From Novosphingobium sp. (GTDB taxonomy: Bacteria; Pseudomonadota; Alphaproteobacteria; Sphingomonadales; Sphingomonadaceae), in contig JADJYM010000013.1 of assembly GCA_016719755.1 (NCBI GenBank), forward strand, positions 2,501 to 66,500: a stretch of DNA of 64,000 bases. The letters are read 5' to 3'. A program made the position numbers and the translations under genes. A model generated the notes under the pieces. The model did no database searches, had not been told where the DNA came from, and saw only the letters and a list, made by a program, of their open reading frames with translations. Shown piece after piece: positions 1 through 64,000 of this stretch. Numbering within the stretch: position 1 is the stretch's first letter; each line of letters begins with the position of its first letter.

Positions 1-33
1 ATTCACAAGTCAGGGCCTTCGGGCCTGCGCTCG

Positions 34-54
34 AAGGGCCCCAAGGGCCCTTTT
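34..54 (+). terminator. Terminator-like hairpin
   Basis: A 7-bp perfect stem (AAGGGCC at 34-40, GGCCCTT at 46-52) with a 5-nt loop runs into TTTT. It has the form of a Rho-independent terminator for a transcript entering from the left edge. The gene it would serve lies outside the window; an rRNA operon ending in 5S and tRNA-fMet is a common alphaproteobacterial layout, but no 5S is visible here. Confidence 0.4.
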
Positions 55-105
55 GCGTATCGGGGCTCACGCCCCAAAAATCGCTCCCGCAAGGAGCACC
101 ACAGC

Positions 106-126
106 GACGCGGGGTGGAGCAGCCCG
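106..126 (+). repeat. Duplicate of the 5' end of tRNA-fMet
   Basis: Positions 106-126 are identical to 197-217, that is two leader bases plus the first 19 bases of the intact tRNA-fMet (CGCGGGGTGGAGCAGCCCG). The match then stops, so there is no anticodon arm and this is not a functional tRNA. It could be a relic of a duplicated tRNA gene or of an integration event beside it. Confidence 0.8.
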
Positions 127-131
127 CCGGA

Positions 132-150
132 CGATTTGCACCGCAAATCG
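132..150. repeat. Short perfect hairpin between the two tRNA copies
   Basis: CGATTTGC (132-139) and GCAAATCG (143-150) form an 8-bp stem with a 3-nt loop. There is no T-run on either side, so it is not a good terminator. It lies between the tRNA fragment and the intact tRNA. Nothing else is recognisable in bases 151-198. Confidence 0.4.
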
Positions 151-198
151 GACCACTCAAACTCTCCCGGGCTGCCACGCGCCGCCCGCCAACGGTGA

Positions 199-276
<78 letters not shown>

Positions 277-287
277 CACCAAATTAT

Positions 288-311
288 GCCCCGAACACGC
301 GGGGCTCTTTT
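288..311 (+). terminator. Rho-independent terminator after tRNA-fMet
   Basis: GCCCCG (288-293) pairs with CGGGGC (300-305) over a 6-nt loop and is followed by TCTTTT. It lies 12 bases past the tRNA CCA end. The remaining bases up to the next start codon at 450 hold no gene that I can support. Confidence 0.75.
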
Positions 312-449
312 GTGGCCGGTGTCGGGATGAGTACCCGGATCAGTCACAGTCCGCCGAAGCCGGGCGGAGGCCTCGGTCAAAGACCGCAAATCCTGAACCC
401 CAAAACACTTGCAGGATTGGCCCAATCGTTCGTTTGGTCTAGGAAATCG

Positions 450-1568
450 ATGATGCAAAGGAGACGGCGACCACAGCTCGGCACGCTGGTTGCCTGCACC
501 CTCGCGCTGCTGGTCGCGATCGCGGTAGCGCTGAGTGTCGCGTCGTCCGGCGATGAGTCTGATCCCGCGGCGCTATCCAGCCTGCCCGGCCTTCCCGGTG
601 AAGCGCCTGTGCTGGCGACACCCGCGCTTCCCGAAGACAAGGCGAGGGCCAGCAACGCGGCGATACCCTTCGCCCCCGGGCCTCATCCGGCCGCCGCGCC
701 CTTTCGTTTTGGAGGAACCACGGAGGATCGCCTGCGCGCCATTGAATGCCTGGCCCTTGCGGCGATGGCGGAAGCGGGACCAAGTGACGAGGGTCAGCGC
801 GCGGTGATCCAGGTCGTGCTCAATCGCGTGCGCCATCCCGCCTTTGCCGATACGGTGTGCGGTGTGGTGTTCGAGGGTTCGGACCGCCGCACGGGTTGCC
901 AGTTCTCGTTCACCTGCGATGGCTCGCTGGCGCGGCGTTATGGTGAAGCGGCCTGGGCCGCCTCGCGCCTGAGAGCGGCCGAGGCGCTGGGAGGCCGAGT
1001 CTATGTCCCTGTCAGCACAGCGACGCATTACCATACCGACTGGGTGTTCCCTTACTGGAGCCCGAAATTGAGCAAGATAGCGCAGGTGGAAACCCATCTG
1101 TTCCTGCGCTGGCCCGGTTATTGGGGCACGCGCGCAGCCTTCGCCCGCGTCTATCGCGGCGGTGAGCCCGATCCGTTAAGCCTCGCGGTTCCGGACTCGG
1201 GGGCAGTTCCGCTGCCCGAGCCAACTGCGACACCTACTGTAGCTCCCGGCGCTCCCGCGATCACCGGGGGACAATTGGCGATGCGCGATCCGTCTGGCCG
1301 GGCCAATTTTGTGCACCTTGCGCCGGGTACGGATGAGGCTGGCGCGATGGCGCTTGCGCGCAGATTGTGCGGCCCCTCCGGCACCTGCCGGGTGCTGGGC
1401 TGGATCGATCGAACCGCAATCCCCGCAACCTTCCCGATGCCGGCATTCTCGCGGGCGCAGCTTCAGTTCAGCTATACCCGCGACCCGGCAGGCACTGAAA
1501 TCGCGCTGTTTTCCTGTGATCACTTTTCCGGCCTGCCGCGCGAGAAATGCATCCCGCGCGCGCGGTGA
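450..1568 (+). CDS. Cell wall hydrolase, SleB-like
   Basis: This 372-residue protein starts MMQRRRRPQLG, with a basic N-terminus and one hydrophobic segment (about residues 12-30), so it is probably anchored in or exported across the inner membrane. The middle (from about TEDRLRAIECLALAAMAEAG to ETHLFLRWPGYWG) matches the Hydrolase_2/SleB family of peptidoglycan lytic enzymes, with the family sequences VIQVVLNRVRHPAF, TGCQFSFTCDG and THYHTDWVFPYW. The C-terminal third is Pro/Thr/Ala-rich and then of unknown fold. I placed the start at the ATG-ATG pair at 450 because an upstream extension to 312 would run into the tRNA terminator. Family assignment is firm; the physiological role (cell-wall remodelling) is inferred. 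Confidence 0.88.
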   Translation: MMQRRRRPQLGTLVACTLALLVAIAVALSVASSGDESDPAALSSLPGLPGEAPVLATPALPEDKARASNAAIPFAPGPHPAAAPFRFGGTTEDRLRAIECLALAAMAEAGPSDEGQRAVIQVVLNRVRHPAFADTVCGVVFEGSDRRTGCQFSFTCDGSLARRYGEAAWAASRLRAAEALGGRVYVPVSTATHYHTDWVFPYWSPKLSKIAQVETHLFLRWPGYWGTRAAFARVYRGGEPDPLSLAVPDSGAVPLPEPTATPTVAPGAPAITGGQLAMRDPSGRANFVHLAPGTDEAGAMALARRLCGPSGTCRVLGWIDRTAIPATFPMPAFSRAQLQFSYTRDPAGTEIALFSCDHFSGLPREKCIPRAR

Positions 1569-1574
1569 GGCAGC

Positions 1575-2861
1575 TCAATCCGCGCTGAACTTTCCGCCCT
1601 CGCTCGCCTTGCGGCGCAGCAGCGGGGCGACGGGGAGGCCATACTGGTCGAGCCCGGCAACGATTTTGCCCAACCCCTCGTGGTCGGCCCAGTACATGAT
1701 GCCGCCGGTCCAGGCGGGCCAGCCGTAGCCATTGAGCCAGACCAGATCGACGTCGCCCGCGCGCTGGGCGATGCCTTCATCAAGGATCTGCGCGCCTTCG
1801 CTGACCATCGGATAGAGCAGGCGGGCGAAGATCTCGTCCCGGCTTACTGCGCGGTGGGCCTTGCCTTCGCGCCGTGCAAAATCGGCGATGATAGCCTCGA
1901 CCTCCGGGGAGGGGCTGCGCTGGCGGTTCTCGTCATAGTCGTAGAAGCCCTTGCCGGTCTTCTGCCCCCAGCGACCGGCGGCGCACAGTGCCTCGCGCAC
2001 GGTGGTGACGACATTCGGATCGCGGTGCCAACCGATGTCTAGGCCGGCCAGATCGCCCATCTGGAACGGCCCCATCGGAAAGCCGAAATCGAGCAGGACC
2101 TGGTCGATCGCGTGATAGGCGGCGCCTTCCATGATCAGGGCGTTGGCCTGTTCCTGGCGCTTGGCCAGCATCCGGTTGCCGATGAAGCCGTGGCACACGC
2201 CCGAAACCACCGGCACCTTGCGGATCGTGGTGGCCAGCTGCATCACCGTGGCAAGCTGGCTGGCCCCGGTCTTCGCGCCGCGCACCACTTCGAGCAGCTT
2301 CATCACGTTGGCGGGCGAGAAGAAGTGCATACCCAGCACAGCTTCTGGCCGGGCGGTGACCGACGCGATCTCGTTCACGTCAAGGTAGCTGGTGTTGCTG
2401 GCAAGGATTGCGCCCGGCTTGGCGATGGCATCGAGCCGCGTGAACACGTCTTTCTTCACGTCCATCGATTCATAGACCGCCTCGATCACCAGGTCGCAGG
2501 TCGCCAGAGCGGCGAAGTCCAGGTTCGGGGAAAGGCGCGCCATCGCCGCGTCAGCCTCGGCGGCATCGATCCGGCCGCGCTTGACGCTGGCGGCGTAATT
2601 GCGGCCCATCACTTCCACGCCCCGGTCAAGTGCGGCCTGTTCACGCTCGACTATGGTGACTGGAATTCCAGCCGAGAGGAAGTTCATCGCGATCCCGCCG
2701 CCCATTGTGCCGGCGCCGATCACCCCGACCCGGGCAATGGGGAGCAGCGGGGTATCGGCGGGCAGATCGTCGATCGTCGCGCAGAGCTTCAGCGCGGCCT
2801 CGATATGGGCCTGGGCGCCGGGCAGCGGTTCGGACTGGGGGGCGGGCTTGGCGGCGGACAT
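1575..2861 (-). CDS. 3-hydroxyacyl-CoA dehydrogenase
   Basis: A 428-residue enzyme that oxidises (3S)-hydroxyacyl-CoA with NAD+ in beta-oxidation. After a 40-residue lead comes the Rossmann motif [11 protein letters not shown] (GxGxxG at 49-54). The substrate-domain sequences [30 protein letters not shown] and GKGFYDYDE are those of the FadB-type dehydrogenase module. No enoyl-CoA hydratase domain is attached, so it is a stand-alone dehydrogenase. The ATG at 2861 is preceded by GAGGAG at good spacing, which favours it over longer upstream starts that would read through the palindromic repeat at 2894-2961. It lies downstream of, and codirectional with, an acyl-CoA ligase, which fits a fatty- or aryl-alkanoic acid degradation role. 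Confidence 0.93.
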
Positions 2862-2893
2862 GGGGGTACTCCTCTCGTTTGCCCGCACTCTAA

Positions 2894-2961
2894 CCGTTCG
2901 TGTCGAGCGAAGTCGAGACACGTTTGCGCCGGGGTGTCTCGACTTCGCTCGACACGAACGG
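2894..2961. repeat. Palindromic intergenic repeat, copy A (GTTCGTGTCGAG family)
   Basis: Two perfectly complementary 28-bp arms (2894-2921 and 2934-2961) flank a 12-nt loop. The arms begin CCGTTCGTGTCGAGCGAAG. Related copies occur at 44971-45036 and 55025-55090. All three sit between genes, like REP/BIME elements. Confidence 0.9.
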
Positions 2962-2995
2962 AGAGGGGGGAGGGGTACGGGCGCGCCTGGCCGCT

Positions 2996-3044
2996 CCTGG
3001 ATTGCTTCGTCACTGCGCTCCTCGCCATGACGAAGCAATCCAGG
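2996..3044. repeat. Second palindromic repeat (ATTGCTTCGTCA type)
   Basis: Arms of 17 bp (CCTGGATTGCTTCGTCA at 2996-3012 and its exact complement at 3028-3044) enclose a 15-nt loop. It directly follows the other palindrome and ends 20 bases before the ligase stop. It could act as an mRNA-stabilising hairpin between ligase and dehydrogenase. Confidence 0.8.
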
Positions 3045-3063
3045 GGGCGTCACTCCACCCCGT

Positions 3064-4656
3064 TCAGTTGATCTGGCGTTCCCGTCCGGCCCAGTAGGGT
3101 TCGCGCAGGCTGCGGCGCAGGATCTTGCCGCTGGGGTTGCGGGGCAGGGCATCGATCACGTCGACGCTTTTGGGAACCTTGTAGCTGGCGAGCCGTTCGC
3201 GCGCCCAGCTGATGATGCTGGCCTCGTCGATAGTGTGGCCGGGCTTTGGCACGCAGACCGCCTTCACCGCCTCGCCCCACTTGTCGTCGGGCACGCCGAT
3301 CACCGCCACTTCCAGCACGTCGGGATGGCCATAGATGCCGCTTTCGACCTCGGCCGGGTAGACGTTCTCGCCGCCGGAAATGATCATGTCCTTGGCGCGG
3401 TCGTACATGTAGACATAGCCGTCCTCGTCCATGTAGCCGACGTCGCCGGTGGCGATCCAGCCGTTCGCGTCCATCGTGCTGGCGGTCGCTTCGGGCAGCT
3501 TCCAGTAGCCCAGCATGTTGTTGGACGAACGGGTGCAGATCTCGCCGATCTCGCGCGGGGGCAGGGCCTCGCCATTCGGGCCGCGAATGATCATTTCCAC
3601 GCCGGGCAGGGGCTTGCCGGCCGAGCGCATCCGCTCGTTGCCTTCGATCGAATGATCCTCGGGGGGCAGAATGCAGATCGTGCCGGTGGTTTCGGTCATG
3701 CCGTAGTTCTGGACGAATTCGGCCCCGAACATAGCGATGCACTGGCGCAGCAGTTCCAGCGGGATCGGGCTGGCACCGTAAAGGATGTACTTGATCCGGC
3801 TGAAATCGGTCTTCGCGCAGTCCGGATGGTTGAGCAGCATCTGCAGCGCGGCGGGGACGATGAAGAAGCGGGTAACGCCCCGGTTCTCCACCGCGTCGAA
3901 CACGCGCGGCGGATCGAATTCGGTGAGGACAATGCCGGGAAGCCCCGCCGCCAGCGCCATTACGCCCAGCCTCGTGCCGCCGATGTGGGCGCATGGCATG
4001 GCGACCAGCACGGCCTCGTCCTCGTCCCACAGGGTGTGTTTGGGCGGGTTTTCCAGGTTGCCCTTACGCAGGCCGAACAGGTTGCGATTGGACAATACCG
4101 CGCCCTTGGGGTTGCCGGTGGTGCCGCTGGTATAAAGCTGGAGCACGGCCTCGTCCGCCAGCGAGGGTTCGAAGTCTGCACGGGGCGCGGTCAGCACGTC
4201 GCGCCGGGCCTCGTCGGCGGTGAAGCAGCGCAGCAGGCCGGGGCGCTTGCCCAGCGTGTCGCGGCAGGCCTCGAAGCCATCGCCCAGGAACAGCACTTTC
4301 GCTTCGGCATTATCGATGATGTAGGCGGCTTCCGGTTCGGCCAGGCGCCAACCAACCGGGGTCATCACGATCCCGGCGCGGGCCGCGCCGAAAAACAGGG
4401 TGAAATAGAGCGCGCTGTTCTTGCCGAACCAGGCGATCCGATCCCCCTTGTGGAGGCCCATGGCCAGCAGCGCGCTGGCCGCGCGGGCGGTCGCGTCCTC
4501 GAACCCGGCGTAGTCGTAACGCAGGTCGTCGCCCTCGATCGCCAGCCGGTCCGGCCGGTCCTTGGCCCAGAAGGTCAGAAACTCGTCGAAAGTGAAAAGA
4601 TCAGCCGTCCGCTGGGCTTTCGCCAGCAGCCGGGCATAGGTTGCCTCGTCCATCAT
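3064..4656 (-). CDS. Acyl-CoA synthetase (AMP-forming)
   Basis: A 530-residue class I adenylate-forming ligase that activates a carboxylic acid to its CoA thioester through an acyl-AMP. The P-loop [11 protein letters not shown] is at 175-185, the A5 motif [10 protein letters not shown], the A7/A8 region [37 protein letters not shown], and the A10 lysine (NPSGK) at about 511. It is of the cyclohexanecarboxylate/fatty acid-CoA ligase type; the substrate cannot be read from sequence. Two adjacent ATGs (4656, 4653) follow AAGGAG; the second has better spacing. It is probably cotranscribed with the downstream 3-hydroxyacyl-CoA dehydrogenase across a 200-base gap containing two palindromes. Confidence 0.92.
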
Positions 4657-4829
4657 GCTCTCCTTGATGGCGATTTAAGCGTGCGATTAAACCAAGCGCA
4701 AGGGCGGCTTGCCCGAATTTTTGACAGTCCGCCCGCCCGCTGCCGCCAGCGGCTTGGTTACATTGATGTTAACAGCAGGCATTATGCTTGTTTTACAACG
4801 GTTCGGATTGGACTAAAGCCGGTGTCGAA

Positions 4830-5387
4830 ATGGCGCTACATGGCATCCTGATCCTGGCGGCGGCCCTTGCGGGCGAAGCTCCGGCACCAGCCGCAGCGGT
4901 GGAACTGGTGTCCTCCGCCGGAGAAGGCGCGGGCGGCGTGCCAAGGGACGATTCCTATGCCCCGGGGACCGCGCGGATCGTGACCGGCATCCTTGAATAT
5001 ACCCGCTGGCCCGGCCCGGCCGCACCGCTGACGCTGTGCGTTGCGGGACCGGCGCAGCAGGCCGGGCGGCTCGACGGGCTGCGTCTGGCTGATGGACGAA
5101 CGGTGCAGCGCCGCCAGATCGCGCCCCTGCCGCTGGCGATCGGCGGCTGTCAGGTGCTCTACATCGGCAACATCCCGCCGCCGGCCACGCGCCAGCTGGT
5201 TGCCGCCGCGCGCGGCAAGGGGGTGCTGACGATTGCCGAGGCCGACCCGGCGTGCCGCAGCCAGGCGATGTTCTGCATGGTCTATGAGCCCCGGGCAGTC
5301 AGCTTTCGCATGAACGTGGACGCGATTGCCCGTTCCGGCCTGCGGGTCGATCCGCGCGTGCTGCGGCTGGCAGAAGGAGGGTTCTAG
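4830..5387 (+). CDS. yfiR: YfiR family periplasmic regulator (DUF4154)
   Basis: A 185-residue exported protein, first gene of a YfiR-YfiN-YfiB module. In Pseudomonas and E. coli, YfiR is the periplasmic repressor of the diguanylate cyclase YfiN. The N-terminus MALHGILILAAALAG is a signal peptide. Four cysteines (C70, C107, C142, C149) match the pattern of Pseudomonas YfiR, including the C-x6-C pair that forms a redox-sensitive disulfide there. The C-terminal VSFRMNVDAIARSGLRVDPRVLRLA is the conserved YfiR tail. The ATG at 4830 is chosen because it begins the signal peptide; its ribosome site is weak and an ATG at 4788 is possible. The next gene starts 3 bases after the stop. Confidence 0.88.
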   Translation: MALHGILILAAALAGEAPAPAAAVELVSSAGEGAGGVPRDDSYAPGTARIVTGILEYTRWPGPAAPLTLCVAGPAQQAGRLDGLRLADGRTVQRRQIAPLPLAIGGCQVLYIGNIPPPATRQLVAAARGKGVLTIAEADPACRSQAMFCMVYEPRAVSFRMNVDAIARSGLRVDPRVLRLAEGGF

Positions 5388-5389
5388 CC

Positions 5390-6631
5390 ATGGCGAAGCC
5401 CGGGCAATCGCTTCCCACCCTGCGCCAGCTGCTGGCGGGCGTGCATTTGCGGCTGATCCTGTTCACCGTGACCCTGGCAACGGCCAGCCTGCTGCTGAGC
5501 GGCATGATGGTGATCCGCAACTATGCCGCGCGCAACCTGCAGCTGACGGCGCATACCGTGGCTTACACGGTGGAGCCCGCCGTGGTGTTTGGCGATCAGG
5601 CGGCGATCCTTGAAGGGATCGTGTCGGTCGGGGCGGTCGGCGGGGTGGACCGGGTCGAGGTGCGAGAGCCTGGCGGGCGGGTGCTCGCTGTCTGGGAGCA
5701 TCCCCACGGTGATCTGCATTCCCGGTTCGAGGATTGGGCCAACCGCCTGCTCTGGCCAAAGCCCGCGTACCATGCGGTCAAACGCGGCGGTGCCGTGCTG
5801 GCCGAAGTGCGGGTCCACGGCAATTCCGAAGGGGTGCTGCGCTATGTCCTGTCGGGCGCGATCATCGCCCTGGCCTGCCTGGGGCTGACCGTGATCGCGA
5901 CGCGGATCCTGGCGCGGCGGTTGCAGCACGATGTGATCGAGCCGCTCGATCATGTCGCCGCAATTGCCCATGCGGTCCGTACCGACCGCGCATTTGAAAA
6001 GCGGGTGCCAGCTTCCGGGATTGCCGAGATTGACCGGTTTGGGCATGATTTCAATGCATTGCTTGCCGAGCTTCAGGGCTGGCACGCGGGCCTGACGTCC
6101 GAAAATGCCGAGCTTGCCCGCCGCGCGACGCATGACAGCCTGACCGGGCTGGGCAACCGGGTGCTGTTCGAACAGGTGCTGGGCGATGCCATCGGCGCAT
6201 CGGTGCGCAGCGGCGTCGCCTTTGCGGTGCTGTATCTCGACATCGACGATTTCAAGGCGATCAACGATCGCCACGGGCACGAATCGGGCGATACCGCGCT
6301 GATCGCGGTGGCCGAGCGGCTGCGTTCCAGCATCCGCCATGTCGATAACGCTTTCCGGCTGGGCGGCGACGAATTTGCCGTGGTGCTCGCCCCGTTCCAC
6401 AACCGCGCCCATGTCGATGCGGTGGTATCGCGCATCCATCTTGCCATGGAACGCAGCTTCCGCCTGCCGAGTGGCCTGTTTGCCCGCTCCACCGTCAGCG
6501 TGGGCGTGGCGGTCTATCCCGATGACGGCATCTCGCCGGGCGACCTGTTGCGCCGCGCGGATACCGAAATGTACCAGATGAAGCGCCATGCGCGATACGA
6601 AGGAGAACCCGGCCATGGCGCCGATGCGTAA
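5390..6631 (+). CDS. yfiN: YfiN-like diguanylate cyclase (GGDEF)
   Basis: A 413-residue inner-membrane diguanylate cyclase making cyclic-di-GMP. A first membrane segment (about 20-42) and a second (about 151-172) bracket a periplasmic sensor of CHASE8/YfiN type (NLQLTAHTVAYTVEPAVVFGD). A HAMP linker follows, then the cytoplasmic GGDEF domain. The active-site GGDEF is at 325-329, and an RxxD inhibitory site (RHVD, 316-319) lies exactly five residues upstream, so product inhibition is expected. The start follows GAAGGAGG. By homology it is held inactive by periplasmic YfiR and released when YfiB sequesters YfiR. Confidence 0.93.
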   Translation: MAKPGQSLPTLRQLLAGVHLRLILFTVTLATASLLLSGMMVIRNYAARNLQLTAHTVAYTVEPAVVFGDQAAILEGIVSVGAVGGVDRVEVREPGGRVLAVWEHPHGDLHSRFEDWANRLLWPKPAYHAVKRGGAVLAEVRVHGNSEGVLRYVLSGAIIALACLGLTVIATRILARRLQHDVIEPLDHVAAIAHAVRTDRAFEKRVPASGIAEIDRFGHDFNALLAELQGWHAGLTSENAELARRATHDSLTGLGNRVLFEQVLGDAIGASVRSGVAFAVLYLDIDDFKAINDRHGHESGDTALIAVAERLRSSIRHVDNAFRLGGDEFAVVLAPFHNRAHVDAVVSRIHLAMERSFRLPSGLFARSTVSVGVAVYPDDGISPGDLLRRADTEMYQMKRHARYEGEPGHGADA

Positions 6632-7121
6632 CGGATTTGCCCTTGTCCTGCTGGCCGCGCTTGCCGCTTGCCAGACGGTTCCGGCGCAGCCTGCGTTCAG
6701 CAAGCGCCAGGTTGCCGCGTTGACGGAGCAGGGCTTCCGGCCGGTTGGCGAGAACTACGAGCTTGGTATTTCCGACAAGGTTCTGTTCGGTTTCGACCGC
6801 AGCGAGGTTTCGCCCGAAACCGTGGCAGTGGTCGACAAGCTGGCCCGGGCGCTCACCGCGGTCGGGATCAATGGCGCGACGATTGAAGGGCACACCGACG
6901 CGCTGGGCGCGGATGACTACAACCTCAACCTGTCGCAGCGCCGCGCCGAAGCGGTGAAGGCCGCGCTTGCGGGTGCCGGAATGCCCGCCAGTTCGATCCG
7001 CGCCCAGGGCCTGGGCGAGGCCGATCCGGTTGAAACCAACGATACCGTGGAAGGCCGCGCCCAGAACCGGCGGGTGGTGATCGTGGTGACGCCCGCCGAT
7101 GCGATCCGCGTGAAGCGCTGA
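6615..7121 (+). CDS. yfiB: YfiB-like OmpA-domain lipoprotein
   Basis: A 168-residue outer-membrane lipoprotein with lipobox LAAC near residue 20 and a C-terminal OmpA peptidoglycan-binding domain (VLFGFDRSEVSPE, then GHTDALGADDYNLNLSQRRAEAV). In known systems YfiB relays envelope stress by binding YfiR and freeing YfiN. The start at 6615 is preceded by GAAGGAG and overlaps the cyclase gene by 17 bases, indicating translational coupling. An alternative ATG at 6588 lacks such a site and would disturb the signal peptide. Confidence 0.9.
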   Translation: MAPMRNGFALVLLAALAACQTVPAQPAFSKRQVAALTEQGFRPVGENYELGISDKVLFGFDRSEVSPETVAVVDKLARALTAVGINGATIEGHTDALGADDYNLNLSQRRAEAVKAALAGAGMPASSIRAQGLGEADPVETNDTVEGRAQNRRVVIVVTPADAIRVKR

Positions 7122-7156
7122 TTGCCAGCGCGCGCTCAGCCTTTAGAACGGGCGGG

Positions 7157-10100
7157 ATGAGCGAAAGCGGCACCTGGCAATTCTGGATCGATCGCGGCGG
7201 CACGTTTACCGATGTGGTGGCGCGCGGACCTGACGGAGCGGTGCGTACCGCCAAGCTGTTGTCGGAAGACCCGGCGCGCGCCGAAGACGCCGCGATTGCC
7301 GCGATCCGCCAGCTAAGCGGTGCGGGCGCGGGGCTGCTGCCGCCCTGCGAGGTGCGGATGGGCACGACGGTTGCCACCAATGCCCTGCTGGAGCGCAAGG
7401 GCGAGCCGACCGTGCTGGCCATCACGCGCGGCTTTGGCGACGCCTTGCGGATCGGCACGCAGGAACGGCCAGAGCTGTTCGTGCGCCAGATCGTCCTGCC
7501 CGAGCCGCTGCACGATGCCGTGATCGAAATCGACGAGCGCTGCTCGGCCAGCGGAGCGGTGCTGCGCGAACTGGATGAGGGCGCGGCGGCGCGGGCCTTT
7601 GCCGCTGCGGCGGCGCAAGGCTATCGCGCCATCGCAATCGTCCTGATGCACGGCTGGCGTTTTCCGGCGCACGAGCAGCGGCTGGCCGTGCTGGCGCGCG
7701 CGGCGGGCTTTACCCAGGTATCGGTGAGCCACCAGGTCGCCCCGCTGATCAAGCTGATCGGACGCGGCGATACGACGCTGGTTGATGCCTACCTCTCGCC
7801 CGTGCTGCGCCGTTATGTCGACGCCTTCACCGCCGCGCTGGGGCCGGACGGGCAGGCGCTGTTCATGCAGTCGGGCGGCGGACTGGTGGAAGGCGCACGG
7901 TTTCAGGGCAAGGACGCGGTGCTGTCTGGCCCGGCGGGCGGGATCGTCGGCATGGCGCGCACGGCGGAAAGATCGGGCGCGGCCCGCGTGATCGGCTTCG
8001 ACATGGGTGGCACTTCCACCGATGTCAGCCACTATGCCGGAGAGTTCGAGCGCGACAGCGAAACGCGCGTGGCGGGCGCACGCATCCGCACCCCGATGCT
8101 GCGGATCCACACGGTTGCCGCAGGCGGCGGATCGATCTGCCGGTTCGATGCCGGGCGGCTGGTGGTCGGCCCGGAAAGCGCGGGCGCGGTGCCGGGGCCG
8201 GCCTGCTACCGGCGCGGCGGGCCGCTGACCGTAACCGATTGCAATGTGATGCTGGGCAAGCTGATCCCGGCGCATTTCCCCAGCCTGTTCGGCCCCGCAG
8301 GCAACCAGCCGATCGACCGCGAGGTGGTGGAACAGCGCTTTGCCGAACTGGTCGAGGCAATCGCCGCCGAAACCGGCAGGCGCCACGCGCCGCAGGAACT
8401 GGCCGAAGGCTTCGTGCGGATCGCGGTCGCCAACATGGCCCATGCGATCAAGCAGATTTCCGTGGCGCGCGGGCATGACGTGACCGGCTATGCCCTGTCG
8501 TGCTTTGGCGGCGCAGGGGGGCAGCACGCCTGCCTGGTGGCGGACGAACTGGCCATCGACACTGTGCTGATCCACCCGCTCGCGGGCGTGCTTTCGGCTT
8601 ATGGCATGGGCCTGGCTGCACGCGCCGTGCTGCGCGAGGCGAGCCTTGGCCTGCCGCTGGGCGAAGCGGAATTGGCCGAAGTTGATGCCGCCACGGGGCG
8701 GCTGGCGGTGGAAGCGGCGGAACAGCTGGGCATTCCGCCCGAACGCACCGAAGTGCGTCTGTTCCTGCGCCGCGAAGGCTCGGAAAACGCCATCGAGCTG
8801 GCTCCGGCTCCGCCCGAGGCGCTCGCCGCCGCCTTCGCCGCCGCGCACCGCGCGCAGTTCGGCTATGACGGCAGCGGCGCGCTGGTGATCGACCGGGTGC
8901 GGGTGGAGGCGATTGCCGGAGAGGGAGACAGCGCCGCGCTCGACTGGCCGCTTCCCGCCGTAAGCAGCACCCCGCTGGAGCAGGTGATCTGCCACCTCGA
9001 TGGCGGGACGCGGCAAGTGCCGGTCTACGACCGTGCCACGCTGGCAGCGGGCTTCACCGCGCCGGGGCCGCTGATTGTGGTCGATCCGCTGGCGACTACG
9101 GTGGTCGAGCCGGGCTGGGCGCTGGGCGTCGATCCCGATGGCACGCTGCGCCTCACCCGCACGGCGCCGCGCGCCCTTGGCCGGGCCAGCGGAACCGAGG
9201 CCGATCCGGTGCGGCTGGAAATCTTCAACGGTCTGTTCATGGCGATCGCCGAGGAAATGGGCAGCGCGCTGGCCCGCAGCGCGACGAGCGTGAACATCCG
9301 CGAACGGCTCGACTTCTCGTGTGCGCTGTTCGATGCCCAGGGGCGGCTGGTGGCCAATGCGCCGCATATGCCGGTGCATCTGGGATCGATGGGGGAAAGC
9401 GTACAGACCGTGCTCCGCGCACGCGGGCAGGGCGCGGACGGGCGCGGCATCCGGCGCGGGGATGCCTATGTTCTCAATGCCCCCTATGCGGGCGGAACGC
9501 ACTTGCCAGACATCACCGTGGTCACTCCGGTTTTCATCGATAAACAAGGGGATGTGCCCGACTTCTTCGTTGCCGCAAGAGGTCACCACGCCGATGTCGG
9601 CGGGATCGCGCCCGGCTCGATGCCCCCCGGCAGCACGACCATCGCCGAGGAAGGGGTGCTGCTCGACAACGTGCTGTTGCTCGACGAAGGGCGGTTGCGG
9701 GAAGCGGAGCTGCGCGCGCTGCTTTCGTCCGGCCCATACCCCTCGCGCAATGTCGATCAGAACATGGCCGATCTGGCCGCCCAGCTGGCCGCCTGCGCGC
9801 GCGGGGCGAAGGGGCTGGCGGCGGCCTGCGCCGAGCATGGGCCGGGGGTAGTGAAAGCCTACATGGGGCACGTCCATGCCAATGCCGAAGAAGCGGTGCG
9901 GCGGCTGGTGGCGCGGCTGTCCGATGGCAGCTTCCGGATGGAAATGGACAACGGCGCGGTGATCGCTGTCGCGGTCAGCGTGGACCGCGCCGCGCGCCAT
10001 GTTACCATCGATTTTGCCGGAACCAGCGCGCAGCTTCCCGGCAATTTCAACGCGCCGTTCAGTGTGGTCCGCGCGGCGACGATGTATGTGCTGCGCACGA

Positions 10101-10750
10101 TGATCGACGATCCGATCCCGATGAACGAGGGTTGCCTTGCGCCCGTGACGATCCACGTGCCCGAAGGCTCGATGCTGAACCCCCGCTATCCCGCCGCCGT
10201 GGTCGCGGGGAATGTCGAAACCAGCCAGGCGGTGACCGACGCGCTGCTGGGCGCCTTCGGCGCGCTCGCTGCCAGTCAGGGGACGATGAACAACTTCACC
10301 TTCGGCAATGCGCGCTACCAGTATTACGAGACGATTGCCGGGGGTGCGGGTGCGGGGCCGGGCTTTGCCGGGGCGAGCGCGGTGCAGACCCACATGACCA
10401 ACAGCCGCCTGACCGATCCCGAAGTGCTGGAAGCCCGCTTTCCGGTGCTGCTGGAGGAGTTTGCGATTCGGCGCGGATCGGGCGGGGAGGGCCAGTGGCG
10501 CGGCGGCGACGGGGCGGTGCGGCGGCTGCGGTTTCTGGAACCGATGCAGGCGGGCATCCTCTCCGGCCGCCGCAAGACCGCACCGTTCGGGCTGGCGGGC
10601 GGGCTGGCGGGGGCCAGCGGGATCAACCGGGTGGAGCGCGCTTCGGGCGAGGTGGAAGTGCTGGACGCGACTGCCAGCGTGGACATGGCGCCAGGCGACG
10701 TGATGGTGATCGAAACGCCGGGCGGGGGAGGATTTGGAGCGCATGACTGA
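7157..10750 (+). CDS. 5-oxoprolinase / hydantoinase (HyuA-HyuB fusion)
   Basis: A 1197-residue protein in which the HyuA-like ATPase half (starting [25 protein letters not shown] and [10 protein letters not shown] later) is fused to the HyuB-like half (from about residue 680, [16 protein letters not shown], ending GGGGFGAHD). This is the architecture of ATP-dependent 5-oxoprolinase, which opens 5-oxo-L-proline to glutamate. The next two genes belong to DUF969 and DUF979, families associated with 5-oxoproline transport, and this supports 5-oxoproline over hydantoins as the substrate. The DUF969 start overlaps the end of this gene by 8 bases. Confidence 0.92.
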
Positions 10751-11408
10751 GGCGGTGAACCTGTGGGTCCTGTCCGGCATAGCGGTGATGATCGCGGGTT
10801 TCGCGCTGCGCTTCAATCCGCTGCTGGTGGTCGCGGCGGCGGCTGGCGCGACGGGGCTGGCGGCGGGACTTGATCCGGTCGCCATCGTGTCCGCTTTTGG
10901 CAAGGCGTTCAACGACACCCGCTATGTCAGCGTGGTGTGGATCGTGCTGCCGGTGATCGCGCTGCTGGAACGCCACGGCCTGCAGGAACGCGCGCGGGTA
11001 TTGATCGAGGACATGAAGGGCGCGACCTTTGCCCGGCTGCTCACCGGCTATCTGCTGCTGCGCCAGATCACCGCCGCACTGGGGCTTACCTCGATCGCGG
11101 GCCACGCGCAGACCGTGCGCCCGCTGGTCGCGCCGATGGCCGAGGCTGCGGCTGACCCGCAGGACGAGGCGACGCGCGAAGAGGTGAAGGCGCTGGCCGC
11201 CGCGACCGACAATGTCGGCCTGTTCTTTGGCGAGGACGTGTTTATCGCCATCGGCTCGATCCTGTTGATGAAGGGCTTCATGGCCCAGCAGGGGATCGAA
11301 CTGGCCCCGTTCGAACTATCGGTCTGGGCGATCCCGACCGCGCTGTTCGCCTTTGCGATCCATGCTTTCCGGCTGTGGCGGTTCCAGCGGCGAAGGCTGA
11401 CGCGATGA
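10743..11408 (+). CDS. DUF969 family protein, putative 5-oxoproline transporter subunit
   Basis: A 221-residue integral membrane protein with several hydrophobic segments. The sequences FGKAFNDTRYVSVVWIVLPVIALLERHGLQE and TDNVGLFFGEDVFIAIGSILLMKGFM are typical of DUF969. This family pairs with DUF979 and is associated with 5-oxoproline uptake. The start at 10743 overlaps the oxoprolinase end and its stop overlaps the next start as ATGA, so the operon is tightly coupled. It lacks any ATP-binding motif. Confidence 0.88.
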   Translation: MTEAVNLWVLSGIAVMIAGFALRFNPLLVVAAAAGATGLAAGLDPVAIVSAFGKAFNDTRYVSVVWIVLPVIALLERHGLQERARVLIEDMKGATFARLLTGYLLLRQITAALGLTSIAGHAQTVRPLVAPMAEAAADPQDEATREEVKALAAATDNVGLFFGEDVFIAIGSILLMKGFMAQQGIELAPFELSVWAIPTALFAFAIHAFRLWRFQRRRLTR

Positions 11409-12337
11409 TCGGTCTGGAGCAGGTCTATCTGGTCGCCGGGCTGTGCTTTGCGGCCTTTGCGCTGCTGTCGGCGCGCGATGGCGGCAATCCCCGGCGCTGG
11501 CTGAACGCCGCGTTCTGGGGGCTGCTGGCGCTGTCGATGCTGGCGGGGGACCGGCTGGGCGATTTCGGCAATGGGCTGCTGGTGCTGGCGCTGGTCGCGA
11601 TTGCCGCGCTGGGCCTTGGGCGTGGCAGCGGGGGGGCGAGCGTGGAGGAGCGCAGCGCCGAAGCCGCGCGCCACGGCAACCGCCTGTTCCTGCTGGCGTT
11701 GGTTATCCCGCTTACCGCGCTGGCCGGAACGCTGGCATTCAAGCACTTGCCCGCGCTGGTCGATGCGAAGCAGGTGACGCTGGTCAGCCTGTCACTCGGC
11801 GTGCTGCTGGCGCTGGGCGTGGGCATGGTCTGGCTGCGCCCGCGCACGCTCGCTCCGCTGGAAGACGGGCGGCGGCTGATGGACGCGGTGGGCTGGGCGG
11901 CGATCCTGCCGCAGATGCTCGCCAGCCTTGGCGCGGTGTTTGCGCTTGCCGGGGTGGGCGAAGTCGTCGGCGGGCTGATGAGCGGGGTGATCCCCGAAGG
12001 CAGCCTGCTGGCCGCCGTGATCGCCTATGGCCTGGGCATGGCGCTGTTCACCATGGTCATGGGCAATGCCTTTGCCGCCTTCCCGGTGATGACCGCCGCG
12101 ATCGGGCTGCCGCTGCTGATCCACCAATACCACGGCAACCCGGCGGTGGTGGCGGCGATCGGGATGCTCGCGGGATTCTGCGGAACGCTGATGACGCCGA
12201 TGGCCGCGAACTTCAACGTGGTCCCCGCCGCGCTGCTCGACCTGAAAGACCGCAATGCGGTGGTCAAGGCGCAGATCGGCACGGCCCTGCCGCTGCTGGT
12301 TGTCAACATCGCCCTCATCTGGTTCCTGGCCTTCTGA
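11405..12337 (+). CDS. DUF979 family protein, putative 5-oxoproline transporter subunit
   Basis: A 310-residue polytopic membrane protein. Conserved DUF979 stretches include DAVGWAAILPQMLASLGAVF, VMGNAFAAFPVMTAAIGLP and GFCGTLMTPMAANFNVVPAALLDL. It is the partner of the DUF969 protein and together they are thought to import 5-oxoproline. Start and stop are both overlapped by neighbouring genes (ATGA before, TGATG after), so synthesis should be stoichiometric with its partner. Confidence 0.88.
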   Translation: MIGLEQVYLVAGLCFAAFALLSARDGGNPRRWLNAAFWGLLALSMLAGDRLGDFGNGLLVLALVAIAALGLGRGSGGASVEERSAEAARHGNRLFLLALVIPLTALAGTLAFKHLPALVDAKQVTLVSLSLGVLLALGVGMVWLRPRTLAPLEDGRRLMDAVGWAAILPQMLASLGAVFALAGVGEVVGGLMSGVIPEGSLLAAVIAYGLGMALFTMVMGNAFAAFPVMTAAIGLPLLIHQYHGNPAVVAAIGMLAGFCGTLMTPMAANFNVVPAALLDLKDRNAVVKAQIGTALPLLVVNIALIWFLAF

Positions 12338-13332
12338 TGCACAGTCTCAACCCCGCCATCGCCGCGCGCTTCATGGCGCTGACCAGCGGCCACCTGACCC
12401 GCGAATATCCGCACAAGCTCGACCACGTGCTGGACGGACCGGAGGACGCGCAGACGCCAAGTGCGCTCCACCCGATCTTCCACGGCAGCTTTGATTGGCA
12501 TTCCTGCGTCCACGGCTGGTGGCAGGTGCTGCGGCTGGCGCGGCTGTTTCCCGATCTGGAGCAAGCGGCCGGGGTGCGCGAACTGGCCGCACGGATGCTG
12601 ACGGCGGACAATTTTGCGGTGGAAACCGCCTACCTCGCCCGCCCCTCCGCGCGCGGGTTCGAGCGGCCCTATGGCTGGGCCTGGGCGCTGGCCTTGCAGG
12701 GCGAGATGCGGCGGCACGATGCGCCGTGGGCGGGCCATGCGGACGCGTTTGCGGCGGCCTTTGCGGCGCGGTTCCATGCCTTCCTGCCACTTCAGACCTA
12801 TCCGATCCGGGTCGGCACCCATTACAATTCCGCCTTCGCCATGACCTTGGCGCGCGACTGGGCGGCGGAGCACGATTGCGTGCTGGTCACCCTGATCGAC
12901 ACCCGAGCGCGCGACTGGTTCGGCCAGGATCGCAGCTGTCAGGCGTGGGAGCCGGGTGGGGACGAGTTCCTGTCCTCCGCGCTGTGCGAGGCGCTGGTGA
13001 TGAGCCGGGTACTGGGCGCGGAATTCGCCCGGTGGTTCGATGCGTTCCTGCCCGATGCGGCGCAGGGCCTGCCCGCTACGCTGTTCAGCCCCGCCTCGGT
13101 CAGCGACCGCAGTGACGGCAAGATCGCGCACCTTGATGGCCTCAACCTCAGCCGCGCCTGGTGCTGGCGGGCGATTGCCCGCGCGCTGGGGGAGGGGCAT
13201 CCGGTTTGCATGAGGGCGCGCGAGACGGCGGACCTGCACCTCGCCGCCGCGCTGCCGCACGTGGCGGGCGACTACATGGGCGAGCACTGGCTGGCGAGCT
13301 TCGCGCTGCTGGCGTTGGAAGCGGGGGGCTAA
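12337..13332 (+). CDS. DUF2891 family protein
   Basis: A 331-residue soluble protein of the DUF2891 family, recognised by YPHKLDHVLDG, HPIFHGSFDWHSCVHGWWQVLRLARLFP and HLDGLNLSRAWCWR. No catalytic function is established. Several conserved His/Trp/Asp residues suggest an alpha-helical (alpha/alpha toroid-like) enzyme. It is translationally coupled by TGATG to the transporter, which suggests a step in 5-oxoproline or pyroglutamyl-peptide use. Its TAA stop (13330-13332) overlaps the TAG stop (13329-13331, minus strand) of the convergent kinase gene. Confidence 0.85.
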   Translation: MHSLNPAIAARFMALTSGHLTREYPHKLDHVLDGPEDAQTPSALHPIFHGSFDWHSCVHGWWQVLRLARLFPDLEQAAGVRELAARMLTADNFAVETAYLARPSARGFERPYGWAWALALQGEMRRHDAPWAGHADAFAAAFAARFHAFLPLQTYPIRVGTHYNSAFAMTLARDWAAEHDCVLVTLIDTRARDWFGQDRSCQAWEPGGDEFLSSALCEALVMSRVLGAEFARWFDAFLPDAAQGLPATLFSPASVSDRSDGKIAHLDGLNLSRAWCWRAIARALGEGHPVCMRARETADLHLAAALPHVAGDYMGEHWLASFALLALEAGG

Positions 13333-14210
13333 GCCAGCCCCCGGCGGCCCAGTTCGATCGCGCCGGTAATCCCGGCATCGTTCCCCAGCTGCGGCGTCAC
13401 GATATAGCGCTCCAGCCCGGGATCGAGATGGGGCGAGTGGATATAGCCCGCGAACCGGGCCTCCGCCGCGCGGCGCAGCGCCTCGATCAGGCCGGGCACC
13501 TGCATCACCCCGCCGCCGAAGATCAACCGCTCGGGCATATGGGTCAGCAGCAGCACGGCGGCGAGCTGGGCAAGGTAGTGGGCGATCAGTTCGATCCGGT
13601 CCACTCCGGCCAGTTCCCCGCCCCAGCGCGCGCGGATCGCGGTGCCACTGGCCATCCCTTCCACGCAGTCATGGTGGACGCGGCAGGCGCCCGCGAAGAC
13701 ATCGCCGGGCAGGCGCGCGACCGGAATGTGGCCCGCCTCGTAATGCCCGAACCCGCCCAGCGGCACGCCGCCCCGCACCAGCCCGGCGCCGATCCCGGTG
13801 CCGACCGTGGTATAGGCGAACAGGCCGCAGCCGCGCCCGGCGCCCGCCAGTCCTTCGCCGATCGCGGCGGCGTTGACATCGGTGTCGCAGACCACCGGCA
13901 CGCCGAATTCGGCCAGCGCGCGCAGGAAGTTCGCGCCCGGCCAGCCGGTCTTGGGCGTGGTTGTGATCGTGCCGTAGCCGGGCGAGGCGGGATCGTTGTC
14001 GAACGGGCCAAAGCTGCCCACCCCGAAGGCGGCGATGGGGCCATGCGCCGCGCCTGCCTGCCGGAAAAAGGCGCACATCTGCGGAAAGGTCGCGTCGGCC
14101 GAGGTGCTGTCAATCCGCCCGCGCGCCAGCACGGTGCCGTCCTCCCGCGCCAGCGCCAGGACGAATTTCGTGCCGCCAGCCTCCACCGCTCCGATCAGCC
14201 GCTGATCCAT
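13329..14210 (-). CDS. ROK family sugar kinase (fructokinase-like)
   Basis: A 293-residue ROK kinase. It opens with the ATP-binding sequence GAVEAGGTKFVLALA, has the catalytic region VCDTDVNAAAIGE, the GTGIGAGLVRGG loop, and a zinc-type motif GACRVHHDCVEGMASG with the C..H..C spacing of ROK kinases. The order of motifs and length match bacterial fructokinase/mannokinase; sugar specificity is inferred. The ATG at 14210 follows CAGGAGG; a start 7 codons upstream is less likely. The gene is convergent with DUF2891, with overlapping stop codons. Confidence 0.9.
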   Translation of the reverse strand: MDQRLIGAVEAGGTKFVLALAREDGTVLARGRIDSTSADATFPQMCAFFRQAGAAHGPIAAFGVGSFGPFDNDPASPGYGTITTTPKTGWPGANFLRALAEFGVPVVCDTDVNAAAIGEGLAGAGRGCGLFAYTTVGTGIGAGLVRGGVPLGGFGHYEAGHIPVARLPGDVFAGACRVHHDCVEGMASGTAIRARWGGELAGVDRIELIAHYLAQLAAVLLLTHMPERLIFGGGVMQVPGLIEALRRAAEARFAGYIHSPHLDPGLERYIVTPQLGNDAGITGAIELGRRGLA

Positions 14211-14282
14211 CCGTCCTCCTGTTCCGGACATCTGGCCGGATCGGCGCGGATGGTGCCAGTGCGATGCGGCGCTGCCAAGCGC

Positions 14283-15635
14283 TCAGCGTGAACGCGTGGC
14301 CGACCAGCTGCCGGTGGGGTTGCCCCACTTGTTCCGGCCCGACCATTCGCCCGCCCCGCCGGTGCGGTCGACCACGCCGTTGAGGCTGCCCGAAAAGCTG
14401 ATATTGCCGACGAATTCCTGCTTCACCGAAAAGGTGCCGTTCAGCGTGGTGCGGATCATCCCGAGGTCCGAGACCGTGCCTGAAAACGATCCGCTGACCG
14501 GATCGCCCACGCACGGATACTTGGAGCAGACCCCGCTGAGCGTGCCCGAAACACTGGTGCCGGAAATGGTGAACCGGATCGATCCCGAACCCCCGCCGGA
14601 GAAGCGGCCGGTATAGGTGCCGGCAAAGCGGCCCGCGCCCAGCGGATCGGCCGCATCGGGATCCCACGGCCTGGTCGGATCGCGCCGCGCGTAGTTTTCG
14701 CGCAGTTCGTCATAGCGGGCCTGGTCGATCTTGCCGTCGGCCAGCTGCTGCATCACCCCGACCCACCGCTTGCTGTCCTGCCAGCGGACCTTCATCCCTT
14801 CCTCGTAAAGCGCCTGCTGTTCCGGGGTGCGGCGCCTGATCAGGCCGCTATCCTTGTCGAAATACATGTCGGCATCGATCGTGCGGACATTGCCGCGCTC
14901 GTCCATGATCTGGTTGACCGGCAACCATGGCTTGTTGAGGTAGCGTTCCTTGTATTCGGCCTCGCGCACTTCCTGCTCGCGCCTTTCCATTTCCTTCTCG
15001 ATATGATCCTCGAAGATCTTCTCGCCCGCCATGGTGCCCAGCAACTGCCCGCCGGGCATCCACGACATACCCGCCATGCCGATGCCCTGAAGCAGCTTCT
15101 TGGCCGCTTCCTTGAACAGCACGTTGGCCGCCCCCGTGGCATCGCGTTCCGAGGCATAGGCGGCGGCCTTGGACAGTGTTGAGGTCAGGTCGATCACTTC
15201 CATCAGCTTGGCCAGCGTTTCGAACCTGCCGCCAACCGACTTCTGGGTTTCGATGTTCTGGCGCATGTCCTTGGCGGTTTGCAGCCCTTCCTTGCGCAAT
15301 TCGGGCGACATTCCGGGGTTGGAGGCAAGGCCTTCCAGCCGCTTGATCATCTTGCTGCCCGCTTCGTGGCCATTGGACAGCGCCTCGCCGAACTCCCCGA
15401 CCGCTGCGCTATTGCGATCGGCGCCCAGCACTTCGGTAATGGCCGGGGTATGGGTCAGCCAGATGTCGACGGCGATGCCAGGGAAACTGGGGCCGCCGCC
15501 CTGATTGGGCAGAGCCAGCGTGCCCTGTGAAACCTGACCCGAAACCTGGCCCGACCCCGGCTGCGCGCCAAGCGGCTGGATTATCAGGGCAGCGCCAGCC
15601 AGCGCGGCGCTGGCGAGAAGCAGGGCGCGGTTCAT
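14283..15635 (-). CDS. Exported protein of unknown function with C-terminal beta-domain
   Basis: A 450-residue secreted protein I do not recognise. Residues 1-24 form a signal peptide ending PLGAQ. Residues about 60-330 are helical and highly charged, with a probable coiled coil at EDHIEKEMERREQEVREAEYKERY. The last about 110 residues (from RFAGTYTGRFSGGGSGSIRF) are Gly/Ser/Thr-rich alternating strands like a small beta-barrel and contain two cysteines (CSKYPC). The start follows GGGAGGTGAACA and overlaps the upstream gene's stop (ATGA), so it is coupled to the lipoprotein gene. Its helical core loosely resembles the exported protein at 18798-21344 in composition, not in alignable sequence. 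Confidence 0.72.
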   Translation of the reverse strand: MNRALLLASAALAGAALIIQPLGAQPGSGQVSGQVSQGTLALPNQGGGPSFPGIAVDIWLTHTPAITEVLGADRNSAAVGEFGEALSNGHEAGSKMIKRLEGLASNPGMSPELRKEGLQTAKDMRQNIETQKSVGGRFETLAKLMEVIDLTSTLSKAAAYASERDATGAANVLFKEAAKKLLQGIGMAGMSWMPGGQLLGTMAGEKIFEDHIEKEMERREQEVREAEYKERYLNKPWLPVNQIMDERGNVRTIDADMYFDKDSGLIRRRTPEQQALYEEGMKVRWQDSKRWVGVMQQLADGKIDQARYDELRENYARRDPTRPWDPDAADPLGAGRFAGTYTGRFSGGGSGSIRFTISGTSVSGTLSGVCSKYPCVGDPVSGSFSGTVSDLGMIRTTLNGTFSVKQEFVGNISFSGSLNGVVDRTGGAGEWSGRNKWGNPTGSWSATRSR

Positions 15636-16663
15636 TGTTCACCTCCCTTGGATGCAGCTTCGCCAAAGGCGCGGTAACTGACCACGTCGAGCCGGACGAG
15701 CTGGGCGCTGCCGCTGGTCTTGTCGGTCTTGAGCGCGATGGCGAGGCCCGGTTCAAGCTGCGAGGCGAGCATCAGCACCTCTGCCTTGTCCGTAGCGACA
15801 TAGGCCACCGGAGTCGCCGAATCGCGGACCTTGACGTTCAGCCTGGCGAGCGCCGCGACGCCCTGGGCCAGATCGCCTCCGCGCGCGGTCTTGCCGGTCA
15901 GGGCTTCGTCGCGCACCTCGCCCCATAGCCGGACGATGTCAGCGGACTTGCCGTCCGTGGCATAGACCGGAGCGATCTCTGCCTGGAAATCCTCGAACGG
16001 GACGGCGGCCAGCGTTGCCAGTCCGGCGCGTGTTTCGGACGGAATGGCGGCCAGCGGATCGCCGCTGCCGCCGAAAGCCGCGGTGAAAGCGGCGATGGTT
16101 TCGGCGGTAGTCCGGGCCAGTGCCTCGGGCGGGTAGAGATCCAGCGACTTCCACTTGCGCGCCAGCGACCAGGGCGGCGGCGATCCGCGCACCACGGCGC
16201 CCGGCAGCACTTCGGCCGAAACGATCCGCCAGCGCCCGTCGGCCTGCTGCTTCCAACCAGTCAGCAGCATGGTATCGCTGGCGGGGTGGTAATAGCCGAC
16301 CAGCGGCGCATCGCCATCGCCCCGCGCCACAGTGGTCAGCGCGGTCGACAGGAACAGCTGCCAGTTGCCCTCCCAGCCGGGAGTGGTGAAGAATTCGCCG
16401 CCCAGTTCCTTGATCCTGAGATTGGCCTCGGGCGTCCCGTAGGCCTGCAGGCCCTTGAGCAGGCCGATCGTGGCCAGCGCCCGGAATGTTTCGGCCTGGA
16501 TATGGAGCGCGCCGGGCGCGGCGGCGCCCGGCGCGGTGGCTGCCTGCTGCGCCTGCTCGCCCTGCGAACAGGCGGCGGGCAGGAACAGCAGGGCGGCGCA
16601 GCAGGCAAGTCCAAGCTGCCTTGGCCAGGCGGCCTTGCGCAAAATGGCGGATGGATCGGTCAT
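15632..16663 (-). CDS. Putative lipoprotein of unknown function
   Basis: A 343-residue protein with an unusually long n-region followed by a hydrophobic segment and lipobox LPAAC near residue 33, so probably a lipoprotein. The mature part begins with an Ala/Gln-rich linker. A domain follows with LVGYYHPASDTMLLTGWKQQADGRWRIVSAEVLPG; I do not recognise the family. The ATG at 16663 is preceded by AAGGGG. It is the first gene of a two-gene leftward operon with the exported protein downstream, and is divergent from the membrane-protein operon at 16810. Confidence 0.72.
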   Translation of the reverse strand: MTDPSAILRKAAWPRQLGLACCAALLFLPAACSQGEQAQQAATAPGAAAPGALHIQAETFRALATIGLLKGLQAYGTPEANLRIKELGGEFFTTPGWEGNWQLFLSTALTTVARGDGDAPLVGYYHPASDTMLLTGWKQQADGRWRIVSAEVLPGAVVRGSPPPWSLARKWKSLDLYPPEALARTTAETIAAFTAAFGGSGDPLAAIPSETRAGLATLAAVPFEDFQAEIAPVYATDGKSADIVRLWGEVRDEALTGKTARGGDLAQGVAALARLNVKVRDSATPVAYVATDKAEVLMLASQLEPGLAIALKTDKTSGSAQLVRLDVVSYRAFGEAASKGGEQ

Positions 16664-16809
16664 GGCATATCCCCTTTGCCCGCAGGCTGGCGCGAACCTG
16701 GTGTCTTGTCCTTGACGGCGCTCAACAACGGACTTGACGCAGGTCATGGGAATTGCCCAGCTTTGGTGGCCTTATTCCTTGCGGGTCGCACCTGAGGAGT
16801 CTGAAGCGC

Positions 16810-17805
16810 ATGGCACAAGGCCGTAATGCCGGGCTGGAATGGGAACTGGGCGTGCCGGTCCTGACCAACCGCTATCTGCTGGGGGCAATGCTGAAGGCCA
16901 TTCTGGGCGGCGCGGTTGGCTGTACCGTGCTGGTCGGAATTCCGCTGGCGGTGCAGGGCGAATGGGATGCGATCCCGCCCCTGCTGGCGATGTTCGCGCT
17001 GACCTTCGTGGTTGTGCTGGGGCTGGCCCTGCTGGTCAGCGGCCTGATTTTTCGCAACCGCATCCAGACGCGCTTCCGGATCGACGCCACCGGCATCGAA
17101 ATGACCCAGACCGACCGGACCGCGCGGGCGGGCAACCGCGCCGCGCTGATCGCGGGGCTGGTGCTGGGCAAGCCCGGGGCGGCTGGAACCGGGATGCTGG
17201 CGATCAGCCAGGAACAGCAGCGGCTGGACTGGGACGGCGCCTTTGCCGCGCGCTATGAACCGGCAACCGCGTCGATTTCGTTCCGCAACGGCTGGCGGAC
17301 CTTGCTGCGGGTCTATTGCCTGCCGGAAAACTATGCGGCGGCGGCGGCGATGATCGAAGCGGCGATGGCCCGCCATGCCACGGCGACGCGGGTGCCGGCT
17401 CGATCCCCGCTGGGGCGCTATCTGCTGCGCACCGTGGTGGTGATCGCCTGCAGCCTGCCGCTGCTGGGCATGGCCGAGGAATACGACCTGTCCGGCTTCA
17501 CGCCGTTCCTGATGCTGTGCTTCGCGCTGGCGATGGTCTGGCTGGTGCGGCCGCTGGCGCTGGTGGTGCTGGGCGTGCTGGCGTGGATGGGGCTGGAACT
17601 GGCCGCATCGCTGACCGAGCAGCGCGAATCGATGTTCGGCGGTGCGCCCTATCTGCGCTATGAAGTGCTGAGCGGCGATGACTGGGCGCTGCTGACGCTG
17701 TGCGGGATCTGCACGGCGGTGCTGGGCTGGCTGGCGGTCCAGACCTGGCGCGGGCGGATCGTTCCGGCGCTGACCCAGGACTGGGCGGATGCCGGCGATG
17801 ACTGA
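16810..17805 (+). CDS. Membrane protein of unknown function
   Basis: A 331-residue protein with two hydrophobic helices near the N-terminus (about 25-75), a soluble segment (RTRFRIDATGIEMTQTDRTARAG to YCLPENYAAAAAMIEAAM) and about four more helices after residue 195. The soluble segment has the look of a PH-like/YcxB-type domain, but this is tentative. The ATG at 16810 has GAGGAG at a slightly long spacing. It is the first gene of a rightward operon with overlapping junctions leading to the cyclase-toxin-like gene. Confidence 0.72.
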   Translation: MAQGRNAGLEWELGVPVLTNRYLLGAMLKAILGGAVGCTVLVGIPLAVQGEWDAIPPLLAMFALTFVVVLGLALLVSGLIFRNRIQTRFRIDATGIEMTQTDRTARAGNRAALIAGLVLGKPGAAGTGMLAISQEQQRLDWDGAFAARYEPATASISFRNGWRTLLRVYCLPENYAAAAAMIEAAMARHATATRVPARSPLGRYLLRTVVVIACSLPLLGMAEEYDLSGFTPFLMLCFALAMVWLVRPLALVVLGVLAWMGLELAASLTEQRESMFGGAPYLRYEVLSGDDWALLTLCGICTAVLGWLAVQTWRGRIVPALTQDWADAGDD

Positions 17806-18367
17806 GGCCGCGACAGACACCCCGATGCCGTTGTGGCGGACCCTGGCATCGCTGATGCTTGATCCGGGCGGCGTGGTGCGGCGCGGGCTGGGCGATGTGG
17901 GCCCGGCCGCGGCGCTGGCGATCCCGGCCACCGCCTTTACCCTGTTCTTCCTCCAGTCCGGGCTTGACCGGGTGCGCGGCGGCACCATCGACGGGACGGG
18001 GGTGGGGCTGCTTGCCGCTGCCGGGCTGGGACTGGGCACGCTGGGCGTGGCGCTGGTCGCGCTGACGGCCTGGGGGGCGGTGCGCGCGCTGGGGGGCACC
18101 ATCGCCATGGCCGACGCGCTCAAGACCTTCGCGCTCTGCTATGCGCCGACGCTGGTCTACACGCTGCTGGGGATCGCCTGCAATCTGGCCTTTGGCTGGA
18201 ATACGGCGCTGGCCTTTGGCGTTACCGGGGTGCTCTGGGCGCTGGGGCCGATGACCGGTGCGGTGCGCGAAATGCTGGGCGGGCGGCTGTGGCCGGCGCT
18301 GGCGCTATCGACATTGTGCGGCCTGCTGATCCTGTTCGGCTGGTCGCGGCTGGCGGTGCTGGCATGA
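17798..18367 (+). CDS. YIP1-like membrane protein
   Basis: A 189-residue protein with about five hydrophobic helices. The N-terminal WRTLASLMLDPGGVVRRGLGDVGPAAALAIPATAFTLFFLQSGLDRVRGG and the later TFALCYAPTLVYTLLGIACNLAFGW resemble the Yip1 domain. Function is unknown. The start overlaps the upstream stop by 8 bases; an ATG 9 bases earlier is also possible. The stop overlaps the next start as ATGA. Confidence 0.7.
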   Translation: MTEAATDTPMPLWRTLASLMLDPGGVVRRGLGDVGPAAALAIPATAFTLFFLQSGLDRVRGGTIDGTGVGLLAAAGLGLGTLGVALVALTAWGAVRALGGTIAMADALKTFALCYAPTLVYTLLGIACNLAFGWNTALAFGVTGVLWALGPMTGAVREMLGGRLWPALALSTLCGLLILFGWSRLAVLA

Positions 18368-18801
18368 GCGCGGCGCGGATCGACACGCCCGCGGCGCTGG
18401 CCGCGCTTGCCGTGCTTGGCTGGCTGAGCGGCGGCGCCGCAATGGCGCTGGCCGGGCCGCTGCTGGTGCTGGCGTTGTTCGCCCCGCTGCTGGCAGTGGT
18501 CGCCAGCGCCAACCCGCAGCGCAAGGCCGATCCCGGACTGTTCGCGCTGCTGATGCGCGGGATGCTGGCTGCCGTGCCCTTTGCCCTGCTGGCGCTGGCC
18601 AGCCGTTACGGGCTGGGCTGGGACGCCGGGCAGGTGTTCGCCGGTGCCGCCATCGCGGCGGGCGGCGGCGGCGCGGCGCTGGAATTTAGCCGCGCGGGCT
18701 GTGGACGGATCACCGGGGTCGTGCTGCCCGGCCTGTGGGCATCGCTGGTGGTCATGGCCTGGATGCTGGCCAGCACCATGCTGAAGGGAGCCGGACTATG
18801 A
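18364..18801 (+). CDS. Small membrane protein of unknown function
   Basis: A 145-residue, very hydrophobic protein with about four membrane helices and short loops. I do not recognise a family. It overlaps the upstream gene by 4 bases (ATGA) and the downstream exported-protein gene by 4 bases (ATGA), so it is an integral part of this operon and its product probably acts with its neighbours in the inner membrane. Confidence 0.7.
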   Translation: MSAARIDTPAALAALAVLGWLSGGAAMALAGPLLVLALFAPLLAVVASANPQRKADPGLFALLMRGMLAAVPFALLALASRYGLGWDAGQVFAGAAIAAGGGGAALEFSRAGCGRITGVVLPGLWASLVVMAWMLASTMLKGAGL

Positions 18802-21344
18802 GGCGCCTGATCGCCCTGATGCTCGCGCTGCTGTGCTGGGCGGCTCCGGCAGCGCTGGAAGCGCAGTCGCGCCCTCCCGAACGACTGAACGTGCGCAGTC
18901 CCTATGAGGACCGCGAGGTTTGCCCCTACAATCCGGAAACCCGCAGAGCGGAATGCCCCAGGGGCACGGTTACGCCTGGCCCGATGGTCAGCACCCAGCC
19001 CCAGCCGGGCCAGACCGTGGTCATTCCCACCGCGCCGATCGAGCCTGCTGAAGTCTCCGACCCGCCGCCCAAGGCCGCCAGTCCCTACACCTCCGTGCCA
19101 ACGGTATGGGGAGGGGACACCAGACCGACCGTGCAAGGCTTCCCCGAACCGGAAACCACCGGCCCGGTTACCTCCGCCACGCCAGGGGCCGATGGCAGCG
19201 GTGCCGTGCCACCTGCCGCCGACCTTGGCGCTGTGTCGGCGGATCAGGCCGTCGCGGGCGTTTTTGCCGCTCCGCCGCCACCCGGGTTTTCCGGCGTCGG
19301 TCCCGTTCCCGGCCCCGAAACCATGGGGCAGGCGGTTGCGGGAGTGGTGCTGCCCGGCCTTGCCATCATCCTCATCAACACGCTCGCCGGGTTGCCTGGT
19401 GGTGGCTTCGGCGGCGGGCTTGGCGGCGGGGCGGGCGGCGGCGTTCCCGCACCGCAGGCCCCCCCAACGCCCGATACCGCCGCAATCGAGGAAGCGCGCG
19501 CCAAGGCCGAGGCCTATGCCGACTGGCTCAAGCAGCGCGAGGAAGACCTCAAGCAGGTGCGCGAGCAGAAATCGTTCATCGCCGCGACGGCCGCCGGAGT
19601 CGGGCAGGCGGGCTTCAATACCGCCGCCCATGCCCAGCAGCTGGCCGACCTGACCCAGCGCGAAAACGAACTGACCGCAGCCATCGCCAAGAGCGGCGGC
19701 GATACCTCCTATGTCGCCACGGTGCGCGATACGGTGCAGGTCGGCGCCGGGTTCATCGAGGCGAACCGGATCGCCAAGGAATACGACAAGGCCCAGGCGC
19801 TCGCCGCCGCGCGGGCCAAGATGGAACAGCTGGAAAAGGACCGCGCGCAGACCCAGACGGATTACTGGAAGGACGTGCGCGAAGGCTTCTGGGACAACAT
19901 GGTCAAGGATGTCGATGCCATCCCCGGCCAGTTGCAGGATGCCGCCAAGGCCGGGCTGAAGACCATCGGCACGGTGGTTGGCGAAAGCGCCAAGGCGCTG
20001 ACCGATCCCGCCAACTGGCACGATGCGGCGACGGCTGCGGTGGATACAGTGCGCGATATCATTGCTCATCCGGTCGATTCGGCGGTCAAGGTCGGAAGCT
20101 TCTATGGCGGGGTCGCCAAGGTGGCGGGCGCGGCCGCGCATCATGCCGTTACCCATCCGGTCGAAACCGTGAAAGCGGTGCTGGGCGCGGACAACTGGGA
20201 GAAGGCCTTCGACCCGAATGTCCCGGTGACCGAACGGATCGTGCGCACGGTGGTTGGCGTATTCGATACCGCCGCGACCCTGGCCGGAGTCAAGGCCGCC
20301 GCGACGGCGGGCAAGAAGGCGGTGACCGAACTGGCCCAGGCCCTGGGCAAGACCGAAGCGGCCAGCGGCGGCGCCAAGGCGGTGTGGATCGAGAACAAGT
20401 TCTCGAAAAAGCTGCTGCAGGATTCACGCAACAGTTCGCGGCTGGAACAGATCGGCGGCCCGCTGGGCGACCGGCGCTACACCATTACCGAGGACCCGCT
20501 TGTCAAGGTCGAGGGGATCGGCGGCAAGCTGGCCGGATCGAAGGAGGGACTGCTGAGCGGGATGACCGAGGAAGCCCGCAAGCACGCCCAGATGGTGACC
20601 GACCGCTATGGCGTGAAACTGGACGTGCGGCCCACCAACCAGGCCGCGCACGACCTGATCAAGAGCGGCGAGGCGGTGCCCAAGGCGCCGCACTGCAAGT
20701 CGAAGACGATCAACGAGCTTGACCTGCATCTGGGCGCCGATCCGACCGATGCTGGCAAGGCGGGCTATTTCAAGCCGACCAGACCAAGCGCGGCCGAGCT
20801 GGAAAAGCTCCCGCCCGAAACGGCCAAGAAGGTGATGAAGCGCTACAATGATCGGCTGGAGGAATACAAGGACCAGGCCGAACACATCGAGGAACTGACC
20901 AAGCAGGGCAAGGTCACGGTCAAGCACGGGGTGGTCTATGATGGTCCAACCGGCAAGCCCTATACCGGGGACCACGACCTGTTCGACATCCGCGATGCCA
21001 CAACCGGGCGTCCCTTGCCGCGCTATCAGATCGGCCCTGACGGGCAGGTGCTGATGAATGCCGATGGCACGCCCAAACTTAACCCGGTGCGCGAACAGAT
21101 CATCAAGGAGCTCCAGCAGCCGCCGATGAGCGTGCAGCATGGCGCGCACATGGACTGGAAGTACGATCATCTGTCCAAGGATGTTCCCGCCGGGTCGCCG
21201 CCGGGCACGAAATCGGACTTCGAGATCGCCCAGGGCATCGATCGCGGGGTTACCGGCAAGCACAAGGACGGGGGCGAACCGCTGATCACCTTCGTGTCCG
21301 GCACCAGAACCCCGGTCGGTTCGTGGTTCTCAGGCGACAGGTAG
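18798..21344 (+). CDS. Exported protein with ExoY/edema factor-like C-terminal domain
   Basis: An 848-residue modular protein. It has a signal peptide (1 to about 22), a Pro/Thr-rich segment with CPYNPETRRAECPRG, a hydrophobic stretch (about 176-200) followed by a Gly-rich run, charged coiled-coil segments (about 231-265 and 324-365), and an Ala-rich helical region like pre-toxin linkers. The C-terminal part contains K629-x4-K634-x-K636 and D725-x-D727-L-F, then VQHG with H781. In ExoY and edema factor two lysines seven apart (ExoY K81 and K88), a DxDLF metal motif and a downstream His are catalytic, in this order. The asparagine that follows the His by six residues in edema factor is absent. 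A nucleotidyl cyclase activity is inference; the polymorphic-toxin-like build is visible. It is coupled by ATGA to the membrane gene upstream and ends 4 bases before the next gene. Confidence 0.75.
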   Translation: MRRLIALMLALLCWAAPAALEAQSRPPERLNVRSPYEDREVCPYNPETRRAECPRGTVTPGPMVSTQPQPGQTVVIPTAPIEPAEVSDPPPKAASPYTSVPTVWGGDTRPTVQGFPEPETTGPVTSATPGADGSGAVPPAADLGAVSADQAVAGVFAAPPPPGFSGVGPVPGPETMGQAVAGVVLPGLAIILINTLAGLPGGGFGGGLGGGAGGGVPAPQAPPTPDTAAIEEARAKAEAYADWLKQREEDLKQVREQKSFIAATAAGVGQAGFNTAAHAQQLADLTQRENELTAAIAKSGGDTSYVATVRDTVQVGAGFIEANRIAKEYDKAQALAAARAKMEQLEKDRAQTQTDYWKDVREGFWDNMVKDVDAIPGQLQDAAKAGLKTIGTVVGESAKALTDPANWHDAATAAVDTVRDIIAHPVDSAVKVGSFYGGVAKVAGAAAHHAVTHPVETVKAVLGADNWEKAFDPNVPVTERIVRTVVGVFDTAATLAGVKAAATAGKKAVTELAQALGKTEAASGGAKAVWIENKFSKKLLQDSRNSSRLEQIGGPLGDRRYTITEDPLVKVEGIGGKLAGSKEGLLSGMTEEARKHAQMVTDRYGVKLDVRPTNQAAHDLIKSGEAVPKAPHCKSKTINELDLHLGADPTDAGKAGYFKPTRPSAAELEKLPPETAKKVMKRYNDRLEEYKDQAEHIEELTKQGKVTVKHGVVYDGPTGKPYTGDHDLFDIRDATTGRPLPRYQIGPDGQVLMNADGTPKLNPVREQIIKELQQPPMSVQHGAHMDWKYDHLSKDVPAGSPPGTKSDFEIAQGIDRGVTGKHKDGGEPLITFVSGTRTPVGSWFSGDR

Positions 21345-21348
21345 GGCC

Positions 21349-23328
21349 ATGTATTTCCAGGAAGAAGAACGCAACCGCATCGTCAGCCGCTATGCCGCGC
21401 TGTACCGGACCGTGCTGTTCGAAGGCGATGATGGCAGCGCGGCGGCAGAGCTGGCGGAACTGGGCCGCACCTATGAGGCGGGATTGCCGCAGGTGCCCTT
21501 CGCGCGCTGCCCGATCGGCGGCGAGGTGCAGTTTCACAGCTTCGATCCGTTCGGACTGGACGGGCCATGGTGGAACCATGACGCGCCGCTGCGTCCGCTG
21601 ATGGAGCGCATTCCATCGTGCCTGGCGGTTACCGGAGCGGTGGCGCTGGGCGGAGATGCCGGCAATGTTCCGTGGCTGTGCCGCCCGGGCCCGGGCGCTC
21701 CCTATGTCCTGCCGCACCTGCTGGCCGTGGACGGCGTGTTCGCCACGATCCGCCAGCTTGCCGTGGGGCCGCATACCGCCTGGGCGGTGTGCTATTTTGG
21801 CGCCGAAGTGCCCGGCGGGATGGCTATGCCCAATGCCTGGGGAACCGGCACATACTGGGATGCCAGCGATGGCGCGCCCGGCTGGACCAGCACTCCCGTC
21901 GATCCGGCAGAGCGTGAATTCACGCTCAGTCCGTGGATTGCGCGGGGCAAGCTTTACTGGATCGCTCCGGGTGATGACACGCTGACGCTGCGCACCGAGG
22001 TCGCTTCCTGTCCGTTCGTCGGCCTGCCTGGCGAGCAGCGCGAGCAACGCATCGCGTTCGGCCGCCTGCGGCTGGACGATGTTTTGCCGCCAGAGCCCGT
22101 GCGGCTGACCGGCGCGGAGACGATCGGCGACTTCGCGCTGTTCGAACTGGAAGACGGCCTGCGCGAGGAACTGCATCTGCCGCCGGTGCCCGTTCCGGTC
22201 CGCTCCACTCGGCGGGGCGAGGTGTTCGCGCCGGGCCGCCCGGTGGATCTGGGCGCGATGCTGATCGAGGTCGAGGCTTTCGTCGAGGCGAACCCCGCGC
22301 TCGCGCCCGGCTATGCGCCGCTCCAGGCCGCACTGGGGCTGAGCGCCGGGATGGCCGAGGCCCAGGCGGGTGCGCACCTGCGCGCGCTGGCCTGCTATGC
22401 CGCCGGGCTGAAAGTCGCTCCTGACAGCGTGGCGCTGCGCAGCCACGAGGCGCTGTCGCTGTTCGCGCTGGGCCGCTCTGCCGAGGCGAAGGAGCGGCTG
22501 GAAGCGCTCGTCGCGGCGGTGCCGCGCGGGCAGATCCTGCCGCTGGTCTGGATGCTGCTGGCCCGCCTCTACGTCGCCGATGGCGAGGCGGACAAGGCGC
22601 GTCCGCTGGTCGATGAAGTTGCCGCGTTCGGTGGCCAGGATCAGGCGGTGGCCCGGTTTCGCGCCGTGCTGGATGGCGGCAGTGCGCCGCCCCAGTCCGC
22701 CATGCCGTCCGTCGCTCCGCCCGCCGAGCCAGCAGCCGAACCGCCCGCCGTACCGACTGAGCCGCCGCCACCCGCACCTCCGGTGCGCAAGCGCAGCCTG
22801 GTGCTGCCGGTGCTGGTTGCGGCGGCGCTGGGAATCGGCGGGTTTGCCGCCTGGAAGACCCTTGGCGGCGGGCAGGAAGCCACCCCCGCCGCGCCGTCTG
22901 CCGCCCCCGAAGTTCCCGCCGCGACAGGCGGAGCCGCGCCCGAAGCGGTGCCGGCCAGCGATCCGCTGACCGAGCAGCAACGGCGCGACATCGCCGGGAT
23001 CTGGGCTCCCGAGGAAGGCGGTTGTAGCACCGGCTTCGGCTTCGCCTTCACCCCCGCTGGCCGCTATGCCGAGGGCGATGAATACATGGGCGAGGAGGGG
23101 CGCTGGGAAATCGTCGGTGGCAAGCTGATCGAGACGGTAACACGGGCCTACGCTGCCGAGGACGAGGTCAGCGAGCGCAAGGTCAGCGCGGTTTCCAAGC
23201 GTTACGAATACACCATCGGCGAACTGACCGCGCGGCGGCTGGTGCTGGTCAACGGCGAGGCAAGCATGGCCTTCGTGCGCTGCCCGGATGGTCGCCGGAT
23301 GTTCACCGATGGCGAGAGCTATCCCTGA
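21349..23328 (+). CDS. TPR-containing single-pass membrane protein of unknown function
   Basis: A 659-residue protein without a signal peptide. Residues 1 to about 270 form a domain I do not recognise (contains FARCPIGGEVQFHSFDPFGLDGPWWNHDAPLRP). Residues about 300-440 are Ala/Leu-rich helical repeats of TPR type (LRALACYAAGLKVAPDSVALRSHEALSLFALGRSAEAKERLEALV). A Pro/Ala-rich linker precedes a single membrane helix (about 485-500), and the last about 110 residues (GIWAPEEGGCSTGFGFAFTPAGRYAEGDEY) look like a small beta-barrel, probably periplasmic. It starts 4 bases after the cyclase-toxin-like gene, the usual place of an immunity gene, but its size and domains would be unusual for one. Immunity, tethering or targeting are all possible. 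Confidence 0.72.
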   Translation: MYFQEEERNRIVSRYAALYRTVLFEGDDGSAAAELAELGRTYEAGLPQVPFARCPIGGEVQFHSFDPFGLDGPWWNHDAPLRPLMERIPSCLAVTGAVALGGDAGNVPWLCRPGPGAPYVLPHLLAVDGVFATIRQLAVGPHTAWAVCYFGAEVPGGMAMPNAWGTGTYWDASDGAPGWTSTPVDPAEREFTLSPWIARGKLYWIAPGDDTLTLRTEVASCPFVGLPGEQREQRIAFGRLRLDDVLPPEPVRLTGAETIGDFALFELEDGLREELHLPPVPVPVRSTRRGEVFAPGRPVDLGAMLIEVEAFVEANPALAPGYAPLQAALGLSAGMAEAQAGAHLRALACYAAGLKVAPDSVALRSHEALSLFALGRSAEAKERLEALVAAVPRGQILPLVWMLLARLYVADGEADKARPLVDEVAAFGGQDQAVARFRAVLDGGSAPPQSAMPSVAPPAEPAAEPPAVPTEPPPPAPPVRKRSLVLPVLVAAALGIGGFAAWKTLGGGQEATPAAPSAAPEVPAATGGAAPEAVPASDPLTEQQRRDIAGIWAPEEGGCSTGFGFAFTPAGRYAEGDEYMGEEGRWEIVGGKLIETVTRAYAAEDEVSERKVSAVSKRYEYTIGELTARRLVLVNGEASMAFVRCPDGRRMFTDGESYP

Positions 23329-23386
23329 TGGCGCGGTCCGCGACTTTGCGGATGACAGCGCCCGGCGCCGGGCCTAAGGGCGGCGC

Positions 23387-23797
23387 GTGACCGCTCTGCG
23401 CACCCTGCTGCTGCGCCACCGCGCGCTGGCCATCCTGCTGCTGGCGGCGGCGCTGTGCCTCAAGGCGCTGGTGCCTGCCGGTTATATGCTGGAAGCCGGG
23501 CACAAGGTGCTGAGGGTTGCGGTCTGCCTTGATAGTTCGGGGCATACGGTTACCCGCGATATCGTCGTGCCGATGAAGGGCTCGCCCGCGGGCGACGCCG
23601 CCAAACACGCCGCTGCGGGCAAGGCCTGTGCCTGGTCCTCGCTGGCCATGGCCTCGCTGGGCGGGGCCGATGCGCTGCTCCTGGCCGCCGCGCTGGTCTT
23701 CATCCTCGCGCTGGGCTTCGCGCCCCTTGCCGCGCCGCGCCCGCGCCGCGCGGTGTGGCTGCGCCCGCCGCTGCGCGGACCCCCGCTTACCGCCTGA
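23387..23797 (+). CDS. DUF2946 family protein
   Basis: A 136-residue protein with an N-terminal hydrophobic segment (LAILLLAAALCLKALVPAGYML) and a second near the C-terminus. The sequences LVPAGYMLEAG and VCLDSSGH are typical of DUF2946, a family often found beside copper-related TonB receptors. The start is GTG, with AAGGG upstream. It probably forms an operon with the OprC-like receptor 85 bases downstream. A role in copper handling is inferred from context. Confidence 0.8.
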   Translation: MTALRTLLLRHRALAILLLAAALCLKALVPAGYMLEAGHKVLRVAVCLDSSGHTVTRDIVVPMKGSPAGDAAKHAAAGKACAWSSLAMASLGGADALLLAAALVFILALGFAPLAAPRPRRAVWLRPPLRGPPLTA

Positions 23798-23882
23798 ACC
23801 CACGCGGCTCCTCAGGGAGCCAAGCCGCGCGCGCCGGATCGCTGGTGCGGGCGCCTATTCCCACGTGTTCAGGATGCTTTCC

Positions 23883-26020
23883 ATGATTTTTCCGCGCCGC
23901 GCGCTGTGCGCCTCGCTGCTTGCCACCACCTGCCTGCTTCCCGCCGCCGCACTGGCCCAGGAAGCCGCCAGCCTGCCCCCACTTGACGTTGAATCCGCTG
24001 AAAGCGGCGAAAGGCCGAAGCCGCCCCGCAGGGTGGTTCACGGATCGGCCGCGACGAGATCCGCCGCCGCCAGAGCGGCACCAGCGATACCGCCGACCTG
24101 CTGCGCACCATCCCGGGCGTCAGCACCAACACCGGCGGCGGCTTCTCCTCGATGCCGGCCGTGCGCGGCATGACCGAGCAGCGGCTGAAAGTGACGGTCG
24201 ATGGCCACCCGATCGATCTGTCCTGCCCCAACGACATGAATTCCCCGCTGTCCTACACCGATCCGCAGACGATCAACGCAATCAGGGTGATGGCCGGGGT
24301 CGCCCCCGTTTCGATGGGCGGCGACAACATCGGCGGGGTGATCGACGTTTCCAGCGCCCGCCCGCAGTTTTCCGCAGGAGGCACCACGATCAGCGGCGAA
24401 GTGTCCGCCTTCTACCGATCGAACGGTGACGGCTTTGGCGGATCGGCGCGGGTCACCGTGGCGGGCGAGAACCTGGCCGCGACCTATACCGGCAGCTACA
24501 CCCAGTCGGAAAACTACACCGGCGGCGGCAACCGGGGCGTGGTGCGCTCAACCGAATTCGCCAAGACCGACCACGCGCTGGAACTGGCGGCGCAGGGCGG
24601 CTTCGGGCTGGTGCGGCTGAAGGGCGGCTATCACTTCGCGCCCTATGAAGGCTTCGCCAACCAGGCGATGGACATGACCGACAACCGATCGTGGTTCGTG
24701 AACCTTGGTTACGAGGGCGAGTTCGATTTCGGCACGGTGCGCTTCACCGCCGATTACCGCGACACCGACCATGCCATGAACTTCCTGGCGGACAAGCAGC
24801 CCGGCGCGATGCCGATGAATACGGAAGTTCACACCTTCAGCGCCGCGCTCAAGCTCGATCTGCCGCTGAGCGCGCGCGATACCCTGCGGACCGGGTGGGA
24901 ATACCATCACCAGTGGCTGAACGACTACTGGCCGCCGGTCCCCGGCAACATGATGATGGGGCCGAACACCTTCGTGAATCTGAATGCCGCCCACCGCGAC
25001 CGCTTCGGCACCTTCGGTGAATGGGAAGCGCGCTGGAACGAACGGCTGACCAGCGTGATCGGCGTTCGGTTTGAACGGGTCAGCATGAACACCGGCATTG
25101 TCCAGCCGTACAGCACTACCATGATGAACATGGACGATGCCATGGCGGCTGCCGTGTTCAACGCGGCGGACCGCGCGCGGGCGGACGTCAACTGGTCGGC
25201 CTCGGCGCTGGTCAGCTACGTTCTGGCGGACGGCGTCTCGCTTGAACTTGGCTATGCCCACAAGGCGCGCTCGCCCAACCTTTACGAGCGTTATTCGTGG
25301 GGGCGCGGGGCCATGGCGAGCCGGATGATCGGCTGGTACGGTGATGGCAACGGCTATGTCGGCAACCTCAATCTGCGCCCCGAGCGCGCCGATACGCTGA
25401 GCGCCGCGCTGGAGGCCAAGGGCACCGGCTGGTCGCTGCGGATCGCGCCGCACTACACCCATGTCGATGACTATATCGATGCGGTGTTCGTGAAGAAGAT
25501 CACCAACATGATGGGGATGCCCACCCCCTGGGTGCAGTTGCAGTTCGCCAACCAGCAGGCGGAATTCTACGGGCTGGACCTGTCGGGCGAAGTGACGCTG
25601 CGGCGCGGCGCGGGCAGCGATGGCACCACGCTGGGTGCCTCGCTGTCATGGCTGAGGGGGCAGAACCTGTCTGACGGCGGCCCGCTCTACCGGCAGATGC
25701 CGCTCAATGCCAGGGCCTCGCTCCAGCACCGCCAGGGCGCGCTGGAAGCGGGACTGGAACTGGAATGGGTGGCTGAAAAGACCCGCGTCGATGCGACCCG
25801 CAAGGAACCCGTGACCGGGGCCTATACGCTGGTCAACCTGCGGCTGGCCTATGACCTTGGCCCGGTGCGGCTCAGCGTCGAGGCGCTCAACCTGCTCGAC
25901 AAGGCCTATGACCTGCCGCTCGGCGGGGTCTCGCTGGGCGACCACAAGGCCACAGGCGTGCTGCGCCCGGTCCCCGGACGCGGGCGTTCGGTCAACTTCG
26001 GCCTGAGCGCGAGCTTCTGA
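23883..26020 (+). pseudogene. OprC-like copper TonB-dependent receptor, frameshifted
   Basis: The signal peptide and start (MIFPRRALCASLLATTCLLPAAALAQ, ATG 23883) are in one frame. The plug and barrel (GRDEIRRRQSGTSDTADLLRTIPGV onward, to LSASF) continue in the -1 frame. The switch must fall between 24002 and about 24040, because the barrel frame has a TGA at 23999-24001. One missing base there would restore a 710-residue receptor. The plug holds C-x3-M (TGC 24224, ATG 24236, followed by SPLSYTDP) and the barrel holds H-x-M (CAT 24770, ATG 24776), the copper ligands of Pseudomonas OprC. The barrel is rich in methionines. Flanking DUF2946 and TonB genes support copper uptake. It may be a sequencing error or a genuine inactivation. 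Confidence 0.82.
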
Positions 26021-26022
26021 CG

Positions 26023-26700
26023 ATGGAATCGGTGGCAGGGGCAGGGCAGGGCGGGCGGGCGCGGCTGGTTTCCGGCCTCGCTTCGCTGGCTCTCCACGCG
26101 CTTGCCGCTGCGGGGGTGCTGGCCGTGTCGGGAGTGGAGCCCCCTTCCATCCCGCACGGCCCCGCGCGGCTGACCGTTGTAACCCTGAAGGCCGAGGCGC
26201 ACCCCCCTGCGCCCAAGGCCCCGGGGGCGGTTCAATCCCGCGCGGGCGGCGAGCCTCGGCCCGTCCGGCCCCCCACCTTGCCGATCATGCCGCGACCCGC
26301 GCTGGCCGGGGCTGCGGCTTCGGCGCAGCCTGCCGCGCCGGCGCCCGCGCCCGCGCCGCGCGCCGAGGCGGCACTCCCCGCGCTGCCTCCGCCTCCGCCG
26401 CCGCCAACGGCGCGCCGGGAGCAGTCGGACGATGCCTTTGCCGCCTATCGGCAGACCTTGTGGCGGCACATTGCGGCGCGGGCTCCGCGCGGCACGCAGC
26501 CGGGCGGAGAGGCCACGGTGCGCTTTCGCCTGTCCCCCTTGGGCGCGCTGCTTTCCGCCGAGATCGCGGGCAGCAGCGGCAGCGCCAATCTTGATCGGAT
26601 CGCGCTGCGCACCCTGCGGCTCGCCAGCCCCATGCCTGCGCCGCCCGCAGGGGTTTCCGCCGACCGGCTGGTCTTCACCCTGCCAGTGCGGTTTCATTAG
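26023..26700 (+). CDS. TonB family energy transducer
   Basis: A 225-residue protein with one N-terminal membrane helix (about 15-35), a long Pro/Ala-rich periplasmic spacer including a run of nine prolines, and a C-terminal TonB-like domain (WRHIAARAPRGTQPGGEATVRFRLSPLGALLSAEIAGSSG to FTLPVRFH). It starts 2 bases after the copper receptor stop, so it is presumably the dedicated TonB that energises that receptor with ExbBD supplied elsewhere. Confidence 0.87.
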   Translation: MESVAGAGQGGRARLVSGLASLALHALAAAGVLAVSGVEPPSIPHGPARLTVVTLKAEAHPPAPKAPGAVQSRAGGEPRPVRPPTLPIMPRPALAGAAASAQPAAPAPAPAPRAEAALPALPPPPPPPTARREQSDDAFAAYRQTLWRHIAARAPRGTQPGGEATVRFRLSPLGALLSAEIAGSSGSANLDRIALRTLRLASPMPAPPAGVSADRLVFTLPVRFH

Positions 26701-26759
26701 CGAGTGCGTTTTTGACCTGTGTCCTTGTCAGGGGGCAGGGCCGGGAGCAGGGTGCGGCC

Positions 26760-28363
26760 ATGGGACACACCTTGAAACTGCGCTTTCACGGCGCGGCGCG
26801 CACCGTCACCGGATCGTGCCACGAATTTACCTGCGGCCCCTCGCGCGTGCTGGTCGATTGCGGGCTGTTCCAGGGTTCGCGCACGCTGGAGGGGCTGAAC
26901 GCCGGGGCCTTTGGCTTCGATCCGCGCAAGGTGGACGCGGTGGTGCTGACCCACGCGCATATCGATCATTCAGGCTTGCTGCCGCGCCTGGTCGCGCAAG
27001 GGTTCACCGGGCGGATCTGGTGCACCCAGCCGACCGCCGACCTGCTGGAATACATGCTGGCCGATGCGGGCCGGATCCAGGAGGCGGACACCATGCGCCG
27101 CAACCGCCGCCGCGACCGCGCGGGTGAGACAGAGTTCGATCCGCTTTATACCGAGGCCGACGCTCTGGCCGCCTGGGGCCAGTGCAGCCCGGTGGAACTG
27201 GGCGAATGGTTCGAGCCCGCCCCCGGCTTTCGCGCGCGGCTGTGGAACGCGGGGCACATCCTGGGATCGGCTTCGGCGGAACTGGAAGCGGGCGGAGCGC
27301 GGGTGCTGTGTTCTGGCGATCTTGGCCCCGCCAACAAGGTATTCCACCCCGATCCCGAAAGCCCCGCCGGGTTCGACCACGTGCTTTGCGAAAGCACCTA
27401 TGGGGACCGCGAACGCGAGGAGCTGACGATTGCCGCGCGGCGCAAGCTGCTGGAAGCGGAGATTCACGGCGCGCTGGTGCGCGGCGGCAACCTGGTGATC
27501 CCGACTTTCGCGCTGGAGCGCACGCAGGAACTGCTGTTCGACATTGCCGAACTGGTCCGCGCGAAAGCGATTCCCGACGTGCCGGTGTTCATCGACAGCC
27601 CGCTTGCCAGCCGGGCCACGGGCGTGTTCCAGCGCCACGCGGGCGATCTTGAGGATGTCGATCCCGCCTGCACGTTCAAGGCGCCGAACTTTCACTTCAC
27701 CGAAAGCGTGCAGGAATCGATCCGGCTCAATTCGGTGTCCGGCGCGATCATCATGGCCGCGTCCGGCATGTGCGAGGCCGGGCGCATCCGCCACCACCTG
27801 ATCCACAACCTCCACCGCCGCGAATCGACCGTGCTGTTCGTCGGCTTCCAGGCGGCGGGAACGCTGGGCCGGGTGATCGCGGAGGGCGCGGAGCGGGTGC
27901 GCATTTCGGGCGAGGACGTGATCGTGCGCGCCGCGATCCGGCGGCTCGATTCCTATTCCGCCCATGCCGATCAGGGCGAACTGGCGAACTGGATCGCCGC
28001 GCGCGCGCCGGTGGCGGGCAGCCTGTTCCTGATCCATGGCGAGCAGGAGGCGCTGGAGGCGCTGCGGGGGCTGGCGCTCCAGCGGCTGGAAGGCACGCAG
28101 GTGGTCCTCCCCGAAATCGGCGAGGTCTATGAACTTCCGCCGGGCGAACCGGCGCGGCGGACCCAGACCGGACGCACCGACCTGACCCAGGCGCTGGGGC
28201 ATGACTGGCAGAATTCCTATGCCCAGTTCGTCACCGGACTGAAGCGCGACCTTGCCGAGATCAGGGACGAGCGCGAGCGGCAAAAGGCCATCGCGGCAAT
28301 GCGCGAGGTGCTGGACAGCTACACCCGCCACCGTGAAGCCAGGCGCCGGAGAGGCAAGCACTA

Positions 28364-28364
<1 letters not shown>
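26760..28364 (+). CDS. MBL-fold / beta-CASP RNA metabolising enzyme
   Basis: A 534-residue protein of the CPSF73/YSH1-like branch of the metallo-beta-lactamase superfamily. The zinc motif HAHIDH is at 65-70. LCSGDLG is a later metal-binding motif, [11 protein letters not shown] and [18 protein letters not shown] are beta-CASP hallmarks, and [11 protein letters not shown] is the C-terminal RMMBL metal motif. Such enzymes are RNA endo/exonucleases. The ATG at 26760 follows GGGAG. Its TAA stop shares a base with the ATG of the ABC ATPase, so this probable RNase is translationally coupled to an exporter, an unusual pairing. Confidence 0.88.
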
Positions 28365-29073
<709 letters not shown>

Positions 29074-29077
<4 letters not shown>

Positions 29078-31429
29078 TCCGGCTTTCGCCGCTGAATACC
29101 AAGCTGCTGCGCGACCTGTGGCGGCTGCGCGCGCAGGCGGTGGCGATCGCGCTGGTGATGGCGGCGGGGGTGGGCATGGTGGTCATGTCCTATGGCATGA
29201 TCCGCAGCCTCGAGGCGACGCGCGAGGCCTATTACGCGCGCTATGCCCTGGCCGACCTGTGGGCACCGCTGCGCCGCGCGCCAGACAGCCTGGCCCGCGA
29301 GCTGCGGGACCTGCCGGGGGTGGCGGGAGTGGAAAGCCGGGTTTCTGCCCATGCCACGCTGGATATCGCCGGAGTGGCGGAGCCGGTTTCGGCGCGGATT
29401 CATTCGCTGCCGGTGGGCCTCAACCGGCTGGTCCTGCGTTCCGGCCGCCTGCCGCGCGCCGCCGACGAAGTGGTGGCGAGCGAGCTGTTCGTGAAGGCGG
29501 CGCGGCTTTCGCCGGGTGACCGTCTGCCCGCGCTGGTTCACGGCAAGCGGATCGAGCTGCGGCTGGTCGGCACCGCGCTTTCGCCCGAATATGTCTACTC
29601 GGTCGCGCCGGGGCAGATCTTCCCGGACAACCGTCGCTTCGGCGTGCTGTGGATGGCGCGCGAACCGCTGAGTGCGGCGCTCGACATGCGCGACGGTTTC
29701 AACGAGGTGCTGGTGCGGCTGGCCCCCGGAGGAAGCGAGGCGGAGACGATCCGCCGCATCGACCTCCTCACCGCCCCCTATGGCGCAAACGGGGCCTTCG
29801 GGCGTGATCTGCTGGTGTCGGACCGCTTCGTTTCCAGCGAGATCGACCAGCTGCGCACCACGGTGGAAATCCTGCCGCCGATCTTCCTGGGGGTCGCGGC
29901 CTTCCTGCTCAACATCCTGCTCGCCCGGCTGGTCGATACCGAGCGCGAGGTGATCGGGCTGCTCAAGGCCTTTCGGTTACCGCAACGGCGCGATCGTGCG
30001 GCATTATGCGGCGCTCGCTGTGCTGCTGTCGCTGGGCGGGGTGGTGCTCGGCTGGGGGTTGGGGGCCTGGATGGGGCGCGGGATCGCGGGGATGTACCAG
30101 GATTTCTATTCCTTCCCGTTCCTGAACTTCGTCGGCGGCGTGGACATCTACCTTGGCGCGGGCGCGCTGGCGCTGCTCGCCGCGGTGCTGGGCGCGGCGG
30201 GGGCGGTGTGGCGCGCGCAGCGGCTCACCCCGGCGGAAGCGATGCGCCCGCCAGCCCCGGCGCGCTATTCGCGGCGCGGCGTGGCCGAACGGATCGTGCG
30301 GGCCATGCCGGACGAGCCATCGCGGATGATCCTGCGCGGCCTGTTTCGCCGCCCGCTGCGCAGCGCGGCCAGCGTGGCGGGCCTTGCGGCGGCGCTGGCG
30401 CTTTACGTCGCCTCGGCCAGTTCGACCGACAATGTCGAGCGGATGATCGACCTCGCCTTCGTGCGCGGCCAGCGCGCCGACCTGTCGCTGACCTTTGCCG
30501 AGCCGCGCGACGGGCGCGTGCTGCGCGAACTGATGGCGCTGCCCGGCGTTCAGCGGGTGGAGACCTGGCGCGGGGTTTCCGCCGAACTGGTGAGCGGCTC
30601 CCGCCACACGCGCGAGAGCGTGCTGGGCCTGCCGCGCGGGGGCAGCCTGATGCGGCTGGTGACGCTGGACGGCGATGTGATCGAGCCACCGCCGCGCGGC
30701 GCGCTGATTTCCGGCCAGCTCGCCCGCAAGCTGGGGGTGGTTGCGGGAGACAGCATTGCGGTGCGCGTGACCGAGGGCGAGCGGCAGAGCTTTACCCTGC
30801 CGGTCATGCAGGTGATCGACGTGCCGCTGGGCGCCTCGGTGGTGGTGGAGCGCGGGGAACTGGCCCGCCTGCTGCGCGAGGGCGATGTCGCAAGCGGGGC
30901 CTATGTCATGGCCGAGCCGGGCAAGCTCGACGCGCTTTACGCCGCGCTCAAGCAGACGCCGATGGTGGCGGGGGTCACGGTTGCTTCGGCGGCGCTGCGC
31001 GGCATCCGCGAAACGATTGCCCAGTCGATGGGGATCGTCACCCTGTTCAATACCGTGTTTGCCGTGCTGATCGTGGTGGGGGTCACCTATACCGCCGCGC
31101 GGATCAGCCTGTCGGAGCGGGCGCGCGACCTCGCCTCGATGCGGGTGCTGGGCTTCCGCAAGGGCGAGGCGGGGTTTGTGCTGGTGGGCGAACTTGCGCT
31201 GACCGCGCTCGCCTCGGTGCCGCTGGGGCTGGTCCTGGGGGTGGCGCTGTCGCGCTATATCACAGCGAGCTTTTCCAGCGACCTGTTCCTGATCCCCTCG
31301 GCAATCAGCGCGAAAACGCTGGCCCAGGGGGTGTTCGTGGTGGCCGCATCGGCGGGGGCGGCGGCCTGGCTGATCCGGCGCAGCGCCGACCGGCTCGATC
31401 TGGTAAGAGCGCTCAAGACTCGGGAGTAA
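29074..31429 (+). pseudogene. ABC transporter permease (FtsX/MacB-type), frameshifted
   Basis: The N-terminal half (GTG start at 29074, through EREVIGLLKAF) and the C-terminal half (RHYAALAVLLSLGG to VRALKTRE) lie in different frames. Removing one T from TTT at 29971-29973 joins them as LLKAFGYRNGAIVRHYAALAV, a 784-residue protein with two FtsX permease domains, a standard length for DevC/MacB-like permeases. The gene therefore carries a one-base insertion, real or from sequencing. Flanking ATPase and membrane fusion genes are intact and coupled, which favours a sequencing error or a very recent mutation. Confidence 0.85.
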
Positions 31430-31431
31430 GC

Positions 31432-32637
31432 ATGAAGTCCAAGGCCCTGACCGGACCCCGCATCACCGCCGCGCTGGTGATCGCCGCGCTGGCGCTCGCA
31501 GTGTGGTTCCTGCTGCGCAAGCCCGCGCTGGAAGTGGACCTGGCCGAAGTGACGCGCGGGGCCATGCAGGTCAGCGTCAGCGACCTTGGCGAAACGCGGG
31601 TCCGCGATCTGTACACCGTATCCTCTCCGGTCACGGGCGAAGTGCTGCGCATTCCCTTCAAGCCCGGCGCGCAGGTGTTGCGCGGGGCAAGTGTGCTGGC
31701 GGAAATCCAGCCGGTAGAGCCAAACCCGGTCGACCGGCGCAGCTATGCCGAAACCGCCGCGCGGATCGGCGCGCTGGAAGCGGACCTGTCCGCCGCGCGC
31801 GCCCGGGTCCAGCAGGCGGGCGCGGCCGAGCGGCTGGCCGAGGCCGACCACGGACGGATCGCGGCGCTGACGGCCAAGGGCTTTGTCAGCCGCGCCCAGG
31901 CCGACGCCGCCCGCGCTTCGCGCGATTCCGCCCGCGCCGCCAGCATGGCCGCGCGGCAGGGCGAGGATGCGGCGCGCCACGCGCTGGAAGCCGCGCGGGC
32001 CTCGCTGCGCGGCGGCGGCGGCGCTCCCGCCGGGCAGGTGGTGCGCCTGACCGCGCCCGTTTCCGGATCGGTGCTGCGGGTGCTGCACGAAAGCGCCGGG
32101 CCGGTGGTGGCGGGCACGGCGCTGATGGAACTGGGCGATCCCGCCGGAATCGAGATCGTCTCCGATATGCTTTCCGCCGATGCGGTGAAGGTCACGCCGG
32201 GCGCGCTGGTGGAGATTGACGCCTGGGGCGGCGAAGCGCCGCTGAAAGGCAAGGTGCGGCTGGTCGAGCCCTATGGCTTCACCAAGATTTCCGCACTGGG
32301 GGTTGAGGAACAGCGGGTCAACGTGGTGATCGACCTGACCGACCCCGTACCCGCCCGCGCGCGGCTGGGGCATGGCTACAGGGTGATCGTGCGGGTGGCC
32401 CTGTGGTCCGCGCCGGACGTGCTGCGCGTGCCGCTGGGCGCGCTGTTCCGGCAGGGCGATGGCTGGGCGGCGTTCACGCTCGGCAGCGATGGCCGCGCGC
32501 GCAAGGTGGCGGTCAGGGTCGGCCACATCAACGATGACAGCGCCGAAGTGCTGGGCGGCCTTGCGGCGGGGGACAAGGTTGTGCTGCACCCGGGCGAAAA
32601 GGTTGCCGATGGGGTGAAGATCAGGCCGCCTGGCTGA
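31432..32637 (+). CDS. HlyD/MacA-like membrane fusion protein
   Basis: A 401-residue periplasmic adaptor. One N-terminal membrane helix (about 10-27) is followed by a lipoyl half (VSSPVTGEVLRIPFKPGAQVLRGASVLAEI), an alpha-hairpin (ETAARIGALEADLSAARARVQQAGAAERLAEADHGRIAALTAKGFVSRAQADAAR), the second lipoyl half (LTAPVSGSVLRVL) and beta-barrel/membrane-proximal domains. It starts 2 bases after the permease stop and completes an ATPase-permease-adaptor exporter. Substrate unknown. Its 3' end overlaps the convergent MpaB-type gene by 17 bases. Confidence 0.9.
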   Translation: MKSKALTGPRITAALVIAALALAVWFLLRKPALEVDLAEVTRGAMQVSVSDLGETRVRDLYTVSSPVTGEVLRIPFKPGAQVLRGASVLAEIQPVEPNPVDRRSYAETAARIGALEADLSAARARVQQAGAAERLAEADHGRIAALTAKGFVSRAQADAARASRDSARAASMAARQGEDAARHALEAARASLRGGGGAPAGQVVRLTAPVSGSVLRVLHESAGPVVAGTALMELGDPAGIEIVSDMLSADAVKVTPGALVEIDAWGGEAPLKGKVRLVEPYGFTKISALGVEEQRVNVVIDLTDPVPARARLGHGYRVIVRVALWSAPDVLRVPLGALFRQGDGWAAFTLGSDGRARKVAVRVGHINDDSAEVLGGLAAGDKVVLHPGEKVADGVKIRPPG

Positions 32638-33517
32638 TCCCGGCCAGCAGCCGCTGCTGCTCTGCCTGCGGGCGGTAGAGGAAATCTGCGGGCAGGCCCA
32701 GCCGCGTGCAGGCCTGCGCTGGCGGCGATGCGGGATCGAACTTGCGATCGGCCATGCGCCCGGCAAGTTTCAGCGCCAGCCGGTCGGTCAGCCTCAGGTC
32801 GTAGTGGCTCCCCAGTTCCAGCCGTGCCCGCACACGCGGCGGCAGCAGCGAGACTGCGGCGCGCGCAACCGCGCGGTGCAGGAAGCGCGGGATGCTGGGC
32901 GCGGCGGTGCCGGATTCGATGATGTCCAGGAATTCGAACAGGATCGGATGCGGTTCGAACCGGGGTTCGAGTTCTTCCAGCATGGCCATGAAATCATCGA
33001 CCGACTGGGGCGTGCGCCGCGCGCCGAACTGGCTGCCCACGGCTTCGCTATCGCGCAGGAAGCGGTCCTGATCGGCTTGCGGCAGCGGCGCGACGAAGCG
33101 GTCGTAGGCGGTGAGGAAGCCATAGGCTGCCGTGGCCGCCACCCAGTCGAGCAGCACCGGGTCGAGCGCCTTGTAAGCCTCACCCGCAGGCGTCTCGCCG
33201 GTAACCCTGGCGTGCATCCGGGTAACGCCCGCAATCACCTGCTTTGCAAGGCTGGCCGGGCCATAGCAGGCAAGCAGCGCGACCGTGCCGGTGCGGCGCG
33301 AGCGGCCGATGGGATCGGCCTTGTAGGTCGAATGGTCCCACACCCCGCTGCGGATGCGCGGTTCGGCGAATTCCAGCAGGACGGCGGCGATCCCGCCGAT
33401 CCCCAGCGCGATCTGGTTTTTGTAGATGCGCCATTGCACCGAATCCGGAGCGAGCAGCGCAGGTTCGCCTGCGGGACTTGCGAAGTTGATCGCCTTGCCC
33501 AGGTAGGTTTCCTGCAC
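32621..33517 (-). CDS. MpaB-type oxygenase (DUF2236)
   Basis: A 298-residue protein of the DUF2236/MpaB family, related to the catalytic domain of latex-clearing protein. Family features are FAEPRIRSGVWDHSTYKADPIGRSRRTG, GVTRMHARVTG, LDPVLLDWVAATAAYGFLTAYDRFV and HYDLRLTDRLALK. Members are probably haem-dependent oxygenases acting on hydrophobic substrates. It lies 30 bases downstream of a TonB receptor on the same strand, so it is likely cotranscribed with it and may act on the imported compound. Confidence 0.87.
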   Translation of the reverse strand: MQETYLGKAINFASPAGEPALLAPDSVQWRIYKNQIALGIGGIAAVLLEFAEPRIRSGVWDHSTYKADPIGRSRRTGTVALLACYGPASLAKQVIAGVTRMHARVTGETPAGEAYKALDPVLLDWVAATAAYGFLTAYDRFVAPLPQADQDRFLRDSEAVGSQFGARRTPQSVDDFMAMLEELEPRFEPHPILFEFLDIIESGTAAPSIPRFLHRAVARAAVSLLPPRVRARLELGSHYDLRLTDRLALKLAGRMADRKFDPASPPAQACTRLGLPADFLYRPQAEQQRLLAGISQAA

Positions 33518-33547
33518 TGCCGCGCTCCTTTTTCGGCCTCAGTCAGC

Positions 33548-35992
33548 TTAGAAGTTGTAACCCAGCGTCACCCCGAAGGTGCGCGGCGGGTTGGGGAACC
33601 GGACCACGACGTTGGCATTGCTGGCCACGGCCGACCAGTAATACTTGTCGAACAGGTTCTTGGCCCAGATCGAGGCCGACCAGCCGCTTTCGCTTTTTAC
33701 CCCAAGGCTGGCGTTCACCACGGCATAGGGCTTGATCTTGTAGAGCGCGAGGTCCTCGAAGATCGTATTCGATTCCGACTGGTAGCGCGCCGCGATCGCC
33801 CCGTTGAGGTTCAGGCTGTCGGTGATCGGCGTGTCATAGGTCAGCATCACGCTGCCCTGGAACTTCGGGCTGTAGATGAATTCGCTTCCGTCGAAATTCT
33901 GCGGCTGGCCTGCCGCATTGGTGCCGTTGTAGCTGTTGATCCGGGTGTGCAGCCACAGCGCGTTGCCGGTCAGGGCAATGCCGCGCGCCGGACGGATCGT
34001 CAGTTCCGCCTCAAGCCCGTAGGCTTCGGACTTGGGCACGTTGTCCAGCCGCGCCAGCGCGGTGTAGATCGGATCGGCGAAATAGGTGCTGATCTGCTTG
34101 TCCTGGTAATCGTAGTAGAACACCGAGACATTGGCCTGAACCATGCGGTCGGCCAGGGTTGCCTTCAGCCCCGCTTCGTAGGCGGTCAGCTTTTCCTGGA
34201 CCACCGGCGCGTTCTGGCGCGCCAGGTTCGCCGCATTGATCGGGGTGGTGCCCGACTTGTAGCCACGGCTGACCGAGGCATAGACCAGCGTGTCGCTGTT
34301 GGGCTGCCAGTCCAGCGCCACGCGCCAGGCCAGGTTGTTCTCTTCCAGCACCGAGGCGACTTCGCCGAAGGTGCCGGTCGCGGGGTTGAAGGTGTTGCAC
34401 TGGCCCTGGGTGATCGGGGCGGCGAACACGCCGTAGGTCTGGAAGTAGAGCGCGCGGTTCACCACGTTGACGTTGGGCAGCATGTTGCCGTTGAAGTCGC
34501 GGCTGCAGCCGTTGTAGCGCTGGCGGTCTTCGGTATAGCGCAGGCCCACGGTGGCCTTGAACTGGTCGCTCAGCTGCCAGTCGGCATTGCCGAACAGGCT
34601 CCAGGTGCGGGTGTTGATCCGGCCATCGTCCTCGTAGGAACGGAATGCCTGCGCCATCTGGGTGGCGGTGTATCCGCCCGACTTGAACGGGGTCGCCAGC
34701 AGGGTGGAACCGAAATAGCGGATCAGCCCGACATTGGCGTTCTGCCCCAGCATGGTGCGGTTGGCGTCGATGATCTTGTCGTTGGCGTAATAGCCGCCCA
34801 GCAGCCAGTTAATCGCGCCGGACTTGCCCTCGACGTGCAATTCCTGGGCGAAGCTTTTGATCCGGCCATCGGCCTTCTGGATCAGCACCTCGAACGGCGC
34901 GCCGCTCCAGTCGGACAGGGCATCGCGCTTGAAATCGTTGTAGCTGGTCAGCGAAACCAGCTTCATGTCCGCGCCAAGTTCCTGGTCGAGCCGCAGCTTG
35001 AGGCCCCAGAAGCGGTTGTTTTCCGCCAGCGGGCCCTTCAAGCCAAGCCCGGTGCCGATATCGGCCGAACGCGCGGGCTCCGCGGCCCAGTCGGCCTGGC
35101 TGGCCCTGGTCGGGAAGTTGGCGGCCAGATAGGTGGCCAGGCCCGGCGCGTTGAACAGGCTCGACGTGCTGGTGCCGGTCACCGGATCGGTGGCGGGGGT
35201 GAAGCCGATGCCCTGGCCCGCAACCGTGTCGGACTTGTTCTGCCACCAGAACACCGACAGATCGATGTGCGTGCCTTCGCCCGGATCGAGCGCGAGGCTG
35301 CCGCGCACACCCAGCTTTTCGACCTTGCCCAGCCGGTCGCCGCGGCTGTTGCTGACCTGCCAGCCCTTGTCCGAATTCTCGCTGCGCACCGCGATGCGGG
35401 CGGCGATCCCTTCGCCCAGCGGGCCGGAGACATGGCCGGCGATGTTGTAGGTTTCGTAATTGCCGAGATCGACCGAAAGGCCGCCCTCGAACCTGTCGGT
35501 CGGCTTGGCGGTGATGAAGTTGATCAGACCCGCCGTGGTGTTGCGGCCATAGAGCGTGCCCTGCGGCCCTTTCAGCACTTCGACGCGTTCAAGGTCCATC
35601 ACCGGGCCGGTGTTCATGATCGGATAGGCATAGGCCACTTCATCGACATAGGTGCCGACGGTGGAGGTTGCCGAAAGGTTGATCGTGTTGAAGCCGATCC
35701 CGCGCAGGGTATAGGTCGGCACGCCCTGATAGCTTTGCGACACGGTGAAGCTGGGGGCGACGGCGGTCAGGTCGCGCACGTCGGTGACGCGCAGGGCCTG
35801 CAGCGTTTCGGCATCGACCGCCTGAACCGCCATCGACACGTCGTTGAGCGATTCCGCGCGGCGCTGCGCGGTGACGATGATCTCGCCCGCGTCGGCCTCG
35901 GTCTCCGAAGCCTGCCCGGCGGCGAGGGCGGGGCTGGCCAGCGCAAGCCCGGCGGCGCTGCCCAGCAGCATTGCAATGCGAATTGCCTTCAT
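33548..35992 (-). CDS. TonB-dependent receptor
   Basis: An 814-residue outer-membrane receptor. Signal peptide 1-24 ends ALAA; a TonB box-like GEIIVTAQRRAESLNDVSMAVQAVDAETL follows, then the plug (VEVLKGPQGTLYGRNTTAGLINFITAKP) and a 22-strand type barrel ending PRTFGVTLGYNF with terminal aromatic Phe. This is the sphingomonad class thought to import aromatic or polycyclic nutrients rather than siderophores; no ligand can be assigned. The ATG at 35992 follows GGGAGGATGGAGAG. It is divergent from a LuxR regulator and upstream of the MpaB-type oxygenase. Confidence 0.95.
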   Translation of the reverse strand: MKAIRIAMLLGSAAGLALASPALAAGQASETEADAGEIIVTAQRRAESLNDVSMAVQAVDAETLQALRVTDVRDLTAVAPSFTVSQSYQGVPTYTLRGIGFNTINLSATSTVGTYVDEVAYAYPIMNTGPVMDLERVEVLKGPQGTLYGRNTTAGLINFITAKPTDRFEGGLSVDLGNYETYNIAGHVSGPLGEGIAARIAVRSENSDKGWQVSNSRGDRLGKVEKLGVRGSLALDPGEGTHIDLSVFWWQNKSDTVAGQGIGFTPATDPVTGTSTSSLFNAPGLATYLAANFPTRASQADWAAEPARSADIGTGLGLKGPLAENNRFWGLKLRLDQELGADMKLVSLTSYNDFKRDALSDWSGAPFEVLIQKADGRIKSFAQELHVEGKSGAINWLLGGYYANDKIIDANRTMLGQNANVGLIRYFGSTLLATPFKSGGYTATQMAQAFRSYEDDGRINTRTWSLFGNADWQLSDQFKATVGLRYTEDRQRYNGCSRDFNGNMLPNVNVVNRALYFQTYGVFAAPITQGQCNTFNPATGTFGEVASVLEENNLAWRVALDWQPNSDTLVYASVSRGYKSGTTPINAANLARQNAPVVQEKLTAYEAGLKATLADRMVQANVSVFYYDYQDKQISTYFADPIYTALARLDNVPKSEAYGLEAELTIRPARGIALTGNALWLHTRINSYNGTNAAGQPQNFDGSEFIYSPKFQGSVMLTYDTPITDSLNLNGAIAARYQSESNTIFEDLALYKIKPYAVVNASLGVKSESGWSASIWAKNLFDKYYWSAVASNANVVVRFPNPPRTFGVTLGYNF

Positions 35993-36012
35993 CTCTCCAT
36001 CCTCCCAAAAGG

Positions 36013-36052
36013 CTTGTTGCAGAGCCCGTCTTCGTGCGAGCCTTGCAACAAG
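36013..36052. promoter_or_regulatory. Inverted repeat in the TonB receptor / LuxR divergent region
   Basis: CTTGTTGCA (36013-36021) and its exact complement TGCAACAAG (36044-36052) are separated by 22 nt. The site lies 20-60 bases upstream of the receptor start and 80-120 upstream of the regulator start, where an operator for the divergent LuxR-type regulator would be expected. Function is inferred from position only. Confidence 0.45.
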
Positions 36053-36131
36053 ATTAGCGTGGCGATGGAACCAGCCGGACCGCGCGCGAACAAGCTGTCA
36101 TCCGTGGCAGGTAGGGTTGGGACAGGGTCAG

Positions 36132-36881
36132 GTGAGCGCAATTCGGGCACAGTGCTGGACGGAAATTCCGGCCATGGTTGCCGCCGTCCAGGCGGCGGGC
36201 GAGGAACTGGGCCTGCCCTTCATCGCCGCCCAGGCCGACCTTGGCGATCCCGAGCCGATGGGGGACGAACAGGGGCGGCCCTATGCCGAAACAACCTTTC
36301 GCTGGATCGATCCGGACCACGCCTACTGGCGCGACCGGCGGCTGGCGCTGCACGTGTCGTTCCTCACCGCCGCGCGGCTGACCGCCGATCCGTTCTTTTA
36401 CACCGAAGGGCGGCTGGGCACCTGGCGCAGCACGGCGTTGCTGGACGGGATCGATTGTCGGCCAGAGCTGCTTTCGCCCAATCTGGGGGAGGCGATCGTC
36501 ACCCCGGTTCACCAGCCGCGCGGGCTGGTCGGCGCGATTGTCTGGTGTTCCACAGAGCGGATCGGGGTGGAGCGGGTGTTCAAGGCCCATGCGGCCCGGC
36601 TTCAGGCGCTCGCGCTGCGGCTGATCGCGGCGCATAACGAGGCGCGGGGGCGCCCGCGCCATGCCGCCGTGCCGCAAACCCTGACCCGGCGCGAGGTGCA
36701 GTGCCTGCGCTGGGCGGCGGCGGGCAAGACCGATGCGGAGATCGGGATCATCCTTGACCTCTCGGTCTCCACCGTGCGCTTCCACCTGCGCAACGCGGCC
36801 GCCAAGCTGGGGGCGACGGGGCGCGCGCAGTCGATCCAGCTGGCGGCGGGGCTGGGCTATGTCGGGGCGGGAGCAGCCTGA
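36132..36881 (+). CDS. LuxR family transcriptional regulator
   Basis: A 249-residue regulator. The first about 165 residues resemble an autoinducer-binding domain (FRWIDPDHAYWRDRRLALHVSFLTAARLTADPFFYTEG). The last about 65 are a LuxR helix-turn-helix (LTRREVQCLRWAAAGKTDAEIGIILDLSVSTVRFHLRNAAAKLGA). No LuxI-type synthase is present, so it is a solo LuxR, perhaps sensing a substrate. I chose the GTG at 36132, which follows AGGGTCAG; an ATG at 36174 would remove 14 residues. It is divergent from a TonB receptor and upstream of an acyl-CoA dehydrogenase gene. Confidence 0.85.
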   Translation: MSAIRAQCWTEIPAMVAAVQAAGEELGLPFIAAQADLGDPEPMGDEQGRPYAETTFRWIDPDHAYWRDRRLALHVSFLTAARLTADPFFYTEGRLGTWRSTALLDGIDCRPELLSPNLGEAIVTPVHQPRGLVGAIVWCSTERIGVERVFKAHAARLQALALRLIAAHNEARGRPRHAAVPQTLTRREVQCLRWAAAGKTDAEIGIILDLSVSTVRFHLRNAAAKLGATGRAQSIQLAAGLGYVGAGAA

Positions 36882-36930
36882 TGGAAACGCCAGCTTTTCG
36901 CAGCTGCGCCGCTGCGGCAGGAACGGGGCC

Positions 36931-38061
36931 ATGGACATGCTGAACGACACCGCGCTTGCCGAATTCCGCGCCGAAGTGCGCGACTTTCTGGACGCAAACC
37001 TGACGCCCCAGCTGCGCGAGGGCGCCGCGCGGGCGACCAGCGTGTTCGTCGATCCCTCGGTCACCCTGCCGTGGCAGGCGATCCTCCACGCGCGGGGCTG
37101 GGCCGCGCCGGACTGGCCCGCGCAATATGGCGGTCCGGGCTGGGACGATATGCAGCGCTATGTCTTTGCCGCCGAATGCGCGCGGGCCGGCGCGCCGGGT
37201 CTGGCGCCGATGGGGCTGAAGATGGTTGCCCCGGTCATCATGCATTACGGCACTGCCGAGCAGAAGGCGCACTATCTGCCGCGCATCCTTGCGGGGCAGG
37301 ATTACTGGTGCCAGGGGTTCTCGGAACCGGGGGCGGGCAGCGACCTTGCGTCCTTGCAGCTCAAAGCCACGCCGGACGGGGCTGACTACGTGCTCAACGG
37401 CTCCAAGATCTGGACCACCCACGCTCATTTCGCCAACCGGATGTTCTGTCTGGTGCGCACCACAAGCGAGGGCAAGCCGCAGGCCGGGATCAGCTTTCTG
37501 CTGCTCGACATGAACACCCCGGGGATCACGGTAAAGCCAATCCGCACGCTGGGCGGGGATCACGAATTCAACCAGGTGTTCTTCGACGATGTCCGCGTCC
37601 CGCAGGCGAACCGGCTGGGCGCGGAGAACGAGGGCTGGTCGGTCGCCAAGCACCTCCTGACTTTCGAGCGCGGCGGCAAATATGCCCCGCCGCTGATCGA
37701 GCGGCTGGAAAAGCTGCGCCGCCGCGAAGGGCTGGATGCGGTTCTCAGCGCCCGCCTGACCCGCGAGGCGGTGAGCCTGCGCGCGCTCCAGGCGCTGGAA
37801 ATGAAGGCGATGCGCGGGGCAGGCGGCAGCCCGGCGCTCTACGCCTCGGTGCTGAAAGTGCTGGGGACCGAGGCAATGCAGCGGATCGACGTGCTGGCCT
37901 GCGAGATCGAGGGGCCGGAAGGCTGGGCCAGGCCCGATGGCCAGACGTCTGCCGATCTGGCAGTCGCGGTGCCCCGCTACCTCAACGACCGCGCGGCGAG
38001 CATCTACGCCGGGTCGAACGAGATCCAGCGTGACCTGATCGCGCGGCTGGTGCTGGGCTAG
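36931..38061 (+). CDS. Acyl-CoA dehydrogenase
   Basis: A 376-residue FAD-dependent acyl-CoA dehydrogenase. FAD/substrate sequences are QGFSEPGAGSDLASLQLKATPDGADYVLNGSKIWTTHAHFANRMF, then HEFNQVFFDDVRVP, and the C-terminal YAGSNEIQRDLIARLVLG. The start at 36931 follows AGGAA and lies 49 bases after the LuxR stop, so the two may be cotranscribed. A shorter acyl-CoA dehydrogenase is encoded convergently just beyond; the two may form a heteromeric enzyme like the alpha/beta dehydrogenases of sterol side-chain degradation, but this is inferred. Confidence 0.93.
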   Translation: MDMLNDTALAEFRAEVRDFLDANLTPQLREGAARATSVFVDPSVTLPWQAILHARGWAAPDWPAQYGGPGWDDMQRYVFAAECARAGAPGLAPMGLKMVAPVIMHYGTAEQKAHYLPRILAGQDYWCQGFSEPGAGSDLASLQLKATPDGADYVLNGSKIWTTHAHFANRMFCLVRTTSEGKPQAGISFLLLDMNTPGITVKPIRTLGGDHEFNQVFFDDVRVPQANRLGAENEGWSVAKHLLTFERGGKYAPPLIERLEKLRRREGLDAVLSARLTREAVSLRALQALEMKAMRGAGGSPALYASVLKVLGTEAMQRIDVLACEIEGPEGWARPDGQTSADLAVAVPRYLNDRAASIYAGSNEIQRDLIARLVLG

Positions 38062-38074
38062 GCTGGCCCCTTCA

Positions 38075-38168
38075 AAAGCCCTCCCCCTTGAGGGGGAGGG
38101 TTGGATGGGGGTGTGCGGCACTGGCGTCCAGCCCCCACCCCAACCTCTCCCCGCCGGGGAGGGGCTTT
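38075..38168. repeat. GC-rich double-hairpin repeat between convergent genes
   Basis: A 10-bp stem with a TG loop (38079-38088 / 38091-38100) is followed by a G-run, then CAGCCCCCACCCCAACC and a second stem, CTCCCC-GCC-GGGGAG. The whole unit is roughly self-complementary and is flanked by AAAAGCC and GGCTTT. It lies between two convergent genes and could terminate both. A related unit in opposite orientation is at 49842-49937. Confidence 0.75.
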
Positions 38169-38202
38169 CCGGCGGGTAAGATTGGTCTTCAGTCAGGCCG
38201 GC

Positions 38203-39204
38203 TCAGGCCGCTGCCGCGAACCGCTCCAGCACCTGCGCTTCGCTGCCCAGCCCGGCGGCAATCGCCAGCACCCGCTTGAACCGCGCGCCGAGGCGCAGTT
38301 CCTCGGTCAGGCCCATCGCGCCGTGAAGCTGGACCGCGCCTTCGCCGACGGTGCGGGCGGCATCGCGCACCGCGACGCAGGCGGCGGCAAGGCTGACGGC
38401 GGCATCGGCATCGCACGCGGCCAGCGCGGTGACCGCCTGTTCGGTCAGCGCGGCTGCTTGCAGGGCGGCCAGCTGCATATCGGCAAGCCGGTGACGCAGC
38501 GCCTGGAAGCTGGCGATCGGCGCGCCGAACTGACGGCGCTGGTTGAGGTAATCGGCGGTATCGGTCAGCATCCGCTGCATCAGGCCCACCGCCTCGGCGC
38601 AGCGCCCGGCGCGCACGAGGTCAAGCAAGGCGCCCGCCTCGGCCCGCGCCACCAGTTCCGCCGCCGCGCCCGCGAAGTGCAGATCGGCGGCAAGGGTGCC
38701 GTCATGCAGCGCGCGGTCCTCGCGGGTCAGCCCCGGTGCATCGGCGCGGATCACGGCAAGGTTGCCGCCAATGGCGATCACGTAAAGGTCTGCCCCAGCG
38801 CCGCCCGCAACCAGCCGAGCGCTGCCTTCCAACCGCACGCCATCGACCAGATCGGGCGCGCCCTGCGCGGTTGCGGCACAGACCAGCGCGGCGCGCGCCG
38901 TGCCGCTGGCAAGGGCCTCAAGCAGCGGGAATTCCGGGGCAATTCCGGCCAGCCCGGCGCAGGCCGCCGCGTGGCTCAGCCAGTCGGCCCCGGCCAGCGC
39001 CGGCCCAAGCTCCGCCATGACCAGCGCCACCTCTGCCACCCCGCCGCCGAAGCCGCCCGCCGCCTCCGGCAGGGTCAGCCCGCCAAGGCCCAGCTGCGCG
39101 GTCAGCGCCTGCCAGCCGGGCGCCTCGACATCGGCCAGCAGCCGCTGAACCGCATCGCGCAGCATCTGCTGGGGTTCGGTCAGATCAAGGTCCAGCGATG
39201 CCAT
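38203..39204 (-). CDS. Acyl-CoA dehydrogenase-like protein (short)
   Basis: A 333-residue acyl-CoA dehydrogenase family member, about 40 residues shorter than usual. It keeps the N-terminal helical domain (LTEPQQMLRDAVQRLLADVE, GGLTLPEAAGGFGGGVAEVALVMAELG) and the C-terminal helices (TADYLNQRRQFGAPIASFQALRHRLADMQ, GAVQLHGAMGLTEELRLG). The middle beta-domain is degenerate, without the usual T-E-P-x-x-G-S-D motif. It starts 1 base after the acyl-CoA ligase stop. Such divergent copies often serve as the partner subunit of a heteromeric dehydrogenase. Confidence 0.88.
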   Translation of the reverse strand: MASLDLDLTEPQQMLRDAVQRLLADVEAPGWQALTAQLGLGGLTLPEAAGGFGGGVAEVALVMAELGPALAGADWLSHAAACAGLAGIAPEFPLLEALASGTARAALVCAATAQGAPDLVDGVRLEGSARLVAGGAGADLYVIAIGGNLAVIRADAPGLTREDRALHDGTLAADLHFAGAAAELVARAEAGALLDLVRAGRCAEAVGLMQRMLTDTADYLNQRRQFGAPIASFQALRHRLADMQLAALQAAALTEQAVTALAACDADAAVSLAAACVAVRDAARTVGEGAVQLHGAMGLTEELRLGARFKRVLAIAAGLGSEAQVLERFAAAA

Positions 39205-39205
39205 G

Positions 39206-40789
39206 TCAGTTCACTCTCCGCTCGTATCCGGCCCAGAAAGGCTCACGCAATTCGCGCCGCAGTATCTTGCCGGATGGGTTGCGGGGCAAGACATCGATGA
39301 AATCGACCGACTTGGGGCACTTGAAGCCCGCCAGCCGTTCCTTTGTCCAGGCGATGATTTCCGCCGGATCGGGCGCGGTGCCGGGCGCGGGGACGACGAT
39401 CGCCTTCACCGCCTCGCCCCACTTCGGGTCCGGCACGCCGATCACGGCAACGTCGGCGACCTGCGGGTGGCCATAGATCACGCTTTCGACTTCGGCGGGA
39501 TAGACGTTCTCCGCGCCGGTGATGATCATGTCCTTGATGCGGTCCTGGATGTAGAGATAGCCCTCCGCATCCAGCATCCCGGCGTCCCCGGTCTTGAGCC
39601 AGCCATCGTCCGACAGGACCGCGCGGGTCGCCTCTTCAAGCTGCCAGTAGCCGAGCAGGTTGGCGGGCGAGCGCACTTCCACTTCGCCCGTCTCGCCCGG
39701 GCCGAGCAATTCGCCGTCGCTGCCGCGAATGCGCAGTTCCACCCCCGGCATGGCCTTGCCGGCGGAAGAAAGCAGGTGGCGGCGGGCGGGATCGTGGTCT
39801 TCCGGCGGCAGGGCGACGACGCCGCCCCAGGTCTCGGTCATGCCGTAGACCTGCATGAACTGGCAGCCCAGCCGCGCCATGCCCGCTTCCAGCAGCGGCA
39901 CGGGAATCGGGCTGGCGCCATAGGAGAAATAGCCAAGGCTGGAAAAGTCGGTGGTCGCGGCCCTGGGATGGGCCAGCATGATCTGCAGCGCGGCGGGCAC
40001 CAGGAACAGGCGCTTCAGGCCGTGGGCCTCGATCGCCTCCAGCGTCGCGCCGGGATCGAATTCGCGGTGAATGATCATCTCGCCCGCCGCGTGGAGGATC
40101 AGCAGGGCCTGACCCGCCCCGGCGATATGCCCGAACGGCATGGCCAGCAGCGCGGTTTCGCCGGGATCGGAGGAGAGCCATTCCAGCCCCGACGCCTTGA
40201 TGACCTTGCGGTAGCGGGTGGCGTTGGCATGGCTCAGCACCGCGCCCTTGGGCCGCCCGGTGGTGCCCGAGGTGTAGATCTGGAGCAGCGCCTGATCGGC
40301 ATCGACATGGGCCGCGGGAGGCGTTGCGGGGGCATCGCCCAGCCAGGCCTCGAAGGAGGGCCAGCCAGCCTGCGCCGGATCGCCCTCGGTCTGGATCACG
40401 CGGGCGTTCAGCCCGTCGATCGCGGCGGCCTGCGCGGCCAGTTCATGGTCGACGAACAGCAGACCGGCAGTGCTGTCGCTGAGGATATAGGCAATTTCCG
40501 GGGGGGCGAGCCGCCAGATCACCGGCACCAGCACCATGCCAGCCTTGGCCGCGCCAAGGATCAGTGCGACCGCGATGTCGGAATTCTTGCCGAGATAGGC
40601 GATCCGGTCCCCCGGACTTCCCTCGCGCAGCAGGGCATTGGCGATACGGTCGGTCAGCGCATCGAACTGGGCATAGGTGGTGGTGCGATCCCCATAGCGC
40701 AGGGCGATGCTGTTCCCGCGTTCGCGCGCGTGTTCGCGGATCACTTCGCCGAAAGTGGGCGCAGGCAGGTTCTTCCAGTCCGGTTCCAT
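39206..40789 (-). CDS. Acyl-CoA synthetase (AMP-forming)
   Basis: A 527-residue adenylate-forming ligase with P-loop YTSGTTGRPKG (172-182), [49 protein letters not shown] and the C-terminal NPSGK lysine at about 508. It is similar in type to the ligases at 3064 and 56247. The start follows AGGGAGAAA. It is immediately upstream of the short acyl-CoA dehydrogenase and downstream of the Rieske oxygenase on the same strand, so the three may form one transcription unit. Confidence 0.93.
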   Translation of the reverse strand: MEPDWKNLPAPTFGEVIREHARERGNSIALRYGDRTTTYAQFDALTDRIANALLREGSPGDRIAYLGKNSDIAVALILGAAKAGMVLVPVIWRLAPPEIAYILSDSTAGLLFVDHELAAQAAAIDGLNARVIQTEGDPAQAGWPSFEAWLGDAPATPPAAHVDADQALLQIYTSGTTGRPKGAVLSHANATRYRKVIKASGLEWLSSDPGETALLAMPFGHIAGAGQALLILHAAGEMIIHREFDPGATLEAIEAHGLKRLFLVPAALQIMLAHPRAATTDFSSLGYFSYGASPIPVPLLEAGMARLGCQFMQVYGMTETWGGVVALPPEDHDPARRHLLSSAGKAMPGVELRIRGSDGELLGPGETGEVEVRSPANLLGYWQLEEATRAVLSDDGWLKTGDAGMLDAEGYLYIQDRIKDMIITGAENVYPAEVESVIYGHPQVADVAVIGVPDPKWGEAVKAIVVPAPGTAPDPAEIIAWTKERLAGFKCPKSVDFIDVLPRNPSGKILRRELREPFWAGYERRVN

Positions 40790-40903
40790 GGCATTTCTCC
40801 CTGCACGCTTGGTGGCGGGAAGCCGCCGCCGGGCCTAGCTGGCGAGTGTGACAGGGTGGGGCCGGGCCGCAAGTCGTGAAGGCGCGCGCCGACTGGATCG
40901 GGT

Positions 40904-40946
40904 GGGAGGCCCGGGGCGCCGGGTCGAATGTCGCCGCGGGCCTCCC
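40904..40946. repeat. Inverted repeat between Rieske oxygenase and ligase genes
   Basis: GGGAGGCCCG (40904-40913) and CGGGCCTCCC (40937-40946) are perfectly complementary over a 23-nt loop. The rest of the 200-base gap between the two minus-strand genes is GC-rich without further clear signals. It may be a terminator, attenuator or processing hairpin. Confidence 0.5.
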
Positions 40947-40990
40947 GCCCCGGCCCCTCCCACGAGGGGAAGGGCCGCTTGTGAAGTGCT

Positions 40991-42253
40991 TCAGGCCGGA
41001 ACCGGCGCCTCGGGCCGGACCGTGCGCCAGTCGTCCGCCTTGCTGACCATACCTTCGAACGTGAAGAGGTCGGCGTTGCGCCAGTCCTTTGCGGGCGGTT
41101 CGCTGTCGGCGTCCAGCGCTTGCTGGAGCATGATCTTGCGGAACTCCACGATGGCCCGGTCGCTCGATCCCAGCTTGTCATGGCTGCGGTCCGCGATCGG
41201 CCCCATCGATTCCCACATCGCCATGTCCTGGGTGGGGATGCCGGTGATCCCGGTGAAATCCCCCGCCTTCATCTTGTCCCGGTCCTGCAGGTAGTCGTTT
41301 TCAAGGTTGCGGAACTTGCGGAAAGTGACCGGGTCCAGATCCACCCCGGGCGTGGCGTCGCAGAAGCTGCGCCAGGCCTCGGTCGAGATGCCCTTCGTTT
41401 CGTGCCAGGCGATCCAGTAGAACATGCAGTTGGTATCATCGACCGGCACCAGCATCTGGTTGAGCCGGTAGCGGTCTGTCGGCGGGATCATCACCGAAAA
41501 CGGCGCCACGAACAGGGTGGTGCGCACGTAGTCCTGCTTGTCGGGATCGTGGATGGGCCGCCGGATCGCGGCATAGCGGAAGCCATAGGGGGTGCGTTCC
41601 ACTTCCAACCGGGGCGACTTGTCGGCAGACGGGCGCAGCCAGGCGCTGTCGGTGGCGGTGGAACTGTTCACGTCGGGCGCGGTGGGCATATTGGTGGAAT
41701 GGAGGCTGCTGGAATGGGCCGAATCGATCGCCCCTTCCAGCACCTGCGCCCAGTTGCAGGCGCCATGGATCTTCATGATCGCGATCTTGTCAGCCGGGGC
41801 CTTGGCCCAGACCGGCGGGTCGAACGGGGCGGGGTTTTCGGGATCGCCCAGCCAGGCCCAGACGAAGCCGCCCGCCTCGCGCACCGGATAGGCGCGGGTG
41901 CGCATGCTGTGCTGCAATTTCGCGTCGGCCGGTTCGGAGGACAGGTCGACCGCCTTGCCCTCCACGTCGAACTTCCAGCCATGGTACAGGCAGCGCAGCC
42001 CGCATTCCTCGTTGCGGCCATAGACCAGCGAGGCGCGGCGGTGGGGGCAGCGTTCATCAAGCACGCCGACGCGGCCCTGCGTATCGCGGAACACCACCAT
42101 GTCCTCGCCCAGCAGGCGGGCGCGGCGCGGGGCGCCGTCGGGCTCGGCCACTTCCTCGCTCATGCAGACGGGCAGCCAGTGGCGGCGCATCACCCGGCCC
42201 ATCGGGGCGTCGCCTTCGACGCGGCACATCAGGTCGTTCTGGCGGGGGGTCAT
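40991..42253 (-). CDS. Rieske non-haem iron oxygenase, alpha subunit (phthalate dioxygenase-like)
   Basis: A 420-residue aromatic-ring hydroxylating oxygenase. The Rieske [2Fe-2S] ligands are C69-x-H71 and C88-x2-H91 (CPHRRASLVYGRNEECGLRCLYHGW). The catalytic iron motif is D177..H180-x4-H185 in EGAIDSAHSSSLH. Size and layout fit the phthalate 4,5-dioxygenase/vanillate O-demethylase group that lacks a beta subunit. No dedicated reductase is adjacent. It is transcribed away from homologues of Pht4 and Pht5, which in phthalate catabolism act directly after this type of oxygenase. Confidence 0.93.
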   Translation of the reverse strand: MTPRQNDLMCRVEGDAPMGRVMRRHWLPVCMSEEVAEPDGAPRRARLLGEDMVVFRDTQGRVGVLDERCPHRRASLVYGRNEECGLRCLYHGWKFDVEGKAVDLSSEPADAKLQHSMRTRAYPVREAGGFVWAWLGDPENPAPFDPPVWAKAPADKIAIMKIHGACNWAQVLEGAIDSAHSSSLHSTNMPTAPDVNSSTATDSAWLRPSADKSPRLEVERTPYGFRYAAIRRPIHDPDKQDYVRTTLFVAPFSVMIPPTDRYRLNQMLVPVDDTNCMFYWIAWHETKGISTEAWRSFCDATPGVDLDPVTFRKFRNLENDYLQDRDKMKAGDFTGITGIPTQDMAMWESMGPIADRSHDKLGSSDRAIVEFRKIMLQQALDADSEPPAKDWRNADLFTFEGMVSKADDWRTVRPEAPVPA

Positions 42254-42285
42254 GACTGGCGACTCCGTGTCGATGGTTGCATGGC

Positions 42286-42307
42286 AATACTTCTAATGCG
42301 AAGTATT
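42286..42307. promoter_or_regulatory. 22-bp palindromic operator candidate, Rieske / Pht4-like promoter region
   Basis: AATACTTC (42286-42293) and GAAGTATT (42300-42307) are perfect complements around TAATGC. The site is 33 bases upstream of the oxygenase start and 47 upstream of the oxidoreductase start, so one dimeric repressor could control both. A MarR gene at the end of the rightward operon is the obvious candidate. The core CTTCTAAT is shared with the elements at 46804 and 47518. Confidence 0.6.
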
Positions 42308-42353
42308 TTGCATCTCAAGCGTCTTGCGCTAACAGGCTGCCAGGGAGGCGCGG

Positions 42354-43499
42354 ATGAGCTTGCGGCTGGCAGTGTTGGGATTGGGGCGCGGGGCCATGCT
42401 GACCGTGCCCGCGCTTGCCGCGCACCCCGCTGTGGAGATCGTCGCGGGCTGCGATCCGGATGGCGCGGCGCGCGCGGGCTTTGGCGGGCGGTGCTTTGAC
42501 AGCGCCGAGGCCCTGTTTGCCTGGGGCGGGTTCGACGCGGTCTACATTGCATCGCCGCACGAATATCACGCGGCCCACGCGGTGATGGCTGCGCGCGCGG
42601 GCAGGCACGCGCTGGTGGAAAAGCCGATGGCCGTCTCGCTGGCCGAAGCGGCGGCGATGGTCCGCGCGGCAGAAGCGGCGGGCACCGTGCTGATGGTCGG
42701 GCCAAGCCACGGTTACGATCCGCCGGTGGAACTTGCCGCCAGCCTGATCGAATCGGGCGATGCGGGGCCGCTGCGCCTGATCCATGCTTTTGCCTTTACC
42801 GATTTCCTCTATCGCCCGCGCCGCCCGGCAGAGCTTGATACGGCGCTGGGCGGGGGTGTGGTGTTCAGCCAGGCGACTCACCAGATCGACATGGCGCGGC
42901 GGCTTGCCGCCAGCCCGGTTGCCTCGGTCCGCGCCTGGACCGGCGGCTGGGGCGGGCGGGGCAGCGAGGGTGCCTTTACCGCGCTGCTGACGTTCGACAG
43001 CGGCGCGGCGGCCTCGCTCACCTATTCGGGGCAGGCGCGCTATGACAGCGATGCGCTGGCCGGCTGGGTGGGGGAGCTTGGCTGGGCGAAGCAGCCGCAG
43101 GCCCACGCCCGCACCCGCGCCGCGCTGGAGCGGACGGACGAAGCCGGGGCCAAGGCCGCGCGGACCTTCGCCGCGGGCTGGCCGCAACCGCAGGCGCCCA
43201 CGCACCATGAACACCTTGGCTCGCTGCTGGCGCTGTGCGAGCGGGCCGACCTGGAACTGACCCCGGACGGGGTGATCGTGCACGGCGACGATGGGCCGCG
43301 CGGCGTGGCCGCACCGCTTCCCCCGGTGAGCCGCGCCAATGTGGCCGAAGCCTTCGTGCGCGCGGTGGCGGGCGCCGCTCCGCCGCTGCTCAATGGCCGC
43401 TGGGGGCTGGAAAGCCTGGCCGTGTGCCACGCGATCCTTGCCTCGGCGCGCGAAGGGCGCGACGTTGTTCCCGCCGATCTCCTGACCGGCCTGATCTGA
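42354..43499 (+). CDS. Gfo/Idh/MocA oxidoreductase (Pht4-like dihydrodiol dehydrogenase)
   Basis: A 381-residue NAD(P)-dependent oxidoreductase. Its N-terminal Rossmann domain starts LRLAVLGLGRGAMLTVPALAAHPAVEIVAGCDPD, with the signature EKPMAVSLAEA and the C-terminal GFO_IDH domain (ALGGGVVFSQATHQIDMARRL). cis-Phthalate dihydrodiol dehydrogenase (Pht4) belongs to this family, and the next gene is a Pht5 homologue. I infer oxidation of a dihydrodiol made by the divergent oxygenase. The family is broad and the sequence alone does not prove the substrate. Confidence 0.88.
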   Translation: MSLRLAVLGLGRGAMLTVPALAAHPAVEIVAGCDPDGAARAGFGGRCFDSAEALFAWGGFDAVYIASPHEYHAAHAVMAARAGRHALVEKPMAVSLAEAAAMVRAAEAAGTVLMVGPSHGYDPPVELAASLIESGDAGPLRLIHAFAFTDFLYRPRRPAELDTALGGGVVFSQATHQIDMARRLAASPVASVRAWTGGWGGRGSEGAFTALLTFDSGAAASLTYSGQARYDSDALAGWVGELGWAKQPQAHARTRAALERTDEAGAKAARTFAAGWPQPQAPTHHEHLGSLLALCERADLELTPDGVIVHGDDGPRGVAAPLPPVSRANVAEAFVRAVAGAAPPLLNGRWGLESLAVCHAILASAREGRDVVPADLLTGLI

Positions 43500-43510
43500 A
43501 GGACCTGCCT

Positions 43511-44503
43511 TTGACCCGCCTGCCACTTTCGCTTGCCTGCTGGAACTATGACCGCACCCAGGCCCTGGCCGACGGGAGCGTCCGGCCCGACGGGATCGAC
43601 CTCAACCTGCAGGTGCTGGAGGTGGAGGAAACCTTTTTCCGGATGCTGCGCCACCGCGAATTCGACGCGGCGGAAATGTCGCTTTCGTCCTACTGCGTCT
43701 CGCTGTCGCGGCCCGATCCGGCCTTCATCGCCCTGCCGGTGTTTCCCAGCCGGATGTTCCGCCACGGCTGCATCTTCGTTTCCGCGAAAAGCGGGATCGA
43801 ACGCCCGCAGGACCTGATCGGCAAGCGGATCGGAGTGCCCGAATACCAGATGACCGCGCCGGTCTGGATCCGGGGCGTGCTGGCCGACGAATACGGCGTC
43901 GATCCCGCCAGCGTCACCTATTACACCGGCGGCGAGGAGCAGACCGGCCGCGAGGAGAAGCTGAAGCTGAACCTGCCCGAGCGGTTCCAGGTCATTCCCA
44001 TCGGCCCGGACCAGACCCTGTCGCAGATGCTGGCGGACGGAGAGATCGACGCGCTGCACACCGCGCGCATTCCCAGCACCTTCTATACCCGCCCGAACGA
44101 TGTGCGCCGCCTGTTCCCCGATTTCGTTGCCGTGGAGCAGGACTATTTCCGCCGCACCGGCCTGTTCCCGATCATGCACGTGGTGGCGCTGCGCCGCGAC
44201 GTTTACGAAGCCAACCGCTGGGCCGCGCGCGCGCTGTACAAGGCCTTTGCCGAGGCCAAGGCGCGCGTCGCGGAGGAACTGCTGGTCACGGCCTCGCTCA
44301 AGACCATGCTGCCCTGGCAGGTCGCGGCGGTGGAGCAGGCGCGCGGCCTGCTGGGCGATGACTGGTGGCCATACGGGCTGGAGGCCAACCGCGCGGTGCT
44401 GGACACGTTCCTGCGCTATCACCACGAACAGGGGCTGTCCCCGCGCCGGCTGGTGCCGGAAGAGCTGTTCGCGAAGGAATGCCTTGAAGAATTCCGCATC
44501 TGA
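43511..44503 (+). CDS. 4,5-dihydroxyphthalate decarboxylase-like protein (Pht5-like)
   Basis: A 330-residue protein homologous to 4,5-dihydroxyphthalate decarboxylase, a periplasmic-binding-protein-fold enzyme. Recognisable stretches are LPLSLACWNYDRTQAL, REFDAAEMSLSSYCVSLSR, IALPVFPSRMFRHGCIFV, GKRIGVPEYQMTAPVWIRGVLADEYGV and GEIDALHTARIPSTF. There is no signal peptide, consistent with a cytoplasmic decarboxylase rather than a transporter subunit. The start is TTG at 43511, placed by the GAAGGA that overlaps the preceding stop. It overlaps the MarR gene at its 3' end by 20 bases. Confidence 0.88.
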   Translation: MTRLPLSLACWNYDRTQALADGSVRPDGIDLNLQVLEVEETFFRMLRHREFDAAEMSLSSYCVSLSRPDPAFIALPVFPSRMFRHGCIFVSAKSGIERPQDLIGKRIGVPEYQMTAPVWIRGVLADEYGVDPASVTYYTGGEEQTGREEKLKLNLPERFQVIPIGPDQTLSQMLADGEIDALHTARIPSTFYTRPNDVRRLFPDFVAVEQDYFRRTGLFPIMHVVALRRDVYEANRWAARALYKAFAEAKARVAEELLVTASLKTMLPWQVAAVEQARGLLGDDWWPYGLEANRAVLDTFLRYHHEQGLSPRRLVPEELFAKECLEEFRI

Positions 44504-44966
44504 CCGGACCGCGCAGAGCCTGGGCTTTGCCGTCCGCCTGGCGCACCGCGCGTTCGACCGGGCGCTGCAACGCCGCATTGCGCCCCACGGCATTTCCACC
44601 AGCCAGTGGTACTGCCTGCGCGCGCTGTGGGAGGAGGACGCGCTGACCCAGCGCCAGCTTTCGCGCGCCACGGGCGTTGCGGAAAACACGATCACGGTAA
44701 CCGTCGCCTCGATGGTGCGCGACGGCCTTGTTACCCGCACCCGTTCCACCATCGACAAGCGGCGGCAGGTGATTGCGCTTACCGATCGGGCGCGGGGCCT
44801 GCGCGCCGAACTGCTGCCGCTGGCGCGGGAAGTCAACGCGCTGGCCGGGGCCGGGCTTGCGGCAGAGGACCAGGCGCGGTTCCTCGGCGCCATCGCGGCC
44901 ATGACCGCAAACCTGCTGGCCGACGAACCGGAGGGCGAGGGGGGGCTGATCCTGCCCGGATCCTGA
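44484..44966 (+). CDS. MarR family transcriptional regulator
   Basis: A 160-residue winged-helix regulator with the MarR core PHGISTSQWYCLRALWEEDALTQRQLSRATGVAENTITVTVASMVRDGLVTRTRSTIDKRRQVIALTDRARGL. The start is TTG at 44484 (MKNSASDRT), with AAGGAA upstream and a 20-base overlap with the decarboxylase gene. It probably represses the divergent Rieske/Pht4 promoters through the palindrome at 42286-42307 and is relieved by a pathway aromatic. Confidence 0.9.
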   Translation: MKNSASDRTAQSLGFAVRLAHRAFDRALQRRIAPHGISTSQWYCLRALWEEDALTQRQLSRATGVAENTITVTVASMVRDGLVTRTRSTIDKRRQVIALTDRARGLRAELLPLAREVNALAGAGLAAEDQARFLGAIAAMTANLLADEPEGEGGLILPGS

Positions 44967-44970
44967 CCCT

Positions 44971-45036
44971 CGTTCGTGTCGAGCGCAGTCGAGACAGGCC
45001 AGCGCCAACGTGTCTCGACTGCGCTCGCCACGAATG
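44971..45036. repeat. Palindromic intergenic repeat, copy B (GTTCGTGTCGAG family)
   Basis: Arms 44971-44996 and 45011-45036 pair with two mismatches in 26. The left arm matches copy A except for one base in the central GAGCG(A/C)AGTC. It lies between the convergent MarR gene and sulfatase gene, where it may serve as a terminator. Confidence 0.85.
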
Positions 45037-45054
45037 GATGAGGTGGCCGGGCGA

Positions 45055-46764
45055 TCAGGCCGCCTGGTTGTAGAACTCCGTCGGCCCGGGATATTCGCGC
45101 CCGTCGTCCACCCCCACCTCGCGCGCGACCAGCGCGTTCACCATGGCGTTCAGCCGCAGCACGGTGCGGCGGTGCTTTGGATCATAGGCGAGGTTGACCA
45201 GTTCCTCGGGATCGGTCCGGGTATCGTACAGCTCAAGGTCGTTGAGCCGGTTCAGCGTTTTCCAGTCCTTCGGGGTATGGTGCTGGGCGGGCGCGAAATA
45301 GCGCGCGAACTTGTAGCGGCCATCGTGCACGCCCCGGTGCAGGCGGCGCTTGGTCAGGTCGAAGCGGCGGCTGTAATCGGGCTCTCCGCCGGGCAGGACG
45401 GCGCGGGCATCGTCCTTGTTCGGGGACGTGTCCCAGTAATGCGCCACCGCATAGTTGAACAGGTGCCCGGCCCGGTCGCGCGGCGTGGGCAGGGCGGGAT
45501 CGCCAAGCAGGCTGGCCACGTTGTAGCCCGGCAGGTTCGGGAATTTCTGCGCAGTCCATTCGTCCGATTGCCCGGCCAGCGACAGCAGCGTGGGCGCGAT
45601 GTCGATCGCGCTCATCAGGGCATCGGTGCTGCGCCCCCCGGCAAAGTCGGGATGGGCGATGATCATCGGGATCTGCATATCCTCGCGGTAGATCGTCGCG
45701 CCTTTCTGCCGCATCCCGTGCGCGCCGGCCCGATCGCCGTGATCGCTGGTGTAGATGATGATCGTGTTGTCGATCTGCCCGCTGGCCTTGAGCGACCACA
45801 GCAGCTGTTCCAGCCGCCGGTCCACGTCGCGCAGGCAGTTGTAGTAGTAATTGACGTAGCGCTTCCACGAAGCCTCGTCGCTACGGTCCATCCGGCCATA
45901 GAAGGCGTTGTTCTGCGCCACGACCGCGCGGTGCGCCTCGGGCTTGGTCGACAGATCGTCTTCATAGAAACTGCGCGGCAGGGGGAAGCCGTTGTCGACC
46001 TCGTACAGCGGATCGCCCGGCTCGCGCCGCAGCGGGGCGAGGATATCCGGGTGGCTGCGGCTTTCGGCCTGCTTGCCGGTCGCGTCGTAGAACATGATGT
46101 CGTGCGGATTGACCAGGCCGACCACCTGGAACCACGGCTTGCCCCCGGTCTTCATCCCCTTGGCATAGTCGATGATGTTGCGCGCGGCGTCGGCGGCCAC
46201 GTACATGTCGGAGCGGTAGCCGTCCCAGGTCAGGCCCACTTCCTCGCCATCGAAGCCGTAGTCGTGGAACCCGTACTTTTCCATCGAGCGGGCGGTGTTG
46301 GGATATATCCCGCCCGGCGCGCGATTCCAGCCGCGATCGTGGTTGATGCGGGAAAGGTGCCACTTGCCCTTGTAGCTGGTGTAATATCCCGCCGCCTGCA
46401 TCATGTGGCCCAGTGTCGGCAGGGTTTCCGCCGCGACCGGGTGGGGGGCGTTGTCGCTGTTGAGGAACAGCCCGGTCTGCTGGGTGTGGCGCCCCTGGAA
46501 AATGGTCGAGCGCGATGGCGTGCAGGGCGTGGTGTGGATGTGGTAGTTCTTCACCAGCATCCCGCGCGACAGCAGTTCGCGGTGCGCGGGCAGCTTTTCC
46601 AGCAGCCCGGCGGGCCAGCTGGCCAGGCCCTGTTCCTGATCGGTGACGATCATCAGCACGTTCATCGGACGGCTGCGCGCGGCGCCCGCCCTGCCGCCGA
46701 TCCCGGCAGCGGCAAGCGCGCCGATTCCGCCAATCATGCTGCGACGGTCGATGTTCCAGGTCAT
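45055..46764 (-). CDS. Sulfatase, probably Tat-exported
   Basis: A 569-residue sulfatase-family hydrolase of the alkaline phosphatase superfamily. The formylglycine signature is C81-T-P-S-R85, with metal ligands at TDQE (D42) and in YTSDHGD. The N-terminus DRRSMIGGIGALAAAG (R7-R8) looks like a twin-arginine signal, implying periplasmic folding after cytoplasmic assembly; formylglycine then needs a sulfatase-modifying enzyme elsewhere. The ATG at 46764 is preceded by GGAG. It is divergent from a MarR gene that shares a palindromic promoter element, so desulfation of an imported sulfate ester may feed the pathway. Confidence 0.92.
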   Translation of the reverse strand: MTWNIDRRSMIGGIGALAAAGIGGRAGAARSRPMNVLMIVTDQEQGLASWPAGLLEKLPAHRELLSRGMLVKNYHIHTTPCTPSRSTIFQGRHTQQTGLFLNSDNAPHPVAAETLPTLGHMMQAAGYYTSYKGKWHLSRINHDRGWNRAPGGIYPNTARSMEKYGFHDYGFDGEEVGLTWDGYRSDMYVAADAARNIIDYAKGMKTGGKPWFQVVGLVNPHDIMFYDATGKQAESRSHPDILAPLRREPGDPLYEVDNGFPLPRSFYEDDLSTKPEAHRAVVAQNNAFYGRMDRSDEASWKRYVNYYYNCLRDVDRRLEQLLWSLKASGQIDNTIIIYTSDHGDRAGAHGMRQKGATIYREDMQIPMIIAHPDFAGGRSTDALMSAIDIAPTLLSLAGQSDEWTAQKFPNLPGYNVASLLGDPALPTPRDRAGHLFNYAVAHYWDTSPNKDDARAVLPGGEPDYSRRFDLTKRRLHRGVHDGRYKFARYFAPAQHHTPKDWKTLNRLNDLELYDTRTDPEELVNLAYDPKHRRTVLRLNAMVNALVAREVGVDDGREYPGPTEFYNQAA

Positions 46765-46803
46765 GCGCGGTCTCCGCTTGGCTTGATGGGGCAGCCTATG
46801 ATA

Positions 46804-46822
46804 GCTTAGGCTTCTAAGCAAT
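46804..46822. promoter_or_regulatory. TTAG-N4-CTA operator-like element, sulfatase / MarR promoter region
   Basis: GCTTAGGCTTCTAAGCAAT contains a perfect 16-bp palindrome (GCTTAG-4-CTAAGC, 46804-46819). It lies 40 bases upstream of the sulfatase start and 137 upstream of the MarR start. Similar 19-mers occur at 47518, 48148 and 56199. It is the most symmetrical copy and hence the likeliest primary site for the adjacent MarR. Confidence 0.6.
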
Positions 46823-46958
46823 ATGGCCAATCGGCGTGCCACACGGAAAAATCCGGATGACCTTGCCGCCCCGGTTCAGTAGGTTGGCCAATTGCCGTTA
46901 ATCGGCCTGTCCATCGCCTGGGGCGCGGTGCGGGGCGGCGGCGCGAAGGGGAAGTGCA

Positions 46959-47465
46959 GTGGCAGACAAGCCATCGGGCGTGCGGCATCCAGCCGAATAT
47001 TACACCAATCCGGAAAACAGCATCGGCTATCTGGCGCGGATCGTGTTCCGCTCGTTCTCGCGGTTGCTGGAACGGGGCACGCTGACGCGCAGCGTCTCGG
47101 CCGGGCAGTGGCGGTTCCTGCGCCAGCTGTGGCGCGAGGACGGGATCACCCAGCGCGAACTGAGCGAGCGGGTGGGGATGCGCGAGCCGACCACCGTGGT
47201 GGCGGTCAAGGGGCTGGAAAAGGCGGGCCTCATCACCCGCACCAAGACGCCTGACGATCGCCGCAAGACCTTCATCCACCTGACACCCTATGCCCGCAGC
47301 CTTGAGCTGGAACTCGCGCCGTTCAACGCCGAGATTCACGAGATCGCGACCCGGGGGATGACCGAGCAGGAGGTGGAAACCATGCAGGTGCTGATGCGCC
47401 GGGTGATCGCCAACCTGGCCGAGGAAAACGCCAAGCTTGAACTGGAAAGCGATCTCCAGGCCTGA
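46959..47465 (+). CDS. MarR family transcriptional regulator
   Basis: A 168-residue winged-helix protein: GYLARIVFRSFSRLLE, then SAGQWRFLRQLWREDGITQRELSERVGMREPTTVVAVKGLEKAGLITRTKTPDDRRKTFIHLTPYARSLE, and a C-terminal dimerisation helix. The start is GTG at 46959 with AAGGGGAAG upstream. It stands between the sulfatase and the catabolic operon starting at 47559, each of which carries a TTAG-N4-CTA element upstream, so it is a plausible local repressor of both and of itself. Confidence 0.9.
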   Translation: MADKPSGVRHPAEYYTNPENSIGYLARIVFRSFSRLLERGTLTRSVSAGQWRFLRQLWREDGITQRELSERVGMREPTTVVAVKGLEKAGLITRTKTPDDRRKTFIHLTPYARSLELELAPFNAEIHEIATRGMTEQEVETMQVLMRRVIANLAEENAKLELESDLQA

Positions 47466-47517
47466 TTTCCCGCGCCTTGGCATGGAATACGCGCGCTTGC
47501 TCCCCGTGCCCGCAATC

Positions 47518-47536
47518 GGTTAGTCTTCTAATCATT
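47518..47536. promoter_or_regulatory. TTAG-N4-CTA operator-like element upstream of the FMN reductase operon
   Basis: GGTTAGTCTTCTAATCATT lies 22 bases upstream of the GTG start at 47559. It agrees with the element at 46804 at 13 of 19 positions, including the TTAG and CTTCTAA blocks. The position fits repression of the 47.6-55.0 kb operon. Confidence 0.55.
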
Positions 47537-47558
47537 TTTACGGGAATCGGGGGCAGAT

Positions 47559-48143
47559 GTGACCGGAATTGCAGTTCTGGCGGGCAGCACGCGCGAAGGA
47601 TCGTTCAACCGGGCACTGGCGGCAGCGGCAGCGCGCGCGCTGGAGGCGCAAGGGGCGCACGTCACCGTGATCGACCTGGCCGACTACGACCTGCCGCTCT
47701 ATTCCGCCGCGCTTGAGGCGAACGCCTTTCCGCCCGATGCGCGGCGGCTGAAGCAGGTGCTGGCCGCGCAGGCCGGATTGCTGGTGGTGACGCCGGAATA
47801 CAACGGCTCGATCCCGCCGCTGCTCAAGAACGCGATCGACTGGGCCTCGCGCCCCACGGATGGCGAGGCGATGCTGGCGCTCAGCGCCTATCGCGGCAAG
47901 GCGGCGGCGGTGATGTCGGCCTCGCTCAGCCCGTTCGGGGGCCTGCGGGCGGTGACGCACCTGCGTCAGATCCTCTCCACGGTGCAGATGCTGGTGATCC
48001 CCGAACAGGTCCAGCTGCCCGCCGCGCACACGGCCTTTGCCGAGGATGGCACTCTGAAGGACGCGATGGCCGCATCGCTGGTGGACCTGACCGCCGCCAG
48101 TCTGGTGCGCGTTGCGGCAGCCCTTGCGCAGGGCGGGCGATAG
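47559..48143 (+). CDS. NADPH-dependent FMN reductase
   Basis: A 194-residue flavodoxin-fold reductase. It opens GIAVLAGSTREGSFNRALA (FMN phosphate loop GSTREGSFN) and has the family motif VTPEYNGSIPPLLKNAIDWASRP. It supplies reduced flavin or reduces quinones. The start is GTG with a GGGGGCAG upstream. It heads a rightward operon; reduced FMN might serve an oxygenase encoded in the island, but no flavin-dependent monooxygenase is visible here. Confidence 0.9.
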   Translation: MTGIAVLAGSTREGSFNRALAAAAARALEAQGAHVTVIDLADYDLPLYSAALEANAFPPDARRLKQVLAAQAGLLVVTPEYNGSIPPLLKNAIDWASRPTDGEAMLALSAYRGKAAAVMSASLSPFGGLRAVTHLRQILSTVQMLVIPEQVQLPAAHTAFAEDGTLKDAMAASLVDLTAASLVRVAAALAQGGR

Positions 48144-48147
48144 AGAT

Positions 48148-48166
48148 ACTTAGTATTCTATCTAAT
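48148..48166. promoter_or_regulatory. TTAG-N4-CTA operator-like element upstream of acyl-CoA ligase
   Basis: ACTTAGTATTCTATCTAAT sits between the reductase stop (48143) and the ligase ATG (48184). It matches the element at 56199, in front of another acyl-CoA ligase, at 16 of 19 positions. Its closeness to the start codon suggests a separate, repressible promoter for the ligase. Confidence 0.55.
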
Positions 48167-48183
48167 TTGCAGAAGGCACCCGC

Positions 48184-49818
48184 ATGGACGGTTTGATGCA
48201 GAACGTGCCGCTGACGGTCGACCGGGTGATCGACCATGCGGCAGCCTGGCATGGCGGGCGCGAAGTGGTTTCGCGCGATGCGGACGGGCGGGTAACGCGC
48301 ACCACCTACGCCGCTGTCCATGCCGACGCCAAGCGGGTCTCGAACGCGCTGGCCGCCGAAGGAATCAAGCCCGGCGACCGGGTTGCGACCATGGCCTGGA
48401 ACGGCGCGCGGCACCTTGCCGCATGGTACGGCGCATCGTGCATGGGGGCGGTGCTCCACACGCTGAACCCGCGCCTGTTCATGGAACAGATCGTCTATAT
48501 CGCGAACCATGCGGGCGACCGGCTGCTGCTGGCCGATCCCGCGATTGCCGATCTGGTGGGGCAACTGCTGCCGCAGGTGCCCAGCATCGAAAAGGTGGTG
48601 TTCCTGTGCGACCGGGCCTCCATGCCCGCCACCGCCTATCCCGCCGTGGCTTTCGACGACTGGATCGCGCCGTATCCCGCCGACCATGCCTGGGGCCAGT
48701 TCGGTGAGAATACCGCCTGCGGGCTGTGCTATACCAGTGGCACCACCGGCAATCCCAAGGGCGTGCTCTATTCGCACCGCTCCAATTACATCCACGCGCT
48801 GATGACGCTCCAGCGCGACGCGCTGGCGCTGTCGGCGCGCGATACGGTGCTGCTGGTCGTGCCGATGTACCATGCCAACGCCTGGGGCGTGGTGTTCTCC
48901 GCGCCGATCGTCGGGGCCAAGCTGGTCCTGCCGGGGCAGCGGATGGACGGGGAATCGATCTACAACCTGATCGAGCAGGAAGGCGTCACCTATTCCTCCG
49001 CCGTGCCGACCGTGTGGCAGATGCTGCTGCAATACGTGCAGGAGAACGGCAAGCGGTTCAGCACGCTCCAGCGCGTTACCATCGGCGGTTCGGCCTGCCC
49101 GGAATCGATCGTCCGCACTTTCCGCGACGATTACGGGGTTGACGTGATCCAGGGCTGGGGGATGACCGAAACCTCTCCGCTGGGCACCGTTTCGGTCCCC
49201 AATGCGGCGGTGGCGGCAATGGATGACGATGCGCAGCTGGCCCACAAGCTGAAGCAGGGACGGCTGCTGTTCGGGCTGGACATGAAGCTGGTCGACGATG
49301 CCGGAAACCGCCTGCCGCATGACGGCAAGACCCCGGGGCGGCTGTTGATCAAGGGGCCGACGATTGCCTCAGGCTATTTCGGCGGCGATGGCGGCGATGT
49401 GCTGGACGGCGAAGGCTTCTTCGATACCGGCGATGTCGCCACCATCGACGCGCAGGGCTATATGCAGATTACCGACCGGGCCAAGGACGTGGTCAAGTCC
49501 GGCGGCGAATGGATCAGCTCGATCGAGATCGAGAACATCGCGATGGGCCACCCCGCGCTTGCCAATGCCGCCGTGGTGGGCGTGGCCCATCCCAAGTGGG
49601 ACGAGCGCCCGATCCTGATCTGCCAGCTGAAGCCCGGCGCCAGCGCCAACGCGGACGAGCTGCGCGGCTTCCTGACCGGGAAGATCGCCACCTGGTGGAT
49701 GCCCGACGACGTGCTGTTCGTGGACGAAATCCCGCTCGGCCCGACTGGCAAGATCGACAAGAGGGCGATCCGTGCGGGCCTCACCGGCTACAAGCTGCCG
49801 TTCGAGGCGAGCCGCTGA
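48184..49818 (+). CDS. Acyl-CoA synthetase (medium/long-chain, AlkK-like)
   Basis: A 544-residue adenylate-forming ligase with P-loop [11 protein letters not shown] (183-193), GWGMTETSPLGTV, the A8 region DTGDVATIDAQGYMQITDRAKDVVKSGGEWISSIEIEN and the C-terminal GPTGK lysine at about 523. The motif set ([32 protein letters not shown]) is that of AlkK-like medium-chain acyl-CoA ligases, a branch different from the other ligases here. It is the second gene of the operon starting at 47559 but may have its own promoter. Confidence 0.93.
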   Translation: MDGLMQNVPLTVDRVIDHAAAWHGGREVVSRDADGRVTRTTYAAVHADAKRVSNALAAEGIKPGDRVATMAWNGARHLAAWYGASCMGAVLHTLNPRLFMEQIVYIANHAGDRLLLADPAIADLVGQLLPQVPSIEKVVFLCDRASMPATAYPAVAFDDWIAPYPADHAWGQFGENTACGLCYTSGTTGNPKGVLYSHRSNYIHALMTLQRDALALSARDTVLLVVPMYHANAWGVVFSAPIVGAKLVLPGQRMDGESIYNLIEQEGVTYSSAVPTVWQMLLQYVQENGKRFSTLQRVTIGGSACPESIVRTFRDDYGVDVIQGWGMTETSPLGTVSVPNAAVAAMDDDAQLAHKLKQGRLLFGLDMKLVDDAGNRLPHDGKTPGRLLIKGPTIASGYFGGDGGDVLDGEGFFDTGDVATIDAQGYMQITDRAKDVVKSGGEWISSIEIENIAMGHPALANAAVVGVAHPKWDERPILICQLKPGASANADELRGFLTGKIATWWMPDDVLFVDEIPLGPTGKIDKRAIRAGLTGYKLPFEASR

Positions 49819-49841
49819 TGGCGTGCCCCCATAGCCCTGAT

Positions 49842-49937
49842 CGCCCCTCCCCGTGGGGGAGCGATTGGGCTGGGGGTAGCGCCCTTGCGCCTATGCCGAA
49901 CACCCCCACCCAACCCTCCCCCTTCAGGGGGAGGGCT
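49842..49937. repeat. GC-rich double-hairpin repeat, inverted relative to 38075-38168
   Basis: A stem CTCCCC-GTG-GGGGAG (49847-49861) is followed, after a G/C-run section, by a 10-bp stem with a TC loop (49914-49923 / 49926-49935). Read on the minus strand it parallels the unit at 38075-38168. It lies inside the operon between ligase and hydrolase, so it probably modulates rather than ends transcription. Confidence 0.7.
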
Positions 49938-49963
49938 TCCAGAACAGAAGAACAGGAGAGACG

Positions 49964-51094
49964 ATGATGGACCCCAACGGGATCGAAGGGCTGGACGCCA
50001 CTTTCATCGGGCGGACATCGCCCACCGCGCCGCGCATTCAGGCGGGTGGGCATCCGTGCCAGGGCATCTACTGGACCCAGGCCGGCAAGCGCCCGAAGGT
50101 CGCGATCATCGCCACGCACTACAACGTCGACTTCTCCGAACATTACATCGCCCCCTATTTCGCGCGGGCTGGGTTCGGGTTCCTGGGCTGGAACACCCGC
50201 TACCGGGGGTTCGAGGACACGTTCATGCTGGAACACGCGGTGCTGGACATCGGCGTGGGCGTGCGCTGGCTGAAAGAGGAAGCGGGCGTGGAGGCCGTGG
50301 TGATCCTCGGCAATTCGGGCGGCGGTTCGCTGATGGGCGCCTATCAGGCCGAAGCCATCGCTCCGACCCTGACCGACCGGTTGCCATCCGTGGGCCAGGA
50401 TGCGCTGGCGCAGCTTATCAAGGGCGATCTCTACATCTCGTTCAACGCGCACCAGGGCCGCCCCGAAGTGCTGACCGACTGGATGGACGCCTCGGTCATC
50501 GACGAGAACGATCCGGTGGCGACCGATCCTTCGCTCGATCCGTTCAACCCGGATAACGGCCCGCCCTATTCGGCGGAATTCGTCACCCGCTACCGCGCGG
50601 CGCAGCGCGCGCGCAACCAGCGGATCACCGACTGGGCCAAGGCGGAACTCGCGCGGCTCAACGCGGCTGGCGTGCCCGACCGGATTTTCCCGATGTTCCG
50701 CTGCTGGGGCGATATCCGCTGCGTTGATCCCACGCTCGACCCGTCGGACCGCAAGCCCAACTGGTGCTATCGCGGCGATCCGGCGATTGCCAACCGCACC
50801 CCTTCCATCGGGCGGGCCAATACGCTGAAGACCTGGCTCAACATGTGGAGCCTTGAAACCTCGCCGTGTCAGGGCAAACCCCACCTCGCCAAGCACGATA
50901 CGCCCGCGCTGGTGGTGCAGGGCACCGCCGATACCGGCGTGTTCCCCAGCGATGCGCGCGCGATGTTCGATTTTCTGGGGACGAGCGACAAACGGCTCGA
51001 ACTGATTCCCGGCGCGCATTATTTTGAGGATTCGCTGGCCGAGCGGCAGAACGCCGCCGACCTCGTCAGCGCGTGGATCCGGGAGAAGCTTTGA
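49964..51094 (+). CDS. Alpha/beta hydrolase family protein
   Basis: A 376-residue alpha/beta-hydrolase. The nucleophile elbow is GNSGG (S118), preceded by VEAVVILGN; the acid is probably in GTADTGVFPSD and the histidine in PGAHYFED. It is larger than simple esterases owing to an insertion (residues about 150-280) rich in Trp/Arg/Asp. The RBS AGGAGAG precedes two adjacent ATGs (49964, 49967). Its stop overlaps the kinase start (TGATG). It may hydrolyse an ester, lactone or thioester of the pathway. Confidence 0.88.
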   Translation: MMDPNGIEGLDATFIGRTSPTAPRIQAGGHPCQGIYWTQAGKRPKVAIIATHYNVDFSEHYIAPYFARAGFGFLGWNTRYRGFEDTFMLEHAVLDIGVGVRWLKEEAGVEAVVILGNSGGGSLMGAYQAEAIAPTLTDRLPSVGQDALAQLIKGDLYISFNAHQGRPEVLTDWMDASVIDENDPVATDPSLDPFNPDNGPPYSAEFVTRYRAAQRARNQRITDWAKAELARLNAAGVPDRIFPMFRCWGDIRCVDPTLDPSDRKPNWCYRGDPAIANRTPSIGRANTLKTWLNMWSLETSPCQGKPHLAKHDTPALVVQGTADTGVFPSDARAMFDFLGTSDKRLELIPGAHYFEDSLAERQNAADLVSAWIREKL

Positions 51095-52074
51095 TGGATG
51101 ATGGCGCCGCACAGTTGATCGAGGCTCTGCGCGGCGCCGCCCTGATCGGAGCGGAACCGCCCGATCTGGTGCCGCTGACCGGCGGGGTTTCCTGCGACGT
51201 CTGGAAGCTCGAAACGCCCTCCGGCCCCGTAGTGGTCAAGCGCCCGCTGCCGCAATTGCGGGTCGTCGCGCTGTGGGAAGCGCCGGTGGAGCGGGGCACG
51301 GCAGAAGTGCGCTGGCTGCGCCGGGCGCAGGGGATCGATCCCGCGCTGGTGCCAGAAGTGCTGGCCGATTTTCCCGAGCTCCACGCCTTTGTCCTGCGCT
51401 TTATTCCCGGTTGCCCGGTGTGGAAGGACGAACTGATCGCGGGCCGCGTCGATCCGGCCTTCGCGGCGATGGTGGGCAGCGGGATCGCCAGGGTTCATGC
51501 CGCCACCGCCTTCAATCGGTCGGACCAGGCGTCCTTTCCCAACCAGGCGATGTTCAGCGCGCTGCGGCTCGATCCGTTCTTCCTGCACGCGGCGCGGCAG
51601 GATGCGGAGCTGGCTCCGGCGCTGCACGGGCTGGTCCACCTGTTCAGCGATCACGGGATCGCCCTGGTCCACGGCGATGTCAGCCCCAAGAACATCCTCG
51701 TCGCGGCGCAAGGCCCGGTGTTCCTTGACGCGGAATGCGCGACCTGGGGCGATCCGGCCTTTGACCTTGCGTTCTGCACTACGCACCTGCTGCTGAAAGC
51801 GGTCTGGCTGGATAGCGAGGCGCTGCGCGATGCGGCCGCCGCGATGGTTTCAGCCTATGCGGCAGGGATTGACTGGGAACCGCCCGCGGACTTCATGGCC
51901 CGCGCCGGGGCCTATTGCGCCGGGCTGCTGCTGGCACGGATCGAGGGCAAGTCGCCCGCGCCCTACATGACCGACGATCTTCACAAGACCACCGTGCGCG
52001 CGCAGGCGCGCGCCCTGCTGCTGCGTCCGCAGCCGCTCGATGCGCTGGTGGCGCAATGGCAAAGGACCCTTTGA
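51094..52074 (+). CDS. APH/ChoK-type phosphotransferase
   Basis: A 326-residue kinase of the aminoglycoside phosphotransferase fold. The catalytic loop is H193-G-D195 in LVHGDVSPKNILV and the metal aspartate is in FLDAECATWGDPAFDLA; the ATP-binding lysine is probably in GPVVVKRPLPQ. In catabolic settings such kinases phosphorylate small hydroxy compounds, as LvaA does with 4-hydroxyacyl-CoA in levulinate catabolism. Here it is locked by TGATG overlaps between a hydrolase and an enolase paralogue, suggesting that the phosphorylated product is the enolase-like enzyme's substrate. Drug resistance is unlikely. Confidence 0.88.
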   Translation: MDDGAAQLIEALRGAALIGAEPPDLVPLTGGVSCDVWKLETPSGPVVVKRPLPQLRVVALWEAPVERGTAEVRWLRRAQGIDPALVPEVLADFPELHAFVLRFIPGCPVWKDELIAGRVDPAFAAMVGSGIARVHAATAFNRSDQASFPNQAMFSALRLDPFFLHAARQDAELAPALHGLVHLFSDHGIALVHGDVSPKNILVAAQGPVFLDAECATWGDPAFDLAFCTTHLLLKAVWLDSEALRDAAAAMVSAYAAGIDWEPPADFMARAGAYCAGLLLARIEGKSPAPYMTDDLHKTTVRAQARALLLRPQPLDALVAQWQRTL

Positions 52075-53372
52075 TGACTTCGCGTATCCTCTCCGTCACC
52101 GGCCGCCAGATCTGGGATTCGCGCGGGCGACCCACGGTGGAGGCAGAGGTCGTGCTGGAATCGGGCGCGCTCGGCCGCGCCATCGCCCCGGCTGGAGCAT
52201 CGCGCGGAGCGCATGAAGCCATCGACCTGCGCGACGGTGGCGAGGCGTTCGGCGGCTTTGGCGTTAACCGGGCCGTGGCCGGGATCGCGGCGGAAATTGC
52301 GCCTGCGCTGATCGGCATGGACGCGCGCGAGCAGGCGGCGATCGATGCCGCGCTGTGCGAACTCGATGGCACGGCGAACAAGGCGCGGCTGGGGGCGAAC
52401 GCGATTGTCGCCGTCTCGCTCGCGGTGCTTCACGCCGCCGCCGATCATGCGCGCGAGCCGCTGTGGCGATACCTTGCGGGCGGGCGCAAGGTTCGCCTGC
52501 CGCTTCCGGAAATCCAGATCTTCGGCGGCGGCGCCCATGCCGGGCGGCGCACCGACGTGCAGGACTTCATGGTGATGTGCCCGAAAGCGGGAACGTTCCG
52601 CCGCGCGCTGGAAATCACCGCCGATGTCTACCGTGCGGCGGGCCGCCTGATGGAAGCGCGCGGGCCATTGTCGGGCGTGGCGGACGAAGGCGGCTGGTGG
52701 CCGGACTTCGCCTCCAACGAGGATGCGCTCGACGTGCTGACCAAAGCCATCGAGGCAAGCGGCCACCGCGCGGGCGAGGACGTGTGGATCTCGCTCGACA
52801 TTGCCGCCAACGAACTGGGCGATGCTGCGGGCTACACGCTCGCGCTTGATGACCGGCGGCTGTCGGGCGGGGAGATGGCGGGCCGGATCGTGGAGTGGTG
52901 CAACCGCTATCCGATCCTTTCCATCGAGGACCCGGCTGGGCAGGACGACTGGGACAGCGTGGGGGCCGTCACCGCCGCTGTCGGGAACCGGGTGCAGATC
53001 ATCGGCGACGATGTGCTCGTCACCAATGCCGCGCGGGTGGAACGCGCCGCAGCTGGCAATGTGGTCAACGCTGCGCTGATCAAGGTCAACCAGGTGGGGA
53101 CCGTGACCGAGGCCAAGGCCGCGCTCGATGCCGCGCTGGCCCAGGGCTGGGGGGCAATCGTTTCGGCGCGTTCGGGCGAGAGCGAGGATGTGGCCATCGC
53201 ACACCTGTCGACCGGCTGGGACGCCGGGCAACTGAAGGTCGGCAGCTTCACCCGCTCCGAACGCATGGCCAAGTGGAACGAAGTGCTGCGGATCGAGGAA
53301 GCGATGGGCGCGGACGCCGTTTACGCTGGTGCCAGCGCCTTTGCGGCGCCGATCCGCGAGGCGCTGGCATGA
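52074..53372 (+). CDS. Enolase paralogue with altered active site
   Basis: A 432-residue enolase-family protein aligning end to end with glycolytic enolase. The catalytic pair is kept (E205 in ADEGGW and K337 in LIKVNQ, equivalent to E. coli E208 and K341), as are the metal ligands in ISLDIAANEL, SIEDP and GDD. Changed are the phosphate-loop histidine (E. coli H369 is A365 in SARSGESED), the mobile-loop threonine (GASTG becomes GASRG, R44) and E. coli E167 (D164). It should still abstract a proton and stabilise an enolate, but on a different substrate from 2-phosphoglycerate. It is coupled to the APH-type kinase upstream (TGATG) and to a 2-hydroxyacid dehydrogenase downstream (ATGA). Confidence 0.9.
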   Translation: MTSRILSVTGRQIWDSRGRPTVEAEVVLESGALGRAIAPAGASRGAHEAIDLRDGGEAFGGFGVNRAVAGIAAEIAPALIGMDAREQAAIDAALCELDGTANKARLGANAIVAVSLAVLHAAADHAREPLWRYLAGGRKVRLPLPEIQIFGGGAHAGRRTDVQDFMVMCPKAGTFRRALEITADVYRAAGRLMEARGPLSGVADEGGWWPDFASNEDALDVLTKAIEASGHRAGEDVWISLDIAANELGDAAGYTLALDDRRLSGGEMAGRIVEWCNRYPILSIEDPAGQDDWDSVGAVTAAVGNRVQIIGDDVLVTNAARVERAAAGNVVNAALIKVNQVGTVTEAKAALDAALAQGWGAIVSARSGESEDVAIAHLSTGWDAGQLKVGSFTRSERMAKWNEVLRIEEAMGADAVYAGASAFAAPIREALA

Positions 53373-54289
53373 TCGTGCTGCATGCCCGCCCCAGCCCCGG
53401 GTTTCGCGCGGCGGTGGACACGATTTTCGGCAAGGACGTGGTGGTCCATGTTGACGAGGCCGCGCCGCTCGATTCCGTTGCGGGGGAAATCACCGCGCTG
53501 CTCCATGTCCTCACCCCGGTGACGGCAGACTTCATCGCCTCCGCGCCGAACCTCAGGCTGATCCAGAAGCTGGGGGTGGGGGTCAACACCATCGCGCTCG
53601 ATGCGGCACGCGCCCACGGCACGGCGGTGTGCAACATGCCCGGCACCAACAGCCAGGCGGTCGCCGAAATGGCGCTGTCGCTGATGATGGCCGTGCTGCG
53701 CCGCACCTGCTTTTTCGATGCCCGCACCCGCGCGGGCGAGGGCTGGACGGCCGATCCTTCGGAACTCGACAATGTCGGGGAAGTGGCCGGGCGCACGGTT
53801 GGCCTGGTCGGGATCGGCAATTCGGCGCAGCGGCTGGCCCCGGTGCTGGCCGCGCTGGGGGCCAGGGTGGTCTATACCGCGCGGTCGAAGCGCGAGGTGC
53901 CTTACGAATACCTGCCGCTGGACCAGTTGCTGGCGCAAAGCGACATCGTTTCGCTGCATATCCCGCTGACCGAGGAGACGCGCGGCCTGATCGATCCCAC
54001 GGCGATGAAGCCGGGCGCGGTGCTGATCAACACCGCGCGCGGCGAACTGGTGGACGAGGGGCGGCTGGTAGCGGCGCTGGCCAGCGGCCACCTGCGCGGC
54101 GCTGGGCTGGACGTGTTCGCCGCCGAGCCGGTCCCGGCCGATAATCCGCTGCTTGGCCTGACAAACGTGGTGCTGGCCCCGCACATCGCCTGGCTCACCC
54201 CTGAAACGCTGGTCCGCAGCCTGAAGGTCGCGCACGAGAACTGCCGCCGCCTGACCGCTGGCGAGCCGCTGCTGCACCAGGTGGTGTGA
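53369..54289 (+). CDS. D-2-hydroxyacid dehydrogenase (NAD-binding)
   Basis: A 306-residue dehydrogenase of the D-isomer-specific 2-hydroxyacid family. Its catalytic triad is R224 (INTARGEL), E253 (DVFAAEPVP) and H272 (LAPHIAW). The nucleotide-binding loop is VGLVGIGNSAQRLAPVLAALGARVVY. It interconverts a 2-oxoacid and a 2-hydroxyacid. The start overlaps the enolase-like gene by 4 bases and its stop overlaps the next gene (TGATG). An oxoacid released by the enolase-like enzyme would be a natural substrate. Confidence 0.9.
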   Translation: MIVLHARPSPGFRAAVDTIFGKDVVVHVDEAAPLDSVAGEITALLHVLTPVTADFIASAPNLRLIQKLGVGVNTIALDAARAHGTAVCNMPGTNSQAVAEMALSLMMAVLRRTCFFDARTRAGEGWTADPSELDNVGEVAGRTVGLVGIGNSAQRLAPVLAALGARVVYTARSKREVPYEYLPLDQLLAQSDIVSLHIPLTEETRGLIDPTAMKPGAVLINTARGELVDEGRLVAALASGHLRGAGLDVFAAEPVPADNPLLGLTNVVLAPHIAWLTPETLVRSLKVAHENCRRLTAGEPLLHQVV

Positions 54290-54981
54290 TGGGCCTGCCA
54301 ATTGTTCTTATCACCGGGCAGTTGCTGACGGACGCGGTATGGCAGCCGCTGCTGGATGCCTGGGGCGACCGCGAGGTGATCGTCGCCGACAACCGCAGCG
54401 ACGATACGATTGCCGGTTTTGCGACCCGCCTGCTGGACAGTGCCCCGCCGCGCTTCGTCCTGATCGGCCACGCGATGGGCGGCTTCGTCGCGTTCGAAGT
54501 GATGCGCCGCGCGCCGCAGCGTGTGGCGAAGCTGGTGCTGATCTCCACGCTCGCCTCTGCCGATGGCCCGGCCCAGACCGCGCGGCGGCAGGGCTACATC
54601 GATCTGGTTCAGGCGGGCAAGTTCGAGACCGTGGTGGAGGAGCGGATTCCGATCCTGTTTCCCGAGGCCCGGCGCGGCGACGAACGCCTGCTTGGCATTG
54701 CCCGGCAGATGGCCGCCGAGACGGGCGCGGAAACTTTCCTGGCCCAGCAGCGTGCAATCATGGCGCGCGAGAACAGCCGCCCCCGGCTTGGCGAGATCGC
54801 CGTGCCCACACTGGTGATCTGGGGCGAGGAGGACGGCATCACCAGCCGTGCCCATCAGGAAGAGCTTGTCAGTTTGATTGACGGTTCCCGGCTTGCCGTC
54901 GTGCCCGGCGCGGGGCACCTGGTCACGCTTGAAGCGCCCGAAGTTGTGGTGCCCCTGGTGGATGCCTTCTTGGACGCCTAG
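54289..54981 (+). CDS. Alpha/beta-hydrolase fold protein lacking the nucleophilic serine
   Basis: A 230-residue protein with the alpha/beta-hydrolase fold (VLITGQLLTDAVWQPLL; VLIGHAMGGFVAFEVM; VIWGEEDGITSRAHQEEL; VPGAGHLVTLEAPE). The elbow expected to read GHSMGG reads GHAMGG, with alanine at residue 62, while the acidic residue and histidine remain. An ordinary serine-hydrolase mechanism is therefore unlikely; lyase or other chemistry without a covalent intermediate is possible. It is the last gene of the operon, coupled by TGATG. A GTG 3 bases earlier is a possible alternative start. Confidence 0.87.
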   Translation: MGLPIVLITGQLLTDAVWQPLLDAWGDREVIVADNRSDDTIAGFATRLLDSAPPRFVLIGHAMGGFVAFEVMRRAPQRVAKLVLISTLASADGPAQTARRQGYIDLVQAGKFETVVEERIPILFPEARRGDERLLGIARQMAAETGAETFLAQQRAIMARENSRPRLGEIAVPTLVIWGEEDGITSRAHQEELVSLIDGSRLAVVPGAGHLVTLEAPEVVVPLVDAFLDA

Positions 54982-55024
54982 GTGCCGCTAGGTGCCTTTA
55001 AGTGCCTTTCTGAAAAACCACCTG

Positions 55025-55090
55025 CCGTTCGTGTCGAGCCTGTCGAGACACGTGTGCGCCGACGTGTTTCGACAGGCTCGACACGAACGG
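55025..55090. repeat. Palindromic intergenic repeat, copy C (GTTCGTGTCGAG family)
   Basis: Arms 55025-55053 and 55062-55090 pair over 29 bp with a single mismatch. The ends match copy A, but the core is GAGCCTGTCGAG rather than GAGCGAAGTCGAG. It sits between the convergent hydrolase-fold and MetE-like genes. Just before it (54981-55015) GTGCC recurs three times. Confidence 0.88.
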
Positions 55091-55113
55091 AGGGCAGGGA
55101 GAAGGATCGTGTC

Positions 55114-56160
55114 CTAGCGCAACCTGGCTCGGGCAAGGGCGGTGCCGTCGACCATCGCCTTGAGCTTGGCCTGGGCCTGCTCGCGGCTGTGATATTTCAT
55201 CCCGCAATCGGGCGCGATCCACAGCCGCTCGGCATCCACATGGCGCAGCACCTGCTCGATCCGGCCCGCCACCACTTCAGGCGTTTCGACCTCTGGCGTG
55301 GAAAGATCGAGCACGCCGTACATGATGGTCTTGCTGGGCAATTCCTCCAGGATCGACGGGTCCAGTCCGGGCTGGGCCGCCTCGATCGAGATCACGTCGA
55401 TCCGCGAGGCATCGAGCTCGGCCAGGAAGTCGTAAGCCTTGGGCTTGGTGCTGCCCGCGCCCTGGTGAACCAGCGCATAGCCAAAGCAGATGTGCAGCGC
55501 GGTGCAGCCGTCCACCCCGTCAAGCGCCCGGTCGATTGCTTCCAGCGCATAGTCCTGGGCCGCGTTGGCGCGCGCCTGAAGATAGGGTTCGTCCAGCTGG
55601 ACCACGTCCACGCCGGCTGCGAAAAGGTCCCGAATCTCCGCGTTTACCGCATCGGCATAGTCCATCGCCATGGCCCGGTCGTCCGGGTAATAGCCGTTCT
55701 CCGCCTGCTGGGTCATGGTGAAAGGGCCGGGCAGGGTCAGCTTGACCGGACGGCTGGAATGGCGCCGCAGAAAGGCCGCGTCCTGTGCCTCGATCGGCCC
55801 GAGGCGGCGGATCGGGCCGGACACCAGCGGCACCGGGTTGGCGTTGCCGGTGCGGTCGATGGCCGTGCCGTGGCGTTCCGGATCGATCCCCGAAAGCGCG
55901 GTGGCAAGGCGGTTGGAATAGCTTTCGCGGCGCATCTCGCCATCGCCGACGATGTCGATGCCCAGTTCCTCCTGATCGCGGATCGCCATCAGCGTCGCGG
56001 CTTCCTGCGCGCCGGCCAGCCAGGGCGCGGGAATGCGCCACAGCGTTTCGGCCCGCACGCGCGGCGGCAGGCTGGCCTTCAGTCGCTCGCGGTCGATCAG
56101 CCAGTCGGGTTGCGGATAGCTTCCGACGATGGTTGTCGGCAAAAGAGGCAGCTGGAGCAA
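55114..56160 (-). CDS. MetE-like zinc methyltransferase (cobalamin-independent methionine synthase C-terminal family)
   Basis: A 348-residue protein corresponding to the catalytic C-terminal barrel of MetE. It begins LLPTTIVGSYPQP, has GDGEMRRESY, LPGPFTMTQ and VQLDEPYL. The zinc ligands of MetE are all present: H and C in ALHICFGY, E in ISIEAAQP and C in APDCGMKY. The N-terminal folate-binding half of MetE is missing, as in stand-alone methyltransferases. The start is TTG at 56160, with AAGGGAAA upstream. It is divergent from an acyl-CoA ligase across an operator-like element, so it may take methyl groups from a catabolic substrate rather than make methionine from methyl-folate. Confidence 0.88.
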   Translation of the reverse strand: MLQLPLLPTTIVGSYPQPDWLIDRERLKASLPPRVRAETLWRIPAPWLAGAQEAATLMAIRDQEELGIDIVGDGEMRRESYSNRLATALSGIDPERHGTAIDRTGNANPVPLVSGPIRRLGPIEAQDAAFLRRHSSRPVKLTLPGPFTMTQQAENGYYPDDRAMAMDYADAVNAEIRDLFAAGVDVVQLDEPYLQARANAAQDYALEAIDRALDGVDGCTALHICFGYALVHQGAGSTKPKAYDFLAELDASRIDVISIEAAQPGLDPSILEELPSKTIMYGVLDLSTPEVETPEVVAGRIEQVLRHVDAERLWIAPDCGMKYHSREQAQAKLKAMVDGTALARARLR

Positions 56161-56198
56161 GTCGGTTTCCCTTGTAGAATGGGGCTGGCCATGGAATT

Positions 56199-56217
56199 GC
56201 TTAGTATCCTATCCAAT
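56199..56217. promoter_or_regulatory. TTAG-N4-CTA operator-like element, MetE-like / ligase promoter region
   Basis: GCTTAGTATCCTATCCAAT lies 29 bases upstream of the ligase start (56247) and 38 upstream of the methyltransferase start. It is enclosed in a wider palindrome, GAATTG (56194-56199) to CAATTC (56214-56219). It matches the 48148 element at 16 of 19 positions. Confidence 0.6.
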
Positions 56218-56246
56218 TCAAGAACAAACTGCCCTGGGAGAGCACA

Positions 56247-57809
56247 ATGATCGATCTGGAAGCCATTTGTACCCTGGCGGACATCCCGGCGGCCCAGGCC
56301 CGCAGGCAGGGCGAGGCGATCGCCATCAAGTTCGGGGACCGCGAGACCAGCTTTGCCGCGCTGGATGCCCAGACCAACCGGGTCGCCAATGCTCTTGCCG
56401 CGCATGGCGTGGGGCCGGGCGAGCGGGTGGCGGCGCTGACCAAGAACCACGATGGCTGGTTCCCGCTGTTCTTCGGCACGGCCCGCGCCCGTGCCTGCTT
56501 CGCGCCGATCAACTGCCGCCTGGCGGCGGGCGAGGTGGAGTTCATCCTGGAGGACGCCGCCCCGCGCGTGCTGTTCGTGGGCGAGGATTTCTTCGCCCTG
56601 GCGCTGGACGCGGTGGCGGGGCTGGCCCATCCGCCGCAGCTGGTCGCGCTCTACGGCGAGCATGACGGCTTTCAGCCGCTGGCCGACTGGCTGGGCGCAG
56701 CGGCGGCAACGCCGCCCGCCGATCCCCCGCAGATGAGCGATCACGTGCTCCAGCTCTACACCAGCGGCACCACCGGGCGGCCCAAGGGCGTGGTGCTGGA
56801 CAACACCAATTACCGCAGCTTCCTGGAAATGGCCTCCGCGGTCGATGGCTTCGCCTATGACGAGGGCGAGACGGTGATGATCGTCATGCCGCTGTTCCAT
56901 GTCGCGGGTACCAATGTCAGCTTTTCCGGGCTGGCGCAGGGCGGGCGGCTGGTGGTGGTCAAGGATTTCACCCCCGCCGATGCGATCCGGATGATCGGGG
57001 CGGAGCGGGTCGCCCACTCGTTCCTTGCCCCCGCGATGATCCAGATGATGCTGCAGGACCCGTCCTCGGCAAGCGGCGACTATTCGCACCTGCGCACCAT
57101 CGCCTATGGCGCCTCGCCGATTGCCGAGGACGTGCTGCGCCGCGCCCGGGCGACCTTCGGCTGCGGCTTCGTGCAGTTCTATGGCATGACGGAATCGACG
57201 GGCGGCGGCACTTACCTGTCCCCCGCCGCGCACGACCTGCCCGGCAAGCTGACCTCTTGCGGCGAACCCTGGCCGGCGACCGAGCTGGCGATCCTCGACG
57301 GGGAGGGCCGGGAACTGGGCGACGGTGAAATCGGCGAGATCGCGATCCGGGGCGGCACGGTGATGCGCGAATACTGGAACCGCCCGGACGCCACGGCGGA
57401 GACGCTGGCGGGAGGCTGGCTGCACACCGGCGATGTCGGTTATCGCGATGCCGACGGGTTCTATTTCGTTCACGACCGGATCAAGGACATGATCGTCTCG
57501 GGCGGGGAGAACGTCTACCCGGCCGAGGTCGAGAGCGCGATCATGGGCTGCCCGGGCGTGGCCGATGTCGCGGTGATCGGCGTGCCCGATGAAAAGTGGG
57601 GCGAGGCGGTGAAGGCGCTGGTGGTTCCCGTTGCTGGCACCGCGCCCGATCCGGCGGCGATCATCGCCTGGGCGCGGGACCGGATTGCCCACTTCAAGGC
57701 GCCCAAGAGCGTGGACTTCATCGCCGTTCTGCCGCGCAATCCATCGGGCAAGGTGCTGCGCCGCGAACTGCGCGCGCCCTATTGGGAAGGCCGCGACCGG
57801 GCAGTCTGA
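56247..57809 (+). CDS. Acyl-CoA synthetase (AMP-forming)
   Basis: A 520-residue adenylate-forming ligase with P-loop YTSGTTGRPKG (171-181), [49 protein letters not shown] and the NPSGK lysine at about 502. It is closest in motif style to the ligases at 3064 and 39206. It is monocistronic, with an operator-like element in front and a terminator hairpin at 57830-57857. Confidence 0.93.
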   Translation: MIDLEAICTLADIPAAQARRQGEAIAIKFGDRETSFAALDAQTNRVANALAAHGVGPGERVAALTKNHDGWFPLFFGTARARACFAPINCRLAAGEVEFILEDAAPRVLFVGEDFFALALDAVAGLAHPPQLVALYGEHDGFQPLADWLGAAAATPPADPPQMSDHVLQLYTSGTTGRPKGVVLDNTNYRSFLEMASAVDGFAYDEGETVMIVMPLFHVAGTNVSFSGLAQGGRLVVVKDFTPADAIRMIGAERVAHSFLAPAMIQMMLQDPSSASGDYSHLRTIAYGASPIAEDVLRRARATFGCGFVQFYGMTESTGGGTYLSPAAHDLPGKLTSCGEPWPATELAILDGEGRELGDGEIGEIAIRGGTVMREYWNRPDATAETLAGGWLHTGDVGYRDADGFYFVHDRIKDMIVSGGENVYPAEVESAIMGCPGVADVAVIGVPDEKWGEAVKALVVPVAGTAPDPAAIIAWARDRIAHFKAPKSVDFIAVLPRNPSGKVLRRELRAPYWEGRDRAV

Positions 57810-57829
57810 CACGGCTGGCAGATGTGCGA

Positions 57830-57857
57830 ATGGCCCGGCGATAGGGCGCCGGGCCAT
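57830..57857. terminator. Strong hairpin between convergent ligase and VOC genes
   Basis: ATGGCCCGGCG (57830-57840) and CGCCGGGCCAT (57847-57857) form a perfect 11-bp stem with a 6-nt loop. There is no T-run, so it would be an atypical terminator, but its place between two convergent genes (stops at 57809 and 57915) supports that role. Confidence 0.5.
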
Positions 57858-57914
57858 CCAGGAGAACGGGCGGGGGGAGTGTGGGGAGTCGGCCCCGCCT
57901 GTTCCCGGTCGCGG

Positions 57915-58502
57915 TTATGCGTGGGCCAGCAGCATCCCTTCGGCCTTGCTGCCATCGGCGCGGCGCGGTTCGTGCGCGACGTCTTCGGGCTTGAAGCCTT
58001 CGGGCGGCAGGGTCCAGCAGGCGAATTCCAGGCAGATGCCGTCCGGATCGAAGAAGTACATCGAGCGGACATAGACATCGTCGGTAACTGTGGGCGAGTT
58101 CTGGGTGGGCGAATTGTCGTGGTTGGAAATTCCCGCCACTTCGATGCCCTTGGCCTTCAGACGCTCGAAATATTCCTCGAACTTGTCGTTCGGCACGGTG
58201 AAGGCGATGTGGTTCATCGAACCATGCGCCGACAGGAAGCTCCCGCGCGAGGGCAGGGCGGTCGGCGCGGCAATCCCGGGCGCGGCCTCGGGCGCATTGG
58301 CGAACCAGAAGAAGGCCAGGCTATTGCCGCCGCCCATGTCGAAGAAGAAGTGCTGGCTCGAACCATCGGGCAGGTCGAGCGTCTTGACCAGCGGCATGCC
58401 AAGCACGTCGCGGTAGAATTCCACGGTCTTCGCCATATCCTTGCAGACGAGCGCCAGATGGTGGACGCCCTGGATTTCGAATTCCCTTTCGGTGGCAGTC
58501 AT
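57915..58502 (-). CDS. VOC family protein (glyoxalase/extradiol dioxygenase fold)
   Basis: A 195-residue vicinal-oxygen-chelate protein: GVHHLALVCKDMAKTVEFYRDVLGMPLVKTLDL, GSMNHIAFTVPNDKFEEYFERLKAKGIEVAG and RSMYFFDPDGICLEF. Metal ligands are probably the His in VHHLAL, the His in NHIAF and the terminal Glu in CLEF, the pattern of ring-cleavage dioxygenases and glyoxalases. The ATG at 58502 is preceded by AAGGAG. It is the last gene of a leftward six-gene unit; a ring-cleavage or glyoxalase role is possible. Confidence 0.88.
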   Translation of the reverse strand: MTATEREFEIQGVHHLALVCKDMAKTVEFYRDVLGMPLVKTLDLPDGSSQHFFFDMGGGNSLAFFWFANAPEAAPGIAAPTALPSRGSFLSAHGSMNHIAFTVPNDKFEEYFERLKAKGIEVAGISNHDNSPTQNSPTVTDDVYVRSMYFFDPDGICLEFACWTLPPEGFKPEDVAHEPRRADGSKAEGMLLAHA

Positions 58503-58534
58503 GGTCAGTCTCCTTCGGGCAGGAACATAAGGTA

Positions 58535-59152
58535 TCAGGCGGAAGCGACGCTGGGGCGGGCCTGCATGGCGGTAAACCAGCGCTGGACATTGGCATTGGC
58601 GGGATCGAGCGGCTGGCCGACGGCGCCGCCGAATTCGAGGAACGCGTAAAGCAGGATGTCGGCCAGGGTGATCCGCTCTCCAGCGATGAAGGGCCGGTCG
58701 CCCAGCAGACCATCGAGCCACTTGATCCCATCCTGGGCCACGGCCTTGAGCCCCGGTGCGGCTTCCGGCAGGCAGCGCATGCGCGGCTCGAACAGCGGCA
58801 GGCCCTCGGCGAAGCGGAAACCGTTGGTCAGCGGTTCGCAGATCTTGAGATCGACCCGGCGGGTCCACATCCGCGTCCGGGCGCGCTCTTCCGCCGTGGT
58901 GCCGACCAGCGGCGGTTCGGGGAAACGCTCATCCAGGTATTCGCAGATCGCGGTGATCTCGGTGAGGAACGAGCCGTCGTCCAGTTCCAGCGCCGGGGTC
59001 TGGCCCGCCGGATTAACCTGGCTGGCATAGGGCTCGCGGCGGTTCTCGCCGCCGCGCAGGTCGATCTCGACCTCGGGCAGGGTGATCCCCTTTTCCGCCA
59101 TGAAAAGTTTCACGACGCGCGGGTTCGGGCCGACGCTGGTGTAGAACTTCAT
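58535..59152 (-). CDS. Glutathione S-transferase family protein
   Basis: A 205-residue GST with a thioredoxin-like N-terminal domain (KFYTSVGPNPRVVKLFMAEKGITLPEVEIDL, NPAGQTPALELDDGSFLTEITAICEYLDE) and a helical C-terminal domain (GERITLADILLYAFLEFG). The glutathione-binding SxxI-type sequence LTEITAI is present. The ATG at 59152 begins at the first strand and follows GAGG. In sphingomonad aromatic pathways GSTs cleave ethers or isomerise ring-cleavage products; the role here is unassigned. Confidence 0.9.
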   Translation of the reverse strand: MKFYTSVGPNPRVVKLFMAEKGITLPEVEIDLRGGENRREPYASQVNPAGQTPALELDDGSFLTEITAICEYLDERFPEPPLVGTTAEERARTRMWTRRVDLKICEPLTNGFRFAEGLPLFEPRMRCLPEAAPGLKAVAQDGIKWLDGLLGDRPFIAGERITLADILLYAFLEFGGAVGQPLDPANANVQRWFTAMQARPSVASA

Positions 59153-59215
59153 CGTAATCCTCTCATCTTCGCAATAGCCGAATCCAACACAACCGTCAAC
59201 CAAATTGACGCCAGA

Positions 59216-59863
59216 CTAGCTCCCGGCGGGTCGCGGCGCGCTGAGGAAGTCGGCGGCGCTGAAGCCTTCGGGGGCAGCCACTTCGACGATCGGGTCCTCG
59301 CGCGCATCATACTCCATCCGCAGCGCGCGGGTGATCACCGCGTGCATGTCGTAAAGGCAGGTGATGTAGGTAAACTCGAAGATCTGCTCATCGTTCCAGA
59401 AGGTGCGCAGCTTGTCGAACACTTGCAGCGGAACGCGGCCATTCTGCGCGCTGAGGCAGTCGGTATAGGCAAGCACGGCGCGTTCCTGCTCGTTGTAGCA
59501 GTCGGCCACGGCCCAATAGGCGATCGAGGCGATCTTTTCCTCGCTCACCCCCAGCCCGCGCAGCGACTTGCAATGCTGCGAAAACACGAACTGGCTGCCC
59601 TTGATCCAGCCGGCGCGGGTCTGGCCCAGTTCGCGCAGCACCGGATCGATCTTGCGCGCCGGGTGGCGATAGACCGCGAAGCCATCGACCGCGTGCTTGA
59701 AGATGTCCGGGGCAAGGGCAAAGACCGTCCACCAGTCGCCCGGGGTGCCGGTCGCGGTGCCCGGTTCGGCCACGGGGTCGCGGTCGCCGAACAGGCGCTT
59801 GTAATAGGCAAGGACGGTTTCGTCGGTGGCTTCGGCTTTGGAAACCTGGCGAAGGACGGGCAT
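59216..59863 (-). CDS. Carboxymuconolactone decarboxylase-like (AhpD fold) protein
   Basis: A 215-residue all-helical protein of the CMD/AhpD superfamily (DPVLRELGQTRAGWIKGSQFVFSQHCKSLRGLGVSEEKIASI, DEQIFEFTYITCLYDMHAVITRALRME). The peroxidase-type CxxC is not present; only one cysteine is seen in SQHCKSLRG, so a thiol-peroxidase role is unlikely. The ATG at 59863 follows GAGGAG and lies 10 bases from the NTF2-like gene upstream on the same strand. Confidence 0.87.
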   Translation of the reverse strand: MPVLRQVSKAEATDETVLAYYKRLFGDRDPVAEPGTATGTPGDWWTVFALAPDIFKHAVDGFAVYRHPARKIDPVLRELGQTRAGWIKGSQFVFSQHCKSLRGLGVSEEKIASIAYWAVADCYNEQERAVLAYTDCLSAQNGRVPLQVFDKLRTFWNDEQIFEFTYITCLYDMHAVITRALRMEYDAREDPIVEVAAPEGFSAADFLSAPRPAGS

Positions 59864-59873
59864 TGGCGGCTCC

Positions 59874-60272
59874 TCAGTTGTTCGCGAATTTGCGGAAAGT
59901 GGCAACGTGGGCGGAATCGAAATATTCGTCCAGCCGGGTGATCAGGCCGTTTTCAACCCGGCAGACGATGGCGCAGGGCAGGCGCACTGCCTCGCCATCG
60001 TGCTTGCGCTTGCCGGTCAGCGTGTGCTGCTGGACAAAGCCGCCGGGGAACACGTTGAGCCGACGGTCGGCATATTCGCGGTCGGAAATGCGCGCGACCA
60101 TGCCGGTCAGCACCTGTGCGGTCTGATCGCGATTGCCGACCAGTTCGTCGGTGTTGTGCCAGATTTCCGCATCCGGAGCGAAACTGGCGTGCATCGCGGC
60201 GATATCGCCCGCCTCGATCGCGTCGAAGAAGCGGGTGGCAAGATCGCGGATCGCCTGTGCTTCGGTGCTCAT
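59874..60272 (-). CDS. NTF2-like (SnoaL-type) protein
   Basis: A 132-residue protein of the nuclear transport factor 2-like fold: IRDLATRFFDAIEAGDIAAMHASFAPDAEIWHNTDE, then NGLITRLDEYFDSAH. Such small cone-shaped proteins act as isomerases, hydratases or binding proteins for ring compounds. The start overlaps the MFS gene stop by 4 bases (ATGA), indicating coupling to transport. Confidence 0.88.
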   Translation of the reverse strand: MSTEAQAIRDLATRFFDAIEAGDIAAMHASFAPDAEIWHNTDELVGNRDQTAQVLTGMVARISDREYADRRLNVFPGGFVQQHTLTGKRKHDGEAVRLPCAIVCRVENGLITRLDEYFDSAHVATFRKFANN

Positions 60273-61555
60273 GCGGCAAGGTCCTTGTCGAGATGGCGGG
60301 TCATGGCGAACTGGGTTGCCGCAGCGGCAAGAGCGAAGGGGATGATCCCCATCAGGCCCCAGCGCAGGCTGTCATCGCCCAGCTGCGGGCGCAGGAAGTC
60401 GCTCAGCATGCCGACGAACAGCGGCCCCAGACCCAGGCCGACGATGTTGTACATCAGCAGCAGGATCGCCGCCGCCGTCGCGCGGGACCGGGGCGGGGTC
60501 AGGTTCTGGACCAGCGCCAGCCCCGGCGCGATGTAAACCGTACAGGCGGTCAGCGGCAGCAGCATCACCGCCAACGAACCCTGCCAGCCCTGCATCAGCA
60601 GGGCGGCGGCCAGTCCCGGGGCGATCAGCAGCGAGGCGATGCCCGGGACATAGCCATAGGCGCGCCGGTCACGCTGCGCGATCCGGCTGACCAGCCAGCC
60701 ACTGCCCAGGATGCCGATGCCGAAGGTCAGGCCGGCCGCCGGGCCGAACCATTGCCCGATCGCTGGCAGCGGCATCCCCTGCGAGCGCATCAGGAAGGCC
60801 GGAACCCAGTTGAGAATGCCATAGCTGACAAACGCCGACAGGCCGTTGCCCAGCAGCACCAGCCGGAGCGAGGGGCTGCGCACGAACAAGGCAAGGGTTT
60901 CGCGCAGCGGCACGGCCTGTTCGCCGTGGCCGCCGCCCACGTCCATCTGCCCGCGCTGCGGTTCCTTGACCGCCCAGACCAGCAGCGGGGCGATCACCAG
61001 CCCGACCGCGCCCATCACCAGGAAGGCGCCGCGCCAGCCGATGTTGGCCGCCGCCCAGGCGCCAAACGCCGCCCCCACGAATACCCCGAACGGGCCGTTG
61101 AGCTGGAAGATCGCGACGGCAAAGGGCCGACGGTGTGGCGGAAACAGGTCCGAGACCAGCGAAAGCGAAGGGGCGGTGCCGCCCGCCTCGCCCGCGCCCA
61201 CGCCAAAGCGGACCAGAGCGAGCTGGGTGAAGGTGGTAACTTTGCCGGTGAGGGCGGTAAACAGGCTCCACACCACGCAAGCCAGCGCGATCAGCCTGAC
61301 CCGGTTCCAGCGATCGGCCAGGATCGCCACCGGCACGCCCATTCCCGCATAGAACAGGGCAAAGGCAAGGCCGGTCAGCAGGCCGAACTGGGTGTCCGAC
61401 AAGTGCATTTCGGCGCGGATCGGTTCGACCAGCACCGACAGCAGCTGGCGGTCGACGAAATTGATCGTGCCAACCACGAACAGCATGGTCAGGGCGACGC
61501 CGCGTTGCAGCGCCAGTCCCTCCACGCCGCGCGGCTGGGCGGCGGTGTCGGTCAT
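60269..61555 (-). CDS. MFS transporter
   Basis: A 428-residue major facilitator with about 12 membrane helices. The N-terminal helix NFVDRQLLSVLVEPIRAEMHLSDTQFGLLTGLAFALFYAGMGVPVAILADRWNRVRLIAL contains motif A (G-x3-LADRWNR). Overall it resembles the spinster-like MFS proteins common beside TonB receptors in sphingomonad catabolic islands. It probably moves the compound imported by the adjacent receptor across the inner membrane. It lies 83 bases downstream of the receptor gene. Confidence 0.92.
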   Translation of the reverse strand: MTDTAAQPRGVEGLALQRGVALTMLFVVGTINFVDRQLLSVLVEPIRAEMHLSDTQFGLLTGLAFALFYAGMGVPVAILADRWNRVRLIALACVVWSLFTALTGKVTTFTQLALVRFGVGAGEAGGTAPSLSLVSDLFPPHRRPFAVAIFQLNGPFGVFVGAAFGAWAAANIGWRGAFLVMGAVGLVIAPLLVWAVKEPQRGQMDVGGGHGEQAVPLRETLALFVRSPSLRLVLLGNGLSAFVSYGILNWVPAFLMRSQGMPLPAIGQWFGPAAGLTFGIGILGSGWLVSRIAQRDRRAYGYVPGIASLLIAPGLAAALLMQGWQGSLAVMLLPLTACTVYIAPGLALVQNLTPPRSRATAAAILLLMYNIVGLGLGPLFVGMLSDFLRPQLGDDSLRWGLMGIIPFALAAAATQFAMTRHLDKDLAA

Positions 61556-61638
61556 GTCCGGGGTGTCCGGCTGGATGGCGCAGGCATCGGCGGGGAGCTG
61601 CTCATCGCAAGATGCTCCCCGCCGCGCCCCTCATGGCC

Positions 61639-63993
61639 TTAGAACTTCGCGCCGACGGTCATCCCGAAGGTCCGGGGCGGGCCGTAGAAGCGCTGGATGA
61701 AGAACTGGGCGGTCGGCGTCAGCGCCGATACCCAGGTCTTGTTGGTCAGGTTCTTGCCCCAGATCATCGCCCGGAAGCGGCCATCGGCGCTTTCCCAGCC
61801 AAGCGAGCCATCGACCAGCGCGAAATTGCCGGTCTTGCCCGCCACATCGTTGAGCACGGTCGAATACCAGGTGCTGCGATAGAGCATCGAGACGCGCGCG
61901 GTGAGATCACCCGCTTCGCCCAGCGGCACGGTGTATTCGCCGCCAACCTGCGCGGTCCACTTGGGCGCGCGCACCAGCTTGAGGTGGGTATAGTCCTCGT
62001 CCACCAGGTAGGTGCCGTTGACCAGCTTGGTGACGCTGCCGCAGGCCGATGTCGGAACCGTCGTCGAGGCCGAGGGGCCGTTCAGATCGGTACAGAAATC
62101 GGTGTATTCGCTGTCGAGGTAACCGATGTTGGCATTGAGCCGCAGGTTGTCAGTCGCCTTGAACGAGGCTTCGAACTCGATCCCCTTGGTGGTCGCCGCG
62201 CCGACGTTCAGCTGGGCGGTTTCCTGGCCCGAAGCGACTGCCGGGTTGGGAATGAACACGCCGAATTCAAGCTCCTTGAACTTGGTCACGAAGCCGGTGA
62301 GGTTGAGGCGCAGCTTGCCATCGAGGAAATCGCCCTTCATGCCGGCCTCGAACAGTTCCGAGGTGTTGTCGGCGGTCGGGCCCGCGGTGACCATGCTGGC
62401 CGAACGGGCGCCATAGCCGCCGCCCTTGTAGCCCTGGCTCCACCCGGCATAGACCATCAGATCGGGGTTGATCTTGTAATCGATCCCGGCCTTGAACGTC
62501 GCGCGGTTGCGCGAATAGCTGTCCTTGAAGGCCTTGCCCGCGCTGAAGTTGGTGTTGGCCAGGTTTTCCATGAATTCCAGCGACTTCACCACGCTGCGCG
62601 TGTTGAAGAACGCGGGCGAAAGCAGGGTGCCGGTGGGATCGCGGAAATAGCTCTTGTCTTCCCACGACTGGCGCACGCCAAGCGTGATGTTAAGCTTGTC
62701 GGTCAGGCCGAAGATGCCTTGCGCGAACAGGGCCTTGGCGGTGTTGTCCTGGGTGACGAAATCCTGGCTGCCGAACTGCAGCGAAGGGGCCAGCAGCACC
62801 GGCAGGGTCGGGAAGGCCTGGCTCATCTCGAAGCTCTGCTTCATGTAGTAGCCGCCCAGCACCAGGTTCACCCGCGACATCATGCCGTCCATTTCCGAGA
62901 AATCGGTGGCAAGCCGCAGTTCCTGGCTGAACTGGCGGTGCGACTGGACGCGGAAGGTCGGGAAGAAGAACTTCTCGGACTGGTCGAAGTCGCTGTCGTT
63001 GAAGTCGTCGGTCTTGATGTAGCCGGTGATCGAGGTGAGGTTCACCGCGCCCATCTTGGCGTTGATCGTGCCGATCAGGCCGTACTGGTCGGTATCGTGG
63101 TTGGCGGGGAAATCGCGGCCGATGGTGAAGGCGCCGTCGTTCGGTTCCTGAAAGCCGAACACGATGGCCAGCAGCTTGGTGCTGTCCGGTGCGGCATCGC
63201 CACCCGGGGCGCTGGAGCGGTCATTCAGCCACCAGCCCTTGATGTTGACCGACAGGCTTTCGCTCGGCGTGAACAGCAGCGTGCCGCGTACCGAGAAGCG
63301 ATCCTGTCCGCCGATGCTCTGGCCATTGACGCGGTTGCGGAAGTAGCCGCCCAGCGATTCCTGCCCCGCGACCACGCGCAGCGCCAGCTGATCGCGGATC
63401 AGCGGCACGTCGACCGCGACGCGGGCGTCCAGGCGGCCGTAATTGCCCGCGGTGGCCATCGCTTCAACGCCGAAGTTGCCCGACGGGTTCTTGGAATAGG
63501 TGGCGATGCCGCCCGCGAGCGAGTTCTTGCCGAACGAAGTGCCCTGCGGACCGCGCAGCACTTCAACGCGCTCCATGTCGAAGGTGTCGAGCATGGTGGC
63601 GACCGGGCGGGTGACATAGACGCCGTCAATCGAAACACCGACCGGGCTTTCCTCGGTCGATTCGATGCCCTGCGCGCCAAGCCCGCGGATGTAGATCGCC
63701 GCCGAGTTGGAGAAGGTCGCAACCGGCTGGATTGAGACGTTGGGCGTGGTCGGGGCAAGGTCGGTCAGGTCGCGCGCGGCGGACTTGAGCAGGGTGCGTT
63801 CGTCAAAGGCGGAAATCGCCTGCGGCACGTCCTGCAGCGTTTCTTCCTTGAAGCGCGCGGTGACGACGATTTCGCCGTCATTTCCGCCGCCGCTCACTTC
63901 GTTGTCCGCCGACTGCGCAAGGGCCGGCTGGGCCACCGTGAGCACCGCGATCGCGGCAACTCCGGATAGCAGGTTGTGATTCAGTGCTTTCAT
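61639..63993 (-). CDS. TonB-dependent receptor
   Basis: A 784-residue outer-membrane receptor. Signal peptide MKALNHNLLSGVAAIAVLTVAQPALAQ; TonB box-like GEIVVTARFKEETLQDVPQAISAFDE; plug motif VEVLRGPQGTSFGKNSLAGGIATYSKNP; barrel ending PRTFGMTVGAKF. The ATG at 63993 begins the signal peptide; a GTG 6 bases earlier is possible, and the ribosome site lies at the window edge. It heads the leftward unit with MFS, NTF2-like, CMD-like, GST and VOC genes. Confidence 0.95.
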   Translation of the reverse strand: MKALNHNLLSGVAAIAVLTVAQPALAQSADNEVSGGGNDGEIVVTARFKEETLQDVPQAISAFDERTLLKSAARDLTDLAPTTPNVSIQPVATFSNSAAIYIRGLGAQGIESTEESPVGVSIDGVYVTRPVATMLDTFDMERVEVLRGPQGTSFGKNSLAGGIATYSKNPSGNFGVEAMATAGNYGRLDARVAVDVPLIRDQLALRVVAGQESLGGYFRNRVNGQSIGGQDRFSVRGTLLFTPSESLSVNIKGWWLNDRSSAPGGDAAPDSTKLLAIVFGFQEPNDGAFTIGRDFPANHDTDQYGLIGTINAKMGAVNLTSITGYIKTDDFNDSDFDQSEKFFFPTFRVQSHRQFSQELRLATDFSEMDGMMSRVNLVLGGYYMKQSFEMSQAFPTLPVLLAPSLQFGSQDFVTQDNTAKALFAQGIFGLTDKLNITLGVRQSWEDKSYFRDPTGTLLSPAFFNTRSVVKSLEFMENLANTNFSAGKAFKDSYSRNRATFKAGIDYKINPDLMVYAGWSQGYKGGGYGARSASMVTAGPTADNTSELFEAGMKGDFLDGKLRLNLTGFVTKFKELEFGVFIPNPAVASGQETAQLNVGAATTKGIEFEASFKATDNLRLNANIGYLDSEYTDFCTDLNGPSASTTVPTSACGSVTKLVNGTYLVDEDYTHLKLVRAPKWTAQVGGEYTVPLGEAGDLTARVSMLYRSTWYSTVLNDVAGKTGNFALVDGSLGWESADGRFRAMIWGKNLTNKTWVSALTPTAQFFIQRFYGPPRTFGMTVGAKF

Positions 63994-64000
63994 AATCACC

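Follow-up and report, generated by a model that had tools for sequence, protein, structure and literature searches.

Enolase is regarded as among the most invariant enzymes in biology. The window analyzed here, a stretch of 64,000 nucleotides from a Novosphingobium sp., encodes an enolase paralogue directly behind a small-molecule kinase of the APH type, and the question raised by this locus is which reactions the two proteins catalyze, and in which route. A sequence-only reading had described five overlapping genes as an operon for a candidate undescribed catabolic route through a phosphorylated intermediate, and all five were confirmed on the forward strand at the positions in Table 1. Their four junctions read TGATG, TGATG, ATGA and TGATG, corresponding to overlaps of 1, 1, 4 and 1 bases. 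The FMN reductase and the acyl-CoA ligase which that reading had placed ahead of them were likewise found upstream on the same strand. Its two hydrolase assignments call for correction: the Pfam matches of ABH1 are weak and fall below the curated cut-offs, and ABH2 has Ala in place of the nucleophile Ser. Of the 53 labelled ABH1 copies, a number that takes in duplicates and the window, 51 show the elbow GNSGGG, and the nucleophile position of ABH2 is Ala in 46/46 sequences scored, the window included (one reads THAMGG by eye). The enolase is full length with both domains (PF03952, 166 bits; PF00113, 280 bits; TIGR01060, 472.8 bits against a cut-off of 300), while the dehydrogenase (2HADH) matched 21 NCBIfam models, none at its cut-off.

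Table 1. Genes of the kinase-enolase operon and its upstream neighbours, in window coordinates.
Feature	Position	Strand	Evidence
MarR-family regulator; likely regulator of the cluster	46959..47465	+	Pfam MarR, 58.6 bits
NADPH-dependent FMN reductase-like protein	47559..48143	+	PF03358, 148 bits
Acyl-CoA ligase	48193..49818	+	PF00501; NCBIfam PRK06018, 841 bits (cut-off 766)
ABH1, alpha/beta-hydrolase-fold protein, nucleophile elbow GNSGGG	49964..51094	+	Weak sub-threshold Pfam hydrolase matches
APH-type small-molecule kinase	51094..52074 (ATG 51094)	+	PF01636, 63 bits, above cut-off
Enolase paralogue, E168D and H373A (yeast numbering)	52074..53372 (ATG 52074, alternative 52056)	+	PF00113/PF03952; TIGR01060
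D-2-hydroxyacid dehydrogenase (2HADH; 2-oxoacid reductase)	53369..54289	+	PF02826, 171 bits
ABH2, alpha/beta-hydrolase fold without nucleophile Ser (GHAMGG)	54289..54981	+	PF00561/PF12697

The locus was compared with others carrying the paralogue, giving a set of 112 loci that comprises the window, three loci of the same genus, 8 of 40 listed plasmid hits, 20 regions selected among the hits of two genome searches, as well as the best 80 of at least 574 relatives. The scan for relatives was guided by two peptide motifs of the clade, one including the Trp beside Glu211 and the other the Gly that takes the place of Asn, so that counts at these two sites follow in part from the search itself; neither motif covers residue 168 or 373. 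Setting aside six duplicates and one short row leaves 105 distinct rows. Gene contexts were assigned to types A, B, C, C2 and D by a label rule of our own, and the counts of FAH, SDR, HpaD-like VOC and ABH1/ABH2 genes are partly circular because the rule uses these genes.

The claim that the window enolase is a paralogue was borne out, as a separate canonical (glycolytic) enolase, 45% identical to it, lies elsewhere in the same genome and two active-site residues are exchanged; it is not an ordinary glycolytic enolase. Asp at position 168 (Glu in yeast) and Ala at 373 (His in yeast) occur together in 112/112 loci, and among distinct sequences in all 105 paralogues as compared with none of 18 other enolases. 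Asp246, Glu295, Asp320, His159, Glu211, Lys345, Arg374, Ser375 and Lys396 are kept in every one of the 112, and Ser39 in 111, the remaining row being an alignment gap, so that the metal-ligand set of an enolase (Ser39, Asp246, Glu295, Asp320) is present. According to one paper, yeast enolase requires His159, Glu168, Glu211, Lys345, His373 and Lys396 (PMC5237310); four of these six are kept in the clade, while Glu168 and His373 are replaced throughout. In another, the Chloroflexus enolase contacts 2-phosphoglycerate through Glu165, Glu206, Lys338, Arg367 and Ser368 (PMC4450660), which by our own mapping correspond to yeast 168, 211, 345, 374 and 375. Beside Glu211 the paralogues mostly have Trp, and Thr40 is replaced by Arg or Lys in 85 of the 112. 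Residue roles beyond the statements of the two papers, and the yeast numbering of other sites, are what we take them to be. The exchange E168D is in itself conservative.

A canonical enolase is additionally present in 30/30 paralogue genomes searched (one of 31, G149, which is 62% complete, was excluded). A degraded enolase copy was rejected as an explanation for the clade, because the open frame is 400 aa or longer in 111 of 112 paralogues, with metal and base residues retained; the paralogue of L081 (Rhizobium sp. RCAM05350) is cut short at 336 aa, in two tblastn pieces. In the database records consulted, the clade is annotated as phosphopyruvate hydratase or enolase, without warning, and to our knowledge no activity is known for any of its members.

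The partner kinase belongs to the APH superfamily, the hallmarks of which are the motifs HGDxxxxN and DxE and a nucleotide-binding Lys. The window kinase has all three besides its Pfam match, and its catalytic set H192 G193 D194, N199 (HGDxSPKN), D211 A212 E213 and K48 is invariant in 33/33 homologues. The notion that the partner is just any APH neighbour was rejected, as a profile of the subfamily gives the window kinase 474 bits and seven (of eight found) other APH loci of the genome 38 bits or less. Another, different APH-family protein sits 1.3 kb from the canonical enolase of this genome.

This single kinase subfamily occurs in 109 of the 112 paralogue loci, in 95 of them immediately upstream on the same strand; the 31 loci examined around other enolases have none. 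Since 26 of the latter span just some 3–4 kb, the like-for-like comparison is that within 1.5 kb, which gives 92/105 distinct paralogue loci and 0/31 others. The distances of kinases and enolases covary (r = 0.85 over 52 non-type-A pairs; at most 0.24 in 1000 permutations). In three genomes of the same genus, one with rearranged surroundings, kinase, enolase, dehydrogenase and ABH2 are kept together. A chance neighbourhood is rejected by the 109 linked loci, and the operon linkage, seen in the block kept in these three genomes and in the kinase count, is beyond chance. The view of kinase and paralogue as a conserved pair, frequently in a catabolic setting, is upheld; in the open-access literature, a scope outside which most subscription papers lie, no account of the pair was found. 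Compared with enolase proper (phosphopyruvate hydratase, TIGR01060, EC 4.2.1.11), the paralogue shares both domains, the metal ligands, the Lys345 base, the Glu211 acid and Arg374/Ser375, but differs in its two exchanged residues and the usual Trp, in being an additional copy and in having a kinase partner. That many proteobacteria carry a second, apparently mislabelled enolase, nearly always beside one kinase, points to an undescribed catabolic step via a phosphorylated acid.

Which further enzymes accompany the pair depends on the context. Of the 105 distinct loci, 75 have a 2-oxoacid reductase no more than 10 kb away, either 2HADH or a member of the unrelated PanE family. In type A, 49 of 51 loci have 2HADH no further than 1.5 kb from the enolase, 45 of the 50 other distinct loci a homologue of the MarR regulator (MarR2), and 34/50 one of the FMN reductase (6/10 in type B). 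The reductase of type B is mostly not adjacent (within 1.5 kb in 1/10 loci). The reductase is not universal, since neither 2HADH nor PanE occurs within 10 kb in 11/11 type C and 16/30 type D loci, some of which end at contig ends; many type D pairs are without recurring neighbours. The 2HADHs of Rhizobium and Sphingobium are only 35% and 29% identical to the window type. In three loci (L165, L177, L182) PanE directly precedes the kinase on the same strand, and in Rhizobium a PEP carboxylase joins 2HADH and kinase. PEP carboxylase occurs in 5/10 type B loci; the labelled genes that surround the operon of the window include none. The possibility that the Rhizobium PEP carboxylase has diverged to match a modified substrate was rejected, as it aligns as an ordinary PEP carboxylase over nearly its whole length. 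Given PanE ahead of the kinase and PEP carboxylase in the Rhizobium run, a reductase that would act before the kinase fits at least as well as a dehydrogenase acting after the enolase.

Type C loci carry SDRs and an FAH hydrolase, genes on which their typing partly rests, and the order kinase-enolase-FAH-SDR recurs in such sugar-type clusters. The FAH hydrolases of L077 and L149 are relatives of 2,4-didehydro-3-deoxy-L-rhamnonate hydrolase, scoring 342 and 330 bits on its NCBIfam model, below the cut-off of 500. Two annotated plasmids had suggested that kinase and enolase replace a sugar-acid dehydratase. As a rule this failed, and the replacement reading is weakened, since an IlvD- or MR-type dehydratase is present in 6/11 type C loci (in L176 within the same gene run, in L100 8 kb downstream of the enolase) and in 0/3 C2 loci, counts that distant dehydratases could escape because the queries were dehydratases from these loci. 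A LeuCD-like aconitase pair as an essential part was also rejected, having no match in the window within 10 kb and no label in the nearest relative, L104.

The genes and their linkage, the residue exchanges, the clade and the co-occurring canonical enolase were all observed directly; from them we infer the reactions, their order and the identity of the acid. It is quite conceivable, if somewhat short of an even chance, that a dedicated kinase-enolase pair, supplied by the reductase, converts a 2,3-dihydroxy acid to PEP, or more probably to a C3-substituted PEP. The 2HADH, or in other loci the PanE-type reductase, would form this acid by reduction of a 3-hydroxy-2-oxo acid, and the kinase would phosphorylate the 2-hydroxyl of the dihydroxy acid with ATP. 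The paralogue would then abstract the proton from C2 and eliminate the 3-hydroxyl, leaving an enol phosphate; both metal ions, the Lys345-type base and the Glu211-type acid would take part. E168D, H373A and the new Trp may remodel the pocket around C3 for a substrate other than 2-phosphoglycerate. The enol phosphate would pass to central metabolism, in Rhizobium perhaps via the PEP carboxylase whose gene belongs to that run. Against this proposal stand the conservative nature of E168D, the loci lacking a reductase within 10 kb and the ordinary PEP carboxylase of Rhizobium, with which PEP is as compatible as an analogue. Nor does any sequence feature determine the carbon skeleton of the substrate.

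More tentatively, the clade may consist of non-glycolytic "enolases" that form, with the APH kinase, a general device for converting C3-substituted 2,3-dihydroxy acids that arise as aromatics and sugars are degraded into substituted phosphoenolpyruvates, by phosphorylation and then dehydration, compounds of which we know no description as catabolic intermediates. If the clade acts on other 2-phospho acids, an enzyme in hundreds of genomes (at least 574 related stretches) would bear the wrong name, metabolic models derived from these genomes would err at a central step, and a route via substituted phosphoenolpyruvates would still have to be assigned. The clade also offers a natural experiment on the roles of Glu168 and His373 in enolase.

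An ordinary product is also conceivable. Hydroxypyruvate might be reduced by 2HADH or PanE to D-glycerate, with the APH kinase as a new glycerate 2-kinase and the paralogue as an isozyme turning D-2-phosphoglycerate into PEP, as in the serine cycle. In that cycle, the corresponding segment consists of hydroxypyruvate reductase, glycerate 2-kinase, enolase and PEP carboxylase, so that the reductase-kinase-enolase-PEP carboxylase set of Rhizobium mirrors it, and the kinds and order of reactions proposed above, together with the type B PEP carboxylases, resemble it too. Type C FAH hydrolases could free glycerate from hexonates, and the lack of recurring neighbours around many type D pairs would suit a central metabolite as product. 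Nevertheless, glycerate salvage appears rather unlikely, as the canonical enolase present in 30/30 genomes searched would do the job, and the enolase active site is altered at two residues given as required in the yeast paper (PMC5237310) and replaced in all 112. Moreover, the kinase is APH by Pfam, and APH is not among the three families of glycerate kinase known in 2007 (classes I, II/MOFRL and III) according to PMC2063504. An L-glycerate variant, in which the kinase makes L-2-phosphoglycerate, unusable by canonical enolase, and the paralogue is an enantiomer-specific enolase yielding PEP, would explain a dedicated enzyme with phosphate-side and metal residues kept and C3-side residues altered, and L-glycerate could come from the sugar-type clusters that end in FAH hydrolases. 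We consider it quite improbable, because D-isomer-type 2HADHs and PanE normally give the R product and the retained Lys345-type base favours the same face.

Two other readings change the chemistry or its order. In one that follows the order of the sequence-only reading, kinase and enolase would come first as an ATP-driven dehydratase of a 2,3-dihydroxy acid, the enol phosphate being hydrolyzed to a 2-oxoacid that 2HADH reduces, or that SDR and FAH enzymes cleave in sugar-type clusters. The position of the window dehydrogenase gene after the enolase, the recurring sugar-type gene order and the lack of an IlvD-/MR-type dehydratase in 5/11 type C and 3/3 C2 loci (within the stretch examined) agree with it, but the dehydratases in the other six type C loci and PanE ahead of the kinase make it improbable. 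Alternatively, the 3-hydroxyl would be phosphorylated and the paralogue would expel phosphate, not water, as LvaA/LvaC and ACAD10/11 do in eliminations on 4-hydroxyacyl-CoA. APH-type kinases are known for such kinase-activated hydroxyl removal (PMC12440821), the changed residues lie on the presumed leaving-group side, and Arg or Lys stands in for Thr40 in most rows; yet the holders of a 2-phosphate (Arg374, Ser375 and the metal-II ligand, with the one gap at Ser39) are kept, and acidic Glu211 and Asp168 would repel a 3-phosphate, which renders phosphate expulsion very improbable.

Among known systems, the sugar-acid pathway of 2,4-didehydro-3-deoxy-L-rhamnonate hydrolase resembles type C in its SDRs and FAH hydrolase; type C differs in adding the kinase-enolase pair, with an IlvD- or MR-type dehydratase in 6/11 of its loci. 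The levulinate (lva) pathway and ACAD10/11 share an APH-type kinase that readies a hydroxy acid for loss of a hydroxyl. The earlier parallel with levulinate catabolism holds for this first kinase step and no further, as the partner there is an acyl-CoA dehydrogenase-like protein (LvaC in levulinate catabolism) acting on CoA esters, whereas here it is an enolase, with no sign of a CoA ester at that step. The acyl-CoA dehydrogenase genes of the window, assigned by reading, lie at 36.8–39.2 kb, outside the unit.

The enolase of the operon, which the sequence-only reading had called a paralogue, is accompanied in the window genome by a second enolase 45% identical to it, and a canonical enolase coexists with the paralogue in all 30 genomes re-searched (65–100% identity to the canonical copy of the window genome; a 31st paralogue genome, 62% complete, was left out). 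The paralogue scores 472.8 bits against TIGR01060 (cut-off 300) and is named phosphopyruvate hydratase by NCBI, as it is in three plasmid records. We aligned 112 paralogues, from the window, three same-genus genomes, eight plasmid loci, 20 genome-search regions and 80 named genome contigs (the best 80 of at least 574 relatives from a named-genome scan). All 112 have Asp at yeast Glu168 and Ala at yeast His373 (yeast numbering throughout), while Glu168 and His373 are retained by 18/18 other enolases, four same-genus extra copies among them. His159, Glu211, Lys345, Lys396, Arg374, Ser375, Asp246, Glu295 and Asp320 are kept in every paralogue, and Ser39 in 111, the remaining row being a gap. A passage of PMC5237310 states His159, Glu168, Glu211, Lys345, His373 and Lys396 as required in yeast enolase; the paralogue shares four of these six and differs at Glu168 (Asp) and His373 (Ala). 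The contacts with 2-phosphoglycerate described in part of PMC4450660 for Chloroflexus enolase (Glu165, Glu206, Lys338, Arg367 and Ser368) map here to yeast 168, 211, 345, 374 and 375. Since the metal ligands, Lys345, Glu211 and the phosphate-side Arg374 and Ser375 are retained, the paralogue is predicted from its residues probably still to bind a 2-phospho acid and to be able to abstract the C2 proton; the exchanged residues we take to sit on the C3 side.

Among the 105 distinct paralogues (six duplicates and one short row dropped), Trp beside Glu211 occurs at position 214 in 88 and at 215 in 104, the relative scan having been steered partly by the Trp motif, and Ser36 is replaced by Ala in 103. 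A quick tree unites 104 of them in a single clade (SH-aLRT 100); the copy of Sphingobium TomTYG74 (L079) lies outside it on a long branch, its placement unsure. Because L079 carries D168 and A373 but neither Trp, these two exchanges may have arisen before the Trp pair. The genus shows another enolase duplication of a different kind: the extra copies L043, L044, L045 and L046 (same-genus genomes G002, G021, G030 and G006) group with canonical enolases and have both Glu168 and His373. Genome G299 holds two D168/A373 paralogues (L086 and L087) plus a canonical enolase; the contexts of the two paralogues differ, being of type A and type C.

The paralogue is present in 22/396 genomes drawn from the order and 9/398 from the phylum, with the window genome counted in both and the E-value chosen so that canonical enolases drop out; at this setting, copies diverged to the degree seen in TomTYG74 would escape. 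At least 587 stretches in the named-genome scan match two clade peptides and at least 574 encode a relative, the names of the best 80 reading as Proteobacteria of several orders. The window genome (3.7 Mb) is alphaproteobacterial, its class being read from relatives, and the nearest named relative of its operon enolase, among the matches listed, is 93% identical and comes from a Novosphingobium metagenome assembly. The enolase query matches 683 Escherichia plasmid records, none of them among the matches listed. No description of the kinase–enolase pair was found in the open-access full-text literature, a scope outside which subscription papers mostly fall.

By subfamily profile, a relative of the window kinase occurs in 109/112 paralogue loci. 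It lies immediately upstream on the same strand in 95, bearing out the expectation of an APH kinase beside enolase paralogues, and elsewhere in the locus in 14; the profile detects none in L137, L143 and L146, nor in any of 31 loci of other enolases. Of these 31 loci, 26 span only about 3–4 kb, so the counts are best compared for a kinase no more than 1.5 kb away: 92/105 distinct paralogue loci have one, versus 0/31. Distances among the kinases track those among the enolases, with r = 0.91 over 100 pairs and r = 0.85 over the 52 pairs outside type A; 1000 permutations of these 52 give at most 0.24. The profile gives the window kinase 474 bits, compared with at most 38 for the seven scored of the genome's eight other APH loci; an APH-family protein of another kind is encoded 1.3 kb from that genome's canonical enolase. 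The kinase catalytic motifs are invariant in 33/33, and the nearest solved relatives by sequence are the uncharacterised protein 2pyw and methylthioribose kinase. With the levulinate and ACAD10/11 systems, as covered in part of PMC12440821, the pair has in common only an APH-type kinase readying a hydroxyl for removal.

Under context labels of our own, the 105 distinct loci comprise types A (51), B (10), C (11), C2 (3) and D (30). Type A, to which the window belongs, is mostly from sphingomonads and Caulobacteraceae and contains, with varying completeness, MarR, FMN reductase, CoA ligase, ABH1, kinase, enolase, D-2-hydroxyacid dehydrogenase (2HADH), ABH2, MetE-like, VOC and CMD genes (ABH1 and ABH2 being the first and last alpha/beta-hydrolase-fold proteins of the operon). 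An aconitase-family LeuC/LeuD-like pair is frequent in type A (LeuC in 28/50 loci) and in many clusters stands between regulators, as in L041; it is possibly a hydratase of the maleate or malate type that serves aromatic breakdown. In the window, the 10 kb on either side of the enolase contain no match to it. Type B loci come from Rhizobium, Paraburkholderia, Cupriavidus, Trinickia and Sphingobium and encode an HpaD-like extradiol dioxygenase (271 bits, under its cut-off of 321), FAH, CMD, cupin and ADH, with 2HADH in nine loci and PEP carboxylase in five. Types C and C2 share kinase, enolase and FAH; C also has SDR, LacI in 8/11 and a ugp-type sugar transporter in several. In type D the neighbours of the pair are absent or differ from locus to locus. 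In 75/105 loci a 2-oxoacid reductase is encoded no more than 10 kb away (A 49/51, B 9/10, C 0/11, C2 3/3, D 14/30). Since these enzymes include 2HADH, a PanE-type reductase unrelated to it (six type D loci) and, in two type B loci, 2HADHs that share only 35% and 29% identity with the window enzyme, we read 2-oxoacid reduction as repeatedly recruited beside the pair.

Two annotated plasmids suggested that the pair replaces a sugar-acid dehydratase. This fails as a rule: a check of the IlvD/EDD and MR/MLE families in 11 genomes or records, plus local comparison, places a dehydratase in 6/11 type C loci (L092, L097, L100, L169, L176 and L178), inside the same gene run as the pair in L176 and 8 kb downstream of the enolase in L100. 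Neither family was found in the three C2 loci or in the remaining five of type C, one of them a 10-kb contig; in these five the pair may still act as a substitute.

On the simplest reading, the reductase would act on a 3-hydroxy-2-oxo acid, making its 2-hydroxyl. Given the near-constant kinase neighbour, a 2,3-dihydroxy acid would then, in the simplest chemistry, be phosphorylated on its 2-hydroxyl at the expense of ATP, and the paralogue would eliminate its 3-hydroxyl in enolase fashion. As substrate of the pair we tentatively favour a C3-substituted acid, because glycerate would leave two residues stated as required replaced, with no visible gain beside the canonical enolase already present. 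The same objection makes plain D-glycerate less likely, even though a PEP carboxylase–2HADH–kinase run on a Rhizobium sp. Pop5 plasmid mirrors the serine-cycle segment from hydroxypyruvate to oxaloacetate. The glycerate kinases known in 2007 formed three families, APH not among them in the portion of PMC2063504 concerned. Action of kinase and enolase before the dehydrogenase, the order put forward in the sequence-only reading, appears improbable, and L-glycerate as substrate about equally so.

Coordinates of the operon and associated features
Feature	Position	Strand	Remarks
ABH1, APH-type kinase, enolase, D-2-hydroxyacid dehydrogenase, ABH2	window 49964-54981	+	family assignments
ABH2	window 54289-54981		alpha/beta-hydrolase fold, GHAMGG at nucleophile site
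LigXa-type Rieske oxygenase, GFO/IDH oxidoreductase, 4,5-dihydroxyphthalate decarboxylase-like protein	window 40991-44503		adjoining operon
Sulfatase-family gene	window 45055-46755	opposite	
LeuC/LeuD-like pair	L041:3826-5838		between regulators
PEP carboxylase, 2HADH, APH kinase	L076:17825-22645	opposite to enolase	one run, Rhizobium sp. Pop5 plasmid

In the window, start and stop codons overlap at all four junctions of the five genes, with genes for an FMN reductase and an acyl-CoA ligase ahead of them, both as originally described. The hydrolase fold proposed for the last gene product, ABH2, holds. In it, Ala replaces the nucleophile Ser in 46/46 scored sequences (window counted; one scored by eye), and because that serine is absent throughout, the name hydrolase may mislead. 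ABH2 is a conserved and, judging by sequence, probably non-hydrolytic member of the fold. The adjoining Rieske, GFO/IDH and decarboxylase-like genes, probably for aromatic demethylation or ring oxidation, also accompany the operon in L040, L041, L091 and L104; the decarboxylase-like identity is a reading by eye, NMT1 being the sole family match. At the place corresponding to the window's sulfatase-family gene, L040 and L041 have the LeuC/LeuD-like pair.
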